The notes under the pieces were generated by a model, which saw only the letters and a list, made by a program, of their open reading frames with translations, did no database searches and was not told the DNA's origin. From NCBI RefSeq assembly GCF_014695975.1, contig NZ_JACJPI010000059.1, positions 1 through 64,000 of the forward strand: a stretch of 64,000 nt of DNA, given 5' to 3'. Of this stretch, positions 1-64,000 are shown piece by piece. The first letter of the stretch is position 1; each line of letters begins with the position of its first letter. The position numbers and the translations under genes were made by a program. This DNA comes from Leptolyngbya sp. FACHB-321. Lineage in GTDB: Bacteria > Cyanobacteriota > Cyanobacteriia > Leptolyngbyales > Leptolyngbyaceae.

Positions 1-876
1 GCCCAGCTTCAATCGGTGCCCATTGGCATTACGGGTGAACTCTACATCGGTGGCGTTAATGTTGCCAGAGGCTACCTCAACCGTCCTGCACTCACCGCAG
101 AGCGCTTTCTTCCTGATCCATTCTTCAAACTTGGGAAAAACCACCCCACTCTCCACTCCCCACTTCCCACTCCCCACCTCTACAAAACCGGAGACCTTGC
201 CCGCTACCGTCCCGATGGTGCCATTGACTATCTCGGTCGCATTGACCATCAAGTGAAGCTGCGCGGCTTTCGCATTGAACTCGGTGAAATTGAAGCCGTC
301 CTCGCACAACATCTAACAGTGCAAACGGCGATCGTCATTGATCGCGAAACAGCTTTGGGTGACAAACAACTCGTTGCCTACGTAGTTGCCCTGCCGGGAC
401 AGACGATCGTGCCCCACGACTTGCAAGCCTTTCTCCATCAAAAACTGCCGGAATACATGGTTCCTACTGCCGTTGTCACGCTAAATGCACTGCCAGTCAA
501 CGCGAATGGGAAGCTCGATCGCAAGGCGTTACCAGCACCGGAACAGATGCCATCTGAACATCCGTTTGTTGCACCGCAAACGCTGACAGAGAAAGCATTA
601 GCAGGCATCTGGCAGGACGTTTTGGACTTGGAGCAAATCAGCATCCACGACAATTTTTTGGAACTCGGCGGACATTCGCTGCTGGCAACGCAGGTCGTCT
701 CGCGATCGCGCAGCCTCTTTCAGGTCGATGTCTCGCTGCGCCATTTGTTTGAATCTCCGACTATCGCTGCACTTGCCACGGTCATTGAACAGCTTCAAAG
801 CAGTAGTTCCCCCGTGCCAACGATCGGCGCAATTTCTCGGAGTGCCCGACGAGTCAAACGATCGTCCTTGCAATAA
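1..876 (+). CDS. NRPS, C-terminal end (A domain tail and PCP), partial
   Basis: The reading frame is open from base 1, so this is the 3' end of a non-ribosomal peptide synthetase whose start lies outside the window; the GTG at 16 is internal. Visible in order: the adenylation-domain motif GELYIGG, YKTGDLARYRPDG (A7), RIDHQVKLRGFRIELGE (A8), LPEYMVP (A9), NANGKLDRKALP (A10), then a peptidyl carrier domain whose LGGHSL serine takes the phosphopantetheine arm. After the carrier there is only a Ser/Arg-rich tail, with no thioesterase. The chain should therefore pass to the condensation domain of the next gene, 83 bp downstream on the same strand. Codons around 141-178 hold a Pro/His/Thr-rich insert made by a heptamer repeat. 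The family assignment is secure; the substrate cannot be read because the core of the A domain is missing. Confidence 0.95.
   Translation, partial: AQLQSVPIGITGELYIGGVNVARGYLNRPALTAERFLPDPFFKLGKNHPTLHSPLPTPHLYKTGDLARYRPDGAIDYLGRIDHQVKLRGFRIELGEIEAVLAQHLTVQTAIVIDRETALGDKQLVAYVVALPGQTIVPHDLQAFLHQKLPEYMVPTAVVTLNALPVNANGKLDRKALPAPEQMPSEHPFVAPQTLTEKALAGIWQDVLDLEQISIHDNFLELGGHSLLATQVVSRSRSLFQVDVSLRHLFESPTIAALATVIEQLQSSSSPVPTIGAISRSARRVKRSSLQ
141..178 (+). repeat. CCCCACT-like heptamer repeat inside NRPS coding sequence
   Basis: A run of variants of CCCCACT/TCCCCAC keeps the frame open and encodes a Pro/Thr/His/Leu-rich loop between the ERFLPDPF and YKTGD motifs of the A domain. Related A domains usually have only a short loop here. 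A matching copy lies at 3523-3558 in the second NRPS gene. It resembles the short tandem heptamers (STRR type) scattered between cyanobacterial genes. Confidence 0.6.
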
Positions 877-959
877 ATGTCTTAGTGGGCATTTGGTGAA
901 TGTGCTGGTTTGGACGATCGCAACCAATCAATTTTTTAAGTGGTATCAGGAGCATGGGC

Positions 960-3900
960 ATGGTAGTTGACGTGAACAACAATTCTCACTTTGAAGCTTT
1001 GGAAGACGATTCATTGGAAGACGACGTTCTCATCTTTCCCATGTCGTTTGCTCAACAACGATTGTGGTTTTTGGATCAACTGATTCCTGATAGTGCGCTG
1101 TACAACTTGCCGTTGGTAGTACGGCTACAGGGAACGCTGGATGTCGCAGTGCTGGAAAAAAGCCTTGACGAGATTGTGCAGCGACACGAAAGCCTGCGAA
1201 CAACCTTTGCCACAGTCGATAGTGAACCTGTACAGGTCATTGCGTCGATCGTGCCCTGGCAGCTTCCAATGATTGAGTTACAGCACTTGTCGGAGGACGA
1301 TCGTCAAACAGAAGTACAACGCCTCGCCGCCGCAGACGCACAACAGCCATTCGACCTCAGTACTGGACCGTTGATGCGAACAACCCTGCTGCACCTGGCT
1401 TCCACCGAGCATGTGCTGTTGCTGACCATGCACCACATTGTTTCTGATCTGTGGTCGTTCAACGTGCTGTTTCAGGAATTGTCTGCCCTTTATGCGGCGT
1501 TTTCTCAAGGCAAACCCTCACCACTGCCAGAACTCTCGATTCAATACGCAGACTTTGCTCAATGGCAACGCGACTGGCTTCAGGGAGACGTGCAGAACAA
1601 GTTACTCAAGTACTGGACGCAACAGCTTGGCGGCAATTTGCCCATTCTGGAACTGCCGACCGATCGTCCTCGCCCCGCCATTCAAACCTTTCGGGGTGCA
1701 ACCCATTCCTTTGTGATTGGCGATCGCCCACTCGCTGCCTTAAAAATCGTGGCACAGCGGGAAGGGGCAACCCTGTTTATGACCCTTCTAGCAGCGTTCA
1801 AAACATTGCTGTATCGCTATACGGGACAAGACGATATTTTGGTCGGTTCACCCATTGCCAACCGCGATCGGGTTGAAATTGAAAATCTCATTGGCTTCTT
1901 TGTGAATACCCTTGTGCTTCGCACCAGTCTTGCGGGTAATCCCAGTTTTCAAACGCTGCTGAGGCGCATCCAGCAAGTCACCTTAAACGCCTATGACCAT
2001 CAGAGCTTGCCCTTCGAGCAATTAGTAGAAGCGCTGCATCCACAACGGAGTCTGAGCCAAAATCCGCTGTTTCAGGTGATGTTCGTCTTTCAAAATGTGT
2101 CGGTTTCAACCCTAACGTCTGATTTGACGCTCAGTTTTGACCCGATTGAAAGCCCTACATCCAAATTTGATTTGACCTTTGCTGTTGAGGAAGACGCCGA
2201 CACTCTCAACATTGAGATTGAGTACAGCACAGATTTATTTGATGCCGCGACAATCGATCGCATGGCAGGACATTTTCAAACCTTGATCGAAGGAATTATC
2301 GCCAATCCCAATCAATTGCTCTCTGAACTGCCCCTACTCACCCTTGCTGAACAACAACAGTTGCAAACCTGGAACCAAACCCAGGTGGATTATCCGCTCG
2401 ACATTTGTTTGCACCAGTGGGTCGAAGCCCAGGTCGAACGCACTCCAGATGCAATCGCCGTTAGCTTTGAAGGACAACAGCTTATTTACCAGGAATTGAA
2501 TCAACGGGCAAACCAACTCGCTCACTATCTACAAACTCTCGGTGTGCAACCCGATGTCCTCGTCGGCCTCTGCGTCGATCGCTCCCTGGAGATGGTCATC
2601 GGACTCCTCGCCATCCTCAAAGCCGGTGGAGCGTATGTCCCCTTCGACCCCAGCTACCCATCCGAGCGTCTGGCGTTCATGCTCGACGATGCTCAAGTGC
2701 CGCTTTTATTGACGCAAGCGCATCTAGTCGATCGGCTCCCGCCCCATCAAGCACAGATGCTTTGCCTCGACATCGATTGGCATCAACTGGCTCAAAGCTC
2801 AACTGAGAATCCCGAAAGTGGCGTGACGGCTGACCATCTTGCTTATGTTATCTACACCTCGGGTTCCACGGGCAAACCCAAAGGTGCGATGAACACCCAT
2901 CGGGGCATCTGCAACCGCTTGCTGTGGATGCAGGCGGAGTATCAGTTAACGGAGGGCGATCGCGTCCTGCAAAAAACGCCCTTCAGCTTTGATGTCTCGG
3001 TGTGGGAATTCTTCTGGACGCTGATGAGCGGTGCTTGCTTGGTTGTGGCGCGACCAGAGGGACACAAAGACCCTGCCTATCTGGTGCAATTGATTGCCGC
3101 ACAGCAAGTTACCACCCTCCACTTTGTTCCCTCCATGCTGCGGGTGTTTCTGGAAGAACCCAACATAGAAAGCTGCTACACCATCCGACAGGTGATGTGT
3201 AGTGGTGAAGCGCTGCCAGTGGACCTCCAAACCCGCTTCTTTGAGCGCTGCCACGCGCAGTTGCACAACCTGTATGGACCCACTGAAGCGGCTGTTGATG
3301 TCACTTTCTGGCACTGTCAACCCGAAGACCAGCAGCGCTCCGTGCCCATCGGCAGACCGATCGCTAACACTCAGATGCACATCTTGGATGCCCAGCTTCA
3401 ATCGGTGCCCATTGGCATTACGGGTGAACTCTACATCGGTGGCGTTAATGTTGCCAGAGGCTACCTCAACCGTCCTGCACTCACCGCAGAGCGCTTTCTT
3501 CCCGACCCCTTTGTAAGCAATTCCCCCACTCTCCACTTCCCACTCCCGACTCCCCACCTGTACAAAACTGGAGACCTTGCCCGCTATCGTCCCGATGGTG
3601 CCATTGACTATCTCGATCGCATCGACCATCAAGTGAAGTTGCGCGGCTTTCGCATTGAACTCGGTGAAATTGAAGCCGTCCTCGCACAACATCCCGATAT
3701 TCAAGAAGCGGTTGTTGTCGTTCAAGAATCCTTTGGAACCAAACGTCTGATTGCCTATCTAGTGACCACACTCCTACCCGATCGCATTCCGGTGCAACTG
3801 AAGTGTCTGGCAATTGTGAATGGGCTTCCCCCCGTCAGCGTGAACACAACAGATTTATCCTTTGATGGCACCTGTTTGATGGGCATTACGGCAGATGGAA

Positions 3901-5714
3901 AACCCGGTCACGCGGTTCAGTTACGACTTCAGCTACCCGGAACGACGGAGGAACAACAGTTAGAGGGAACGATCGTGTGGCAGCAAGGCAACCAAGCTGG
4001 AATTAAGTTCAATCTCACCCCAGATCAGCAATGCTTACTGCGACACAGTGTTGAATTCCTTTTTGAAGCTCAAGGTTTTCTCAAAACGCTACAGCGCCGT
4101 TTGAATCGCAACTTACGAGATTTCTTGAACCAAAAATTACCGGATTATATGGTGCCTGATCGCTTTGTGCTGCTGCGATCGATGCCGCTTAATGCCAACG
4201 GTAAAATAGACCGTCGTGCCCTGCCAACACCCGAATACGACCGCAGTGAGGCAGAAGTCGCGCTCGCGCCACCTCAAACCTTGATAGAGCAGCAGTTAGC
4301 CGCCCTCTGGAGCAAGCTTCTCGGCATTGAGCAGGTGAGCATTCAGGACAACTTCTTTGAGTCAGGGGGCAACTCCCTGCTAGCTGCTCAGTTGATTGCT
4401 GCGATTCGAGAAACCTTTCAGGTGAAGCTGCCTGTGCGGTGTATATTTGAGCAGCCGACGATCGCAGGATTAGCTCAACTGATTGAAACTGTCGATCGGA
4501 ACGGACTCGTATCCATTACACAGACGCTTACCTTGAAGTCTGAAGCCATCTTGCCTCCCGAGATTTCACCTAGCAGAGCGCAGGCATTTGAGATGGATCA
4601 GATCTCGCATCCCAAACACATTTTCCTTACAGGTGCAACAGGCTTTTTAGGCGCGTTTTTGCTAAAAGAGTTACTGCAACAGACTGAAGCTCATATCTAT
4701 TGTCTCGTTCGGGCTGCTGATAATTCTGAAGGGTTGAGCCGCTTACAAACCACGTTGGAGAAATACCAACTATGGCATCCAGCCTTCAATCATTCTCGCA
4801 TCGTTCCCATTTCAGGAGATCTTGCCCAGCCATTACTCGGTCTTGCGCCTCAAGAGTTTGCTCGATTAGCAGCCCAGATCGATACGATTTATCACAATGG
4901 CGCAGATGTCAATTTCTTTAAGTCCTACCAACAGCTCAAAGCAGCGAACGTGTTAGGAACTCAAGAAGTTCTCAGGCTAGCCTGCCAAACTAAAGTTAAA
5001 CCAGTTCATCACATTTCTACCATTTCAATTTTTGGCAGTACTTACAGTGACGCAACCATTATTCGAGAAGATGAACTGATCGACGGTCATGAAAGCCATC
5101 TCGATCTGGGCTATTCTCAAAGTAAGTGGGTTGCCGAAAAGCTGGTGTGGATGGCTCAATCAAGAGGGTTGCCTGTAACGGTGTTTCGAGCAGGCGCGAT
5201 CGCAGGATCAAGCCAAACCGCAGTCAGCAACAGCAAAGATTTTGAATTCAGTTTCATTCGGGGCTGTATTCAGATGGGAGTGTTCCCTGATTTGGGCACT
5301 GAACAACAGTCATTTGTGCCTGTCGATTATGTCAGTCAGGTGATCGTTCATTTGTCCAAACAGCCGCAGTTACTCAAAAAAGCCTTCCACCTGGTACATC
5401 CCTGCCCCATTCGTAAAGTAGAGTTCTTTGAACAAATCCAGGCAGATGGCTATCCCCTCAAAAAGCTTCCATATACTCAATGGCGAGAAACCCTTTTGCA
5501 GCAAGAACAAACCTCGCAAGACAACGCCCTTATCCCGTTCTTACCTCTGTACAAAGAGGAAAGTGACCAGGATCGCTCTACCTTGTCAATCTCTGATCAT
5601 AGTGATCCAACGTTTGATTGCCAAAACACCTTAAACGGTTTAGCCAAGACAACTATTAACTGTTTGCCCATCAGCCAGCTTTTAAAGATATATCTGCCTA
5701 CCGTAACGACTTAG
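960..5714 (+). CDS. NRPS terminal module C-A(PilZ-like insert)-PCP-reductase
   Basis: A 1,584-residue NRPS module. ATG 960 is chosen over ATG 900 or 954 because AGGAG lies seven bases upstream. Condensation domain: SFAQQRLWFLDQL near residue 30 and HHIVSDLWS with H158/H159/D163. Adenylation domain: YTSGSTGKPKG near 630, FDVSVWEFF, NLYGPTE near 773, A8 near 900, A9-A10 near 1055-1080. Manual alignment to GrsA gives the pocket code D-V-W-H-M-S-L-V-D-K, close to the known serine codes. Carrier serine is S1139. The C-terminal reductase has GATGFLG (G1225) and YSQSK (Y1385, K1389), so the product should leave by NAD(P)H reduction as an aldehyde or alcohol rather than by a thioesterase. A PilZ-like block lies at residues about 938-1035. 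It is probably cotranscribed with the NRPS upstream. Confidence 0.96.
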   Translation: MVVDVNNNSHFEALEDDSLEDDVLIFPMSFAQQRLWFLDQLIPDSALYNLPLVVRLQGTLDVAVLEKSLDEIVQRHESLRTTFATVDSEPVQVIASIVPWQLPMIELQHLSEDDRQTEVQRLAAADAQQPFDLSTGPLMRTTLLHLASTEHVLLLTMHHIVSDLWSFNVLFQELSALYAAFSQGKPSPLPELSIQYADFAQWQRDWLQGDVQNKLLKYWTQQLGGNLPILELPTDRPRPAIQTFRGATHSFVIGDRPLAALKIVAQREGATLFMTLLAAFKTLLYRYTGQDDILVGSPIANRDRVEIENLIGFFVNTLVLRTSLAGNPSFQTLLRRIQQVTLNAYDHQSLPFEQLVEALHPQRSLSQNPLFQVMFVFQNVSVSTLTSDLTLSFDPIESPTSKFDLTFAVEEDADTLNIEIEYSTDLFDAATIDRMAGHFQTLIEGIIANPNQLLSELPLLTLAEQQQLQTWNQTQVDYPLDICLHQWVEAQVERTPDAIAVSFEGQQLIYQELNQRANQLAHYLQTLGVQPDVLVGLCVDRSLEMVIGLLAILKAGGAYVPFDPSYPSERLAFMLDDAQVPLLLTQAHLVDRLPPHQAQMLCLDIDWHQLAQSSTENPESGVTADHLAYVIYTSGSTGKPKGAMNTHRGICNRLLWMQAEYQLTEGDRVLQKTPFSFDVSVWEFFWTLMSGACLVVARPEGHKDPAYLVQLIAAQQVTTLHFVPSMLRVFLEEPNIESCYTIRQVMCSGEALPVDLQTRFFERCHAQLHNLYGPTEAAVDVTFWHCQPEDQQRSVPIGRPIANTQMHILDAQLQSVPIGITGELYIGGVNVARGYLNRPALTAERFLPDPFVSNSPTLHFPLPTPHLYKTGDLARYRPDGAIDYLDRIDHQVKLRGFRIELGEIEAVLAQHPDIQEAVVVVQESFGTKRLIAYLVTTLLPDRIPVQLKCLAIVNGLPPVSVNTTDLSFDGTCLMGITADGKPGHAVQLRLQLPGTTEEQQLEGTIVWQQGNQAGIKFNLTPDQQCLLRHSVEFLFEAQGFLKTLQRRLNRNLRDFLNQKLPDYMVPDRFVLLRSMPLNANGKIDRRALPTPEYDRSEAEVALAPPQTLIEQQLAALWSKLLGIEQVSIQDNFFESGGNSLLAAQLIAAIRETFQVKLPVRCIFEQPTIAGLAQLIETVDRNGLVSITQTLTLKSEAILPPEISPSRAQAFEMDQISHPKHIFLTGATGFLGAFLLKELLQQTEAHIYCLVRAADNSEGLSRLQTTLEKYQLWHPAFNHSRIVPISGDLAQPLLGLAPQEFARLAAQIDTIYHNGADVNFFKSYQQLKAANVLGTQEVLRLACQTKVKPVHHISTISIFGSTYSDATIIREDELIDGHESHLDLGYSQSKWVAEKLVWMAQSRGLPVTVFRAGAIAGSSQTAVSNSKDFEFSFIRGCIQMGVFPDLGTEQQSFVPVDYVSQVIVHLSKQPQLLKKAFHLVHPCPIRKVEFFEQIQADGYPLKKLPYTQWRETLLQQEQTSQDNALIPFLPLYKEESDQDRSTLSISDHSDPTFDCQNTLNGLAKTTINCLPISQLLKIYLPTVTT
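3523..3558 (+). repeat. heptamer repeat inside second NRPS A domain
   Basis: Second copy of the CCCCACT-like run, at the equivalent place in the A domain and in frame. It differs in detail from the copy at 141-178, while DNA on both sides is almost identical between the two genes (1-119 versus 3390-3508, and 181-311 versus 3561-3691). This suggests gene conversion or a recent module duplication. Confidence 0.6.
3771..4065 (+). other. PilZ-like domain inserted between A8 and A9 of the NRPS
   Basis: About 98 residues separate the normal A-domain text ending IAYLVT from LRDFLNQKLPDYMVP. The block reads like a PilZ beta-barrel: DRIPVQLKC (R942), then DLSFDG, which fits the (D/N)xSxxG cyclic-di-GMP motif (D965, S967, G970), then PGHAVQLRLQLPG, EGTIVWQ and AGIKFN, matching the usual PilZ strand order. 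The first arginine of RxxxR is absent (a Leu stands there). Binding could therefore be weak or lost. The insertion point is the same one used by N-methyltransferase domains in other NRPSs. The domain call is from motif and strand pattern only. Confidence 0.65.
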
Positions 5715-6211
5715 AAAAAATGTGCTGAATCTCAAATTGAGTAAGCCTAGATTATTTGCCATCTATCGGTCTTGGTTCAGTGCTCGTTTGACTTCAGGCT
5801 TGCCTATTCAATCACTTGCTACTTGGTAAAGACAAACTGGAGAAGCCTCAGTTGGCAAGAGAAGTTGCTCTGCTAAGTGGGCATTCACAGATGCACCATT
5901 GACATGAAAGGCTAGAAGCGCTTGAGGGGCGATCGCCCAGAAGGTAGCAGCGTTGGGTTGGCAACCAGAACAACTGGAGCAATTCATTCAGGCGTTGTTT
6001 GAGCAGCCAGACAGGGCTCTGGCAAGAGGCGACTGGTCACTCTTGCTGTTTAAGTTGCAAAGCCAGTTGCCAGGTAAGCATTAGCGCCAGAGGTCTAAGC
6101 AGCCCCACTGGCCCATCTAGGCAGAAAGTGACGGTTTTGATATGTATGAACAGAAGGAACGCTAGACAGCGGCTCTCATGATCGGCTGAGCTATTACTGC
6201 CCCTCAACGGC
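5715..6211. other. intergenic region with a degenerate coding remnant
   Basis: There is no intact gene. Around 5830-6084 a broken reading frame can be followed on the plus strand (pieces reading PQLAREVALLSGHSQM and, at 5935-6084, AALGWQPEQLEQFIQALFEQ). Stops and a frame change separate them. This is protein-like but not recognised, and is probably a decayed gene. Confidence 0.4.
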
Positions 6212-7567
6212 TCAACGCTTGACCTCTGTACGCTTCGTTACCTGGATGAGGATGCCTGCCTGCGGGCGAAGGGTCATGGAGGGCAGCGGTGTCAGCCGTT
6301 GATCCGGCAACAGTCTGAACTGGTATTTTTGGGCAAAGGTGGCAAGTAACAAAACCGCTTCCATCAGGGCAAAATTCCGACCAATACAAACGCGGGGTCC
6401 TTCGCCAAAGGGAAAGTAGACGCCCTTCGGTAACTGCTTTTCCAGGTCGTGCTCCCACCGTTCGGGCTGAAATTGCAGTGGGTTGGTGAAATAACGCGCA
6501 CTCCGATGCATCACCCAGGGGCTAAAGATAAGAATGTGCTTGGCTGGAATGTGATAGCCAGCCAACTCACAGTCTTGAATGGGAGCACGTGCCAGCGAAA
6601 AGAGGGGCGGATACAACCGCAGCGCTTCTTTAATAATCTGCTCGGTGTAGCGTAGCTGAGGCAGGTCTGCCAGAGTAGGGGTGCGATCGCCCAACACCAC
6701 TTGCAACTCGCTGACCAACTTACTTTCAACAGCGGGGTGCTGTGCCAACAACATCCAGGTCCAGGACAACGCATTGGCTGTCGTTTCATGCCCTGCCAGC
6801 ATCAATGTGGTCAGCTCATCACGCAACTGGCGATCACTCATCCGGTTGCCGTCCTCATCTTGAGCTTGCAGGAGCAGGGACAATAGATCGCCTGGATCGT
6901 TGCCACTCTGACGGCGTTCCTGGATCAGCGCAGCAATGGCTTGATCCATCGTCTGGAGTGCTTGCTTGTAGCGACGATTGATGGGCGTCGGCAAGCCCGT
7001 GAGGGGCAGAAACGCTTGTTTACGGCGACTAAAAAACCACTCCATCGCCACTTCTAACGTCTGAGCAATGGTTTGTGCAGCCACGCCTGTCATGTCCACA
7101 TTAAACAAGGTCTTGGTGACAATGTTTAACGTCAACTGCATCATGTCTTGATGCACATCACGCACTTCGCCCTCTTGCCAGGTCTGCACCATGCGTTCAG
7201 CGTAGAACACCATCGTCTCGCCATAGGCAGCAATGCGCTGTTGATGGAACATGGGTTGCATGAGCCGACGCTGACGTGCCCAAAACGCACCTTCGCTGGT
7301 GAGCAGTCCCTCGCCCACCAGACTACGCACCGCTTGCCAGGCGGGTGTGCGTTTAGTGAACAGTTCCGGTTGCTTCAGGACTTGCTCAATGTGCTCTGCC
7401 TGGGTCAGCAGACAGGCGGAAGAGAAGAGAAACCGTAAAGGCACAATTTCCCCATAGTCGGCGGCACAAGCAGTCAAAAAGCTGAGGGGATCTTTGGCAA
7501 AGTCAAACGTATTGCCGAAGAACAGTGAGCCTTTCGGGCGAGAGAGTTGGTGTAGACCTTTGCTCAT
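6212..7567 (-). CDS. cytochrome P450
   Basis: A 451-residue soluble cytochrome P450, full length for the bacterial family. Landmarks: the I-helix AGHETT near residue 262, the K-helix EALRLYP (ExxR), the PERW segment, and the haem loop FPFGEGPRVCIG with the cysteine ligand at about residue 394. There is no N-terminal membrane anchor. It would use O2 and electrons from a ferredoxin system to hydroxylate or otherwise oxidise a substrate. It lies convergently downstream of the NRPS genes and could be a tailoring enzyme for that product, but the opposite strand and 500 bp of debris between them make this only a possibility. The general look recalls the CYP110-type enzymes of cyanobacteria; the subfamily is not certain. 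Confidence 0.95.
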   Translation of the reverse strand: MSKGLHQLSRPKGSLFFGNTFDFAKDPLSFLTACAADYGEIVPLRFLFSSACLLTQAEHIEQVLKQPELFTKRTPAWQAVRSLVGEGLLTSEGAFWARQRRLMQPMFHQQRIAAYGETMVFYAERMVQTWQEGEVRDVHQDMMQLTLNIVTKTLFNVDMTGVAAQTIAQTLEVAMEWFFSRRKQAFLPLTGLPTPINRRYKQALQTMDQAIAALIQERRQSGNDPGDLLSLLLQAQDEDGNRMSDRQLRDELTTLMLAGHETTANALSWTWMLLAQHPAVESKLVSELQVVLGDRTPTLADLPQLRYTEQIIKEALRLYPPLFSLARAPIQDCELAGYHIPAKHILIFSPWVMHRSARYFTNPLQFQPERWEHDLEKQLPKGVYFPFGEGPRVCIGRNFALMEAVLLLATFAQKYQFRLLPDQRLTPLPSMTLRPQAGILIQVTKRTEVKR

Positions 7568-7786
7568 GGCAGTAGGGAAGCTTGAAGTTGTGACTCTTGC
7601 ACTTTACCGTCACTGTAAGCGAACTGCTTTCCCGCTGCTAGCTGCTCTTGAAAGACTGACTGCTTAGCATAGCAGCAGAAACAAGCCAGCGTAGCAGCTG
7701 ATCAATGACAGCCGACAGCAAGTCTAGCGAGCGTTGCTGTCCTCTAAGGTCTCCAACTGCTTCTGGAGCAAACCTTAGGCAAGAAG

Positions 7787-8164
7787 ATGGTATTACCAGA
7801 GCGCAAGCCGGATAGCATCGAAGCTTTTTTTGAGCGCTTTCTAGAAGTCAAGTGAGTCATGATCGATGGGACAGAACGACCGATTCAGTGCACGCAAGAC
7901 CCGCAAGCCCAAAAAGTGAATGACTCAGGGAAGAAGAGACGACATACCCGTAAACATCTCGCCGCTGTCGATGAGAACAAACGAGTCTTGATTTTGAGCC
8001 AAGTCTGTAAGGGTAAGTTGCATGATAAACGCTTCTATGATGAAGATGATATTACAGGTAATATCCCGACTGACATTCCAACTGAAGTGGCTTTAGGCTT
8101 TCTCGGCTTGCAAAAGGAGTATGACATGCAGAATAAAGTCCCATCCTACGAGCACTATCTGTAG
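7787..8164 (+). pseudogene. IS5/DDE_Tnp_4-like transposase fragment
   Basis: One frame from ATG 7787 reads LPERKPDSIEAFFERFLEVK, stops at TGA 7853-7855, then continues MIDGTERPIQ, GKKRRHTRKH and a VDENKRVLILS segment. This is the catalytic-aspartate region (DGTERP) of small IS5-type DDE transposases, followed by the usual KKRHT run. The N-terminal and C-terminal parts are missing and no terminal repeats were found. It is a remnant. Confidence 0.7.
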
Positions 8165-8188
8165 CGGGTATTGAAGGAATTGGTATAA

Positions 8189-8226
8189 CGCTGTTTTTTG
8201 CTGTGCTTGCACAGCAAAAAACAGCG
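8189..8226. repeat. perfect 18-bp inverted repeat with 2-base loop
   Basis: CGCTGTTTTTTGCTGTGC is followed by TT and then its exact reverse complement. The arms are 8189-8206 and 8209-8226. It lies just after the transposase fragment and runs into a second decayed frame. It could act as a strong hairpin in RNA or a cruciform in DNA. It is not followed by a T-run. Confidence 0.85.
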
Positions 8227-8227
8227 C

Positions 8228-8365
8228 GAACTCAACCCAGAAGCACTTCTAGACGGTGGTTTTAGTTCCTTTGTTACGGAAACGCCAGAGTTTGCTCAAT
8301 GTAAAGCGGTATACCAAGTGATCGCAGGGGAATACTTAGCTTACTATGTCACTTTTGTTGCTTAG
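8228..8365 (+). pseudogene. short unrecognised coding remnant
   Basis: A 45-codon open stretch reads ELNPEALLDGGF ... AVYQVIAGEYLAYY and ends in TAG. It has no start or ribosome site of its own, and the inverted repeat lies directly upstream. It looks like the tail of a decayed gene; the family is not recognised. Confidence 0.3.
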
Positions 8366-8484
8366 GATGGTTGTTTGGGAGACGAGTACAATAGCAGAGC
8401 TACATCAATGCAAAGGCGTTCTGCACTAGTTATCGACTCCCGCTGTCATCCTGTGTCGCACGCCTTATACTGAGACTCTGCTAT

Positions 8485-11400
8485 ATGTGTTCCCGTACCG
8501 TTAACGTGCTTTTAGTTGAGGATGATGAAGAGGACTACCTCATCACCCGCAGTTTGCTCTCTCAAATCAAGCCGGTAACGTTTGCTCTCGATTGGGTAGC
8601 CACCTATGAAGCGGCTTTGGAGAGCATTGCCAACCATCAACATGATGTTTATCTAGTGGACTACCGTCTGGGACCGCATGACGGGTTAGAATTCTTGCAA
8701 GCCGCTCTGGCAAATGGTTGCAGAGCGCCAATCATTCTCTTGACTGGGCAGTCGAATGAAGACATCGATTTGGCGGCGATGAAGGCAGGCGCGGCAGACT
8801 ATTTGGTGAAAGGTCAGATTGATGCTTCACTCCTAGAACGATCGATTCGTTATGCGATTGAACGCAACCGCACCTTAGAAGCGTTGCACAAGAGTGAAGC
8901 ACAACTGGATGGCATTTTAGGATCGCTTAAAGACGTGGTCTGGTCTGCGACTGCGCCTAACTTTGAGATGCTCTATATGAGCACTGCGGTGCATACCCTT
9001 TATGGGCGATCGTCCGGTGAATTTGCGGCTAATCCCAACCTCTGGTTTGAAGTGGTGCATCCCGACGATCGCCCTTGGGTCGAGCACGAATCGCAAGCGC
9101 TCTTACACAGCGGTTCTAAAGATCTGGAATATCGCATCCTACAGCCTGATGGCACGCTTCGTTGGGTGCGCGATCGCGCTTATCTAGTCTGCGATGCCGG
9201 TTGGAAGACAACGCGCATCAATGGCATCATCACGGACATCACTGAGAGAAAACAGGCAGAGGTCGCCCTAAAGCAGGCTATGCATAAAAACAGTCAGCTT
9301 GCGGCGGCAATCTCTCACATTGGCACAGGTGTGACGCTGAGTGATCCAACGTTACCCGACAACCCGGTCATCTTTGTGAACCCTGGCTTTACAGCCATCA
9401 CGGGTTATACAGCCGAAGTAGCCCTGGGAAAAAACTGTCGCTTTCTACAAGGTCCAGAGACAGACCCCAGCACGACCAATAAACTACGACAGGCGATCGC
9501 CCAACGCCAGTCCTTTACAGGCACGCTGCTCAACTATCGTCAGGATGGCACTCCGTTTTGGAACGAGTTGACGCTTAACCCAGTCTTTGGTGACGACGGC
9601 ACGCTGATTAACTTTGTGGGTTTGCAAACGGATGTCACTGCCCGCAAACAGGCTGAAGCAGCCCTTGAGCGCCTGCGCCGCCAGAACGAGCTAGTCTTAA
9701 ACTCGGCTGGAGAAGGCATTTATGGTCTGGATTTAGAGGGAAAGCTCACCTTTATTAACCCGGTCGCCGCCCAAATGCTGGGTTGGGACGCTGACGCACT
9801 GATTGGCAAACTTATCCCTGGTTTTGTGCATTCGTCGCAGCCGAAGGGAACGCTGCACTGGCAACCAGGTTCGATCGATTCAGCCGCTGACCAATGTTTC
9901 CTCCATCACGTTAGAGAGGAGGTGTTCTGGCGCAAGGATGGCTCCAGCTTTTTGGTGGAATACATCAGCACACCAATTCTAGAGCATGGGACGTTAATTG
10001 GAACGGTCGTGACCTTTCAGGACATTACGTATCGGCGACAGGCAGAAGCGGCGCTGCGGGAGAGCGAGGAGCGCTATGCCATTGCGGTGCAAGGTGCCAA
10101 AGATGGACTGTGGGATTGGAACTTGAAAACCAATCAGGTATATTTTTCGCCCCGATGGAAGTCAATGTTGGGCTGCGAAGAAGACCAAATCGGCAGTAGT
10201 CTAGATGACTGGTTTAACCGGATTCATCCAGAAGATTTTGAGCACGTGCAAGCGGCGTTGCTGGCTCACTTCGCGACTCAGACACCTGACTTTGAAAGTG
10301 AGCACCGGATGCTGCACCAGGATGATACTTACCGATGGGTACTCTGTCGTGGGTTAGCAGTGCACGACGACGATGGTAAAGCAGTGCGAATTGCAGGTTC
10401 CTTGACGGATATCACCAGCCGTAAGCGGACCGAAAAGCAACTACTGCATGATGCACTGCATGATGCACTAACTGACCTAGCAAACCGCGCCCTGTTTATG
10501 GATCGATTAGAACGGGCGATCGAACGGGGCAAACGCCATGAGCAGTACTTGTTCGCCGTCCTTTTTCTGGATCTAGATCGCTTCAAGCGGGTGAACGACA
10601 GCCTGGGTCACGTGATTGGTAATCAGCTTTTGATTGCGATCGCGCGGCGGCTACAACTCTGTGTGCGGTTAGAAGACACGGTAGCCCGTTTGGGCGGCGA
10701 CGAGTTTGTTATTTTGCTAGAGGGCATTGAGAGTGCGAGTGATGCGACACGGGTAGCAGAGCGTATTCAAATGGAACTGGCACAACCGTTTCACTTAAGT
10801 GGGCACGAAATGTTTGCCACTACCAGCATTGGCATTGCACTAAGTGCAACAGGTTATAAGCAACCAGAAGAGATTTTGCGTGATGCCGATGTTGCAATGT
10901 ATCGTGCCAAAGCATTGGGCAAGTCTCGCTATGAAATGTTTGATACAAGTATGCACGCGCAAGCAGTCGCACTCCTGCAACTTGAGACTGACCTCCGCCA
11001 CGCGATCGAACGCCAGGAGTTTGAACTGCACTACCAACCGATCGTCTCGCTTAAAAACAAACAGTTGGTTGGGTTTGAGGCACTAGTGCGCTGGCGGCAT
11101 CCGCAACGAGGACTGGTTTCGCCAGGAGAGTTTATTCCAGCCGCAGAAGATACTGGTTTGATCGTGCCCCTTGGGTGGTGGGTTTTACAAGAAGCCTGTC
11201 GTCAAATGCAGGTTTGGCAGCAGCAGTTTGCGGTCAAACGTTCTCTTAGTATGAGTGTGAACTTGTCTGGTAAGCAATTGACGCAACCAGATGCGGTGGA
11301 GCGCGTCAAGCAAAGCTTGCAGACAACCGGTCTTCATCCCAGCAGCTTAAAGCTGGAACTGACGGAAAGTTCCCTGATGGAGCATGCCGAATCGACAATC

Positions 11401-11787
11401 ACCATGCTGCAACAGCTTAAAACCTTGGGCGTTCAGCTAGCGATCGATGATTTTGGGACGGGTTATTCCTCCCTCAGTTACCTCTATCGGTTTCCTGTAG
11501 ACACCCTCAAAATTGATCGATCGTTTATCAACAAAATGGATGTTGAGCTGGAGAAGCTAGAACTGGTGCGAACCATTGCCACCCTTTCCTGGAATTTAAG
11601 TATGGATGTCGTCGCCGAAGGCATCGAAACCCAGCAACAACTCTCACATCTCAAAGCCTTGGGCTGTGAGTACGGTCAAGGCTATCTCTTTTCTAGACCT
11701 GTCGATGCGATCGCCACAGAAAAGCTCATTGCAGAACACGCCCAGCGCGAGCAACACGAAGCGATGAAAGCGTGCAAATTTGCTTAA
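8485..11787 (+). CDS. REC-PAS-LOV-PAS-PAS-GGDEF-EAL cyclic-di-GMP enzyme
   Basis: A 1,100-residue cytoplasmic signalling protein. Residues 5-130 are a receiver domain with phospho-acceptor D59. A PAS domain follows (about 140-260). Residues about 265-390 look like a LOV domain: GKNCRFLQGPETDP with the candidate flavin cysteine C318, then NYRQDGTPFWNEL and FVGLQTDVT. Two more PAS units precede a diguanylate cyclase domain with intact GGDEF (737-741) and an RxxD inhibitory site (R728-D731) five residues before it. The EAL phosphodiesterase domain is intact too (E865-L867, DDFGTGYSS, AEGIET). Both synthesis and breakdown of cyclic-di-GMP are therefore possible, perhaps switched by blue light and phosphorylation. 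The kinase/regulator pair downstream is on the same strand. Confidence 0.95.
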   Translation: MCSRTVNVLLVEDDEEDYLITRSLLSQIKPVTFALDWVATYEAALESIANHQHDVYLVDYRLGPHDGLEFLQAALANGCRAPIILLTGQSNEDIDLAAMKAGAADYLVKGQIDASLLERSIRYAIERNRTLEALHKSEAQLDGILGSLKDVVWSATAPNFEMLYMSTAVHTLYGRSSGEFAANPNLWFEVVHPDDRPWVEHESQALLHSGSKDLEYRILQPDGTLRWVRDRAYLVCDAGWKTTRINGIITDITERKQAEVALKQAMHKNSQLAAAISHIGTGVTLSDPTLPDNPVIFVNPGFTAITGYTAEVALGKNCRFLQGPETDPSTTNKLRQAIAQRQSFTGTLLNYRQDGTPFWNELTLNPVFGDDGTLINFVGLQTDVTARKQAEAALERLRRQNELVLNSAGEGIYGLDLEGKLTFINPVAAQMLGWDADALIGKLIPGFVHSSQPKGTLHWQPGSIDSAADQCFLHHVREEVFWRKDGSSFLVEYISTPILEHGTLIGTVVTFQDITYRRQAEAALRESEERYAIAVQGAKDGLWDWNLKTNQVYFSPRWKSMLGCEEDQIGSSLDDWFNRIHPEDFEHVQAALLAHFATQTPDFESEHRMLHQDDTYRWVLCRGLAVHDDDGKAVRIAGSLTDITSRKRTEKQLLHDALHDALTDLANRALFMDRLERAIERGKRHEQYLFAVLFLDLDRFKRVNDSLGHVIGNQLLIAIARRLQLCVRLEDTVARLGGDEFVILLEGIESASDATRVAERIQMELAQPFHLSGHEMFATTSIGIALSATGYKQPEEILRDADVAMYRAKALGKSRYEMFDTSMHAQAVALLQLETDLRHAIERQEFELHYQPIVSLKNKQLVGFEALVRWRHPQRGLVSPGEFIPAAEDTGLIVPLGWWVLQEACRQMQVWQQQFAVKRSLSMSVNLSGKQLTQPDAVERVKQSLQTTGLHPSSLKLELTESSLMEHAESTITMLQQLKTLGVQLAIDDFGTGYSSLSYLYRFPVDTLKIDRSFINKMDVELEKLELVRTIATLSWNLSMDVVAEGIETQQQLSHLKALGCEYGQGYLFSRPVDAIATEKLIAEHAQREQHEAMKACKFA

Positions 11788-11913
11788 AACGTCAACGGCA
11801 TATCAGTCCCCTTTTGAAACCCACACAGTGAAACCCATCCAGTTCAGCACATCAGCTTCCCTCTATCTCTACCACCCAGATCTACTACCGCACACGCTTT
11901 AAAGGGAACTTCA

Positions 11914-13125
11914 GTGATACCTTCAAGTTCAGAGCACGACAACGCTATCCCAGCCGATCAGCAATCGCGGGCATTCTTACGAGCATCCCTAGCTTATACC
12001 CAAAGCATCTTTGAAACAGTGCGAGAACCACTCGTGGTATTGGATGCTGAGTTGCGTGTGAAAACAGTCAATCATTCGTTTTATCAGACTTTCCAAGTGT
12101 CTCCCGCTGAGACCTACGATCGCTTGTTTCACGACTTGGGTAACGGTCAGTGGAACATTCCCTCCCTGCACACTCTGCTAAAGACTGTCCTGTCAGAGAA
12201 TACGCCCTTTGAAAACTTTGAAGTCGAGCATGAGTTTCAGCAGATTGGACGCAGGACAATGCTGGTCAACGCACGTCAGATTTTTCAGGACACGGCTCAA
12301 AGCTGCCTTATTCTGCTGGCGATCGAGGACATTACCGAGCGCAAACAGACCGAAGAGACGTTAAGGCAATTTACTGCCCGACTGGAGCAGAGCAATCGGG
12401 AACTGCAAGATTTTGCGTCGGTTGCCTCTCACGACCTGCAAGAGCCGCTCCGCAAAATTCAAGCCTTTGGCGATCTCCTTACCAGCGAATTTGGTTCCTG
12501 TTTACCCGAAACAGGGCAACAATACCTGCAACGTATGCAAAACGCGGCAGCTCGAATGCAAACGTTGATCAACGACTTGTTAGCTTTCTCGCGCATTACT
12601 ACCAAAGCACAGCCCTTTGTCCCCGTTGCTTTAACTAAAATTGCTCAAGAAGTCTTGTCAGATTTAGAAGTACAGATTCAGCGCGTTGGCGGACATGTTG
12701 ACATTGGATCACTACCCACCATTGATGCTGATCCGCTCCAAATGCGGCAACTATTGCAAAACTTGATCAGCAACTCGCTTAAGTTCCACCAGCCCGATGT
12801 GCAGCCTCTCATTACCCTTCAGGCGCAAACGCTCAAGCGACAAGATGCTGCGAACGACAAAGCACCCGTCTCTGAAATCTGTCAAATTCAGGTTTCAGAT
12901 AACGGTATTGGCTTTGAAGAAAAGTATCTAGACCGCATCTTCACTGTGTTTCAACGGTTACACTACCGGAATGAATATGAAGGCACCGGAGTTGGTTTGG
13001 CTATTTGCCGTAAGATCGCTGAACGCCACGGCGGGAGTATTACCGCAACCAGTAAACTAGGAAAAGGCGCAACATTCATTGTTACCCTACCGCTACAGCA
13101 ATCCCCCACACTTGTTCTACCGTGA
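11914..13125 (+). CDS. PAS-containing sensor histidine kinase
   Basis: A 403-residue kinase starting at GTG 11914, the only start that keeps the N-terminal PAS-like region. The order is PAS (about 20-145, ending DITERKQTEE), then a dimerisation/H-box FASVASHDLQEPLRK with phospho-acceptor H173, then the ATPase lid motifs NLISNSLKFH (N box), DNGIGF (G1) and GTGVGLAICRKI (G2). No membrane segment is visible, so it is a soluble kinase. The H-box form (SHDLQEPLRK) is that of phytochrome-type and related kinases. Its stop overlaps the start of the response regulator by four bases (TGA within GTGA). This indicates translational coupling and a cognate pair. Confidence 0.95.
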   Translation: MIPSSSEHDNAIPADQQSRAFLRASLAYTQSIFETVREPLVVLDAELRVKTVNHSFYQTFQVSPAETYDRLFHDLGNGQWNIPSLHTLLKTVLSENTPFENFEVEHEFQQIGRRTMLVNARQIFQDTAQSCLILLAIEDITERKQTEETLRQFTARLEQSNRELQDFASVASHDLQEPLRKIQAFGDLLTSEFGSCLPETGQQYLQRMQNAAARMQTLINDLLAFSRITTKAQPFVPVALTKIAQEVLSDLEVQIQRVGGHVDIGSLPTIDADPLQMRQLLQNLISNSLKFHQPDVQPLITLQAQTLKRQDAANDKAPVSEICQIQVSDNGIGFEEKYLDRIFTVFQRLHYRNEYEGTGVGLAICRKIAERHGGSITATSKLGKGATFIVTLPLQQSPTLVLP

Positions 13126-13583
13126 GTAATTCTGGCAGACCGATTATTATTCTGATGGCTGATGATGATGAGGAAGACCTCATGTTGGCAAGGAGTGCTT
13201 TAGCCGCTTGTCGTTTAGCCAATGATTTACACTGCGTGAGAAACGGGGAAGAATTGCTGGATTATTTATATCGACGGGGTGAATATAGTGATCTCAAGCA
13301 TTCACCGCGACCTGGTTTGATTTTGCTTGATCTAAATATGCCTCGTAAAGATGGACGTGAAGCGCTGAAAGAAATTAAAGCTGATCCAGATCTGCGGCAA
13401 ATTCCGATCGTGATCTTAACAACCTCGAAAGCTGAAGAAGATATTTACCGCACCTATGATCTGGGCGCTAACTCGTACATCACAAAACCAGTCATGTTTA
13501 ATTCCTTAGTAGAAGTAATGCAGAGCTTGGGCAAGTACTGGTTTGAAATTGTTGACCTACCAGTCGGTAGCTCGAACGATTAG
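13122..13583 (+). CDS. Rcp1-type single-domain response regulator
   Basis: A 153-residue receiver with no output domain. It shows the acidic pocket ADDDEED near residue 14, the phosphorylation site LLDLNMPRKDG (D70), the TTSKAEED loop and the conserved lysine in ITKP. The GEELLDYLYRRGEY segment is characteristic of Rcp1-like partners of phytochrome-type kinases. GTG 13122 overlaps the kinase stop codon, so the two are almost certainly made together and the kinase should phosphorylate this protein. With no effector domain it probably acts by protein contact or as a phosphate relay. The receiver domain of the GGDEF/EAL protein in the same cluster is one possible relay partner, which is inference from position. 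Confidence 0.95.
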   Translation: MSNSGRPIIILMADDDEEDLMLARSALAACRLANDLHCVRNGEELLDYLYRRGEYSDLKHSPRPGLILLDLNMPRKDGREALKEIKADPDLRQIPIVILTTSKAEEDIYRTYDLGANSYITKPVMFNSLVEVMQSLGKYWFEIVDLPVGSSND

Positions 13584-14044
13584 GTGAGCAACCAAGTGGT
13601 TGAATACTCTCGCCTAAGTGCTTTGCACACGCTTTGCGAACGCAATGTCTTCAACTTCTTGGTCAATCAATTGGCTGGCTTAATCGCTTATACCGACCAA
13701 GAGAAGAAGCCCTCCTGAGATCTAGAGTACAAAGGCTTGCCTGAGCCGCCTCTTTCTAACCTCGTCGAACTCGCGTTGATCATAGTTTGATTCAGGTTCA
13801 AATCTCAGTCTGAGTCTTAATCTAAGACCGATGCTTGAAGGCTGGTGTGTGCTTTGAAACGGTTTCTCAGCAGGGTTTTGAGCTGAAGTCACCTCTTGCT
13901 GTCGATCGCCTAAAAAGGTCGATCGATGATACAATTTAGAGGTACAAGTGATCGCATCTCTACTGGTGCGACCGTCGCCTCTTGGGTTGCGTTTAGAGTC
14001 GCTCCCACAGTGGGTACCAGCTTGCGTTTTGGAGCTTTTCGCAT
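13584..14044. other. intergenic region upstream of gyrA
   Basis: There is no convincing gene in 460 bp. A TACAAT hexamer at about 13929, in GATGATACAATTTAGAGG, could be a -10 element for gyrA, but no -35 at a good distance is visible. The plus-strand frame at 13948-14163 runs into gyrA in another frame and is not credible. Confidence 0.4.
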
Positions 14045-16702
14045 ATGACTTTTTCCCAGGATACCCCCAACGATCGGATTGTTCCTACCGACTTGCGGAA
14101 CGAAATGTCACGATCGTACCTGGAATACGCGATGAGCGTCATCGTGGGTCGGGCACTTCCTGATGCGCGCGATGGTTTGAAACCAGTGCATCGTCGCATT
14201 CTTTATGCCATGCACGAGTTGGGTTTGTCGCCCGATCGTCCTTTTCGTAAGTGCGCTCGCGTTGTTGGGGATGTCATTGGTAAGTACCACCCTCACGGCG
14301 ATACAGCGGTGTATGACGCATTGGTGCGGATGGCGCAAGATTTTTCGATGCGATCGCCCCTCATCAACGGGCACGGTAACTTTGGTTCTGTAGATAATGA
14401 TCCGCCTGCAGCGATGCGATATACCGAGTGTCGCTTGCAGTCGCTCACGACCGATGCCCTGCTGCAAGATATTGAAGCCGAAACCGTTGACTTTGGCGCA
14501 AACTACGACGGGTCGCAGCAAGAACCGCTGGTCATGCCTGCCCGCATTCCACAACTGCTGCTGAATGGGTCGTCGGGTATTGCAGTCGGCATGGCGACTA
14601 ACATTCCGCCGCATAACCTGGGCGAACTGATCGATGGTCTCACTGCGCTGATTCAAAATCCTGATCTGACGGATCTGGAGTTGATGCAGTACATCCCCGG
14701 TCCCGATTTCCCTACAGGGGCACAGATTCTCGGTAGAACTGGGATTCGTGAAGCCTATACTACTGGGCGTGGCTCCATCATCATGCGGGGTGTAGCACAG
14801 ATTGAAACGATCGAGCATCGTGGTCGCCCCGATCGTGAAGCCATCATCATCACCGAGTTGCCCTATCAGACGAACAAAGCTGCGCTGATCGAAAAAATCG
14901 CTGAGATGGTGAATGAGCAGCGGCTAGAAGGCATTTCGGATATTCGGGACGAGAGCGATCGTGATGGGATGCGGATCGTCATTGAACTGAAGCGCGATGC
15001 CTATCCCCGCGTCGTACTCAACAACCTCTACAAGCAAACACCGCTACAGGCAAACTTTGGCGCGAATATGCTGGCGCTCGTTAACCGCGAGCCGCAGTTG
15101 TTGACGCTAAAACATTTCCTGGAAGTGTTTCTTGACTTCCGCATCGAAGCGATTACACGACGTACCCGCTATTACCTGCGTAAAGCCGAAGAGCGCGATC
15201 ACCTCTTGCAAGGGTTGCTAATTGCACTGAGCAATCTGGATGGCATCATCAACCTGATTCGCCATGCTGCGGATGCACCGACCGCAAAGCAAGAACTGAT
15301 CGACACTTACGGACTCTCAGAACCACAGGCAGATGCCATTCTGCAAATGCAGCTTCGCCGTCTGACCGCGCTAGAAGCCGAAAAAATTCAACGCGAACAT
15401 GAAGATTTGCAAGTTCAGATTACCGATCTGCGCGACATTTTGGCACGGCGTGAACGCATTCTCGAGATTATCGTCACTGAAATCACTGAGATTCGTGCTA
15501 AGCACGCCACGCCACGCCGCACCATTATTGAACAATCGGAAGACGAACTGGGCGACATTGACCTCATTGCGAACGAGAGAGCCGTCATCCTGCTGACGGA
15601 GCAGGGCTACCTCAAGCGGATGCCTGTGAACACGTTTGAATCCCAAAGCCGTGCTACTCGGGGTAAAGCGGGTGCCCGCATGAAGGAAGATGACGGGGTA
15701 GAGCATTTTCTCACCTGCTGCGACCACGATAGTGTGCTGTTTTTCAGCGATCGAGGTGTTGTCTATGCCCTCAAGGCATATCAGATTCCTGTCGGGTCAC
15801 GCACTTCACGGGGTACGCCAATTGTACAAATGCTGCCCATTCCCCGTGAGGAGAAAATCACTGCGTTTATCCCCGTTACCGAGTTTAGCGCTGACGAATA
15901 TCTGGTAATGTTGACTCGCAACGGCTACATCAAAAAAACCGCGCTGACTGCTTTCAGTAATATTCGCGCCAATGGACTCATTGCGATCTCGCTGGAAGAT
16001 GGCGATGAACTTCGCTGGGTGCGGCGTGCACGGGTTGATGACAGCATTATTATTGGCTCTAGCTTGGGACGATCGATTCATTTTCGTGCGAACCATGAGC
16101 AGTTACGTCCTTTAGGACGGGCAACGCGGGGCGTACGCTCGATGTCGCTGCGCGAGGGCGACCGCCTCATAGGAATGGACATCTTACCCAGTCAAATTGT
16201 GGCGGATCTGGCGCAAGTGCTGGAATCGGCTGTGGAGCCAGAGGTTGAGGAACTTAATAGCGAATTAAACGGCGAACTGGTTGAAACTGGCGAAGCTGGG
16301 GAAGTTGACCAACCCCTAGCAGCCAGCAGCCAAATGGGTCCTTGGATTCTAGTCGTGACAATGGGCGGCTACGGTAAGCGGGTGCCAGTAGCACAGTTCC
16401 GTCTGCAAAACCGTGCAGGCATGGGTTTAGTTGCCACTAAGTTCCGCAAAAAGGGCGATCGCCTCGCTGCACTGCATATCGTTAATGAAGGTGCAGAACT
16501 AATGATGGTCACGAATCGGGGCATCATTATTCGCCAGTCGGTTAATGCTATTTCGTCTCAATCACGATCGGCTACAGGTGTGCGAGTACAGCGGCTCGAT
16601 GAGGACGACGCGATCGCAGCCGTTGCGCTTGTACCGCTTTCTACTGGGGAAGACATTGCACTTCCTGATGAAGCTGTAGATGAGGAGCAAGCAGCAGAAT
16701 AG
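14045..16702 (+). CDS. gyrA: DNA gyrase subunit A
   Basis: An 885-residue GyrA, the breakage-reunion subunit that with GyrB introduces negative supercoils using ATP. The N-terminus carries [33 protein letters not shown] and AAMRYTE, with the DNA-linking tyrosine at Y126. The C-terminal half has the repeated blades of the DNA-wrapping beta-pinwheel (for example [10 protein letters not shown]). A GyrA-box-like segment RATRGKAG is near residue 540. The quinolone-resistance region is the ordinary one, with no obvious change. GGAG lies about ten bases before ATG 14045. The acidic tail ending EEQAAE is normal. It is a single, complete gene. Confidence 0.97.
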
Positions 16703-16968
16703 AAGCGTTGTAGCCATTAACGGAGCAAGTAAAAGACTGAGGCTGGTGAATTAAGTCATCTGTAGACCTTACAGGTTAGAAGGGCAAGGGTCTTTGGCAT
16801 AGTAATGCTAAGTCAAGGCTGTGTTCTTAGATAAAATTGCCTTCACTTAATCTGTGTCCCGTTAGCCCTTTATGCCAGAATTGTCAGCGTTCTGACAGAA
16901 GCGTTGGTATTCTGAATGTTCAACTGATAGTTGCAAGCTGACTTACTCAATCCAGCATCTCAAACTTT

Positions 16969-18333
16969 ATGCCAACGCTGTTGGTTAAGAACATTCATAC
17001 TCTAGTCACGATGGATGCAGCGCGGCAGGAGCTTCGCAATGCAGCCATCTTTGTGCACGATAATGTGATTGAGCAAGTGGGGACAACAGCAGCATTACCC
17101 CAGACCGCCGACGAAGTTCTGGACTTGCAGGGGCGACACGTTGTTTTGCCTGGTTTGGTGAACACGCATCACCACTTCTACCAAACGCTGACACGGGTTG
17201 TGCCAGCGGCACAGAATTGCAGTCTTTTTAACTGGCTGCAAACGCTGTATCCCTTCTGGGCACGGCTCACAGCACAAGGGGTTTACATTAGTGCTCAGAT
17301 GGCGGCAGCAGAACTCATGCTGTCGGGTTGCACTACTGCCAGTGACCATCTTTATCTGTATCCCAATGACTGCACATTGGATGATGAAATTGAGGCAATG
17401 CAGGCGATCGGGCTACGGTTTCATGCCAGCCGCGGCAGTATGAGCGTGGGCGAAAGCCTCGGAGGCTTGCCGCCTGATTCATTAGTAGAGCAAGAAGACG
17501 TCATCCTTAAAGACTCGCAGCGGTTGATTGAGCAGTATCACGACAACTCACGCCACTCAATGCTACGGTTGACGCTGGCTCCCTGTTCACCGTTTAGCGT
17601 GTCACAGGATCTCATGCGCGAATCAGCCAAACTGGCACGATCGTACGACGGTGTGCGCTTGCATACCCATCTAGCAGAAAACAAGTCGGATGTCAGCTAC
17701 AGCCTGGAAAATTTTGGCATGATTCCAGGCGACTATGCAGAGTCAGTGGGCTGGCTGGGTGAGGATGTGTGGCACGCCCATTGCGTTCAACTGAGTGACG
17801 ACTCTATCCAGAAATTTGGCAGAACTGGCACAGGCGTGGCGCACTGTCCCTGTAGCAATATGCGCCTTGCTAGCGGTATTGCCCCCGTCCGCAAACTGTT
17901 GGATCACAATGTCCCGGTTGGCATTGGTGCCGATGGTTCCGCTTCTAACGACACTAGCAATTTGCTGCAAGAAGCCCGCCTTGCTTTTCTGTTAGCCCGC
18001 GTCCGCGATTGCGACCCCACTGCAATGTCAGCACGGGAAATTTTAGCAGTGGCGACCCTGGGTGGTGCCAGAGTGCTGGGTCGAGATGATATTGGCGCGA
18101 TCGCCCCTGGTATGTCCGCCGATTTTATTGCCGTTAATGTCGATCGACATCCTTTTGCAGGGGCACATCATGACATCGTAGCGGCACTAATTTTCTGTCA
18201 AGTTAACTCCGTAGATTACAGCTTTATCAATGGTAAAAAGGTTGTCGATCAAGGGCAACTTACGACTATTGAACTGCCCACACTGGTGGAAAAACACAAC
18301 CGAATTGCCCATCAACTGTTAAACCCTACGTAA
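16969..18333 (+). CDS. 8-oxoguanine deaminase-like amidohydrolase
   Basis: A 454-residue metal-dependent hydrolase of the AtzB/TrzN branch of the amidohydrolase superfamily. Metal-binding features are the GLVNTHHHF motif in strand 1, HTHLAE in the middle, HAHCVQL and the late GIGADGSASND with its aspartate. The segment NTHHHFYQTLTR with SLFNWLQTLYPFW fits 8-oxoguanine deaminases, which hydrolyse 8-oxoguanine to urate and ammonia. Older annotations call the same family hydroxydechloroatrazine ethylaminohydrolase. ATG 16969 begins directly at the MPTLLVKN strand typical of the fold. The role would be salvage or removal of damaged purines in the cytoplasm. The superfamily call is very strong; the substrate call is by resemblance. 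Confidence 0.9.
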   Translation: MPTLLVKNIHTLVTMDAARQELRNAAIFVHDNVIEQVGTTAALPQTADEVLDLQGRHVVLPGLVNTHHHFYQTLTRVVPAAQNCSLFNWLQTLYPFWARLTAQGVYISAQMAAAELMLSGCTTASDHLYLYPNDCTLDDEIEAMQAIGLRFHASRGSMSVGESLGGLPPDSLVEQEDVILKDSQRLIEQYHDNSRHSMLRLTLAPCSPFSVSQDLMRESAKLARSYDGVRLHTHLAENKSDVSYSLENFGMIPGDYAESVGWLGEDVWHAHCVQLSDDSIQKFGRTGTGVAHCPCSNMRLASGIAPVRKLLDHNVPVGIGADGSASNDTSNLLQEARLAFLLARVRDCDPTAMSAREILAVATLGGARVLGRDDIGAIAPGMSADFIAVNVDRHPFAGAHHDIVAALIFCQVNSVDYSFINGKKVVDQGQLTTIELPTLVEKHNRIAHQLLNPT

Positions 18334-18596
18334 AAGTAAGTAGGTAGCGTAGGTTAGAGATCTAGCGCGCTAGCGAGCGATCGAGATGCTGAAGCAAGCC
18401 CTATACGACGTTTTACACAGTTTTAGGGGTTGCTTAAACAGTCTCTTCCTTAAAGATTGGATAAGGGAACGAGCCCTCAATGCAAAGATTGAGTGATCAA
18501 AGCTTTTAATCCGAGCGAAAAATAATTATATACCTATAAGGTAGCGGTGAGTATGCAGGACGTTCAGGCATACGTTTGTTTTTTAAGGAAAAGCAG

Positions 18597-19937
18597 ATGT
18601 CTATCAGTCTCTTTGATGCCAACTTTTATCGTGCAGCTAATGCAGATTTAGCAACCTTCAGCAACGAGCAAGCCGCTGCTCATTTTCAAACCTATGGGTT
18701 AGGTGAAGGTCGTCGCTTTTCAGCCTTTGCAGATCTCAGCTTCTACCGCGCGAGCAATCCAGATTTAGCAGCGGCTGGCGTGAGTAGTAATCAACAATTA
18801 TTTGGTCATTTACAAACTTATGGCGTTGGTGAGAACCGCCAATTTTCCCAATTTGTTGATCTCAATTTCTACCTAACACAGAACGCAGATGTTAGTCAAG
18901 CTTATGGCGGCAATCGCTTTCAAGCTTTGCAGCACCTGGAAGTCTATGGACTTAATGAAGGGCGATCGTTTTCTAAGTTTGTTGATCTCAATTTCTATCA
19001 AGCGAACAATCCAGATTTGCTTGCTGCGGACGCAGGACCAAAACAATTACTACAGCATTTAGAGATTTACGGCTTAGAAGAGGGACGACGGTTTTCTAAG
19101 CTCATTGATGTCAATTATTATCTTGCTAATAATCCTGACTTACAAGCAGCAGGCTTAAGCAAGACCCAAGTATACAATCACTTTATGCTTTATGGACAGT
19201 ACGAATATCGTATTACTGTAGCAACTGCTCTTTATAATCGTTCGTTGGGAGGGCTACCTGACAGTCAGGGTTGGCTCGATTACACTACTTTACGATCGAC
19301 ATCGGCTTTTCCCACTACTGGAAACGGTAGCGAAACATTTACTAGCGGTGGCACCCGGTTTGTCAGCGATGCAGTCAGCTATACGGGCTACAGTAACTAC
19401 ACTGCGAACCTTTCTAACCCCTTTAATCCATCACTAAATCTAGTTAATTCAGCCTTTCCTACACTCGATCGCAATGATGGTTTTAGAATTAACTTTGATG
19501 TCCAAATTAATAGTGAAAGTCACAACAATGACAATCGGGCAGGTTTCAGTATTGTAGTGATTAGCGACGATTTGCAAGGTATTGAAATCGGTTTTTGGAC
19601 TAATCAAATTTGGGCACAGCAAGTTAGTGGCAATGTGTCTACTCGCAGTACTGCTCCGACCGCAAACGCGAATTTAGATACAACTGTTTTCAACAACTAC
19701 AACTTAGTTGTTCAAGGGAATGCTTACCAACTTTATACGAATGATTTGAAGACCTTGCTTCTGTCAGGCTTTTTGACTGACTATAGTTCCTTTAATCCTC
19801 AAGTGCCGGTACTTCCCTTTCCAGTTAACCCTCCTAACCCTTACCAAACGCCTAACCTTTTGTTCTTTGGCGATGACACAACCTCTGCCGGTGCCGATGT
19901 CACATTAGGAAATGTTGCGGTTGTACCTGTCGGATAG
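18597..19937 (+). CDS. repeat protein with C-terminal lectin-like domain
   Basis: About 446 residues. ATG 18597 is chosen because AAGGA lies about seven bases upstream; the ATG at 18576 has none. The first ~210 residues are five units of about 45 residues built on FxDxxFYxxxNxDL ... LxHxxxYGxxEGRxFS. Similar units begin the subtilase at 58569. The remainder has NRSLGGLPDSQGWLDY, a beta-rich middle (GFRINFDVQIN, RAGFSIVVIS) and ends in LLFFGDDTTSAGADVTLG. This resembles the choice-of-anchor group of lectin-like domains in cyanobacterial exported proteins. There is no classical signal peptide. Secretion by a type I-like route is possible. Function is unknown; a cell-surface or matrix role is inferred. 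Confidence 0.85.
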   Translation: MSISLFDANFYRAANADLATFSNEQAAAHFQTYGLGEGRRFSAFADLSFYRASNPDLAAAGVSSNQQLFGHLQTYGVGENRQFSQFVDLNFYLTQNADVSQAYGGNRFQALQHLEVYGLNEGRSFSKFVDLNFYQANNPDLLAADAGPKQLLQHLEIYGLEEGRRFSKLIDVNYYLANNPDLQAAGLSKTQVYNHFMLYGQYEYRITVATALYNRSLGGLPDSQGWLDYTTLRSTSAFPTTGNGSETFTSGGTRFVSDAVSYTGYSNYTANLSNPFNPSLNLVNSAFPTLDRNDGFRINFDVQINSESHNNDNRAGFSIVVISDDLQGIEIGFWTNQIWAQQVSGNVSTRSTAPTANANLDTTVFNNYNLVVQGNAYQLYTNDLKTLLLSGFLTDYSSFNPQVPVLPFPVNPPNPYQTPNLLFFGDDTTSAGADVTLGNVAVVPVG

Positions 19938-20320
19938 ATTAGTGGAGCGTCTTTAAAGAATGCTTTGAAGGATTAGAGAAGAGATGCACAGTGCCGTGCA
20001 ATAACTTGGCGTGGATACCTGGAAGTGCTGGCTACCCAATCATCTTTGAGGACAGATGGTACTGAGCTCAACGTTACATTAAAGTCGTTTTATTCCCGTA
20101 ATTATGCTGAGGTAATCTGCAAAATTATCCTGTTTTAGCTGGTCTTTAATTGTAAGAAGAATTGAAAGGTTTGGCTGTTTGCTGCTAGTTCGATCGCTTT
20201 CTGCAACAAGGCTCTGGCTTAAGTAGAGGTAGTATGCCTTAGAACAAAGCCATAGGTGATGAGAGTGGTTGAAGACGTTTAGCGACAGCCCGATCGGAGA
20301 TTCGCCAGGAGTTGGTATCT
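19938..20320. other. intergenic region, nothing recognised
   Basis: No gene, strong hairpin or repeat is seen in these 380 bp. The last ten bases contain AGGAG, the ribosome site of the pilin-like gene. Confidence 0.5.
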
Positions 20321-20842
20321 GTGAAGACTGGTCAAGGGGCGGGGCTACTGCAAGACAAGCGGCAGCAGGAGCAGGGGTTTACTCTCCTTGAGGTCACGAT
20401 CGTACTGGTTATTAGCGGCATTTTGGCAGCGATCGCGCTGCCGTCGTTTCTTAATCAGGCAAGCAAAGCCAAACAGATTGAGGCAAAGATGTATCTCGGT
20501 ACGCTCAATCGTGCTCAACAGAGCTATATACTGGAGCGTACTCAGTTCGCCGATACAGTGAACCACTTGGGCATAGCGTTCCCTAGCAGCCTAAACTACG
20601 GCTACTCCATCCGTCTGAATAGCGCGGGCAACCAATACGCCGTTCATGATGCTAAGTCATTAAGTGTTAGTTTGCGTCCCTATGTTGGCGTAGTGGCGAT
20701 CGCTCAAAGCGGCACTGGTGACGCAAGGATAGAAGTTGTTTTGTGTGAGTCAAAAGCAGCCCAACAGGGAAAAGCGGAACAGCCTGTTATCAACGCTACT
20801 TCGGTGAAATGCGCTTCTAGCACTAAGCCTGTAGGACAGTAA
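20321..20842 (+). CDS. type IV pilin-like protein (PilA family)
   Basis: A 173-residue prepilin. GTG 20321 is chosen because AGGAG lies nine bases upstream; the TTG at 20312 leaves no space for it. After a 20-residue basic leader comes QGFTLLEVTIVLVISGILAAIALP. This is the prepilin-peptidase site (cleavage after G, methylated F, conserved E5) and the hydrophobic N-terminal helix that packs the pilus core. The middle (YLGTLNRAQQSYILERTQFA ... LGI) is that of cyanobacterial PilA-type major or minor pilins. Two cysteines near the C-terminus could form the D-loop disulphide. It is a pilus or competence component exported to the envelope. The neighbours are not pilus genes, so this is an isolated copy. 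Confidence 0.92.
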   Translation: MKTGQGAGLLQDKRQQEQGFTLLEVTIVLVISGILAAIALPSFLNQASKAKQIEAKMYLGTLNRAQQSYILERTQFADTVNHLGIAFPSSLNYGYSIRLNSAGNQYAVHDAKSLSVSLRPYVGVVAIAQSGTGDARIEVVLCESKAAQQGKAEQPVINATSVKCASSTKPVGQ

Positions 20843-21038
20843 TGGTATAGCAAAAGGATAAAGGATAAGGGATGAATCGAAACCCTTGCTCAAAGGAAGT
20901 TTCAAGGTTTAAGTCTGTCCTAACGTTCGCTTCAACTGCTATAGCTGATTGTTATAGGTTGGTTGTTAGAAGCAAGCGTTGGCTAATAGTAAAACGTAGC
21001 GTCGAAAACTCGAAATTCAAAGCTTCGTTCTATCTGCC

Positions 21039-24000
21039 TCATGCCCCTAACATCTGTTCAATCCACTCGATGCCGCCAACTGCTAGGGCACCAGCGAGCG
21101 CAGACGTAAACGCCGACGACAAGGCTGTGACAAAGAGCCACCAGGCAGCGATCGCGACAGCTTTGCGGGTTTCGTTTGCCTGGTGCTGTGCCTGTTGCTG
21201 CAACGCTTCAAGGCGACGGTTAGCGGCTTGCTGAACGGTTTCGATCTGGTTGATCGCACTTAGGCGGGCGGCATCAAGGCGATCGGTAATTTGTTGTGCA
21301 AAGGTAGTAGAAAGGTCGTCACGAGTGCTAATCAGGGCAGCAAGTGTATCGCGATTTAGCGTGCTCAACTGGTCGCGCAGCGTGTCTCCCAGGGAACTGC
21401 TCAGGCTTTCTAGCCCTGCACGAGGGTCAACCAAAACTTGCTGAACGTCTTGCTTGATGCGATCGTAGTCCAGGTCAGGGAGCGGCAGGGAGGCAATCGA
21501 GTGACGCAACTGGTCAAGCGTCTTAGCGATAGTAGCCTGAGCCTGCTGCTGTAGGGTTTGGGCTTGGATGATCGCCCCTTGCACCGTCGTTTCTACTGTC
21601 TCGACAATCTGGCTAATGTCATCGTTAGCAATGTCGCCTCGCTCAGAGAGTAGTGCCACCAGGCGATCGCGGCTAAGATTTGTTAGATGCTGCCAATCTG
21701 GGGCGGTTTCAGAGATCGTTTGAACGCGATCTAACAGGCGTTGTAGAGAGTGTGGCAGGCGATCGAGGCGGAGATCGTCCGGTTCGGCATAGCGTAAATA
21801 ATCAGTCAAATGGTCTTGCCAGCTTTGCACTTGCCGCTTGCTGCGGAGTGCTAAGCGACGCGGTAGTTTGCCGATGGTGTAGAGCGATCGCTGCACCTGC
21901 CGCAATAGTTGCTGTCGTTGCTCCTCTGTCAGATCCGGTCGCTGCTGCACGGATTCAAGCAGGGGTTGCCAATCCAATGAGCCGATCTGACCGAGCCAAT
22001 CTACGTCTGCATAGTGCTGCTTCAGGTAGCCAAGCAACGCTTGAGGCAGGTCAGTCGCATTGAACGTAGAGAGGTCAAGGTTCTGTAGAAAGTCTTGCAG
22101 CAAAGTGAGAACCTGACTACCATCAGATACTTTGTCAGCAACCTTTTGGGGTGCCTCATGCAAGCGGCTCCAGGCTTTTTCTAGCTGCAAAAGCACTCGC
22201 TGCCGCTGCTTTTTGGTCAAGTCTGGGTGAGCGCTTAACCACTCTTCAGCCGTAGCGCGATCAAACGATGGCAGGTAGCCTTGCAAGTCAGAAAATTCAA
22301 CCGCAGTGGCTTTTGTAAGGTGTTTAAGCTGACGCTGGATATCACGGGCGGTGAGCTTCTGGGTGTGATCGCTCACGTATGCGCCCAGAGCTTGCCAGAG
22401 TGCGGTTGCCTCTGTTTCTACGGCGGCTTGATGCGCTTGAACCTCTGCCAGTAAGCGATCGACACTGGTTTCAAGCGCCGTTATCAACCCGTCTAAAGCC
22501 TTTCCACTCCATTCTCGCTGTTCAGTCAGCAACGCTTCCAGGCGATCGCGGTTGAGGTGATGCAGGTAAGCGCTCCAGCGATCGACCGTAACACCTGACT
22601 GATGGAGCAGTGACCGCAGTTTTTCTTGAAGATGCTGTGGCTTTAAATCGGCTTCAGACGCTGCCTGAAGATCGGTCACAACCTGCTGGCTAAAGGCTTG
22701 TAACGGGGCTTCAGCAATAGCAGTCTCCAGCTTTTGCAACACGGCTTGTTGGGTTTCTTCTAGGCGATCGACAATTTTCTCTACCTTTTTGGACGACAGA
22801 TCATCCCGTTGTTCTAGCAGCGTTACAAAAAAGTCTCGATCGATGGCTGAAAGCTGCTGCTGTACGGCAGCGGGGTTTGCTTCTGGGTCGTAAATGACAT
22901 CCTGGAATTCTGCTTGTACCGTCTTGCGCGTCAGATTCCAGGGGTAAGCATTGAGCAGATAATCTTCAACATCAGCTTTGATCGTGTTGTGGAACGCTGC
23001 CTGATCAGTCGTTTCTGCTGACTTAGACGACTGTGTGAATGACTGGAACTGCTGCAAAAGACTGCCAACATCCAGATCTGACAGGTCTACACGATCACGC
23101 ACAATCCGCGTCAGGCGCTTGAGCAACTGCTGCGGCTCTAGTGAAGTGCTGGTGACTGCTGCGACCTGCTGATCGTCTGCCGCTGCCTGATCATCAGTTG
23201 TGGGTGTTTGAGCCGCTAGAAGGCGCTGGAGACGATCGTTGACCGCTTCTGGTGTCAGTTGGTCTGGGTTGGCAGTTTGGAAGAAGGTGGTGAGGTCAGC
23301 GATCGCGTTAGGGGCACCCATCACCTCCTGCCATACGCTTTCAAGCTGATCCACGACATCGTTCACATCACGGGTGGAAAAATCAGAGCGACTACTGACT
23401 AGCTCTACCAGCGTTTGACGATCGATGCGATCCAGCCCTGTCGCCACGGCGGACACTCCCGAATCAGCCAGAACACTTGCTACTACCTGTCGAATGCTCT
23501 GCAAATCAGGCTTAGGCGGTTGTATGGTCTGCACATACTCTCGCAGCGTGGTTTCAAGGTTGCGATCGGTTGCTTCTACCTGATCTTGTAGGGTTGCCAG
23601 GCTGGTTTCTGTCGCTGCTATGCGCTTGGTCAAAGCGGCTGGTAGTACGTCTGCTGTTTTCTCTTTTCGCGTTAATGCAGTCGCGATCGTTGTCACTAAC
23701 GTTTGTACACCCCCACTAATTGCACCAACCAACGTTTCCAATAGCGATCCAGCAGCTTTTGTACTCAGCCAAAGCACGCTCAAAAAATAGCCCGACCAGA
23801 TGACGACACCGAGAACGGCTCCCAGGGTTGGGCTACTAACAAGGCTTAGTTTCACGGCTAAAAAGCACGCGATGAACAAAACAACATTGACAGTCAAGAG
23901 GGTGCTAGCCCCAATAGCAAAACCAAGCTTGCCCGCTGTATTGCTGTTTGTAGTGGTTGCTTCCGGCTCATCATTGGACTGAGTACTGGGCAGATAGCCG

Positions 24001-24146
24001 ATCGCTGTAATGCCAGCCGCCACACCAAAGGTTGTCAACAACAACTGCACAGCAAAGGCAAGCAGCAAGCCTGTAAACAGCGTTGTGAAAACGGGGGCAC
24101 TCATAGCCAAAAGTGGGGATGCAGCATACATGGTGATGGCGACCAT
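21039..24146 (-). CDS. large membrane protein with repeated helical units
   Basis: A 1,035-residue protein of unknown family. The N-terminus has three hydrophobic segments (about 17-50, 73-100 and 108-130). The C-terminus has a further hydrophobic hairpin (AIAAWWLFVTALSSAFTSALAGALAVGG). The 850 residues between are soluble and alpha-helical. They contain at least seven degenerate repeats built on DRxxLxxLLxxRxDLSxxxxxxIVDxLExxxxxxL, some followed by a 100-residue spacer, plus Gln-rich coiled-coil stretches. The likely topology is a large cytoplasmic or periplasmic scaffold anchored at both ends. It stands alone on the minus strand between a pilin-like gene and psaK. It could be an envelope or thylakoid organising protein, but nothing in the sequence proves a role. 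Confidence 0.9.
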   Translation of the reverse strand: MVAITMYAASPLLAMSAPVFTTLFTGLLLAFAVQLLLTTFGVAAGITAIGYLPSTQSNDEPEATTTNSNTAGKLGFAIGASTLLTVNVVLFIACFLAVKLSLVSSPTLGAVLGVVIWSGYFLSVLWLSTKAAGSLLETLVGAISGGVQTLVTTIATALTRKEKTADVLPAALTKRIAATETSLATLQDQVEATDRNLETTLREYVQTIQPPKPDLQSIRQVVASVLADSGVSAVATGLDRIDRQTLVELVSSRSDFSTRDVNDVVDQLESVWQEVMGAPNAIADLTTFFQTANPDQLTPEAVNDRLQRLLAAQTPTTDDQAAADDQQVAAVTSTSLEPQQLLKRLTRIVRDRVDLSDLDVGSLLQQFQSFTQSSKSAETTDQAAFHNTIKADVEDYLLNAYPWNLTRKTVQAEFQDVIYDPEANPAAVQQQLSAIDRDFFVTLLEQRDDLSSKKVEKIVDRLEETQQAVLQKLETAIAEAPLQAFSQQVVTDLQAASEADLKPQHLQEKLRSLLHQSGVTVDRWSAYLHHLNRDRLEALLTEQREWSGKALDGLITALETSVDRLLAEVQAHQAAVETEATALWQALGAYVSDHTQKLTARDIQRQLKHLTKATAVEFSDLQGYLPSFDRATAEEWLSAHPDLTKKQRQRVLLQLEKAWSRLHEAPQKVADKVSDGSQVLTLLQDFLQNLDLSTFNATDLPQALLGYLKQHYADVDWLGQIGSLDWQPLLESVQQRPDLTEEQRQQLLRQVQRSLYTIGKLPRRLALRSKRQVQSWQDHLTDYLRYAEPDDLRLDRLPHSLQRLLDRVQTISETAPDWQHLTNLSRDRLVALLSERGDIANDDISQIVETVETTVQGAIIQAQTLQQQAQATIAKTLDQLRHSIASLPLPDLDYDRIKQDVQQVLVDPRAGLESLSSSLGDTLRDQLSTLNRDTLAALISTRDDLSTTFAQQITDRLDAARLSAINQIETVQQAANRRLEALQQQAQHQANETRKAVAIAAWWLFVTALSSAFTSALAGALAVGGIEWIEQMLGA

Positions 24147-24328
24147 TAGGCGCTAAATACAACAGCCTGGGTAGCACAGCGATCGCCATACCACCCAGGC
24201 TGTCAAGTCTTACTTTCAAATTAGCAACCTTAAGTACTTGACTGCCACTTTCCTAAGTAGGAGAACGCCTCAGTATGAAAACGCCTCAGTAGGAGAACGG
24301 TAGTAATCAAGCACCAAACGCCCAGTGC

Positions 24329-24592
24329 TTAAAGAACGCCAGCGTTACTAAGTCCTAGGATGAAACCAGCGCCCAGAATGTGCCCAAAGCTTGTCGTTGC
24401 CAACAATTCTGGTACGCCAAACCCTTCAAAGAGTCCGGGTGCTTTGACTGGTAGCGCAGGACCGACACCACGTCGTTGAATGGCAAAACGACCGATCGCG
24501 ATCGCCAGCAGGTTTGCTGCAATCATGACAATGGCAACGTTGGGCGACCATTCGACGCTTCGTGCAACAGCCGCTAAAGGTGTGTAAAACAT
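24329..24592 (-). CDS. psaK: photosystem I subunit PsaK
   Basis: An 87-residue two-helix membrane protein of the photosystem I periphery, involved in antenna binding and energy transfer. Helix 1 is VAIVMIAANLLAIAIGRFAIQ. A polar loop RRGVGPALPVKAPGLFEGFG follows. Helix 2 ends GHILGAGFILGLSNAGVL. Length, the ATTSFGHILGAG motif and the loop all match PsaK. The start is fixed by a perfect AGGAGG (plus-strand positions 24597-24602) four bases before the ATG. It appears monocistronic. Confidence 0.97.
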   Translation of the reverse strand: MFYTPLAAVARSVEWSPNVAIVMIAANLLAIAIGRFAIQRRGVGPALPVKAPGLFEGFGVPELLATTSFGHILGAGFILGLSNAGVL

Positions 24593-24596
24593 TTTG

Positions 24597-24602
24597 CCTC
24601 CT
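24597..24602 (-). promoter_or_regulatory. strong ribosome binding site of psaK
   Basis: AGGAGG on the minus strand, four bases before the start codon. It is the strongest Shine-Dalgarno site noticed in the window and decides the psaK start. Confidence 0.85.
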
Positions 24603-24717
24603 AAAGATTGATACGCTTATAAACAAGAAGGATTATAAAAAGCTCTCAGGAGCGAACCTCTAAAAAAGCTGATTTTGTTTCAAGAGTTAACGAACGTGTC
24701 ATCTTTCGATACAAGTC

Positions 24718-25380
24718 ATGGGTCTACGAGTCAAAATTTGCGGCATCACTAAACCGGAGCAGGGTCAGGCGATCGCCCAACTCGGCGCGACTGCCTTGGG
24801 GTTTATCTGTGCCCAGTCCTCTCCACGCTATGTCTCTCCAACGCAGATTGCCGCTATTGTCTCCACCCTTCCTTGCGATTGGGCGATCAATGAACCGCTG
24901 TGCGATCGCATCGGTGTGTTTGTCAACGCCAGCTTGGAAGTACTTTGTCAAACGGTGGCGATCGGCAACCTGAGCGGAGTGCAGCTTCATGGCTCCGAAA
25001 CGCCTGAGTTTTGCGATCAACTCCGACAACAGCTTCCCAAGGTTGAAATTATCAAAGCCCTACGCATTCGTTCTGAGTCGGATCTTAGCGAGGTCGATGC
25101 TTATACTGCCTGCGTTAACACGCTGCTGCTGGATGCTTACGATCCCAGATTGCTCGGTGGCACTGGAAAAACATTGAACTGGCGATCGCTTCAGCAATTT
25201 GAGCCAGCTTGCCCCTGGTTTCTGGCAGGCGGGTTGACACCCGATAACGTGCTGGAGGCGCTACGTCAAGCCACGCCGCACGGCGTTGACCTTTCTAGCG
25301 GTGTGGAGTACAGTCCGGGCGACAAAAACCTGCCTGAGGTCGCTCGGTTGTTAAGTCAGCTCCAAAGTGGTGGTTTCTGA
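24718..25380 (+). CDS. trpF: phosphoribosylanthranilate isomerase
   Basis: A 220-residue single-domain TIM barrel catalysing the Amadori rearrangement of phosphoribosylanthranilate in tryptophan synthesis. Characteristic motifs: [11 protein letters not shown] with the catalytic cysteine, [33 protein letters not shown] with the catalytic aspartate, and the phosphate loops [12 protein letters not shown] and [13 protein letters not shown]. It is complete and normal in length. No other trp gene lies nearby, as is usual in cyanobacteria where the trp genes are scattered. It converges with the nuclease gene across a 23-bp gap holding a small hairpin (AAGCGT ... ACGCTT). Confidence 0.97.
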
Positions 25381-25403
25381 AGCGTCTTGAGGACAGAACG
25401 CTT

Positions 25404-26267
25404 TTACTGGGTATCCACTCGGCGTTCCAACACTGCTTGCACACCCACTGGCACATTGGTCAGAAAGTCGTACCCGGTTGCCGCTTCGATCGCATCGACA
25501 GAAACGCGATAGGTCTGCCAGTCGGTTTCTCTAATGCCCTCAAAGTTAGGCACACTCACCGCAATCACTCGGGTTTGCTCATTGATCGCTCGGCTACCGG
25601 CATTGAGGCGATCGAGCACGACAATCACTTTCCAGGTATACGCTGGCACCACAATGCTGCCCTTAGTCAGCACTCGTTTCTTGCCGTAGCCACCAGCCAC
25701 GATATAGAGTTCCTTGCCCTGCCGCACCAAACTACGGCAGTCGCTTTCCAACTGTTGCCACGGTCCCTGATTATTTGCTTTCGACTGGGGCAGAATGTTG
25801 GTCATCAAAAAGGTGGCAGAGTTCGCGTCTGGAGTATTAGTACGATCGCCGGAAGGAGCTAAATGACCGCGATCAAAGCCGCTCCCGTTGTAGTCTGTGG
25901 GCAACACTCGATACCATTCTGCTGGCAACTGATCATCTGGGCGAAAATCGTTGCTGCGACGCACAGTGCCCAACCAGGACTCATTCAACTGCCAACTGAC
26001 CCAATTGGGAATGCGCTTGCTGTTGTTGTAGGACAGCGTATACTCCGGCTTGACCATCAGGTAGTTGTCTGGGCTAAGAGGACTGGCTGTGGCATTGCTG
26101 GGGTTGCCCAACGCCAAGTGAACGCTGATAGTAGCAGGCGGTTTGAGCAGTAAGTTACAGCCCACCAGCAGCAGGAGCAGGCACCCGACTGCGGCTAGAT
26201 ACCAACGTGAGCGAATCCTTGCGGCGATCGCCCCTCTCTGCACTTCATAACCCATGCCTGCGTCCAT
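25404..26267 (-). CDS. DNA/RNA non-specific endonuclease (NucA-like), exported
   Basis: A 287-residue nuclease of the beta-beta-alpha-metal (NucA/Serratia nuclease) family. The catalytic segment is DRGHLAPSGDR, whose histidine is the general base, followed by the FLMTNILPQ motif whose asparagine region binds Mg2+. Upstream lies GWVSWQLNESWLG-like text typical of the fold. The N-terminus has a basic stretch, then the hydrophobic run YLAAVGCLLLLLVGC, which fits a signal sequence with a possible lipobox (LVGC). It should act outside the cytoplasm, degrading nucleic acid for nutrition or in transformation. The start could be M1 or M5; both precede the same signal. Confidence 0.93.
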   Translation of the reverse strand: MDAGMGYEVQRGAIAARIRSRWYLAAVGCLLLLLVGCNLLLKPPATISVHLALGNPSNATASPLSPDNYLMVKPEYTLSYNNSKRIPNWVSWQLNESWLGTVRRSNDFRPDDQLPAEWYRVLPTDYNGSGFDRGHLAPSGDRTNTPDANSATFLMTNILPQSKANNQGPWQQLESDCRSLVRQGKELYIVAGGYGKKRVLTKGSIVVPAYTWKVIVVLDRLNAGSRAINEQTRVIAVSVPNFEGIRETDWQTYRVSVDAIEAATGYDFLTNVPVGVQAVLERRVDTQ

Positions 26268-26299
26268 CCCTTGAATCTGCGTGCATTCTACGTACCAAC

Positions 26300-27367
26300 C
26301 TAGCTAAAACGCTGCAAGACTTCAGCCGTTGCGTGTCCGGTTTTTGCCCAACTAAACTGGCTGGCTCTAGCAAGGCTGGCTATGCGGAGTTGAGCACGTA
26401 AACTCTCATCTGTTGCCAGATCATGCATAGCATGAGCGATCGCAGCCACGTCATACGGATCGATCAAAAGGGCAGCATCACCCGTTACTTCTGGTAAAGA
26501 TGACAAGTTTGATGTGATCACAGGTGTGCCACACGCCATTGCCTCCAGCGCTGGCAAGCCAAACCCTTCCCATAGACTCGGAAACACCAGTCCGATCGCC
26601 TGATTCAGCAATTTCGGCAGTGCATCATAAGCGACGTAATCTAAAAACTTGATTTGCTTGGTTAATTTCAAGGCTTCAATTTGCGCTTTCAATAGTGGCA
26701 ACTGACGTAGATCGGGTGGACCTGCTAACCAAAATTCATAGTCTGAATTATTGGGCAACTGAGCAAACGCAGCGATCGCGCGTTGGACATTTTTGTACGG
26801 TGCAAAACGACCCAGATAAAGAAAGTAGTTCTGCGTTGGCAAGTCTAAAAACTGAAAGTGTTGAGCATCATACGCTAGAGGAATAGACGTAATTTGGCTC
26901 GCTGAAATGCCACAAAACTGCACAAGATCCTGAGCGGTTGCATTCGAATTGCAGATAATATGAGCAGCTTGTTTTAAGACTTGAGGAATATAGTGTCGGT
27001 TATATAGCGTTGCTGGAGAAAAGCGTTTGGGAAAGTGTAGTGGAATGAGATCATGCACCATGATGACGGAACGACAGTTTGACCATAACGGTGCTTCTGG
27101 TAAAGCCGAAAACAGTAGCGTTGAGTTTAGCTTTTGATAGAACTTAGGCAACTGAAACTGTGTCCAGAGCAGCCGCTTTAAGTGACCCTTTAAACCATAG
27201 GCAGCCGTTAAATCAGGTGGCGATCGATGCCAGGCATAGCCCTCAATTTTAAACGAACTGACGACATTGGGTTTGAGCGATCGCAACTCTTTGACGATAT
27301 TAAGGCTATACGTAGAAATGCCCGTTGGCTGTGGCAAAACGGGAGATAGGTTCACCAAAATTGTCAT
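26300..27367 (-). CDS. family GT4 glycosyltransferase
   Basis: A 355-residue GT-B glycosyltransferase. Features are the N-terminal VNLSPVLPQPTGISTYSLNI loop, the middle YFLYLGRFAPYKNVQRAI, and the nucleotide-sugar motif PSLWEGFGLPALEAMACGTPVITSNLSSLPEV with the conserved E-x7-E pair. It transfers a sugar, often mannose-like, from an activated donor to a growing glycan at the cytoplasmic face. It is first in position but last in transcription order in a run of three minus-strand glycosyltransferases separated by 15-26 bp, hence one operon for a surface polysaccharide. Confidence 0.95.
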   Translation of the reverse strand: MTILVNLSPVLPQPTGISTYSLNIVKELRSLKPNVVSSFKIEGYAWHRSPPDLTAAYGLKGHLKRLLWTQFQLPKFYQKLNSTLLFSALPEAPLWSNCRSVIMVHDLIPLHFPKRFSPATLYNRHYIPQVLKQAAHIICNSNATAQDLVQFCGISASQITSIPLAYDAQHFQFLDLPTQNYFLYLGRFAPYKNVQRAIAAFAQLPNNSDYEFWLAGPPDLRQLPLLKAQIEALKLTKQIKFLDYVAYDALPKLLNQAIGLVFPSLWEGFGLPALEAMACGTPVITSNLSSLPEVTGDAALLIDPYDVAAIAHAMHDLATDESLRAQLRIASLARASQFSWAKTGHATAEVLQRFS

Positions 27368-27382
27368 AAGTGCAAACGATCG

Positions 27383-28312
27383 CTAGAGCTTTTTAACGGC
27401 ATGAATCCGCTTTGATGGTGTTGGAGCATGATTAATATTTAGAATAAAGCGCAGGATTTTTAGATTAATTGGGCTAGGTGCCTTTAAAGCAGCGATCGTG
27501 AATTTAACGATTAAATAAACTCTTAAAACAACTTGTTCCCACAACGGACGATGTTTTTGATAGTAATAAATCTGACTCCAACGATATTCTAACCGCATCC
27601 GATCAGATACTTTGCCAACAGAATAACCGCCTAAATGGATGATTGCAACATCAGGGGTGTAAAGCACTTGCCAACCACGAGCGCGCGATCGCTGACATAA
27701 ATCGGATTCTTCAAAGTACATAAAAAAGGTTTCATCAAACCCATTCAACGTTTCAAAGAGCGATCGACGGATAAAAAAGGCAGCGCCGATCACAATATCC
27801 ACCGTTTGAACGTGCTGAAATCTCTGTTCGATCGCATCTCGTTGTTGAGGATCGGTGTACTGCTTTAGTTGTTTCAGTGTGTTATACTCGCCAACAATGC
27901 TAATTTCATCTGCCACAGAAAGCTGAAAAGTCCCATCTGCGTTTAATAGTTTTGTCCCGATAATACCAACCGATGGGTATTCTTTCATCAGCATTATCAG
28001 TGGTGGCAGCACATCGCTGGTAAGCAACGTATCTGTATTCAGCAGAAAGAGAAATTCTCCTTTTGCCTCGGTTGCACCAACGTTATTGCCTGCTCCAAAG
28101 CCTCGATTTTCGGCTTGTATAATGAGTTTCACAGTTGGGAAGTGTTGAGCAATTAAGGCAGCACTACTGTCTGTAGAGGCATTATCAACCACAATGATCT
28201 CGTAAGGAACAGTGTGAAGAAATTGCAGGAGCGATCGCAAACAGTTTAGTACAACTTCTGCGCCGTTGTAGTTGACTAAAATAATGGAAACTACAACTGG
28301 GCTCATTTGCAT
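27383..28312 (-). CDS. family GT2 glycosyltransferase
   Basis: A 309-residue GT-A glycosyltransferase. It has VVVSIILVNYNGAEVVLNCL at the start, the EIIVVDNASTDSS nucleotide loop, FLFLLNTDTLL as the DxD-like metal motif, and YFEESDLCQRSRARGW as the ED/acceptor region. This branch often contains rhamnosyltransferases (WbbL-like). There is an amphipathic C-terminal helix region but no clear membrane span. It lies in the three-gene glycosyltransferase run, with 15 bp to the next gene, and should act on the same polysaccharide. Confidence 0.95.
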   Translation of the reverse strand: MQMSPVVVSIILVNYNGAEVVLNCLRSLLQFLHTVPYEIIVVDNASTDSSAALIAQHFPTVKLIIQAENRGFGAGNNVGATEAKGEFLFLLNTDTLLTSDVLPPLIMLMKEYPSVGIIGTKLLNADGTFQLSVADEISIVGEYNTLKQLKQYTDPQQRDAIEQRFQHVQTVDIVIGAAFFIRRSLFETLNGFDETFFMYFEESDLCQRSRARGWQVLYTPDVAIIHLGGYSVGKVSDRMRLEYRWSQIYYYQKHRPLWEQVVLRVYLIVKFTIAALKAPSPINLKILRFILNINHAPTPSKRIHAVKKL

Positions 28313-28338
28313 TCACTACTCCCTATTCCCTTATTTCC

Positions 28339-29268
28339 TTACCAGGTTTTGCCCAGCTTTCCTAAAAAGCCATGATACGTGCCGATGACGCACGCGATCG
28401 CTTTTTGCCCTTTGGGAGCAGCATCAAACGCTAAAATTTTGAGCACTGTCAGCAGTAAGAATTTTAGGCGCCGTAGGCAACACGTCAACCGATACCATCC
28501 TTGCGAATGCCGTAATTCAAGATAGGTATGATTGCGACAAATGTAGTAGTAGCGCAGCGGCGAATAAAGCTGAAACACTTTTTTTCGACCCAGTATCTCA
28601 AGCTGAAACGGCACTCCAAACCGATGATACATTGCCGCATCTGGCACAACCAAATTGTGAAAGCCAGCCTGTCGCAACCGTAGCCCATAATCTAAGTCAA
28701 TGCCATCAATAAACAGCCCTGCATCTGGAGGCTCCACGTGCTCGACCGTCCGTAGTGACACCAATGCCCCAGACGTGATCGGCGCATCGCATTCGTAGGG
28801 CATAGTGGGGTTGGCTGGCGCGAAGCCACGAAATCGATCGCCCAGAAATAGACTTGGCTTTACCGTCTGTCCCGTACGCGCATCGATCGCTGTAGGAGCC
28901 ATCATGCCAATCGCATACGCCTCCGTCGCCAGCTTCACATATGCTGCTAGCAAGTGCTCCAGACAATCAGAAGCCGGGGCGCTGTCTTGGTCAAACGTCC
29001 ACAAAAAGTCGTACTGGCGCTGCCTAGCCCACCGAATCGCTAGTGCCAAACCTCCCGCAATGCCAATGTTCTCAGGGTAATGCCAGACCAAAACGCGATC
29101 GTCCGCTTGATTTTCTTCTGAAAGCCTCAACGGTTGGGCTGAGTTGTCAACAATCAGAATGTGTTGAATGCAGTAAGACTGGAATCGTAAAGCTGTCACG
29201 CAGGCGTTGAGGGCAATCGCATCCTCATAGGCTGTAATGTAGGCGGCAATAGTATATAATCGCGCCAT
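28339..29268 (-). CDS. family GT2 glycosyltransferase (rhamnosyltransferase-like)
   Basis: A 309-residue GT2 enzyme. Landmarks: TAYEDAIALNACVTALRFQ, HILIVDNSAQP, YPENIGIAGGLALAIRWA, FLWTFDQDSAPA (the DxD motif) and FIDGIDLDYGLRLRQAG. These match the rhamnosyltransferase-type GT2 group. It is the promoter-proximal gene of the three-gene run. Its ATG lies about 20 bp from a block of iterated boxes (29287-29492) that looks like a transposon end, so its upstream region has probably been rearranged. Confidence 0.95.
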   Translation of the reverse strand: MARLYTIAAYITAYEDAIALNACVTALRFQSYCIQHILIVDNSAQPLRLSEENQADDRVLVWHYPENIGIAGGLALAIRWARQRQYDFLWTFDQDSAPASDCLEHLLAAYVKLATEAYAIGMMAPTAIDARTGQTVKPSLFLGDRFRGFAPANPTMPYECDAPITSGALVSLRTVEHVEPPDAGLFIDGIDLDYGLRLRQAGFHNLVVPDAAMYHRFGVPFQLEILGRKKVFQLYSPLRYYYICRNHTYLELRHSQGWYRLTCCLRRLKFLLLTVLKILAFDAAPKGQKAIACVIGTYHGFLGKLGKTW

Positions 29269-29286
29269 TTTATGCGCTCACCCACA

Positions 29287-29492
29287 TGGACATTTGCATA
29301 ATAAATGTTGCTGTTCGCACAATCATGTCGCTAATATTTTAACAGCTAGACCCCAGACTCAGAAGGGCTTTTAGTCATTTTAGCAATACAAATATTTTTC
29401 GCCTGATTCATGTCGCCATCCTAGCATTCGCACGATCTATGCCGTTATGCGTCTAACAAAACTTGATAAGATATTCGCCTGATTCATGTCGC
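29287..29492. mobile_element. iterated boxes resembling a Tn7-like transposon end (relic)
   Basis: From TGGACATTTGC at 29287 there are five related boxes in the same orientation: 29294-29311 (TTGCATAATAAATGTTGC), 29314-29331 (TTCGCACAATCATGTCGC), 29398-29416 and 29474-29492 (both TTCGCCTGATTCATGTCGC), and a degenerate one at 29427-29444. A terminal TG, first two boxes adjacent and later ones spaced, is the pattern of TnsB-type transposase binding sites at ends of cyanobacterial Tn7-like/CAST elements as I remember them. No tns gene and no opposite end were found in the window, so this is a relic or solo end. Confidence 0.5.
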
Positions 29493-29984
29493 TGTTTGGA
29501 TGATTTGCAATACATTTGTGCTGACAATCCACTTACCTAAATTTACAGGGTTAGTCGCGATATGAGTTCGACAAATGCTTTCTTCAACATAACTGAAACG
29601 CTAGCTGTGCTTGACAATTATGTTAGGAGCCTCAGACATATCATCCCCGTTTGTACGCTCCCTAAACACCGTAAAAATGGGTATGCAATTGCTTCTGTTG
29701 CTGCTGTGAACCAGATTCTACTCAACCGGGTTATCGAGCCTGTTACTTAGTAACCAACATCAACAGTTCAACATCCCATCGAATCTTTTAGAACGTTAGT
29801 TATCAACTTTTGTGGGATTGGCATCGCTACAGGTTCGCGTAAACGAGAGAGCTATGTTCAATTTCTTCTGCTGACATCTTGTTTCGCCTCCACGTTTGCA
29901 TTTTGTAGTTGGGCAGTAGAAGAGTATTGTCAAGTTAATGCTGCGATCGAATAATTGTTCTGATTCCACCTTGTTCGCGGCTTC
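29493..29984. other. intergenic region, no supported gene
   Basis: The 62-codon frame at 29562-29750 has no family resemblance, no ribosome site and no hydrophobic pattern. If the boxes upstream are a transposon end, this would be former cargo or internal DNA. Confidence 0.35.
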
Positions 29985-30365
29985 CGGTTCCTGTACTCCC
30001 AGCTACTGCAACAAGAGTTCGTGCCCCGGGTCAGCGTTACAGACAAATTGAAGCGTTACGAAGCGACAAAGAAACGAGTGATGCCGAGCATAGAACCTCG
30101 ACAGCAAAAGGGATTGAACAACCGAGTTAAGCATTCGCATCAGCCAACACGAGTTTGAGAACGACGCATGCGGCGATTCAAATCTATGGGGCAAGCACAA
30201 CGATTTCTAGCCGCCTTTGAACCGCTTCGAGGGCACTTTTACCTAAAGCAACATGAACCGAGTGCAACACGATGCCGAGAACAGCTATGCCAACGGTTGG
30301 AAGATTGGCATAGCTGTTGCTGGGCTAAATGCTGCTGCGTAACCAGAGTGATCAAGACGGCTTAG
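29985..30365 (+). pseudogene. IS6-family transposase, C-terminal remnant
   Basis: The frame from 29985 reads RFLYSQLLQQEFVPRVSVTDKLKRYEATKKRVMP, then EPRQQKGLNNR and HSQPTRV-like text. A TGA follows, then ERRMRRFKSMGQAQRFLAAF. This is the second aspartate region, the NNR-SHQPTR motif and the RRFKSxGQAQRFL tail of IS6/IS240-type DDE transposases. The N-terminal half is missing and the tail is frayed. Confidence 0.8.
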
Positions 30366-30377
30366 GAATAATCGTGC

Positions 30378-31691
30378 CTAATTTTGAATGTGGTTCGTTA
30401 AGTTGATAATGCCACCTGAATTTCTAAGAACGGGCTTTCCTGATGCCAGCACCGATTCAATGATGCTGGCTGCTTGCTGCACCCCACCAGAGCTCTGAAT
30501 CGCCGCTTTTAAACGCAATGCCTGAACTCTATAGGAATCCTGAGTCAACACCTGATGAATGACTGATCGCAAACTAGCAACTGTTAAATGGGACAGGGCT
30601 ATCAGCTCCCCTACGCCTGCCCAAACGATGCGAGCAGCGGTTCCAGGTTGATCATTCGCAATTGGAATCGCAACCATTGGTACTCCATGGGTTAATGATT
30701 CTAAAACTGTGTTTAAACCTGCGTGAGTGATCGTGAGGGCGGCTCTTTGAAGCAACTCTAGCTGTGGTGCATAACTAACAATCAAAGGTTGCCCAGGCAA
30801 GGATGACATTGCCTCCAACGGCATGCCGCCCCCCAAGGAAAGTACCAACTGAACATCGAGTCCGACACAAGCAGCAGCAATTGTCTCAAACACAGGGAAA
30901 ATCTGATTTTGAATGGTTCCCATTGATGCATAAACCAGCGGTTGTCCAGTTAGTTGATCCCACGGAAAAGAGACTCTCTCTCGTCCAAGAGAGCTGTGAT
31001 AAGGTCCAGTAAAATGAAAGTGCGGTGGCAGGGCGCGAGGAAACTCAAAGGCAGCAGGCTGCTGGCTGAGCTGAGCTAGTTTAGAATAGTTGTCGTTCGG
31101 ATGAGCATGGGGCGGTAAATTCCATTTTTGCCGATACTCCGCCGTTAACTGCCTGATGGACTTCGTTAAGACGGTTGATAAGGTATAACCAAGGCGGTTC
31201 CGTACTTTAGCCCTCCAAGTGGGGCTATATGACCAAGTTGTAAAGATTGGTGGAATGCTAATGTCTCGATTTAGTGGCAAGGCGGCACACAGGCTAATAA
31301 AAGGGATTTTAAGATAATCTGCAACTGTTCCGCCAACAGGAGAGCATTGATCAACCAAGAGGGCTTCAATCTCTTGAGCTTTAACCACCGCCGGCGCATC
31401 CTGAAGAATCACTCGCATATCTTGTTCAGCAGTTTTAAGAGAATGCTTCAATGAGGCTATTCCACTTAACTTGCCTCTCTGGGTCAAGATTTCGGCTTCT
31501 GAACCAATCGGTCGCTCCGACTCACCAATGACCCTAAAGCCGAAGTCCGCGGCAAGTATCTTGTCCTGAGCATCCAAAATATTCAGAAAGGTGACACGAT
31601 GCCCACGTCGCTGAAGCTCATAGCCTAAGACAAAGTGGGTAGTTAAGTGGCTACCTGTAGGAGAAATAATACCGAAATGAGTCATAAGCAT
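30378..31691 (-). CDS. UGT-type glycosyltransferase (CrtX/MGT-like)
   Basis: A 437-residue GT-B glycosyltransferase of family GT1. The N-terminal acceptor half starts HFGIISPTGSHLTTHFVLGYELQRRGHRVTF. The C-terminal donor half has VYASMGTIQNQ, QLVLSLGGG and the signature APQLELLQRAALTITHAGLNTVLESLTHGVPMVAIPIANDQPGTAARI. This layout fits zeaxanthin glucosyltransferases and macrolide-type glycosyltransferases. In a cyanobacterium a carotenoid or other lipid acceptor is plausible, but the acceptor cannot be read from sequence. ATG 31691 and ATG 31685 are both possible starts. It is separated from the other glycosyltransferases by mobile DNA, so a common pathway is not shown. Confidence 0.92.
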   Translation of the reverse strand: MLMTHFGIISPTGSHLTTHFVLGYELQRRGHRVTFLNILDAQDKILAADFGFRVIGESERPIGSEAEILTQRGKLSGIASLKHSLKTAEQDMRVILQDAPAVVKAQEIEALLVDQCSPVGGTVADYLKIPFISLCAALPLNRDISIPPIFTTWSYSPTWRAKVRNRLGYTLSTVLTKSIRQLTAEYRQKWNLPPHAHPNDNYSKLAQLSQQPAAFEFPRALPPHFHFTGPYHSSLGRERVSFPWDQLTGQPLVYASMGTIQNQIFPVFETIAAACVGLDVQLVLSLGGGMPLEAMSSLPGQPLIVSYAPQLELLQRAALTITHAGLNTVLESLTHGVPMVAIPIANDQPGTAARIVWAGVGELIALSHLTVASLRSVIHQVLTQDSYRVQALRLKAAIQSSGGVQQAASIIESVLASGKPVLRNSGGIINLTNHIQN

Positions 31692-32595
31692 TTAAGTGAA
31701 TGATGGGGAAGCAAGTGAGCCTAAAGGCACATAAATTCAAGTAAGGCTAACGTTCCGAATGAGCCGCTATAAAACTATACTTCGTGACTCATAGACATCT
31801 TGCAAGTTCGCGCTCTTTGGGTTGTTAGCCTGTAGGCTATTTTCTCTATGTTTAACATACTGCTTTCAATCTCTAAGACGAATCTCTTAAGCTTATAAAA
31901 TGGCGTTGCACTACCAAGCGAAAAACTAGATAAGCAAAAAGATTAGAAAGCTCAAAATAAAAATTCCATATAACCCTTGTTTTGGCATCTAGAATTTCGT
32001 ATGACCACTTTCCGGCTGCAACCCGGATTAACCAAGAAAATGGTGGCTTAAAGGCTGCTCACAGCGTAACTGCTCTAGTCAAATTGCCCTTCTAGCTCAG
32101 GAAGGGGTTTTCACCTCCAACTTTCGCTGACACGTTCTCTAACTTTCGTTGATCGGTCGGAATCGTTGGTGGCGCATTAAAGGATAGTGGAATAAGTAGC
32201 TAGATCACACCAAGTCTAAGCTTGTAGTATTAATCTCGCTCGTTGAGCTGCAAGCAGTCATTTGCCTGAAAACTGCTGCATCAATTGAGTGTACCTGATG
32301 ATGGAAGCATGATTGTGCTGCATTCTGAGCAGACCCAGTTAAGTTGACCGTACCGAAGTAGCGATTGGAGAGGAGCTAGCCGTGTCTAGATTTACCGACC
32401 TTACCACTAACCAGTTTTTGCAACTTACAGAAAGGACATAAAAAGTAGTACCGTCATAGGGCAACACGGAGGAGTAGCTCCGTTCTGCTCCTCACTGTAA
32501 AACAGCTACGCTTGTCCTAATCAACTGAGTGTAATAAGTTCCAATGCTCAACTAATTGTAGGTTCTTATAACAGTTTGTCACATTCTTATGATGT
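31692..32595. other. 900-bp intergenic region, nothing recognised
   Basis: No frame longer than a few dozen codons on either strand looks coding. There is no tRNA-like or strong hairpin structure that I can support. It probably holds decayed DNA, as do the flanking regions. Confidence 0.4.
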
Positions 32596-33498
32596 TTAAC
32601 GAATCTGTTTTGGTGTCATTCCGGTGAATCGCTTAAAGTGCCGTGTTAAGTGACTTTGATTGGAAAAACCGACTTGTAAAGCAATATCAGCAATCGTCAA
32701 ATTTGTTCTCTTTAACATTACTTTCGCCTGTTCTACTCGCTGTTGAATCACATATTGGTGGGGCGATATTCCCATCGCTTGTTTGAATAAACTGGCAAAG
32801 TATGTGGGGCTAATATTAATGACGCTTGCCAGTTCAGCGAGTGACAAATCTCGATTCAGGTAAGTGTGAATATAATCGATCGTCTGTTGCAACTGAATAT
32901 GATTTAAACTTCTGTTCTCAGATGTAATGGTTTGCGTAACGGTAGAATAATGTCTTAGAAGATGGATAGCTAATACTTGAGTGAGTGATTCAACATACAA
33001 TTGACCCATCATGCCACCAGACTCCAACTCAGCTAAAAGCAGCATGGCAATCTGATGCAGCTGTAAATCTTGCTTACCGGAACAGTCTACAAGACCGGTT
33101 CGTTTTGTATCCATTTCAGATGCTTCAGCGGTTTGCCTAATCATCTCCGGTTTTAAGTGCATGTGCACCGCACAGCAGATGCCTTCGCGCCGACACCAGT
33201 ACTTCGGTTGTCCAGCAGGAACAAGGATGGTGTCGCCCCTCTGGATGATGGATTCATGCAAGCGATCGTCAGACTTTTGGGTTACAAGGACAGGTTGCCC
33301 TAAGGGTAAGACGAGCCAATGATCTGAGGGGGCTGGGAATTCAACTTCAAATGAATTTGAAAGATGCTGATACTGCTCAACCACAATCCCGTTCCAGCCT
33401 CTTTGCCGACTGGATAACACCGGAGTTGTATGATCAAACCGTTGACCGAGTTCGATCACTTTAGGAAGGTTCTCTGTCACAGTTTTTGTTTTCAGCAT
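32596..33498 (-). CDS. AraC-family transcriptional regulator
   Basis: A 300-residue regulator. The N-terminal ~180 residues form a cupin-like sensor (RQRGWNGIVVEQYQH; DTILVPAGQPKYWCR). The C-terminal ~100 residues are the double helix-turn-helix: LSLAELASVINISPTYFASLFKQAMGISPHQYVIQQRVEQAK, then TIADIALQVGFSNQSHLTRHFKRFTGMTPKQIR. The second part is the AraC signature. It binds DNA as a transcription activator in response to an unknown ligand. The target is unknown. Downstream DNA shares sequence with a decayed second copy at 35850-36015, so the locus was once duplicated. Confidence 0.95.
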   Translation of the reverse strand: MLKTKTVTENLPKVIELGQRFDHTTPVLSSRQRGWNGIVVEQYQHLSNSFEVEFPAPSDHWLVLPLGQPVLVTQKSDDRLHESIIQRGDTILVPAGQPKYWCRREGICCAVHMHLKPEMIRQTAEASEMDTKRTGLVDCSGKQDLQLHQIAMLLLAELESGGMMGQLYVESLTQVLAIHLLRHYSTVTQTITSENRSLNHIQLQQTIDYIHTYLNRDLSLAELASVINISPTYFASLFKQAMGISPHQYVIQQRVEQAKVMLKRTNLTIADIALQVGFSNQSHLTRHFKRFTGMTPKQIR

Positions 33499-33609
33499 CT
33501 ACCTCGGCTTAGCTTTATTGCATGAAGGGGTTGCGGGAAGGTGACGTGGTAGGGTTGAAGTACCACCAACAATCCTTCATAGCAATGAGCTACCGCATCC
33601 ACAACTGCA

Positions 33610-34107
33610 TCTGAGTATAACGCTGCACTCAAGCAACGGAAAAGCTTAACATTCTGGATGGACGAAGCCATGCTAGAGCAGTGGGTAATTCCCAACTTCA
33701 GCGGCAAGTCGGGAGCTTTAGACTTCCACAGTGATCTCGCTATCTGCACCATGACAATGCTTAAGGCAGTGTACAAGTTAGCAGGACGGCAGTGCCAAGG
33801 ATTTCTAGAATCAATCCTCGAGTTAATGGAGATCGATCTGCCGGTGCTCGACCACAGCACCTGAGCGTGACGCTTGGGACGGTTCGCAGCCACCTTACCC
33901 GTACTGCCCAAGCGTGGTGCTCGGCATAGGGTGGTCGATTTTACTGGCGTCAAAGTGTATGGAGAAGGGGAGCGGAAGACCCGGCAACATGGCATCAGTA
34001 AGCGGGGCACTTGGCGGAAGTTGCACTTGGGTGTAGACGAAAAAACTGAAAAACCCTTGGCAGCAGTGGTGACAATGAACGACATTGATAGCGAAATGCG
34101 AGAGTGA
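33610..34107 (+). pseudogene. IS5-family transposase, broken
   Basis: One frame carries SEYNAALKQRKSLTFWMDEAMLEQW, then SDLAICTMTMLKAVYKLAGRQCQGFLESIL, then two TGA codons (33862-33864 and 33868-33870). It continues RHRVVDFTGVKVYGEGE and SKRGTWRKLHLGVDEKT. This is the N-terminal and first catalytic-aspartate region of IS5-type transposases (typically DSTGLKVYGEGEW, here DFTG). The C-terminal third is absent. The minus-strand frame over the same bases is a shadow. Confidence 0.85.
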
Positions 34108-34149
34108 TATTCTCGATGAGGTCAAGGATGAGATTGAGCATAGCAAGAG

Positions 34150-34581
34150 AAGGGGTAAGCAAAATTACATCTGTGTCAGTTATCATCGTCAATTCCTTGA
34201 TCGCTACACTTCGCCTCAAGGATACAGTGACGACATTAAGCAGCAGTGCTTACGGATGTATATCAACGGTATAGGCTTTCCAGGGATTGAACGAGTCACA
34301 GGTGTTCACCATACCACTGTCATTACCTGAGTCAAACAGGTTGGTGAACACTTGCCTGATGCATATGCTTCAGAAGTGGTGCCACAAGTCGGTAAACTCG
34401 ATGAAATGGAAACCGAGTTGAAGACGAGAACACACGCTTGTGGCACTGTCTAGCACGATTACATCGCAAAACATTGTGCTATTCCAAATCAGAAGCAAGG
34501 CTGAGACATTCAATCCGCTTGTTACTTTACTACTTGCAATTTCGAGACTTTAAATTTCGAGATGTCCCGATTCCTGCTTGA
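34150..34581 (+). pseudogene. IS1-family transposase remnant with internal deletion
   Basis: The first part (QQCLRMYINGIGF and IERVTGVHHTTVIT, a stop, then VKQVGEHLPDAYA) is the N-terminal helix-turn-helix region of cyanobacterial IS1-type transposases. After KLDEMET the frame jumps to 34426-34581, which reads ENTRLWHCLARLHRKTLCYSKSEARLRHSIRLLLYYLQF, the C-terminal end. The catalytic centre between them is deleted. It abuts the truncated SDR gene on the other strand. Confidence 0.85.
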
Positions 34582-34590
34582 TTCCTCCCA

Positions 34591-35048
34591 CTATTTAGCA
34601 ACACCGCGCAACGAGCCATTCGCTGATGAATTGTTTATGAGCACGCCTGCGCCCTGGATCAGCATCTGTTGAATTTCATATTTCATGTACAGAAATAGCC
34701 CTCGCGCATTGATCGACAGAATCTTGTCAAAATCTTCGATCGATTGTTCGTGCAGTGGTTTAACAACCCGATCAATTCCAGCATTGTTAAATGCACAATC
34801 GAGGTTGTTGTAGGCGGCGATGCTTTCTGCACTAAGGCTTACACATCCGCTTCACTCGATACATCTGATTTGACAAACAAGCATTCCGCTCCCGTCTCGC
34901 GAATCAGAGTAGCAGTTGCTTCCCTTTCTACATCGGGTTTGTCGGAGAAGATCACTTATGTACCAGCAGCACCAAACGCAATTGCAGTGGCTCGACTAAT
35001 ACCTATTTTCCCGCCAGTAACTAAAGCCACTTTATTTTCAAGCATCAT
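34591..35048 (-). pseudogene. short-chain dehydrogenase (SDR), truncated and frameshifted
   Basis: From ATG 35048 the minus strand reads MMLENKVALVTGG, the cofactor-binding start of an SDR, then RATAIAFGAAGT followed by a TAA. It continues in frame with SDKPDVEREATATLIRETGAECLFVKSDVS, shifts frame, and goes on with YNNLDCAFNNAGI, EDFDKILSINARGLFLYMKYEIQQML and VLINNSSANGSLRG. It ends before the YxxxK catalytic motif, at the junction with the IS1 remnant. It is a dead oxidoreductase, probably once cotranscribed with the SnoaL-like gene. Confidence 0.88.
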
Positions 35049-35087
35049 GATGGTTACCTTTTTTTGTGAAGCTTCCACCTAACGTTG

Positions 35088-35471
35088 TTAGGCATCGAGG
35101 TCGGACAATGGAAGTGGGCAGACTTCCATGGCTTGAATCAAGCCATCCTCAATGGTGAAACGGTGACCGACGTTTTCATCGGCAAGGACGGCTCCAGACA
35201 GATCGCGCACGACCTGATGCACCTCGACCAAGATCTGCCCAGCATCCTCTATGTGAAAGGTAACTGGCTCGACGTGTCCATTGATTTCGCTCCACTGCTC
35301 CGTCCAGTAAGCGCGAACTGCTTCAGACCCATGGACAAAACCGCCTTTGAATGCTCTTGGCCAAACCACGTCGGAAGCCATCAGGGCGAGGGCGGCATCA
35401 AGGTCACGTGCGTTGAAGGACGCATACGCTGCGCGTAGCAACTCGATTTCCGGTGCAAGTTGATTTGGCAT
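35088..35471 (-). CDS. SnoaL-like/NTF2-fold protein
   Basis: A 127-residue protein of the cone-shaped NTF2-like fold. It shows ELLRAAYASFNARDLDAALALMASDVVWPRA, then FVHGSEAVRAYWTEQWSEIN, then HQVVRDLSGAVLADENVGHRFTIEDGLIQAMEV. This is the complete pattern of the family. Members are small isomerases, hydrolases or carrier proteins, or have no known activity, so the substrate cannot be given. It lies 39 bp upstream of the dead SDR gene on the same strand, which suggests the two once worked in the same small-molecule pathway. Confidence 0.9.
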   Translation of the reverse strand: MPNQLAPEIELLRAAYASFNARDLDAALALMASDVVWPRAFKGGFVHGSEAVRAYWTEQWSEINGHVEPVTFHIEDAGQILVEVHQVVRDLSGAVLADENVGHRFTIEDGLIQAMEVCPLPLSDLDA

Positions 35472-35849
35472 AAAAGGTAGGTGAAGGAGATGGGACAGTG
35501 CCTAACTTGTTATTGGACGAATTTTCTCCCTTCTATTCTGCCTATCTACCCAAAATGGCAAGATTAGACAGAAGTCGAATCTGTAATACATTCCGAACTA
35601 GGAGGTTAGACAGCCCTAATTAAACGTAGGATGTGTAAAGCCTGCGGCATGGCTTCGCTAAAGGGCGTAGCCGTAACGCATCAAATCCTTGAGCAGCATG
35701 GGTGACGCTATTGCTAACCCATCCTACGAAAAGCCCTGTTTACTCATGACCATTTATTTAGAAGGTTAGACAGATTATTTTCCGTCTAAGTATTATTAAC
35801 AGCGGTTCACTCCTGAGGTTGCTTCCACGTTTTATTTACTGATAGTGTA
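35472..35849. other. intergenic region with repeat-like DNA
   Basis: No gene is seen. The stretch around 35635-35735 (CCTGCGGCATGGCTTCGCTAAAGG and nearby CATCCTACG) resembles dispersed cyanobacterial intergenic repeats in composition. No second copy was found in the window, so that cannot be confirmed here. Confidence 0.3.
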
Positions 35850-36015
35850 GTGAGTCCCAATACTCAACTTCTTTCACATTCTTACAATGCCTTGTCACAT
35901 TCTTGTGGTGTTAGCGGACTTGCTTAAGTGCCATTACAAGGAGGTGCTAAAGTGCTCTTTCAGATGACTTTGACTAGAGGAGCCTACTTGCAAGGCAATG
36001 TTAGCTGTTTGCGAA
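35850..36015 (-). pseudogene. decayed copy of the AraC regulator 3' end
   Basis: The plus-strand text from CACATTCTTGTGGTGTTAG through CTTGCAAGGCAATGTTAGC aligns by eye with 32570-32690, the end of the AraC gene (CACATTCTTATGATGTTTAAC ... CTTGTAAAGCAATATCAGC). There are many substitutions and small indels. It is therefore a degenerate duplicate of the helix-turn-helix end. No reading frame survives. Confidence 0.65.
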
Positions 36016-36241
36016 GCAAATTTCCTTTGGACGATTGCCGAATTCGTTTTTGATAGCAACGCTAATACTGTGTCAGTCAAGTGACCTTAGTAGTGCAGAA
36101 AACTCAGGGCTGTCTCATCATGCGAACCTGACTATTTTCGAGAATTCAATTTCTAAGCTTTTTGCTGAATTCTCTGCTGCTCAGGTAGTACAGCGATCGC
36201 GTAGGGTTTTGTTGCAGCCTCGCTACCTTTGTTTCTATGGT

Positions 36242-37984
36242 TTAGTACGATTGCGTTACCTGAAGCGCTTGATCCAGCACTTTTTTAGCAGCTTTTTCCC
36301 GCTCTGAATCCCCGAACAGGCTTCTGAGCAAGGTCATAGGGTTGGTCAGCAGCGCCTGAATGCTGCCTTGCTCTGCTGCATCCTGTTTAGTGTAAACCTG
36401 GGCGATCGCAATCAGTGCTTGTGCTTTGTAGTTTTTATCATTCATCGCTTGCGTTACCCGAAGTGCCGAGTCGAGTTGTCCTTGTTTTGCAAAGCCACGC
36501 GCAATGGCAGGCAATATCCATTCCATCTGTTGGTTTGCCACGAGCTGCAAAGCCTGATCAGGCTGTCCTACCTTCACATAGCTGAGTGCTAGGTCTGGCA
36601 CAAACCCTTTTAGGTTGCCAGTTTGAACAATTTGCAGTGCCTTTTCAGGTTGTCCTGCTTCCACAAAACCAACAGCTACCTCTGACAAAATGCCCTTTAC
36701 CTGGTAAGTCTGGACAAGATTCCAGGCTTGATCAGGCTGTTTGTTGCCAAGATGATGTCTCACAACCTCTATCAGCACTGCATTGCGGTTTTTAATCGAC
36801 TGCGCCAGTTTCACTCCTGCATCCAGGTTTCCTGCCTTGGCATAGGCGATCGCAATTTGCCCCAACGCAGACGTGCGCTGACTCGCAATGGGAATGGCTT
36901 GGGCGAGTTGTAGTGCCTGCTTAAAGTCACCAAGCTTGGCATAGCCCTCGGCAATTTTGGTCACGGCATACTCTCGGTTAGAGCTGCCGTCTCTGGGAAT
37001 GCCTTGTACGCTTGCCAGTGCTTCAGCCAGGAGGTCACCGGACTGGCGCTTCTGCCCTAGTTCACCATACTGAAGGGCAGCATCAATCTGGTACCCAACT
37101 CGATCGAGCGGCAAGGGTTGGCTTGCTAAGGTCCGAATTTTTGGCACAACTTGATTGAGCACTTCGATGGCTTGCTGGTTCTCTCCAATGGCAGCAAAGA
37201 CTCTAGCTATGCGGAGGGTTGAGGAAACTTGTAACGATTCGGCACTAAATTTGGCACTGAAAGGTGCTGGCTTGGAGTTTACTGGATTAGATGGTGCTGG
37301 CTTGGATTGTGCTGGAGCATTGAGGCTCTCTAGCGCTCGCTGCAGAACAACGGATGACTGCTCTCTGTGCTCACCCCATCGAAGCCGCTCTGCCATCACG
37401 ACCAGCATTTGGGTTCTGTCTGCCTGGTGCGTCAGACTTTCAGCTCGATCGATCGCCTGGTTTAAGACCTTTGTGGCGCGCTCAGGCTGCCCTGCCGCCG
37501 AGAGATAACCGGCTAGTTCTGCCAGCGTCATGGGGTCGACTAAGCGCTGACCCAGTTCAAGTGCCAGGTCAAAGTGTCCGGCATCAGCGTACTCTTTGGC
37601 ACGGTTGCCTAAGGATTCGGTTGGAGAGGTGCCACTGCGACTACAGCGCGTTGCTTCCTGGGCTACGGCAGTTTGAAGCGCCTCTGTCAGGAGCTGTTTG
37701 CCTTGCGTTTCCTGTCCTACCAGTAGATAGCCACCGCCAATTTTTGCTAAAAGATTGCCTTGGAAGCAGCGAGCAGACATCGCTTTGGTGGAGCGGAGCG
37801 CTTGCTCTAAAACTTCGGTCGAACGTTGAGAGTCTCCAAGTGCGGCATATTGAAAGCCGATGTCCGCCAGCAAGCGTGCTTTCACATCTTGCGATTCAAT
37901 CGCGATTCCAGCCTTTGTTGAACCTAAAACAGTGATCAGGGCGATCGCTGAAAATTGTGCGAATTGCTTTAAGCCGTGAGCCAT
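36242..37984 (-). CDS. exported TPR-like helical repeat protein
   Basis: About 580 residues if ATG 37984 is used. That start puts a signal peptide (MAHGLKQFAQFSAIALITVLGSTKAGIA) at the N-terminus; the upstream frame to 38056 lacks such a feature. The rest is a long array of TPR-like helix pairs, for example LADIGFQYAALGDSQRSTEVLEQAL, VTKIAEGYAKLGDFKQALQLAQAI and LALSYVKVGQPDQALQLV. Units are 34 to 40 residues. Such proteins hold other proteins together, here probably in the periplasm. No enzymatic motif is seen and no neighbour gives a partner. Function is unknown. Confidence 0.88.
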   Translation of the reverse strand: MAHGLKQFAQFSAIALITVLGSTKAGIAIESQDVKARLLADIGFQYAALGDSQRSTEVLEQALRSTKAMSARCFQGNLLAKIGGGYLLVGQETQGKQLLTEALQTAVAQEATRCSRSGTSPTESLGNRAKEYADAGHFDLALELGQRLVDPMTLAELAGYLSAAGQPERATKVLNQAIDRAESLTHQADRTQMLVVMAERLRWGEHREQSSVVLQRALESLNAPAQSKPAPSNPVNSKPAPFSAKFSAESLQVSSTLRIARVFAAIGENQQAIEVLNQVVPKIRTLASQPLPLDRVGYQIDAALQYGELGQKRQSGDLLAEALASVQGIPRDGSSNREYAVTKIAEGYAKLGDFKQALQLAQAIPIASQRTSALGQIAIAYAKAGNLDAGVKLAQSIKNRNAVLIEVVRHHLGNKQPDQAWNLVQTYQVKGILSEVAVGFVEAGQPEKALQIVQTGNLKGFVPDLALSYVKVGQPDQALQLVANQQMEWILPAIARGFAKQGQLDSALRVTQAMNDKNYKAQALIAIAQVYTKQDAAEQGSIQALLTNPMTLLRSLFGDSEREKAAKKVLDQALQVTQSY

Positions 37985-38249
37985 AGGGAGGAGCCTCAGA
38001 AGCGATTTTTCGGTGAGGTGGGTTGTGCTGGTCAAAACGATCTGGTAGGGCACCAACGGGCATCTCTATGCTAGTTCTACCCTATTAGTAAACAGAGACA
38101 AAGACGTACAGCAATTTGAGCCCTGTCCTCATGAAAGCTTTATAAAGTGCCTCCAGCCATGAACTGTAACTTGCTCTCAGCGTTTGGCTTGCAGCAGTCA
38201 GTCTGGTTAGTTGCTGTCGCTATTGGAGCAGCGCTTATGTACGGCGACT

Positions 38250-39881
38250 TCAAAACGAGGGCACTTGTTCCACGACCATGACTGGAATGGGACTCGACTC
38301 TAAAACGGCTTGTGAAACCGACCCAACAAGAACGGTGTCCAACGGTTGATGTCCTCGTTTACCCAGCACAATTTCGTCCACGTTGTAGTCCTGGGCAGTG
38401 CGAACGATCGCCTCTGCGGCTGTCCCTTCCACCGTCATAAATCGATAGCGGATATCTGCTAGGAGCAATTGTGTTTTTGTTCGGAGCCATTCCATCTCGG
38501 TTGGATCGTTAGTGCGGCTCACGTGCAGCACAATGACCTGACTATCGCTGCGACGCGCCAGTTCAGCCGTTTTCGTTAGCACTTGCACTGCCAGAGGAGA
38601 GGTATCGACAGCAGCCAAAATGGTAATGCGACGAGCGATCGCTACTTTAGTGGGATCGACCTCGCCACGTTCCAACAGTCGAGGAGCAAATGTCGGAATT
38701 GCCCAGGCTCCCAATGGGGCTGTCACTAAAATTGAGAGTGCCGCGATCGCCAGAATGATTTCGCCGCCTGTAATGCCATTGGCGAGAGGAATCGCGCCGA
38801 TCGCTGCCTGAACCGTTGCTTTAGCCGAATTTCCGGGTAGCAAAAAGAGACGCTCTCGCCAGTGCCAATTGCTGCCAACGGTGGAGAGATACCAGCCGAG
38901 CGATCGTCCAATCAAGGTGCCAATACCCAGCAAGATCAAGCCCGGCAGCAACACAGCGCCCAAAACATTGAGTTGAATACTGGCTCCCAGTAGGACAAAT
39001 AAGAAGATTTCGGCAAGTGTCCACAAACCATCGAACCCACCCCGCAAGCGTCGGGCTAAGGGTGCATCGAACTTAGTTAGAAAGAAACCCATTGACAGGA
39101 CGGCAAGATAGCCAGAATAGAAGGGGAATGGCTCAGTCAAAACCACCAACAGCAGGGCAACGCTAGCGGCAACTAAAGTATCCTGTACGGCAGTCTGTGT
39201 CCAGCTTTGTTCTGCCAGCAGAGACACTAAGACGCGAGCAGCGAAGGCTCCCAGCAACACACCTAAACTAATCTGAAGTACGATTTGCAAGGGCAAGAGC
39301 TGCAAGGCACTTAGGGTGAAGCCACCGTGTAAGGTGATTCCTGTTGTTGCTCCCTGTGAGAGAACCGCCAGCAGCAGGCTAAAGATCAGGAGCAACAGCA
39401 CATTTGACAGCGCACTTCCCGTCAAGATTGCATCAGGAATCCCTTTTCTGACTCCCCACCCCAAACTCTTTAACCGGAGCATGCCTGGTACAATCACCGC
39501 TGGCGACTCTGCCCCAATAATGCAGCCCAGCAGTAACCCTGTAGAAAAATCGAACCGAAAAATGACGATCGCGGCAAGGGCGATCGCGATCGCTTCGCAG
39601 ATGGCGGGTAAAAACCCTAACCGCAGTGCTACTGTTCCCTGTTGCTTGAGTTTCTCGCGGTCTAGTCCCAACCCTGCCTTCATCAGGATGACCATGACTG
39701 CAATGATTCGCAAAGCATTCGCTGCATCCAAAACGCCTGGACTGATGACATTTCCGACTTGTGGACCCAAGATCACCCCAACGATGATCATCCCCACCAG
39801 GGCGGGTACCTTTAAGCGACGGGCAATCTGACCAACAAAAAAGCCCATCAAGACGATCCAGAGCAGACTTGCAAACATCAC
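38250..39881 (-). CDS. cation/proton antiporter (CPA1) fused to a USP domain
   Basis: A 543-residue protein. Residues 1-395 carry about twelve hydrophobic segments in the order of a CPA1/NhaP-type Na+/H+ antiporter, including GLLLGCIIGAESPAVIVPGML in the ion-binding region and the later GNSAKATVQAAIGAIPLA. After a short linker, residues about 415-540 are a universal stress protein domain: RITILAAVDTSPLAVQVL, VIVLHVSRTND, and VDEIVLGKRGHQPLDTVLVGSVSQAVLESSPIPVMVV with the GxxG-x9-GS(V/T) nucleotide motif. It sits in the plasma or thylakoid membrane. The C-terminal domain probably senses ATP or stress to gate transport. Length and fusion are normal for cyanobacterial members. Confidence 0.95.
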   Translation of the reverse strand: MMFASLLWIVLMGFFVGQIARRLKVPALVGMIIVGVILGPQVGNVISPGVLDAANALRIIAVMVILMKAGLGLDREKLKQQGTVALRLGFLPAICEAIAIALAAIVIFRFDFSTGLLLGCIIGAESPAVIVPGMLRLKSLGWGVRKGIPDAILTGSALSNVLLLLIFSLLLAVLSQGATTGITLHGGFTLSALQLLPLQIVLQISLGVLLGAFAARVLVSLLAEQSWTQTAVQDTLVAASVALLLVVLTEPFPFYSGYLAVLSMGFFLTKFDAPLARRLRGGFDGLWTLAEIFLFVLLGASIQLNVLGAVLLPGLILLGIGTLIGRSLGWYLSTVGSNWHWRERLFLLPGNSAKATVQAAIGAIPLANGITGGEIILAIAALSILVTAPLGAWAIPTFAPRLLERGEVDPTKVAIARRITILAAVDTSPLAVQVLTKTAELARRSDSQVIVLHVSRTNDPTEMEWLRTKTQLLLADIRYRFMTVEGTAAEAIVRTAQDYNVDEIVLGKRGHQPLDTVLVGSVSQAVLESSPIPVMVVEQVPSF

Positions 39882-40144
39882 GCAATCTCCAGCGAACGAA
39901 CGACTTGCCGTGACTTGCGTTGGAAGTTGACATTAACAGCTCTACTTTCCGCAGCAAGCCGGAACAGTAGGAGCGATCAGCCCTTTAGTAAAAATCAAAA
40001 AAGCCAGGGGCGGTTTAGGCGAGCGCTATCACCTTGTCCATACTGTACAGGGAATTGGTATGAGAACGTGCAGCAGCAAGCACGTCCTTATCCTCACGGC
40101 TCCATCTGGCTGGAAAGCCAAGCGAAGTAAGCGTGGGCAACCTG

Positions 40145-41014
40145 CTAATCTTCTGGTTTCAACAACCAGAAACCGCTGTAGGTCATACCAGAGTCGTCGG
40201 GTTGCACCAGCAAAAAATGGAGTCCCTGACTGAGCTGCTTGCGCTGTTCGTATGCTTGCCCAGCCGTAGCAACCTCAGCATCCTCAAAGGTCGTCAGAAT
40301 CCAGCGATCGGCTAACCCAGCTTCCAGAATCAAGCCATCAGGAGCACCGGGAATGTAGCCTAGCGAGACAGGCTGAGACTGTTGGAGCCAGTTGGCTAAC
40401 CGCATGGCTTGCCGTCCACCATCAATCACTACACCTGGAATGGGCACTGTGGATGCTAGCCCTAGCTTGAGCGGCAGCAGTGCGTCTGGCACTGACAGAA
40501 TGGGAATCATGCGATCGCTAACGGTATCAATGAGGTCGACCGCAGGCAGCGAGGCAAACCGCCAGCGATCGCCCCACAGCTTTTCTGGCAACGGTACAGG
40601 CGGCAGTTTGTCTAGTATTAATGGCTGATATCCCTGCCCTGTATAGCTTGCTCCTAAAGAGTCTGCAAGCGTTGCATATTGCCGCGATCGCTCAACGAGC
40701 CAGTGTTTGAGCCGGGGCGTGCGTCGGGTTGGCTCGATCGCAATGCCCAACTGCTGCCCAGCGGTTTCGAGCAGGTGAAATGTTTGCGGTCGGAACACGA
40801 GGAGGCGATCGGGCAAGGTATGACCTGCCTCCATCCACGCTTGCAATTGTGCCTGTAATTGGGTCAGTAACCAGCTTGCGCTTGCCTGCGGCTGGGCGCA
40901 GTACGTCACAAACTGAAAAGCACCTACAGAATCACAGAGCAGCAGTTCCCAAAGCGGTTCGCTAGCCGCATTCTGTAGGGGACGACGGTAGAAATCAAGT
41001 TCCCAAACGGTCAT
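40145..41014 (-). CDS. Tab2/Atab2-family photosystem translation factor
   Basis: A 289-residue protein of the Tab2 (DUF1092) family, found only in oxygenic phototrophs. In algae and plants it binds photosystem mRNAs (psaB) and is needed for photosystem assembly. It begins with the conserved MTVWELDFYRRPLQ and has LLVFRPQTFHLLETAGQQLGI, TRRTPRLKHWLVER, LPPVPLPEKLWGDRW and the C-terminal DRWILTTFEDAEVATAGQAYEQRKQLSQGLHFLLVQPDDSGMTYSGFWLL. Length and ends are normal. It stands alone. With psaK in the same window it supports a cyanobacterial origin. Confidence 0.95.
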   Translation of the reverse strand: MTVWELDFYRRPLQNAASEPLWELLLCDSVGAFQFVTYCAQPQASASWLLTQLQAQLQAWMEAGHTLPDRLLVFRPQTFHLLETAGQQLGIAIEPTRRTPRLKHWLVERSRQYATLADSLGASYTGQGYQPLILDKLPPVPLPEKLWGDRWRFASLPAVDLIDTVSDRMIPILSVPDALLPLKLGLASTVPIPGVVIDGGRQAMRLANWLQQSQPVSLGYIPGAPDGLILEAGLADRWILTTFEDAEVATAGQAYEQRKQLSQGLHFLLVQPDDSGMTYSGFWLLKPED

Positions 41015-41207
41015 GCGTCAAGATTAGTTGTTAGGTGTAATGCCAATTCGGTTTTTGCTGGTTACAAAGCCTTCGTAGGGGCAAGCGATCGCTTCTCTTA
41101 ACAATCGTTGTATCCCAGATGGTGTGAAATTGGCATGGGTAATTAGCTACTAGAGTCTGCTAAAAGTTAGTAACTTGCAAGCACCTACCTAATCAAAGGG
41201 TCTGGCA

Positions 41208-41501
41208 GTGGCGATCGCCCAACTCGCCTCTCAACTGTCTACCGAGACCGCAGGCAATTACCACGACACCAACAGCGGCATATATAGTACAGTTTTGCCG
41301 TTGCCATCTTTGAAGAAGCAGAGCAACTTGGCTTCCTCCCTCAAAATCCAGCACGTTACCCCTATCACCACACCTGAATACTTCACTCCCGCTAAGAGTC
41401 TCGACGCTGTTGGGGACTTATCTTCCCTACTGGCGAGAAAGTTTGCAGGAGATGCTAAAGGAACTGAGATCGAGCCTTTAATCGCCTCTGTCAGCCTCTA
41501 A
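41208..41501 (+). CDS. hypothetical protein, doubtful
   Basis: A 97-codon frame starting at GTG inside a GCGATCGC palindrome, with no clear ribosome site. The translation is Ser/Thr/Leu-rich (KKQSNLASSLKIQHV; FTPAKSLDAVGDLSSLLARKF) and has no signal peptide or motif. It occupies an otherwise empty 570-bp gap and has no competing frame. It could be a small real gene or chance. Confidence 0.3.
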   Translation: MAIAQLASQLSTETAGNYHDTNSGIYSTVLPLPSLKKQSNLASSLKIQHVTPITTPEYFTPAKSLDAVGDLSSLLARKFAGDAKGTEIEPLIASVSL

Positions 41502-41591
41502 ACTTCTAGCGGTCTAACGACCAAGCTCACCGGACGCAAATAACCTTGAGAACTCCCCAACTAGCTTGTAGCGTTCTGGTGCAGGGATTGG

Positions 41592-42215
41592 TTATGCCTG
41601 TGACCGCTCGGATGGCAACCGTGACTGAATAAAGCTGTATCCACGATCAAACCGTGGAATCATTCTGCAGTTGAGCTGTCTAAGTTCATCAGTAATATCA
41701 GGGCTATCAAAGTCCTTAGAGTTTCGATTTAAAAAACAAGCCTGTTCTGGTAAATCCCGCCGTAAATGAGTAATAACTGATGCGTATACAAGTGCATCTT
41801 GCGGTGTTAAGTCGTAAGTAGTTTCATAGGAGGCTGCTTCACACAAGATATTGACATTAAGTGCAATAATTTCTCCAACTTTAAGGAGCCGAGCGCGACA
41901 CTGAACAAAACGATGTCTTTCTTCCTCGTTACTCTGAATCATCAAGCTAGCAATATCCTGAATGCTCTTGATACGACTTGTATAAGGGGCTGTACGTGAA
42001 AGCTGCCGCAACTCAGCATCTAACGACTGCTGCAGCTCTCGACGACTTCGCGCTTGGCGGCTCAGTTTTTCATGAGGTTCAGCAAGGCTATAAGCTGGAA
42101 CGATGAGCTTTGCTTTTCCTGCTTCACAAAGTTGCAAAATCTGTTCACAACTTGAACACTGCTCTTGCTCAAAGGTTAGTTCTAAAACAAAGTTTGTCTC
42201 AACATAAATATTCAC
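41592..42215 (-). CDS. PIN-like domain protein
   Basis: A 207-residue protein with the outline of a PIN ribonuclease. The first strand is MNIYVETNFVLEL, with Glu where the usual Asp stands. The region LIVPAYSLAEPHEKL has a second acidic residue. DLTPQDALVYASVITHL carries the third, and CFLNRNSKDF is the common FLxRNxKDF end motif. PIN proteins cut RNA, often as toxins, and this one has acidic residues at the expected places. Its ATG overlaps the end of the upstream gene by four bases, so the two are translated together. The nuclease-like fold of that partner suggests a two-component toxin, defence or repair unit. Activity is not proven. Confidence 0.8.
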   Translation of the reverse strand: MNIYVETNFVLELTFEQEQCSSCEQILQLCEAGKAKLIVPAYSLAEPHEKLSRQARSRRELQQSLDAELRQLSRTAPYTSRIKSIQDIASLMIQSNEEERHRFVQCRARLLKVGEIIALNVNILCEAASYETTYDLTPQDALVYASVITHLRRDLPEQACFLNRNSKDFDSPDITDELRQLNCRMIPRFDRGYSFIQSRLPSERSQA

Positions 42216-42682
42216 GCAGCCGCCTCATGCTCAAGCTTCCCTCCAATTAAGGCAGCATAAAGCCCTGACTCAATTAACCATTGTTGAGAAGCATCAATGT
42301 TCTCAGGCAATTGATCTGAATGAATTATTTCTCCAAGCCAAGATGTAATGATGAGTTCTAGGCTCGCTCCACTAATTTGGTCAGCAGCTACTCCTGCTCT
42401 CTCAAAATAAGGTTGAAGAATTGGGGATGCATCAATAATGTAGGTAGGTTCGCTCTGATCCTGATACGCCTCAGCATTAGACCATAGATAAAATTTATCT
42501 GGAAAAACCATCAAAAAATACGGAGCTTTCGGAAAAGTTCTGTGTGCAAAGATATTTCGACGTAGCTTTATTGTCCACTCCGGCGATACATTGGTTTTAC
42601 GCTTGATCTCAACGGCAAGAGCCAATTGACCGTTACGATTGTCAACTGACAAGTCCCAACCAGAATCAGGTCTCATAGCCAT
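42212..42682 (-). CDS. putative PD-(D/E)XK-like nuclease, partner of the PIN protein
   Basis: A 156-residue protein not assigned to a family with certainty. Near the N-terminus GWDLSVDNRNGQLALAVEIKRK has the spacing of a PD-(D/E)XK catalytic centre: an Asp, a beta-strand, then E-x-K. FPKAPYFLMVFPDKFYLW follows, which looks like the next core strands. The C-terminal half is helical and acidic. The start at ATG 42682 is supported by AGGAG nine bases upstream, so the short N-terminus is real. The last four bases overlap the PIN gene. The pair could be a restriction-like or toxin/antitoxin-like unit; the alternative is a non-catalytic partner that controls the PIN protein. Confidence 0.65.
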   Translation of the reverse strand: MAMRPDSGWDLSVDNRNGQLALAVEIKRKTNVSPEWTIKLRRNIFAHRTFPKAPYFLMVFPDKFYLWSNAEAYQDQSEPTYIIDASPILQPYFERAGVAADQISGASLELIITSWLGEIIHSDQLPENIDASQQWLIESGLYAALIGGKLEHEAAA

Positions 42683-43250
42683 AATCCGCTTCTCCTGTAA
42701 AACTGCTACCTACTATAAAGACTTGCACCATCCTAATGCTAACTTCTAGCTAACAGGCTTTTGGGTAAGTCCTCACCCAGATTAAGGGATATAACTATTA
42801 ATAGACCTAATAGGACAGAAGTTTTCCATTTAAGATCCCCTAATGTATGAATAGGCGGAACGCTTCGGCACAACACCTCAGATTTAGTACTTAGATAGAA
42901 TCTTTCCGCATAATATCTAATTGATGGTGGATAGACAGAATTCTTGCGTATGTTTCTAGATTTCTGTGGCTATGAGCGGTCTGCGCTGGATGATCGCAGT
43001 ATCTGCAACGTTGCTGACAGAGCGGGAGACGATCGCACAGATGGTCGGCGATTTTAAAACTGTAATCTTTACTTGTGCAGCGGCACTATGAAAAAGCGAC
43101 CCTTTTTAAAAACCCCTTCTAGACGAGCAGTAATTGCTGTTGTGGAAGATCTTTCGATCGCAGCCTTTGCTACTTGTTTTTTGACACCCTTGAACGGCCC
43201 CTTTAGCAAGCGCTGTAACATAGAGCTTGGGTTCCTAAAAGGATAGCGAG
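42683..43250. other. intergenic region; control region of the first YkgJ gene
   Basis: No gene. From about 43073 the sequence is homologous to 55075-55252 upstream of the second YkgJ copy. Two boxes lie in it: CCCTTTTTAAAAACCCC at 43100-43116 and TTTTTTGACACCC at 43177-43189, the second 61 bases before the start codon. TTGACA within box 2 could also be a -35 element. Confidence 0.55.
43177..43189 (+). promoter_or_regulatory. TTTTTTGACACCC box upstream of YkgJ copy 1
   Basis: One of four or more boxes of this kind that point at a downstream gene (also 55179-55191, 51992-52009 and 54930-54945 in matching orientation). It is a candidate operator or -35 region. The binding factor is unknown. Confidence 0.45.
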
Positions 43251-43778
43251 ATGAGCGAAGCCAGCCAGCCACTGCAAAACTTGGAGACGCAAATCGAAGC
43301 TAGAGTGCAAGCCATTCGGGCTGATCGAGACTGGTGGCCTTGCCGTCGTGGCTGTGACGCTTGTTGTCGTCACCTCGCCCATCCACCTGAGTTAAGCGCA
43401 GCCGAATGGGTCAGAGTGGATACTGCTGTGGCTAGTCTGCCCGCTCCTATTCAAGCGGTGGTGGAGCAAAAGATCGAGGCACTGCTGCAGCAAAGCATAG
43501 AGCAGATGTTAAGTGCGGCGGTGGTGTGTCCCTATCTCGATGAACAAGCAGGAGCCTGCCGGATCTATGACGCTCGCCCGCTCGCCTGCCGGACTTACGG
43601 CTTCTTTGTGGCGCGTGACCATGACCAATACTGTAAGCAGATTGAGTCCGAGGTGAACGACCGTGGCGATGACGCGATCGTCTGGGGTAATGCAGAGGCA
43701 ATACGCCAGGACAGCGTACGCCTGAGTGGTCAACCGATCGCCTTTGAAACGCACTATCGCGATCGCATCAAGCTATAA
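43251..43778 (+). CDS. YkgJ-type cysteine-cluster protein, copy 1
   Basis: A 175-residue protein with the Zn/Fe-binding cysteine cluster of the YkgJ family. It has WWPCRRGCDACCRH near residue 28, then CPYLDEQAGACRIYDARPLACRTYGFF, giving seven or more ordered cysteines. Such proteins bind a metal or cluster. No enzymatic activity is generally established for them. ATG 43251 is used because GGATAGCGAG precedes it and the same start is conserved in copy 2 (55253-55780), to which it is highly similar. The duplicated segment includes about 180 bp of control DNA and about 50 bp of 3' DNA. Two retained copies under what looks like the same control suggest a dosage or specialisation effect; this is inference. 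Confidence 0.92.
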   Translation: MSEASQPLQNLETQIEARVQAIRADRDWWPCRRGCDACCRHLAHPPELSAAEWVRVDTAVASLPAPIQAVVEQKIEALLQQSIEQMLSAAVVCPYLDEQAGACRIYDARPLACRTYGFFVARDHDQYCKQIESEVNDRGDDAIVWGNAEAIRQDSVRLSGQPIAFETHYRDRIKL

Positions 43779-43900
43779 GGACATTGCCGAAAAAGAAGAT
43801 TGAGTCAGCGCTTGTAGTGTCGCCCCAAGCCCTGCTAATGCTGGAGCACTAAAAGATTCGTTCGGTGAAATGGCAAGGCTCTTCAAAAAGTTTCCCATAA

Positions 43901-44113
43901 TCATCTTCCTTGAAGGGGTTGGTTTTGTTGTGATAAAAACTGCAAAACTCGTCGGTTGAACTTCTCTGAATTCTCAATGAACATGAAATGTCCGCCACCT
44001 TTCTCTTCAAAGATTTTCAGTTCAGAGTTTGGAATGCTTTGATGGATCCAGACTTGCGATCGCCACGGAATCATACTTTTTCTGCCGCTCACAATCAGAG
44101 TGGGTTGACGAAT
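43901..44113 (-). pseudogene. alpha/beta hydrolase C-terminal fragment
   Basis: The minus strand reads RQPTLIVSGRKSMIPWRSQVWIHQSIPNSELKIFEEKGGGHFMFIENSEKFN. This is the last part of an alpha/beta hydrolase, including the GHFMF histidine of the catalytic triad and the end helix. The nucleophile half is missing. The fragment overlaps the stop codon of the upstream minus-strand gene in another frame, so a deletion joined them. Confidence 0.8.
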
Positions 44114-45006
44114 CCTGATACTGGAGCGTTAACTGCTCTGTCCCATGACACATTCTGTTTGAGCAGGGTTATTGATGCGTTCAGAGCAGAATGCAGGAAT
44201 GCGGCAATCTGCTGTTGTCGGGTTTCAGCATTGGCATTCTCAGCCAATTGGGACGATCGCAGTACAGCCCCAACCCAGTGTTGGGTATGCCAAAAAGCCT
44301 GACCATCTAGGATAGGAAGATTAGCGGTGTCCGGATACGGATACGGATATATATACCAGTAGGGTTCTGGATAGCTGGTGTCTCCAGGCGACAACCCAAT
44401 CCCGATCGTCAATGGATGCCCGTTTTTGGTGCCGGGAAGTGTAATCAGCATTGCGATATCAAGGTGGTGGGGCCAAATGTGGATCGCTGAAGCATTCTTG
44501 TTAGTAGTAGCGATCACCTGAAGTAGCCGATCGGTCGTGATGTAATAATCTGCTAATTCACGCAATGCCAACGCTTGACTGGCATCAAAAGCTGCACCAT
44601 GAGCCAGGGGATGATCGGGAAAGTCATTCGGTGGATAGTCTAAGGACACAATCTTGCTGGCGTCTGCACCAAGTTTAGAAACCTCTTGCTGGAGCCACTC
44701 TAAGCCTTCTCGCATGGTCTTTCCATGTAATGGCAAAGAGGCGATCGCATCATTCTGATCATCTACCACGATTAATGTGAGGCTGACGGGTTCGAGTGCA
44801 ACTTGAAAGGGCTGAGTTGCTGGAATCATTGAGCCAACAAACACCTTTAAAGCTGGATTCCATCCAAAGCTGGTGTGGCTGTTGTCTGGTAACGGTTCTG
44901 CCAATGCCGCAGCCGTTGCGGCAATATATTGAACGGCATAATGCAATTTCAGTCTGCTTTCAATCAGTGCTTGAGGGTTGATTGTTGCTGGTGTCATCAT
45001 GCTCAT
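44095..45006 (-). CDS. hypothetical protein, possibly DUF5996-like
   Basis: 303 residues from ATG 45006, chosen because GGAG lies six bases upstream. ATG 45042 adds 12 residues with no ribosome site. The protein is soluble. Recognisable stretches are LHYAVQYIAATAAALAEPLPDNSHTSFGWNP, AIHIWPHHLDIAMLITLPG, IGIGLSPGDTSYPEPYWYIYPYPYP and FWHTQHWVGAVLR. The HHLD, SPGD and EPYWY pattern recalls the DUF5996 group, which has no known function. The His/Asp pairs could bind metal. The gene ends abruptly in VNPL where the hydrolase fragment begins, so the natural C-terminus may be slightly changed. Confidence 0.75.
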   Translation of the reverse strand: MSMMTPATINPQALIESRLKLHYAVQYIAATAAALAEPLPDNSHTSFGWNPALKVFVGSMIPATQPFQVALEPVSLTLIVVDDQNDAIASLPLHGKTMREGLEWLQQEVSKLGADASKIVSLDYPPNDFPDHPLAHGAAFDASQALALRELADYYITTDRLLQVIATTNKNASAIHIWPHHLDIAMLITLPGTKNGHPLTIGIGLSPGDTSYPEPYWYIYPYPYPDTANLPILDGQAFWHTQHWVGAVLRSSQLAENANAETRQQQIAAFLHSALNASITLLKQNVSWDRAVNAPVSGFVNPL

Positions 45007-45485
45007 CTTGTTCTCCGGTAGGCGGGTGAGCTTGCTGCCCACTTGGTATACATTTCATTCTTCAGCTATCGCCTTATTCAGACCACTCAAGTTCTTTGAT
45101 TTAAGACACCATTTATTACCAGCAACATGATTTGAGTCGCTGGAATCTCAGCAACAAGTTACTCCATCGGACGGACTGCCAAATTTTCTGCACTGCTGCG
45201 ATCGCTGTTTCGTTTTGAAGTAGTGCGTCAGGCGGCAGAGCCATTGGCACATAACCATTTCGTCTGTTGCGAGTGGATTTGTTTCAGCAAGTCAGCCGCT
45301 AATTGCAGATCTCGTACCATCAAATAGTCATAAGTCGATCGTGCAGTCCGGCTCATCCTTGGCTGCACTATTTAGTGCAGGTTGTTTGGCTCGATCAACG
45401 GCTCCCGTAGCTTCAGTGGTTCAGGAATGGCACGAGCAGCCGCTGAATTCAACTCTGTAGACTGTATGTTTTCGAGACAATCCCC
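45007..45485. other. intergenic region, nothing recognised
   Basis: About 480 bp between divergently oriented genes. No tRNA, strong hairpin or convincing frame was found. It probably holds the promoters of both neighbours. Confidence 0.4.
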
Positions 45486-46019
45486 ATGCTTAAGTTTCCC
45501 CTCGTTTTGAACCTATCTCTGCTCGGCTTGGCGACTATTGCCACTTTCAACCTTGCTGGTACACCGACGAGCGCGGCTCCCCAGCTTGAGGCAGCTGCTA
45601 CCCGCTCACAGCCAGTCCAAGTCTTTCTGCCCAAAAAGCCTGGGTCACAACAGGATTTCAGCTATGTCGAACCGGTTTGGCGGCAGGCACAAACAGCCAG
45701 TGTGGCTCAGTTTGCGATCGCGCAAGTCATTGCAGGACCCACGCGTCAGGAACAACAACGAGGCTTTACGGCTCCTATCACTCTACGAGGCACTTCTAAC
45801 TGTGGTAGAGACTTTACGCTCGCCGTAGTCTCCAATGTCGCCAGACTTCAGTTTTGTCGGCAGGTGCTTTCCAGTGGCGTGGGCGACGATGCCCGAATGA
45901 CCAGTGCCCTCAAAGCCACCCTTAAGCAATTTCCTACCATTCGCTCGGTAGTGCTGCTAGACCAAAACGGCAATTGTTTGGGTGATCTAAGTGGCGACAA
46001 TCGCTGCCTGCGTCGCTAA
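45486..46019 (+). CDS. exported GerMN-domain protein
   Basis: A 177-residue protein with a signal peptide (MLKFPLVLNLSLLGLATIATFNLAGTPTSA). A single GerMN domain follows: VQVFLPKKPGSQQDFSYVEPVWRQ, VAQFAIAQVIAGPTRQEQQRGF, then SNCGRDFTLAVVSNVARLQFCRQVLSSGVGDDARM and VVLLDQNGNCLGD. In Bacillus the domain occurs in the spore germination protein GerM. In cyanobacteria it appears in short exported proteins of unknown role, probably binding peptidoglycan or another envelope component. Four cysteines suggest disulphides outside the cytoplasm. It is complete and stands alone. Confidence 0.9.
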   Translation: MLKFPLVLNLSLLGLATIATFNLAGTPTSAAPQLEAAATRSQPVQVFLPKKPGSQQDFSYVEPVWRQAQTASVAQFAIAQVIAGPTRQEQQRGFTAPITLRGTSNCGRDFTLAVVSNVARLQFCRQVLSSGVGDDARMTSALKATLKQFPTIRSVVLLDQNGNCLGDLSGDNRCLRR

Positions 46020-46237
46020 AGGGTGCTTAGCATCACTCTCTAAAACGATAGCTTCCACAACTAGCTGGCTGAACGTTAACTCGTTACATGTATTTCGACA
46101 GTTGAGATTATCTGCTCACCTTCATGCTGCAAGAGCTAGACATCCCGTCAAATACCAGCCGATTTTCCATACTGAGAATTGCTGAGGTGTTACCCTCAAC
46201 CTTGCTCCATAAATTGGGCAACCATAGCTAGCGGAAT

Positions 46238-46483
46238 CGCCTTTATCAAGCTTTAGAACTGGTGATCCGCATGCTCTTTCTCCTTCGCTATCCTTTTAAT
46301 GTGAGCTTACGCCGTCAGATCACGACTTGTACCAATGTTGTCAAGGACTATAACCGTTTTGCGGACTTACTCTTCTTTGGTAAGCAAGGGGTGATTACGG
46401 ATAATGACCTAGAGGGGCAGGAGCAACGACTGAAGCATCTGAACTTGGTCGTCAATGCAGTAAATCTTTCATCAGCCACCTGA
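46238..46483 (+). pseudogene. Tn3-family transposase, C-terminal remnant
   Basis: The frame reads LYQALELVIRMLFLLRYPFNVSLRRQITTCTNVVKDYNRFADLLFFGKQGVITDNDLEGQEQRLKHLNLVVNAV. This follows the end of Tn3-type DDE transposases: the FLLRY segment, the LNK-like loop, the FG-G-I motif, and the final hydrophobic NLVVNAV. Nothing of the first 800 residues remains and no 38-bp end repeats were seen. Confidence 0.75.
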
Positions 46484-46720
46484 GCTTTAAGTGCAGAGGA
46501 GATGCACTTGAACCGAGCAGTGCTATGGAAAAGGCGCAATAGTTTACTTGGGTTACTGCCACCGCCTAAAGGACATGATGGACAAGACGCAGCAGTTTGT
46601 CAGGCTTAAACCTTTAACGACGGCTTTGGAAAACTGCTTTAAGCAACTCTAAACTAAGACAGATTAGTGACTGCGAACTTCTTTCTTTTTTGCTTAATGT
46701 TGAGGTGTTGCAATCAAGTT

Positions 46721-46759
46721 TTAAGAGGCTGCGTGTTTGATGCGATCGCAGCCTCTTAA
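46721..46759 (-). terminator. 13-bp hairpin downstream of a small gene
   Basis: TTAAGAGGCTGCG (46721-46733) and CGCAGCCTCTTAA (46747-46759) are exact reverse complements around a 13-base loop. The hairpin starts 16 bases after the stop of the small minus-strand gene at 46775. It lacks a clean T-run, so it may be a terminator or an mRNA-stabilising structure. Confidence 0.6.
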
Positions 46760-46774
46760 ACTCTGCCAGATTCA

Positions 46775-46924
46775 TCAATAATGTGACTTCGTTTTCTTGC
46801 TAGGCGTACCTTCAAACGGTTGTACACCTGTCTCTGGGTAGGAATCATCGCTGGGTCCGAAGATACGTACCAACGCACCTGAAAAATATTGAACCACGTT
46901 ATCAAACTGCTTGAAAAGAGACAT
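46775..46924 (-). CDS. small conserved-looking protein, 49 residues
   Basis: This is a short gene. ATG 46924 is preceded by GAGGT seven bases upstream. The product begins MSLFKQFDNVVQYFSGALVRIFGPS, continues DDSYPETGVQPFEG and ends in a Lys/Ser-rich tail. The first 22 residues could form an amphipathic helix with a hydrophobic face, followed by an acidic then basic tail. This, the good ribosome site and the hairpin directly downstream argue for a real small gene. I recall similar short cyanobacterial proteins with an FGPSDD-YPETGVQPF pattern but no function for them. Confidence 0.65.
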   Translation of the reverse strand: MSLFKQFDNVVQYFSGALVRIFGPSDDSYPETGVQPFEGTPSKKTKSHY

Positions 46925-47737
46925 AGCGGTTACCTCAAAAAGACAGATTTTGATGCAAGCTCAACAGTGATAAATCTTTGCTTTTAGCACTATGTATGCC
47001 AATGTCTTCATTATGATATAGCTAACAAAAAAGCAACGTTCTTTGCATTAATTGTTTAAGTTTACTCCACTTGCCAGGCGTGGGGGTTCTGCTACTTGCC
47101 ACGGCATAAAAGCTGGACGCGCTTAAAACACTGACTGGAACTTGCACAACCTCGCGTCCAATCGATCGACGACAGTTTCTGCTAGCGCGGTGAGTTCAGG
47201 CACCTCCACTATGCTCTACAACAGTTGTCCTCTATAGCGGTAGAGAATCACACGGAATTCGTGCTTGCTCCGTTGCGAAGTGAGCAACTATACAAGGGGG
47301 TGAAGGAAGAGGGGGTTAAGCCAACATAAGGGCAAAAAGGTGCAAGTAAAAATTTCACCTGCCCTTCATTTGACCACTGGACAGCTTTTGGACTAAATGC
47401 TCCCAGTGGCACAGGGCTCAAAGGTCGATTCTTTCGTTGCGAGGCACCTCTAGAACCCTCATGCTGCCGCTGCCCTGCTGCTGTACAAGCAATGTGCTGC
47501 TTTGAAGACAACAGATCATTGCTTTTTTCAAACTCAGTCCAGGTAAAGCTTCTAGGTCATCTGACACCTTCTTGCCCTTATGTTGGCTCAACCCCTAAAA
47601 CGTCACAGCATCAAGGCTGATCAACGTGATGCCACAACGCTGGCACTTGCTTCGTTAAGGCTTCCAATAACAGAATGACTGATGCCAGGTCTAATTCAAA
47701 TGACGACAGCAATAGTGCAACCCTTCTAAACAGCAGC
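46925..47737. other. intergenic region with possible decayed coding DNA
   Basis: No intact gene. On the minus strand at about 47500-47640 a short stretch (ITLISLDAVTF, stop, GLSQHKGKKVSDDLEALPGLSL) looks faintly protein-like. It cannot be assigned. Confidence 0.3.
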
Positions 47738-48991
47738 ATGGCAATGAGCGTACGGCTTCCTTCTTTCATCAGCGGGTTGTTGAGTTTGCTCTTGGCGCTA
47801 GTGCTGCTGGGACAATCCACTGTTGTTGTAGCAGCCCCCGATCACGTTCTTTATGAACAAGCACAGAAAGCCCAAAGTAGTTTGCTCAAGACACTGGAAA
47901 CCCTTGTCAATATTGATTCTGGTACAGGTAATCAAAAGGGGCTCACGCAGGTTGAAGACCTGGTCATTGAGCAACTCAAAGCGGTAGGCGCAGATGTTCG
48001 GACCATTGCTGCTATGCCCAGTGCTGGACGGACAATTCTGGCTACAGTGCGAGGCACTGGCAAGGGCAAGATTCTCCTCCTTGCCCACACCGATACTGTC
48101 TTCAAGGCAGGCACAGCCGCGCAACGTCCCTTCACTATTGTGGCTGGTAAAGCCTACGGTCCTGGAGTGATGGACGACAAAGGCGGCATCCTTTTCGGCA
48201 TTGAGGCGCTTAAACTTTTACAAGCACGGCATTTTAAGGGCTTTCACACCATCACCTTTTTGATTAATCCCGATGAAGAGAAAGGCTCGTTTGGTTCCCG
48301 CGCTTTGATCAAAGAAACGGCTAAAAAACATGATGTGGCTCTAGTGCTGGAGTTTGGGTCTCCACAAGACAAGGTCACCGCATGGCGCAAGGGCATCGGT
48401 TACTACGGCATTGAGGTCCGAGGTCGAGCCGCCCATGCGGGAGCGGCACCAGAGAAAGGTTGTAATGCCCTACTAGAAGCAGCGTATCAAACCTTGAAAC
48501 TCAGCAAACTGAGCGATCCGAACAAACAGACAACGGTTAATGTGACGGTTTTCCAGGCAGGTGAGCGTGCGAATACCATTCCAGACTTCGCCAACGTGCA
48601 AGCTGACGTGCGGGTACTGGAAGCCCAAGAATACCTTCGCCTCGAACGTGACTTTGTGCGGTTAACCCAAAACAAACTGCTGCCTTGTACAGCCATTAAG
48701 GTGCGGGCAGAACAAGGTCGTCCACCCTTTCCACCCAATCCCCAAACCGATGCGTTAGTGAAAAAAGCGCAAGCCATCTATCAAACCATTGGTCTTAAGC
48801 TTGGCGTGGAAGGCAGCGGTGGTGGTACTGATGGCAACTACGCAGCTTCGGTGGGCACACCCACCCTAGATGCACTCGGACCCGGCGGCGGCGGGGCACA
48901 TGGTCTAGAGGAATATATCGACTTGGATCGCCTTACACCGCGTCTTTACCTCCTTACCAAACTCTTAATCGCTTTGGGCAGTGCAACCTGA
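47738..48991 (+). CDS. exported M20-family metallopeptidase
   Basis: About 417 residues from ATG 47738. The frame extends back to 47675, but only the later start places the signal peptide (SFISGLLSLLLALVLLGQSTVVVAA) at the N-terminus; neither has a good ribosome site. The family is M20, glutamate carboxypeptidase or peptidase-T-like. Zinc ligands and catalytic residues seen: LLAHTDTVF (His, catalytic Asp), GVMDDKGG (bridging Asp), NPDEEKGS (Glu-Glu), and GGGGAHGLEEY (last His). A dimerisation domain lies between (RGRAAHAGAAPEKG). It should remove C-terminal residues from peptides or hydrolyse amides in the periplasm. It stands alone. Confidence 0.93.
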   Translation: MAMSVRLPSFISGLLSLLLALVLLGQSTVVVAAPDHVLYEQAQKAQSSLLKTLETLVNIDSGTGNQKGLTQVEDLVIEQLKAVGADVRTIAAMPSAGRTILATVRGTGKGKILLLAHTDTVFKAGTAAQRPFTIVAGKAYGPGVMDDKGGILFGIEALKLLQARHFKGFHTITFLINPDEEKGSFGSRALIKETAKKHDVALVLEFGSPQDKVTAWRKGIGYYGIEVRGRAAHAGAAPEKGCNALLEAAYQTLKLSKLSDPNKQTTVNVTVFQAGERANTIPDFANVQADVRVLEAQEYLRLERDFVRLTQNKLLPCTAIKVRAEQGRPPFPPNPQTDALVKKAQAIYQTIGLKLGVEGSGGGTDGNYAASVGTPTLDALGPGGGGAHGLEEYIDLDRLTPRLYLLTKLLIALGSAT

Positions 48992-49531
48992 GGCTCGAAA
49001 CCTGTGTTTTCGAGTGTTGAGAAGGTAATCTGGACCCGCGTGCGCATTTGAACAGAAAGTTACGGTTTTGAATTCGGGTATTACCGAAAGCCTTGGCATG
49101 TAGGATTTATAGCTATAGGTGGCATCGTGCCGAGATCCGTGTAAAAGTTTATCATATGGGTATCAAAGCCCTACGCAGAGGAAGTTTCGCCATTTGCCTC
49201 CAAACAGGGCTTATTGGGTTGGTTAGTTGCCGTGCCAGCAGAAGGGCAACGGTAGAATGCGGCTTTCAGGCGACGCATAGAGAAGAAATCAGGTGCTGTA
49301 CTAGCTGTTTCCCAGTAGTACAGCGTCCAAAAGTAGTCCAAACCTGTACTAATCAGAGCTTTCAGCGATCACGACTAAATGTCAAAAGGCTAGAGCGTCT
49401 ATCCAGTCTACGTTTCAAGGCGATATGATAAAAAATCACACGTATCCTGATGTGCGATTCGTTTCTGCCCAAGTCAAGCCCCTCCATCAGGTTTGGAATA
49501 AAGCAGAGTCAGGGGCTTCACCCTTGATAAC
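48992..49531. other. intergenic region, no supported gene
   Basis: The frame at 49093-49428 is Arg/Cys-rich with no ribosome site and is not credible. Nothing else is seen. Confidence 0.4.
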
Positions 49532-50054
49532 TCAACTTCTGTGTGGTGCGTCCAACTCGGACAATTCCATCTCCCCTAGTGCTGGGGTAACAGCGTAGCC
49601 CTCAGGTGTGCGACTGACTCTCAAGCGTCTGAAGCAGGGCTAAAAGGCGGTTACTCAGAACCCGACTGAGAATCCCGTCGAGCAGAGCTGCATACGGCTA
49701 ACGCAAGTGAATCCATGTCTGAACCATCGTCAACGTGAACAAGCCCACGCGGGTTCATGGGCTTGCCCAAAAGGGAATAGATCAGAGGCGGATCGTTTGT
49801 CGGGACGATCTGTTAGCACTCTCAAAGATCTCGGTGGAAAGTGGGAGCCTAAGTGCAGCACAAAACGGAAGGTGGGAACGAAGTAACCGCCCCAATTGCT
49901 CTCTGGATCGGTCGATACCAGAGTAGGTAGTCAACCGCATGGATTGGAGAGGCGGGATTGTCTCAGAAGCCAACGCCTTTGGGAAAGCCAGGGGATATGC
50001 AGACGGAGACACAACAATTGGGAAAGTAGAATTGTCAATCGCAATGCACACGTC

Positions 50055-51784
50055 ATGAGCGAGTTAACGACTACGTATGAATGGAGCACCCTGCCCTGGC
50101 GTAAGCTAGAGCGCCAGGTGTTTAAGTTGCAAAAGCAAATCTACCAAGCCGCTTGTCGTGGTCAACGGGCAAAAGTTCGCAGGCTTCAACGACTCCTGAT
50201 TCACTCTTGGGCAGCGAGAGTTCTGGCCGTTCGACGAGTGACGCAAGACAATGCGGGCAGGAAGACAGCAGGCATCGACGGCTTAAAGTCGCTTCCACCG
50301 AATCAACGGCTGTCCCTCGCTCAACATCTCAAGTCTGGTTGGGGCAAAGCCTCTCCCATGCGTCGGGTCTGGATTCCCAAACCGGGCAACTGAGAAGAAC
50401 TCAGACCGTTGCAGATTCCAACTTTAGAGGATAGGGCAAGACAAACCCTGTTCAAGCTAACGTTGGAACCGCAATGGGAAGCCAAGTTCAAGCCACACTC
50501 GTTCGGCTTTCGCCCTGGGCGCTCCTGTCACGATGCAATCGTGGCGATCTACCTCCAGGTTTGTCATCAACCGAAATGGATTTTAGATGCCGATCTAGCA
50601 AAGTGTTTTGGCACGATTGCGCGACAACCCTTATTGAAGAAACTGAACGCCAGTCCGTTTGTCACTCGGCAAATCCGAGCTTGGTTGCGGGCAGGGGTAA
50701 TGGACAACTTCCAATACTGTGAAACGCCACAAGGCGTACCACAAGGCGGAAGTCTTTCACCCCTACTGCGAATGTGGCGTTGCATGGCATGGAGAAATAC
50801 ATCGCCCGTTATTGCAAAGGGGCAAGGGTGATTCGCTATGCCGACGATTTGGTGGTCATTCATCCAGAACGCCAAGTCATTGAGCGTGCCCAACAGTTAC
50901 TCTCTAAGTGGTTAGAGAAGATGGGATTGGTATTCAAACCGAACAAAACCCGCATTCGCCACACACTTAATGCAGTGGATGGACAGATTGGGTTTGACTT
51001 CCTGGGTTTCTCCATTCGGCAATACCGAATGAGCAAATATAAATCTGGGCGGTCAATGAAAGGATACAAGACGATTATCCAGCCCAGTCAAGCAGCTATG
51101 CAGAGTCACCTTCAGCGATTGCAGGCGGTGATTAGAAGCCACAAAGCCGCCCCACAAGCTGCTTTGATTCAACACCTCAACCCGATCATTCGGGGATGGT
51201 CAGCTTACTTCTCTGCTGAGTGTAGTAAGAAGGCTTACGCCAAGCTGGATTACTTGCTCTATCAAAAGCTGCGAGCCTGGGCATATCGGCGTCATCCCAA
51301 CAAGAGTGGATATTGGCGAGCCAGTCGCTATTGGTTGGTTAATCAGAGAGCCGGATGGGTCTTTGCTGCCAAGCAGGGAGAATCTGGGGTGCAGCTCCGG
51401 CCTCATGTTGAAACCCCAATTGTGCAGCATGTTAAGGTTCAGGGCAATCGCAGTCCTTTTGATGGGGATTGGAGCTACTGGGCAATGCGGATGGGCAAAC
51501 ACCCAGAGCTACCGAAGCAAATTGCCCAACTGTTGAAGCAACAACGCGGACAATGTTCGTACTGCAAATTGTACTTTAAATCAGAGGATCTCATGGAAGT
51601 CCACCAGGTGGATGGAAACCACCAAAATCATAAAAGGGGAAATCTGACGTTATTACATCAGCACTGCCACGACCAAGTTCATTCAGGTATGCATGACAAG
51701 CACCCAGTTGTTGAGGAGCCGGATGAACCTAACGGTTCACGTCCGGTTTTGCAGACAAGTCGGGCAGGCGACTGTCCGGCTTAG
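50055..51784 (+). pseudogene. group II intron reverse transcriptase/maturase with HNH end, broken
   Basis: ATG 50055 opens MSELTTTYEWSTLPWRKLERQVFKLQKQIY, the usual N-terminus. The frame carries RRVWIPKPGN, then a TGA at 50391-50393 where the family has a sense codon. It continues EELRPLQIPTLEDRARQTL, HSFGFRPGRSCHDAI and TPQGVPQGGSLSPLL. A one-base deletion near 50770 then shifts the frame. RVIRYADDLVVIHP holds the intact YADD catalytic motif. The maturase domain (HLNPIIRGWSAYF) follows, and an HNH endonuclease (CSYCKLYF ... VHQVDGN ... HQHCHDQVH) ends the protein. Two lesions make it non-functional as it stands. Confidence 0.92.
51716..51750 (+). ncRNA. group II intron domain V
   Basis: A 35-base hairpin starts GAGCCGGATGAACC, has a TAAC loop and returns GGTTCACGTCCGG, with the catalytic AGC triad in GAGCC and the two-base bulge. 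Domain VI follows at about 51754-51790 with its bulged branch-point A at 51783. Confidence 0.85.
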
Positions 51785-51991
51785 TCTAACTACACCCCTC
51801 GATCGCGGTCCTTAGCGCCAGTGTGTCATGGATCGACGGCAGCGTAATCATGGTGAAGCCGTCGTACTTGCACTGCAACATGAAGGCAACCTCACGGGCT
51901 GCCTCTGGGGTTTCAAAGAGTAAGCGCATTGATCGCATTCCATGATGCTACCTCAAGGAAGGCTGTACTTAACCGTGGTGGAGATCGCCCA

Positions 51992-52082
51992 GGGGTGTCA
52001 AAAAAGGGGTATAAACTGTAGGCTGCTAGAACCCTTTAGCAGTAGCAGTTGCTGCTGAACTGGAAAGGGTGTCAAAAAAGGG
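51992..52082 (-). promoter_or_regulatory. two TTGACACCC-type boxes before the interrupted small gene
   Basis: On the minus strand the boxes CCCTTTTTTGACACCCT (52082-52066) and CCCCTTTTTTGACACCCC (52009-51992) are 74 bases apart. The nearer one is 53 bases before ATG 51938. Box sequence, orientation and distance resemble those before the two YkgJ genes, where the pair is 77 bases apart and ends 61 bases from the start. Confidence 0.5.
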
Positions 52083-52220
52083 CCCTTTGTTGCCGTGGGC
52101 AACTAGCCAAGCACTAGAGTGTTAGACAACGATCCCAAGGTGAGTTTCAAGAGTATGAGGGAGAAGGATAGCACTGAGGGTGTTTCACAGCCAGAGTTCA
52201 AATTAACCCGATAAGCTCAA

Positions 52221-53984
52221 CTATTGCCAGCCTGAAATTCTCTCAAACTCCGTTTGGTAAATTTGTAGCGTCTTTTCATCGATACAGACTAACAGAACTT
52301 GTCCAATGGCAGTCGACTGAAACAAAAAACGTCCAATCGTCTCGAAGGCAGTGCGAGCAGCCAGCTCGACTGGAAAGCCTAAAGTGCCTGTGCCAATTGC
52401 AGGGAAAGCGATCGAGCGGATGCCTTCTAGCAGTGCCATCTTCAAACAACTTTCATAGCATTGAGCTAACACTTGAATTTCTGCCTGCTTTCCGCCCTGC
52501 CACATGGGACAAACGGTATGAATAATCCATTGGGCTGGCAGATTAAAGCCAGGTGTGCTTTTTGCATCCCCTGCCGCACACCCGTTCAGCTGCTGACACG
52601 CGACTTCTAATGCGGGTCCAGCCACTCGATGAATGGCACACGAAATGGCACCTCGATCCGATAGGGATTGATCGGTTGAATTGACGATCGCCTCAACTTG
52701 TTGTTGGGTAATGTCGCCCAATATCGGACCTCTACCAAAGGCATAGCGGAGGTTAGTGTGCCCGCTACTACGCCTGCTGCTCCGGGAATACGCTTGCTGC
52801 CCAGACATCTTGCGATAGCTGGCAACTCGACGCTGCTTTAATGCTTGCTCCAGGTCGTCCAGTGCGGCGGCTTCTGGGGCTGACATCGGCAAATTAAAGC
52901 TTAATATGTCTGCTTTCGCCTGCTGTAACACTTGACTAGCAGCACCCATCTCGCCACGATCAACTAATTGCACTGCTTCTTTCTTCGCCCGTGCTGTCAT
53001 CATTAACGCAACCTGTTGCTGCACCTCCTGATTGAGGCGGAACGACTCCAATTGATGGAAAGGCACTACGGGCAATTGGAAAGAACCTCCTACCGCTTGA
53101 AGTTGCTTGGCTTTGTCCTGCCAACTCAGACGCACCCTTAATAGCTCACTCGCTTGCGCCATTGCTGGCACCTTAAGCCGCAGCACAATTTCTTGCGGAC
53201 TTCCTGCCACCAAATTCGGTAACTGAAATCGTCCCTGACTATCTACAGTCAAGTCATTCAAAACGTCTGCAACCACAACGTCTCCCTGAGGCTCCAGGCT
53301 TAAGCAAACGCTCGTGCCGAGGGTCGCTGCCAATCCCTGTAACTTTTGTTCAAAAATGATGGGCAACTGTTCGGGGGAGGCAATGTAGTAGTAGTTGCCA
53401 TCGCCACTGGTTGCCATCGCAGTGAGAAGATCTTCGTCGTAGTCATCCCCTACCCCCATTGTCGATGTGCTCACTCCACGTTTTGCCAAACCATGCACAT
53501 CACTAGCGATGGTGTCTGGATTCGTTTCTCCCACATTGGCTAAACCATCCGAGAGCAGAATGACTCGATTCAGTTGAGCGCTCAAATTGTGACTGGTTTG
53601 GATGCTGCCCTGTACCCACCCCCCGTGTAACGCCGTACTCCCTCCTGGCTGTACCTATTGTACCATCCGCAGTAGGCTGGCTTTGTTATTGGCGGTCGTG
53701 TTGGCAACCAGGGGCTGCACCTGGTCATCAAAGATCGTGATGCTGATGTGATCGCTCGCCAAGAGTTGCTCAATGGCATAGCACACCGCCTGTCGAGCAT
53801 AATCAATCTTTTTGCCTGCCATTGAACCCGAGCGATCAATGACAAAGCCAAGATTCAGGCTGGGGCGTGTTTGCTTCACCTCAAGTTGGGGTGGCGTGAT
53901 CCGCAGCAGCACATCCAGGGTGGTTGCCCGATCCGAACAAACTACAGGACGCAGGGGCAGAAATTCAATCTGGGGTAAGGTCAT
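52221..53984 (-). pseudogene. vWA-macro domain protein, one in-frame TAG
   Basis: ATG 53984 has GGAG nine bases upstream and overlaps the stop of the MerR-like gene. The 587-codon frame begins with a von Willebrand factor A domain with the MIDAS motif DRSGSM (near residue 47), then SLLRMVQ, then TAG (53655-53657). It continues in the same frame VQPGGSTALHGGW ... LSAQLNRVILLSDG, so only one codon breaks it. After a beta-sandwich (about 190-280) and a helical part comes a C-terminal macro domain (QQQVEAIVNSTDQSL; SIAFPAIGTGTLGFP), which binds or removes ADP-ribose. The gene may be freshly inactivated, expressed as two parts, or read through. A TTG at 53585 could restart the second part. Confidence 0.88.
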
Positions 53985-54640
53985 TTTGAGGCTCTCCGTT
54001 TGGGGCCGAAGGTAAACAGAATTTGGCGAATCAGTTGCAACAGGCTTTGTTGCTCTTGCCCACTGCTGGGGTAAACAAAATTGTGTCGAATATGAAGTTC
54101 TAAGCCAGGTAACACTTCCACTCTTGTCCACTGGGTAGAGGAGGGTGGTGCCAGCGCTGAGGGCGGAACAGGGACGGGCGCAACGGGAGGGGGGGGTGTA
54201 GAGGGGAGGGAGGGCAGCGACTGCATAGGTGGGGTCTGCCGTTGCTGCACTTGTTGCAAGAAAGCCAGGGCTAGATTGGCTGGGGTGATCGTTAATTGCA
54301 CTCCGCCCTGCAGTAATTCCTCCAGTTCTTGATTGGTTTTAGAGATTGCCAGTTTGTCGATCGCGCTGGCTCCATAACCTTCAGCCAGCAAACGCCGCAC
54401 CAGCAGTAGTTGTAGAAGATGACGATAGAGATAACGCGCTTCTCGTCCTGCTTTCAGTGGCTCATCCAGCATCCTCTGACTGGCATAGTGCCGAATCAAG
54501 CGGGGAGTCACATCCTCACGCACACGGGTATGGGCTTTCTCCTCTGGTAGAAACTGGGGCAGTTGCTCGTTTGCCACTTGTACCAGTTCCTCTAAAGACC
54601 AATGAGGGTCTTCTAGAGCAAGCGCTTGTAGGGGTTTCAT
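53981..54640 (-). CDS. MerR-like HTH protein with Pro-rich linker and C-terminal domain
   Basis: 219 residues. Residues about 40-110 read TPRLIRHYASQRMLDEPLKAGREARYLYRHLLQLLLVRRLLAEGYG, the winged helix-turn-helix pattern of MerR regulators, with a shorter second part. A linker of Pro-rich stretches (SLPSTPPPPVAPVPVPPSA) leads to a C-terminal segment TRVEVLPGLELHIRHNFVYPSS. There is no metal-binding cysteine set, so the signal is unlikely to be a metal. The stop overlaps the start of the vWA-macro gene by four bases, so the two are translated together and probably act together. The partner's ADP-ribose-binding domain suggests a role in stress or conflict signalling; this is inference from context. 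Confidence 0.8.
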   Translation of the reverse strand: MKPLQALALEDPHWSLEELVQVANEQLPQFLPEEKAHTRVREDVTPRLIRHYASQRMLDEPLKAGREARYLYRHLLQLLLVRRLLAEGYGASAIDKLAISKTNQELEELLQGGVQLTITPANLALAFLQQVQQRQTPPMQSLPSLPSTPPPPVAPVPVPPSALAPPSSTQWTRVEVLPGLELHIRHNFVYPSSGQEQQSLLQLIRQILFTFGPKRRASK

Positions 54641-54865
54641 CTTCAGATGCTAACTCTGACAAGTTTGATTGTCAATGACAATGAGAACTGAAATTGTTTT
54701 GGATGAATTTGAGGTGGACAACTAGGGCTTGAGATGCAGTCAAGTAGGACATCAACTTGCAAAGCGGCATCAAGCTCGTCAGTCATGCCAAAGGTGCCGG
54801 GTTGCTTACCCCCATTAAAGCACTAGCTTTTTTGCTTGGAGGGGTAGCTGGGAAAACCTTAATTC

Positions 54866-54898
54866 ATGTATGGCAATGATTGAATCGTTGCCATACAT
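54866..54898. repeat. 16-bp near-perfect palindrome upstream of the MerR-like operon
   Basis: ATGTATGGCAATGATT is followed by one base and then AATCGTTGCCATACAT; only one position departs (a G-T pair). It lies 226 bases before the MerR-like start codon. It could be an operator or a hairpin. MerR proteins bind inverted repeats, but usually within a promoter, and no promoter is evident here. Confidence 0.6.
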
Positions 54899-54929
54899 CA
54901 TCTTGAAAGCTGCGGTGCGATCGCCTAGA

Positions 54930-54945
54930 GGGGTGTCAAGAAAGG
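54930..54945 (-). promoter_or_regulatory. TTGACACCCC-type box oriented towards the MerR-like operon
   Basis: The minus strand reads CCTTTCTTGACACCCC. It is the fourth locus in the window with this box and again points at the downstream gene, but here as a single copy and 290 bases away. Confidence 0.35.
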
Positions 54946-55178
54946 TCCATTTTTCATCATGTCAGTGCAGCAACCTTACGAGCGCACGTTCCAAAAGTTC
55001 CCCTCCTTCTACTCATTAACTTCTTATCGATAGTTAATGAGTGGGGAAAGCTAAACGCGGGGCGAGCGTACGGGTTGTGCACTGGCACTATGCAATAGCG
55101 ACCCTTTTTTGATACCCCTTTTAGACCAGAAGCAACTGCTGTTGTGAGGAGCTTTCAGACCACGGTTTTTGCTACCCG

Positions 55179-55191
55179 TTTTTTGACACCC
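55179..55191 (+). promoter_or_regulatory. TTTTTTGACACCC box upstream of YkgJ copy 2
   Basis: Identical to the box at 43177-43189 and at the same distance (61 bases) from the start codon. A second box, CCCTTTTTTGATACCCC, lies at 55102-55118. Confidence 0.45.
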
Positions 55192-55252
55192 TTGCACTGA
55201 CCCTTTAGCGAGCGCTGTAACATAAAGCTTGAGTGCCCAAAGGGAGAGCGAG

Positions 55253-55780
55253 ATGAGCGAAGTTAGCCAGCCACTGCAGCACTTGGAGTCATGGATCGAA
55301 GCCAGAGTGCAAGCCATTCGAGCTGACCGGGACTGGTGGCCTTGCCGTCGTGGCTGTGACGCTTGTTGTCGTCACCTGGTCCACCCACCGGAGTTAAGTG
55401 CAGCCGAATGGACCAGAGTCGATGTGGCTGTGGCCAGTTTTCCTACTCCCATCCAAACGGTGGTTGAGCAAAAGATCGAGGCACTGCTGCGGCAAAGCGT
55501 AGAACAGACGTTAAGTGTGGCGGTGGTATGTCCCTATCTTGATGAACAAGCAGGAGCCTGCCGGATCTATAACGCTCGCCCTCTTGCCTGCCGGACTTAC
55601 GGCTTCTTTGTGACGCGTAACCATGACCAATACTGTAAGCAGATTGAGACCGAGGTAAACGACCGTGGCGAGGCGGCGATCGTTTGGGGCCATGCAGAAG
55701 CGATCCGCCATGACATCGAACGGCTGAGTGGTCAATCGATCACCTTTGCCACGCACTATCGTGATCGCATCAAGCTATAA
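55253..55780 (+). CDS. YkgJ-type cysteine-cluster protein, copy 2
   Basis: A 175-residue paralogue of 43251-43778. It has the same cysteine cluster (WWPCRRGCDACCRH; CPYLDEQAGACRIYNARPLACRTYGFF) and the same length, with scattered substitutions that keep every cysteine. The start is ATG 55253, matching copy 1 and preceded by GGGAG. The TTG at 55229 adds eight residues with no counterpart in copy 1. It sits next to, and divergent from, the MerR-like/vWA-macro operon. Keeping all cysteines in both copies argues that both are functional. Confidence 0.92.
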   Translation: MSEVSQPLQHLESWIEARVQAIRADRDWWPCRRGCDACCRHLVHPPELSAAEWTRVDVAVASFPTPIQTVVEQKIEALLRQSVEQTLSVAVVCPYLDEQAGACRIYNARPLACRTYGFFVTRNHDQYCKQIETEVNDRGEAAIVWGHAEAIRHDIERLSGQSITFATHYRDRIKL

Positions 55781-55974
55781 AGACATGGCTGCACAAGACC
55801 ATTGAGTCAGCGTTTGTAGATCGCCCAAAACCCTGCTAATGTTACAGGACCAAAGGACCGCTTGACCACTTGGAAGCCTGTTCGCCAAAGCTACGAACGT
55901 TAAGCTTTAACGTGAGCGCACCAAACTGGGGGCGGTTTGCTCAAGGGCAGGGTGAGCCGTAAGGCGTGGCAGCA

Positions 55975-56292
55975 CTACTCACCGCAGGAGCCCTCCTCGA
56001 CCCAAGCGGCGTAGGGCGCGAAGCTGTGTTCAATGGCTACGGCATAAAGAGCGGGCAACTCGTAGGTGTGCAGGTCGCGAACCGCAGCCTCGACGGCAGG
56101 ATACTGTGCGGCGGTGGTCTTGAACAGCACGCGCCACTCTGGTGCGTCCTGGGCGGCACCGTTCCAAGCGTAAAAGCTTTCAATTGCGGTGATCTGAGCG
56201 CACGCAGCCAGTTTGCGCTCGACAAGCGCCTTGGCGAGGCGGCGGGCGTCTTCCAGTGTGGCCACCGTTGTGTAGACTGCGATCAGTTTCAT
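55975..56292 (-). CDS. cutA: CutA1 divalent-ion tolerance protein
   Basis: A 105-residue trimeric protein of the CutA1 family. It starts MKLIAVYTTVATLEDARRLAKALVERKLAACAQI and has ESFYAWNG, EWRVLFKTTAAQYPAVEAAV, and HTYELPALYAVAIEHSFAPYAAWVEEG. These are the conserved blocks of the family in order. ATG 56292 is chosen over 56325 because family members begin directly before this strand. CutA1 is linked in E. coli to copper and other metal tolerance; its exact role is unclear. It stands alone. Confidence 0.96.
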   Translation of the reverse strand: MKLIAVYTTVATLEDARRLAKALVERKLAACAQITAIESFYAWNGAAQDAPEWRVLFKTTAAQYPAVEAAVRDLHTYELPALYAVAIEHSFAPYAAWVEEGSCGE

Positions 56293-56522
56293 GGCTAAGG
56301 AAGTAAGTCCCTTTTGACCCAGCAAGCCTACAACGATGGCTCTCTGGCACAGGGTATAGCTGTATATGGGATTGAGTTTAACTCATCCCAAGTCGGCTTC
56401 GTTTTAGCAACGGTCTTTGTTGACTTAAACCGTCCGAGCTTCAGCCCTCAAGGGAACAGTTCAAACCAAAAACAATGATTTTGCGCCATCACAGACTGCT
56501 TAAGTGGAATCGGGCAGGCATT

Positions 56523-57701
56523 CTAAAGGTCCTTGTCTGTGAATCGTTCATCTAGAGCTACATGGTAAAGTAACGGTGGCTGGTTTTCCTTTAGTTGTTC
56601 TTGAGTGACGAATACTGCTTGCTGTAGATTTACGCCAAGCAATATAGCACCGCTGAGGTTGGCGTACTGTAAATTTATCGTTCCAAGGTTAGCACCGCTG
56701 AGGTTAGTACCGCTGAGGTTGGTACCAATGAGCATGGCACTTCTGAGGTCGGCATTACGGAGGTCGGCACCACTGAGGTTGGCATTCCAGAAGGCGGAAA
56801 CTCTGAGGTCGGCACCTCTAAGGTCGGCATATCTGAGGTCAACACGTTCGAGTCCTGTATTAAAGAGAACGGCATCGTTGAGCTTAGCACCGCTGAGGTT
56901 AGCACCGTTAAGCTTAACACCGCTGAGGTTAGCACGTTCGAGATTAGCACCGCTGAGGTCGGCACGTTCGAGGTTGGCATCACGAAGGTTAAGTCTTAAT
57001 TTGCTGATGATATCTGCTTCGATCAAAAAACGAATAACGCTAGTTTTACGTGCGCTGTCGTTTTGAAACCTCCGTAGGATTGATAACGTCCTGGCTCGAA
57101 TAATATCAACTGCCGAATCTAATAGCTCTTGATCTTCAGTTGCCACTTTAGATTGTGACTGATTTTCCGTTCCCAGGGTCTCCGGGTGCTTTACCTTGAC
57201 TGCGATCGCCAGCAGATTCTTATCAATCAAAAGTACTGATAAGCGGTCAAAGTAGCCTTGCAGAACCTCTTCCCTATTTTCTTCTTCTGCTAGCTCATGC
57301 TGCTCTTTAGTCTCTGCCTCAGTGCGTTTCTGCTGTATCTGCTGGAGCCAATACCCCAGAATTGCTAAAGATAATGGCACTCCTAGCAGACTCAGTAAAT
57401 CCCAGAGAGTTTTCCCATCATCAATTTTAGTTGCTTCAATAGACTTGGTAATCTTCCCGTGTTTATCTTTCTCAATGCTGATGGTGGTGACAGATTGCTC
57501 CTTTCCAAAGCCTAGTCCTCCAGGCTAGAGGTAGGGTTGGGAACCCCATACAACTCCCAAAGCAAGCACAGCGAAGCACAGCCACCCTACTGGGAGCTTC
57601 CGCTTTTTACTCCAACCTTTCCCCTCCCAGAGGCTGCCAAAAAGTTGAAGGAGCTGTTGTTTCGGCAGCAGTTTTAGCTTCGCAGGCTTGTAAGAAGGCA
57701 T
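56523..57701 (-). pseudogene. pentapeptide-repeat membrane protein, one in-frame TAG
   Basis: From ATG 57701 the frame gives MPSYKPAKLKLLPKQQLLQLFGSLWEGK, a membrane segment LPVGWLCFAVLALGVVWGS, then SQPYL and TAG (57525-57527). In the same frame it goes on GFGKEQSVTTISIEKD, a second hydrophobic segment LWDLLSLLGVPLSLAILGYWLQ, an acidic coiled part, then about 25 pentapeptides (ANLSG, ADLRG, TNLSG) forming a beta-helix. Without the TAG it is a 392-residue protein of a kind common in cyanobacteria. The GTG at 57380 could restart after the stop, but lies inside the second membrane segment. Pentapeptide helices act in protein or DNA binding; the role here is unknown. Confidence 0.85.
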
Positions 57702-58568
57702 GGTTCGCAAAAGACAACTCTCTAGCAGTGATCATGGCAGCTTTACTTTAATTTCTCTTCCTAGAGACTCGATAACCATGATGAATCTATGGCTCGCGGA
57801 GTTAGCTGCTTTGATCTACAATCGCTCCACATCACATTTAGGAAAGCATTTCAGTAACTTTGCCTGATTCATTTAGTCAAAAGTCAGTCCAGCTAGCTTG
57901 GCATAAAATTTCAAAGCCTTTGATAGAGGCACCTTAAGATGCATCTACCCGTCTGCACTTTTGCAGAGACCGCAACGGTGCGGACTAGTAGAAAAGCAAA
58001 ACCGCTGCTGTATAGAGCTTCCAAGGATTGTGCCAATTATGGCAGAGCTAAAGTGGGTGGTGCATAAGCACAATCAGTCGTACTCATACATAGGGAGAGC
58101 GTCAGAACTCGCATTGTTGGGTTATGGGTTCTCAACGAAACTTGGCTTCATCCACTGCGTACTCATACATAGGGAGAGCGTCAGAACTCGCATTGTTGGG
58201 TTATGGGTTCTCAACGAAACTTGGCTTCATCCACTGAACGTTCGCACGCACGTAGCACACACTTCCACCTTGCACATAAACGCTTAATCACGATTGTCTT
58301 TCTGAACCTCTTACAAACGGTTGACCTATTGACGGTAATGAGACGCTTGGCTTGAACCGTCCAAACCAATCTACTTAGAGAAGCGTTTTACTTCGAGAGC
58401 GTTCAGCCACGCAAGCGAATCGATGCTTTCAGCTTCTCTACGTAGTTTTCCTTAATCCATCAACTAATGTGAACTTTTGAAGTGCCTTCTTAGAAGAAGG
58501 CTTCAACTTTAGTTGTTCAGGGAAAAATACATTGGTGATTATCTGCTTGTATCTATTAGTACCTGAAT
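57702..58568. other. intergenic region with a tandem repeat
   Basis: No supported gene in about 870 bp. It contains the 79-bp tandem duplication at 58079-58236. The frame at 57961-58287 exists only because the repeat keeps open frames. There is no good ribosome site before the subtilase ATG at 58569. Confidence 0.45.
58079..58236. repeat. perfect 79-bp tandem duplication
   Basis: Two identical units, 58079-58157 and 58158-58236, each starting CGTACTCATACATAGGG and ending GGCTTCATCCACTG. The period of 79 is not a multiple of 3, which argues against coding. Zero mismatches suggest a recent duplication. Confidence 0.9.
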
Positions 58569-61500
58569 ATGCCAGTATCTCCCTTCGATGCTAAATTCTA
58601 TCGAGCTGCTAATTCAGATTTAGCGAGCCTTACTGATGCTCAGGCGCTCCAGCACTTCCAAAGCTACGGTCTTAACGAAGGACGAGTCTTCTCCCCTCTT
58701 GCTGACCTCAGCTTCTATCGTTCCAGCAACACTGACTTAGCAGCAGCAGGGCTAACTAATAATCAAAAGCTTTATGACCACCTGTGCAACTATGGCGTGG
58801 CGGAAGGACGACGATTTTCTGAATTTGCTGATATAAACTTTTATCTAGCAGCTAATGGTGACGTTAAAACAGCGGTTGCAGGCAGCCGCGAAAGAGCTTT
58901 TAACCATCTGCAAAGTTATGGTGTTGCGGAAGGACGACAGTTTTCGCAGTTCATCAATATCAACTTTTATCTAGCGGCTAACAGTGACGTTAAAACGGCT
59001 TTTAGCGGCGACCGGGTGCAAGCACTACGGCATTTGGAACTCAACGGCTTGAAGGAAGGACGGCAGTTTAGTACGAGCTTTAGCACTAGCTTCTATCAAG
59101 GTCTTCACTCCGACCTCTCTGGTCTCACTAACATTCAGTTGCTGCGTCACTTTGAGGTTAGTGGATTGAGAGAGGGACGGAACGCTTCAGAAGCATTCAA
59201 TGTCCAAGTTTATCTGGCTAATAATGCCGACCTTAAGGCAGCAGGCTTGAGTAACGTGCAAGCGCTGGAACACTTCGTCTTGTCCGGGCAGCGAGAAGGG
59301 CGACCTGGAGCAGATTATGCCGGTAATACGACAGCCACGGCTCGCAATCTAGGTGCTTTAACTGGTAGTCAAACGTATTTTGACTACGTGGGTCGAGGCG
59401 ATGCCAATGACTACTACCAGTTCAGCTTAGCTACTGGTAGTAGTGTGAGTGTTGCGCTCAGTGGTTTGAGTGCAGATGCAAACATACGCTTGCTGAACAG
59501 TAGTGGTTCTACGATTCAGGCCTCAGTCAATGCTGGCATAGCAGCAGAAGCGGTCAATCGAGCTTTAGATGCTGGCACTTACTACATTCAGGTTTACTCA
59601 GCTAATAGCAGTGCCAGTAGCAATTACAACTTGAATCTAGCTACGACGCCAAGCCCAGCAGTCAACACGTCCCTTTACTGGACCAGACAATTAGGAAGTG
59701 CTAGTAACGATTTTTCGGAGGATATAGTTCACGACAGCTCCGGTAATGTTTATACAGTTGGTTATACCTATGGTTCTCTAGAACGCACAAGTGCTGGTTT
59801 GACCGATGCTTTCATCACTAAGTACGATAGCAATGGCATTAAGCAATGGGGTAGACAACTAGGAACCTCAGGACAAGATAGCTTCTACGCTGTAAATGTG
59901 GATACTTCAGGGAATGTTTATGCTGGAGGATGGACTGAGGTAGGAGGTCCAAATTCAGGAAACTTTGCGAGCTGGCTAGTCAAATATCATGCCAGCGGAG
60001 TGCAGCAATGGAGTACCCAATTTAGTTCAGAAAATTTTGTTAGAGACATAAAATTTGATCGATTCGGCAATGTTATTGTGAACAACGGATTTAGCATTGC
60101 TAAATTCAACAGCACTGGTGTCTTACAATCAACTTTCTCTCTACCTGAATCGCCTTCAAGTATGGATGTTGATAGTTCCGGTAATATTTTGGTTTCTGGG
60201 TCTACAACGAAGTCACTCGGAAGCACTAATGCAGGAAGTTATGATGCTTGGGTCGCTAAGTACAATAACCAAGGATCTCTACAATGGCTCAGGCAGTTGG
60301 GCACTTCAGCCAGTGAAGGCTCCTATACAATAGCAGTTGATAATCTGGGTAACAGCTACATAGCAGGATGGACTGACGGTGCCTTGGCTCCAAATGCTAC
60401 TACACTAAATTCGACAGATGCATGGGTAGCTAAGTTTGATACCAATGGTACTCTTCAATGGATCAGACAATCAGGAAGTCCAGCGTATGACCAGGCTGAA
60501 GATGTCAGCATAGACACTGCTGGTAACATCTTTGTCACCGGGATAATAGACTTTAACCCTTATATTACAAAGTACACTAACACTGGGACATTACAGTGGA
60601 CTAAACAGTTAGGGACTTCACGCAATACTTTTAGCAGTAGCATGAGTTTGGATAGTTCCGGAAATGTCTATCTATCTGGACGAACATCCGCTTCTTTGGA
60701 AGGAACTAATGCAGGTGGTCAAGACGCTTGGTTAGCAAAGTACCAGATAGACCAAGCAGGTAACATCTTCAACTCCACCTATGGCTATGGCTTAGTCAAT
60801 GCTGCCGCTGCTGTGGCAAGAGCTTTGGGACAACCTATCTTTGCAGACGTGGCAGACCTCGGAGGCATTAACTGGGGCAATGACCTAGTGAAGGCTCCTG
60901 AATCCTGGGCTAGAGGTTACACCGGTCAGGGCATTACTGTTGCAGTGATTGACTCAGGCGTTGATATCACTCACTCCGACTTAAGCGCTAACATCTGGCG
61001 CAACACTAGAGAGATTGCGAACAACGGCGTCGATGACGATGGAAATGGCTACATCGATGATGTCAATGGCTGGAACTTCGGTGGCAACAACAGCAATATC
61101 ATGCCTGGTTCTATGAGCATATCTGGCAACGGTCATGGCACTCATGTGGCTGGCACGATTGCTGGGGTGAACAATGGCTTTGGCATCACTGGGGTAGCTT
61201 ACAACTCCAAGATCATGGCGATTAAATTAGGAGAAGTTAATAGCAGCGGTTCCTTCACTGGTAGCAATCTATCTGCAAGCATTCGCTATGCAGTGGATAA
61301 TGGTGCCCGTGTTATAAACCTCAGCTTAACCACAGCATCAGCCTATGCAGAGTTAGAGGCTGCAATGACCTATGCTGCTGACCGTAATGTCATAGTCGTT
61401 AGTGCTGCAGGTAACAAACATACGCCTACCCCTGGTTATCCAGCAGCCTATGCGACTCAATACGGTATTTCAGTCGGTGCGGTAGATAGCAATCGAGTGA

Positions 61501-61784
61501 TAGCTGATTTCTCCAATCGTGCTGGTACAGATTCTGCTATGCAGCATGTAGTTGCTCCAGGAGTCGGAGTGTACTCAACCTTGCCAGGTGATCTCTATGG
61601 TGTTTCTCAAGGTACTTCAATGGCCGCCCCACATGTAGCTGGTGTTGTTGCCTTAATGCTAAGTGCTAATCCTAACCTCACTGCTAGTCAAGCGCGTCAG
61701 ATTCTGACTAACTCTGCCACAGGTCTCAATTTCAGCACCCTAACTGCAGAGACGTCAGGGGAAATTCAAGAAACATCCTTATAA
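58569..61784 (+). CDS. subtilisin-like protease with repeat, PPC and beta-propeller domains
   Basis: 1,071 residues. Residues 1-255 are six 45-residue units like those at 18597 (SFYRSSNTDLAAAG ... HLCNYGVAEGRRFS). Residues about 256-365 are a pre-peptidase C-terminal (PPC) beta-sandwich (GDANDYYQFSLATGS; AGTYYIQVYSA). Residues about 370-740 are SBBP-type beta-propeller repeats (WTRQLGS ... DSSGNVYTVGYT). The last 310 residues are an S8 subtilase with the triad D795 (VIDSGVD), H859 (GHGTHVAG) and S1017 (GTSMAAPH). The usual order puts the protease first, so this is reversed. No signal peptide is present; export is inferred. It should cleave protein outside the cell. Confidence 0.95.
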   Translation: MPVSPFDAKFYRAANSDLASLTDAQALQHFQSYGLNEGRVFSPLADLSFYRSSNTDLAAAGLTNNQKLYDHLCNYGVAEGRRFSEFADINFYLAANGDVKTAVAGSRERAFNHLQSYGVAEGRQFSQFININFYLAANSDVKTAFSGDRVQALRHLELNGLKEGRQFSTSFSTSFYQGLHSDLSGLTNIQLLRHFEVSGLREGRNASEAFNVQVYLANNADLKAAGLSNVQALEHFVLSGQREGRPGADYAGNTTATARNLGALTGSQTYFDYVGRGDANDYYQFSLATGSSVSVALSGLSADANIRLLNSSGSTIQASVNAGIAAEAVNRALDAGTYYIQVYSANSSASSNYNLNLATTPSPAVNTSLYWTRQLGSASNDFSEDIVHDSSGNVYTVGYTYGSLERTSAGLTDAFITKYDSNGIKQWGRQLGTSGQDSFYAVNVDTSGNVYAGGWTEVGGPNSGNFASWLVKYHASGVQQWSTQFSSENFVRDIKFDRFGNVIVNNGFSIAKFNSTGVLQSTFSLPESPSSMDVDSSGNILVSGSTTKSLGSTNAGSYDAWVAKYNNQGSLQWLRQLGTSASEGSYTIAVDNLGNSYIAGWTDGALAPNATTLNSTDAWVAKFDTNGTLQWIRQSGSPAYDQAEDVSIDTAGNIFVTGIIDFNPYITKYTNTGTLQWTKQLGTSRNTFSSSMSLDSSGNVYLSGRTSASLEGTNAGGQDAWLAKYQIDQAGNIFNSTYGYGLVNAAAAVARALGQPIFADVADLGGINWGNDLVKAPESWARGYTGQGITVAVIDSGVDITHSDLSANIWRNTREIANNGVDDDGNGYIDDVNGWNFGGNNSNIMPGSMSISGNGHGTHVAGTIAGVNNGFGITGVAYNSKIMAIKLGEVNSSGSFTGSNLSASIRYAVDNGARVINLSLTTASAYAELEAAMTYAADRNVIVVSAAGNKHTPTPGYPAAYATQYGISVGAVDSNRVIADFSNRAGTDSAMQHVVAPGVGVYSTLPGDLYGVSQGTSMAAPHVAGVVALMLSANPNLTASQARQILTNSATGLNFSTLTAETSGEIQETSL

Positions 61785-61815
61785 TGCTTGCTCAACTGTG
61801 GCTTCTACTGTAAGG

Positions 61816-61860
61816 GAAAGAAGTAGCTTGAGTTAGACTTTGAACCAAGCTACTTCTTTC
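61816..61860 (+). terminator. 15-bp perfect hairpin after the subtilase gene
   Basis: GAAAGAAGTAGCTTG (61816-61830) pairs exactly with CAAGCTACTTCTTTC (61846-61860) around a 15-base loop. It begins 31 bases after the stop codon. There is no long T-run, so it may be a terminator or protect the 3' end of the message. Confidence 0.7.
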
Positions 61861-61922
61861 ACTAACCAAACAAAGCTCATCAATAGGGGCTAAATTCCAA
61901 TAACTAGCCACTAGCTCACACT

Positions 61923-62384
61923 ATGCTAAATCTGTTCTTGAGTTGTCTTACTTCTATGTCTCTTGCAGTTCCTACGACACCTGATGCATCGATTATGCCG
62001 AAGCAGGACCAGGGCATCCAAGGTGTTGTTCAGAAGTTGGGCGGGAATCAAATGCCAACTGTAGGGAGTACAGTTGCAAATGGCCCTCAGCCCATTCAAA
62101 CAACGGTTTGGATTTTTTCAGGACAAATTTCTAATCCCGGGTCTCCTCAATGGCCGATTGCTCAAGCACGTCAGCATCCTAGCTTGCTGGGATGGGTTAA
62201 GAGTGATACCAAAGGAGTTTTTTCTGTAGGTTTACCTTCTGGAGAATACACGCTCTTTGCTGAATATGGAGCCAACCTTTATCTCAACTCCTTTTTAGGT
62301 AACGCTAATTACCAATCAGTGCAAGTCATCAAGCATCAAATCACAGAACTGAATTTAGTTAACACTGAAGATGCTTCCTTTTGA
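61923..62384 (+). CDS. exported protein with carboxypeptidase-regulatory-like fold
   Basis: A 153-residue protein with a short hydrophobic N-terminus (MLNLFLSCLTSMSLAVP) that fits a signal peptide. The rest is beta-rich: GIQGVVQKLGGNQMPT, PIQTTVWIFSG, LGWVKSDTKGVFSVGLPSGEYTLFAEYGANLYLN. The DTKGxFSVxLPxGxYTLF pattern is that of transthyretin-like, carboxypeptidase regulatory-like domains. No catalytic residues are seen. It lies 138 bp downstream of the subtilase on the same strand. A functional link is possible, but the hairpin between argues for separate transcripts. Confidence 0.8.
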   Translation: MLNLFLSCLTSMSLAVPTTPDASIMPKQDQGIQGVVQKLGGNQMPTVGSTVANGPQPIQTTVWIFSGQISNPGSPQWPIAQARQHPSLLGWVKSDTKGVFSVGLPSGEYTLFAEYGANLYLNSFLGNANYQSVQVIKHQITELNLVNTEDASF

Positions 62385-62600
62385 GCTGTCATACCTGACA
62401 AAAGAGACTTTATGGATAGCGTTTTCTATAAACCGATTTAACGTATGGGGTTCGAGGTTCAATGAGGCGCCGAGAGACGTGTGAAACAGTGCCACCAAGT
62501 TTGAGTGACCTGAATTTGGCATAGATAACTCAAAAGTTATAGTCTGAAACCCCGATTCTTTGGTCAAGGTCAGTTTCTGAAAGGCCCTAAAAACGTTTGG

Positions 62601-62774
62601 CTAGTTGCGGGTGGCAGCAGACCACCAAGCGACTACCAAAAGTATCACTGTTACGATGTGCCAAGCTTCCAAGGCGTGTGACCATTCTGAGCGAGACCAG
62701 CAGCGGCAGCGCCAGCGGACCGTTAGCCACGCTGCCCCTGCTATAGGCACAGCCACTGGGTAAATTTCAGCCAT
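62601..62774 (-). CDS. small membrane protein, 57 residues
   Basis: A short frame from ATG 62774: MAEIYPVAVPIAGAAWLTVRW, an Arg/Cys/Trp-rich loop RCRCWSRSEW, then AWHIVTVILLVVAWWSAAT. Two hydrophobic segments around a basic loop give a plausible two-helix membrane protein. The ribosome site is weak (GCGAG). No family is recognised; it may be chance in a GC-rich spacer. Confidence 0.4.
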   Translation of the reverse strand: MAEIYPVAVPIAGAAWLTVRWRCRCWSRSEWSHALEAWHIVTVILLVVAWWSAATRN

Positions 62775-62849
62775 CTCGCTGACTGACAGGTACAGGCGGC
62801 GGGCACTTTAGAGGCAGTGACCTTGTCCAAAGTAGTAGCCATTTGAGCC

Positions 62850-63185
62850 ATGTCAGACTTTTCCGACGAGCAACTGCAAGTGATTTGTGAAGCTGCCCAG
62901 GTGATTGCCTGCGAATGCCCGGCGCACTTGGTCGATTTGTTTCGCCGTGTCCGCCAGTTTCGCCGCTACACTCAGGAAGATTGCCTCGTGTTAGTGCCAG
63001 AAGCCGCTGCCACGCACCATTGGTTAAGTGACCAGATGCGACCGCTGGAAGCGGCGCTCGCTCAGGTGCTTACGGAGTTTCTGCAGCGAGAGCAGCTGTT
63101 GGACGCGCAGCAGCAGGTTGATTTAGCGAAACTCGCACAGCGTAATCGACAGGCGGCACTGCGCCATCAGGCAGCCCCGTCCTAA
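62850..63185 (+). CDS. conserved-looking hypothetical protein
   Basis: A 111-residue soluble, helical protein: SDEQLQVICEAAQVIACECPAHLVDLFRRVRQFRRYTQEDCL, then THHWLSDQMRPLEAALAQVLTEFLQREQLL. The CEC pair with the LVDLFRRVRQF helix resembles small cyanobacterial proteins that I recall only as hypothetical. The Gln-rich C-terminus looks like a helix end. ATG 62850 has no strong ribosome site. The even codon use and helical pattern make it likely real. Function is unknown. Confidence 0.65.
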   Translation: MSDFSDEQLQVICEAAQVIACECPAHLVDLFRRVRQFRRYTQEDCLVLVPEAAATHHWLSDQMRPLEAALAQVLTEFLQREQLLDAQQQVDLAKLAQRNRQAALRHQAAPS

Positions 63186-63452
63186 TCTGAGTGCAACGCA
63201 CCCCCTAGGGCGGCAGTCCCGGTCTCTGGGAGCCATGCACCTGAAGTTGAAAAGCACAAGTTGCTCGTTAGCCCTGCTGATCAATGGGCAACAGCAGCGT
63301 TCGGATGTCAGAAACTAGACCCACAGTTCCGATCCACTGTCTTGGCTGGTTATAACGTTTTAGGTCAGCGGTTGCTCGGTTCTTGGCATCCCACCCAAGC
63401 CGCTTCGGTCAAGCCGCTGCACCCAAATTTTTGTGCCGCAACACCTTACAGC

Positions 63453-63701
63453 TTAATCAAAGGAATAGCTAGCGAAGAATATTTCTGAAGGCTGGTCATC
63501 AGCATAAACAATAACGTACTTGCTCTCCCCTCGATTAACTAACGCGAAGAAGTCGTCGATCTTAGCTTCATAGTCTGAATCCTCCTCCTCATCTGTCTGC
63601 GCTTCTCCAAAGAGAGCCGCTTCAATGACTTGACGATTGGGTTTGTCAGTACGAAAAAATAGCGACAGATACTGCGTGGGTACTGGAGAAGCAACAGACA
63701 T
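63453..63701 (-). CDS. hypothetical protein
   Basis: 82 residues from ATG 63701; the open frame extends back to 63788 but that part overlaps the gene on the other strand. Sequence: TQYLSLFFRTDKPNRQVIEAALFGE, an acidic loop TDEEEDSDYEAKIDDFFALV, then KYVIVYADDQPSEIFFASY. The strong acidic stretch and the alternating hydrophobics look like a real small soluble protein. It begins 25 bp from the start of the gene on the other strand, so the two may share a promoter region. Function is unknown. Confidence 0.55.
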   Translation of the reverse strand: MSVASPVPTQYLSLFFRTDKPNRQVIEAALFGEAQTDEEEDSDYEAKIDDFFALVNRGESKYVIVYADDQPSEIFFASYSFD

Positions 63702-63726
63702 ACCAGGCGCATCGGAAACCCTTTTG

Positions 63727-64000
63727 ATGTCGAGAATTGATCGTGTTCCAGACCTGCAAAATGGCGAGGAAGCAACCTTGCTGCGCAAGGGCCTGTTCTA
63801 CATTCACCCAGCGGCACAGACTGTCTTCGAGCAGGGCGATCCGCGTGCAGCACTCATTCGCTACTGGGAAAACAATGGTGAGCTCCAGGCGGGGGTGTTC
63901 CTTGTGGGCACCAGCAGCCTGGTTGGGTTGCTGTTTCAACGGTGGCGCCAAGCGCGATCGTTGAAGCTAGTCACCACCACGACTAACCGCATCAATGAAC
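63727..64000 (+). CDS. hypothetical protein, cut by the window end
   Basis: The frame from ATG 63727 is open to the last base and so continues outside. It reads MSRIDRVPDLQNGEEATLLRKGLFYIHPAAQTVFEQGDPRAALIRYWENNGELQAGVFLVGTSSLVGLLFQRWRQARSLKL. Residues about 55-68 are hydrophobic and may be a membrane segment. The frame has coding-like composition; the other frames over the same bases are shadows. No family is recognised from the visible 91 residues. Confidence 0.7.
   Translation, partial: MSRIDRVPDLQNGEEATLLRKGLFYIHPAAQTVFEQGDPRAALIRYWENNGELQAGVFLVGTSSLVGLLFQRWRQARSLKLVTTTTNRINE

Follow-up and report, generated by a model that had tools for sequence, protein, structure and literature searches.

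The NRPS gene near the start of the analysed window, a stretch of 64,000 nucleotides from Leptolyngbya sp. FACHB-321, encodes an adenylation (A) domain interrupted by an insert that, by profile and modelled fold, is a PilZ domain. PilZ is the classic receptor domain for cyclic-di-GMP. PilZ inserts in A domains form a widespread cyanobacterial family, in some members of which canonical cyclic-di-GMP motifs lie within an A domain; the copy in the window is a half-site form by its residues, with (D/N)xSxxG present and the canonical RxxxR absent. The insert may point to direct switching of peptide assembly by a cell signal in many cyanobacteria.

The gene (positions 900-5714) encodes a protein of 1604 amino acids with the organization C-A(PilZ)-T-thioester reductase, as assigned with Pfam and NCBIfam domains. 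The condensation domain (1035-2363; PF00668, residues 46-488) is followed by the adenylation core (2424-3467; PF00501, residues 509-856), the A8 motif DHQVKLRGFRIELGEIE forming the hinge to A_sub (3624-3674), the PilZ insert (TTLLPDRIP...GFLKTLQR, ~3765-4097), the A9 motif LPDYMVP (4137-4157), the A10 motif NGKIDR including the catalytic Lys (4197-4214), the carrier (thiolation) domain (4290-4484; PF00550, residues 1131-1195), and the terminal thioester reductase (4617-5678; TIGR01746, residues 1240-1593), all on the plus strand. The specificity residues of the core, D-V-W-H-M-S-L-V-D, which we take to be serine-like, were read by eye against the known PheA motif positions. The combination of this code with a terminal reductase suggests that the module releases a peptide aldehyde or alcohol with a terminal serine. 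Upstream, on the same strand (1-876), lies the C-terminal end of a preceding NRPS, an A_sub without PilZ and then T. This protein begins on contig C62 of the FACHB-321 genome (G000), and its module 2 there carries a further PilZ insert (G000:C62:2209-2553, minus strand).

The first-pass annotation had described the insert as PilZ-like and proposed a Pfam and structure-prediction check, which bore out this identity. The PF07238 profile matched the whole protein with 29.6 bits (residues 962-1048, window 3783-4043) and the insert alone with 35.2 bits (E 1.6e-8), against a cut-off of 22.5. The AF2 single-sequence model of the insert places six strands ahead of a long helix, as in PilZ, at a low mean pLDDT of only ~59. 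In a Foldseek search of this model against the PDB, PilZ domains or PilZ-bearing proteins made up the first 29 matches ahead of any unrelated one, down to rank 30, with the exception of a functionally uncharacterized Legionella protein at rank 20; Alg44, CeSA and MapZ were among the cyclic-di-GMP binders heading the list. When PDB sequences were searched, phmmer with the insert alone gave no match, and the family profile gave PilZ and BcsA matches that were weak only. The Pfam and NCBIfam profiles matching the insert were exclusively PilZ or PilZ-type, with no enzyme family among them.

The placement between A8 and A9 proved correct as well. The A3, A5, A7, A9 and A10 motifs of the window A domain are intact, A8 and A9 flank the insert, and their spacing is ~159 residues with PilZ versus ~55 in ordinary neighbouring A domains, which amounts to ~104 extra residues in the window. 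The AMP-binding_C domain is split by PilZ, its best match covering only residues 923-956, before the insert. The interval first given for the insert, 3771-4065, was right in place and slightly short at both ends. The proposed parallel with methyltransferase inserts also held, as, within the same proteins, sibling modules have methyltransferases in the identical slot, with ~470 residues between A8 and A9. In a 3055-residue NRPS of Calothrix sp. NIES-4105 (L131, G1041), which has a PilZ insert, an FkbM-type methyltransferase (PF05050, residues 1053-1242) fills the A8-A9 slot in a different module. In the inspected clusters, all matches to the insert profile were located between A8 and A9.

The insert had initially been treated as a single case. 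The two copies in the FACHB-321 genome are 48% identical, and a profile of both identified two inserts in G029 (same family) and 10 genomes in a draw from the phylum. A broader profile added more carriers, including Calothrix sp. NIES-4105, Oscillatoria sp. PCC 10802 and Oscillatoria princeps RMCB-10. The same insert occurs in 45 of 342 genomes of one order (30 of 196 in an overlapping draw) and, after the addition of G000, G029, G094, G442, G450 and G535, in at least 51 cyanobacterial species, a few of which may hold only a free-standing or fragmentary copy. No copy was found in plasmid records, nor in 398, 109 and 104 genomes sampled, without a positive control, from the three phyla to which a Pseudomonas, a Cohnella and a Pirellulaceae belong. 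A profile scan of the named genomes' contigs recovered A domains that all lacked a PilZ barrel; three of these genomes have the insert elsewhere.

In the window copy, DLSFDG (3852-3869) is the (D/N)xSxxG motif, as the first-pass annotation had it, and the absence of the first RxxxR Arg was also read correctly: the second Arg is R962 (3783-3785), and four residues earlier stands L958 (3771-3773). A motif census of 86 distinct PilZ copies covered 71 junctional copies, which abut the A domain, and 15 distal tandem copies. The first Arg is present in none of the 71 junctional copies, the second Arg in 69, and (D/N)xSxxG in 66. In an alignment of 17 sequences, which left out the degenerate copy G372b (DxSxxG lost; counted in the census), the invariant columns were the second Arg of RxxxR, the D, S and G of DxSxxG, and L, P, G, W and G. 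Thirteen inserts have a second PilZ domain directly behind the first, and two of these also have a third. Three successive PilZ domains within one A domain are seen in L195 (G1399:C367) and L197 (G1412:C1010). RxxxR is present in 11 of the 15 distal copies versus no first Arg in any junctional copy (Fisher 6e-11, for counts of related sequences), and (D/N)xSxxG is kept in 13 of the 15. The distal copy of O. princeps, with RAHTR and NISAGG, has complete motifs. The extent of the Pfam PilZ match varies accordingly with the type of domain: in single-type inserts the match starts only at position ~5-7, in most cellulose-synthase-type PilZ domains from these genomes it starts at position 1, and in the O. 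princeps second copy it extends from position 2 through the last position. For the idea that cyclic-di-GMP tunes peptide synthesis directly, the missing first Arg weakens the case of the window copy, whereas the distal PilZ domains with full motifs strengthen that of the family.

We propose that the PilZ insert, built into the mobile A_sub of the adenylation domain between A8 and A9, would act as a regulatory input. A_sub rotates by ~140 degrees during the cycle (PMC8097286). The C-terminal helix of the insert is predicted to run into the A_sub helix preceding A9: in a model that used 21 uninterrupted A domains as alignment, one 39-residue helix (545-583) spans the end of PilZ and the A_sub helix before A9, with the barrel modelled at low confidence in the A-domain context (pLDDT ~50-68). 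Binding of a ligand or partner could bias the rotation of A_sub between adenylation and thiolation, and biased rotation would in turn gate amino-acid loading. The ligand would most likely be cyclic-di-GMP in tandem members, while in single members, such as that of the window, the half-site may be weakened or used via a partner, canonical tight binding not being expected from a half-site. We judge this gating of A_sub, with the two modes just described, to be evenly poised between right and wrong. The claim that cyclic-di-GMP exerts direct allosteric control over cyanobacterial NRPSs via the A_sub PilZ, in canonical form in tandems and in modified form in singles, appears somewhat less probable.

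Alternatively, the single PilZ domain of the window might itself bind cyclic-di-GMP, through R962, D985/S987 and a substitute first Arg, and control the module. The absence of the first Arg from all junctional copies speaks against this, and the D, S and G may be retained for the fold; moreover, the R17A substitution of Alg44, in which the first Arg is lost, abolishes binding (PMC12564702), a point against tight binding of the canonical type by single inserts. At the same time, the second Arg and DxSxxG are nearly invariant in 71 divergent junctional copies, while D and S should have become less constrained if binding had been lost, and PixB of Myxococcus xanthus binds although the second motif has no Ser in its PilZ domains (PMC8316039), which leaves room for binding by single inserts. 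We consider direct binding by the single domain unlikely.

Compared with nine standalone PilZ domains from the genomes that carry them, the inserts form one clade (support 100/99), but the insert state changes at least 8 times on the adenylation-core tree, and the window core is nearest to the matching module of G450 and to one G450 module without PilZ. The simplest reading that we infer is a single PilZ lineage on a conserved A_sub, on which the cores were exchanged; core exchange has been described for NRPS evolution in general (PMC8097286). In a tree with the standalone PilZ outgroup, the distal copies are outermost, and the single inserts stand beside the Arg-less first copies of tandems (SH-aLRT 81-97, a moderate support obtained from few alignment columns). 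From this branching, a tandem ancestor can fairly be inferred, with the distal sensor later lost from the single lineages. In O. princeps RMCB-10 (L008 8001-8324), an A domain without a barrel retains the C-terminal PilZ helix between A8 and A9, YLLDTQEKWKTLQRTLSGSLRDSLKQKLPDYM, which is near-identical to the last part of the complete insert of Oscillatoria PCC 10802 and is likely a scar of PilZ loss.

Between G000 and G450, dN/dS is 0.079 and 0.078 for the two inserts, and 0.078 and 0.070 for the adenylation cores. The possibility that the insert is a structural relic, raised by the first-pass annotation, is ruled out by this purifying selection (dN/dS ~0.08), equal to that on the catalytic core, and by conservation across many species. 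Rearranged forms were also observed. A free-standing frame of ~350 residues with A_sub and two PilZ domains, without core or carrier, is present in L201 (G1243:C109) and L202 (G1258:C120); with its A10 Lys altered (HGRVD) and a dN/dS of ~0.14 from two species, it looks like an NRPS piece that has become a separate sensor-type protein. In L065 (G169:C1:750648-758123), L141, L142 and L143, an A(PilZ)-truncated carrier is in frame with a second A_sub(PilZ)-carrier lacking its own core, a fusion that is unlikely to be an assembly error because the spacing is identical in four genomes.

A degenerate, ligand-free PilZ domain could instead serve as a structural spacer or contact surface setting the A_sub/T geometry. 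This would agree with the missing first Arg, with the A_sub-T interface being the conserved part in NRPS recombination (PMC8097286), and with the survival of the A_sub-joining helix alone in the O. princeps module, but the ligand-motif residues are conserved equally to the core fold positions, most distal copies have the canonical motif, and neighbouring modules do without the insert. We rate a spacer as slightly less likely still than direct binding by the single domain.

The layout A-T-C-A(PilZ)-T-C-A-T, then C-A(PilZ)-T-reductase, is shared by G000, G029 and G450, and in all three the reductase NRPS is followed by an ABC-2 exporter pair and a Ser/Thr kinase-AAA-GAF-histidine kinase protein. 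The G000 cluster is split across contigs C62 and C55, inside a near-repeat of modules 3 and 4 (89-92% identical); an assembly artefact was ruled out by the identical layout in the intact clusters of G029 and G450. Homologues of the kinase protein (~50-74% identity, some fragmentary) are located beside most of the compared PilZ-NRPS clusters, and the protein is a candidate cluster regulator; its gene lies at L054 3971-9451 in G029 and at L053 9338-12000 in the FACHB-321 genome. The window also contains, near the NRPS, a Receiver-PAS-GGDEF-EAL gene (8485-11787), then a histidine kinase and a receiver. Among the clusters compared, only G392 has a neighbour similar to this gene, and its link to the insert was rejected for lack of conservation; a cyclic-di-GMP enzyme consistently beside the clusters was not found, GGDEF genes being near only 2 of those examined. 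A cytochrome P450 gene (6212-7567, minus strand) is convergent with the NRPS gene; no homologue was found in the other clusters compared, and an association with the insert was rejected on this ground. A tie of the insert to one substrate was rejected because the cores differ at specificity positions. That the insert is a docking site for an in-trans tailoring or carrier partner, such as this P450, without a nucleotide signal, is highly improbable: PilZ proteins without RxxxR do act via partners (Xanthomonas PilZ-FimX and PilZ-PilB complex structures) and the P450 adjoins the window NRPS, but the P450 is absent from the other compared clusters and the cores of PilZ-bearing modules vary at specificity positions.

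Control of NRPS output is thought to operate mainly through transcription and substrate supply. If the proposed gating of A_sub is correct, a second-messenger receptor in the loading enzyme would constitute a post-translational switch on peptide assembly, and a specific question, whether A_sub-dependent loading is altered by cyclic-di-GMP, becomes testable. The PilZ insert would also offer a ready-made pattern for the engineering of ligand-controlled NRPSs, and it adds a sensor-type domain to the enzymes so far known to fill the A8-A9 slot. The A-domain inserts covered by two reviews include methyltransferase, ketoreductase, oxidase and monooxygenase domains, with PilZ in neither (PMC11355689, PMC8097286). 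A full-text literature search with PilZ and NRPS terms returned no relevant description; its coverage of the interrupted-A-domain literature was incomplete, and priority is not firm.

The closest architectural counterparts are the interrupted A domains (A-M-A, A-Ox-A and A-KR-A, as in TioS, KtzH and McyA), which likewise accommodate a whole domain between A8 and A9 with the A motifs kept (PMC11355689; PMC8097286). Their known inserts are catalytic tailoring enzymes, whereas that of the window is a non-enzymatic domain of ligand-sensor type, of ~104 residues. As in BcsA/CesA and Alg44, a PilZ domain with a six-strand barrel, a helix and the RxxxR...(D/N)xSxxG region is placed within or beside a biosynthetic machine; those, however, are polysaccharide machines with a terminal PilZ, while the insert lies within an NRPS catalytic domain and its junctional copies are missing the first Arg. 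An incomplete ligand motif is also known from the PilZ proteins XC1028 and XAC1133, which are without RxxxR and to which the insert-family profile has a weak sequence match. These two have lost (D/N)xSxxG as well, unlike the inserts, which retain it. Finally, PixB of M. xanthus likewise combines two PilZ domains and an enzyme domain in one protein (PMC8316039), but it differs from the NRPS inserts in having RxxxR in both PilZ domains and a GNAT acetyltransferase as the enzyme domain.
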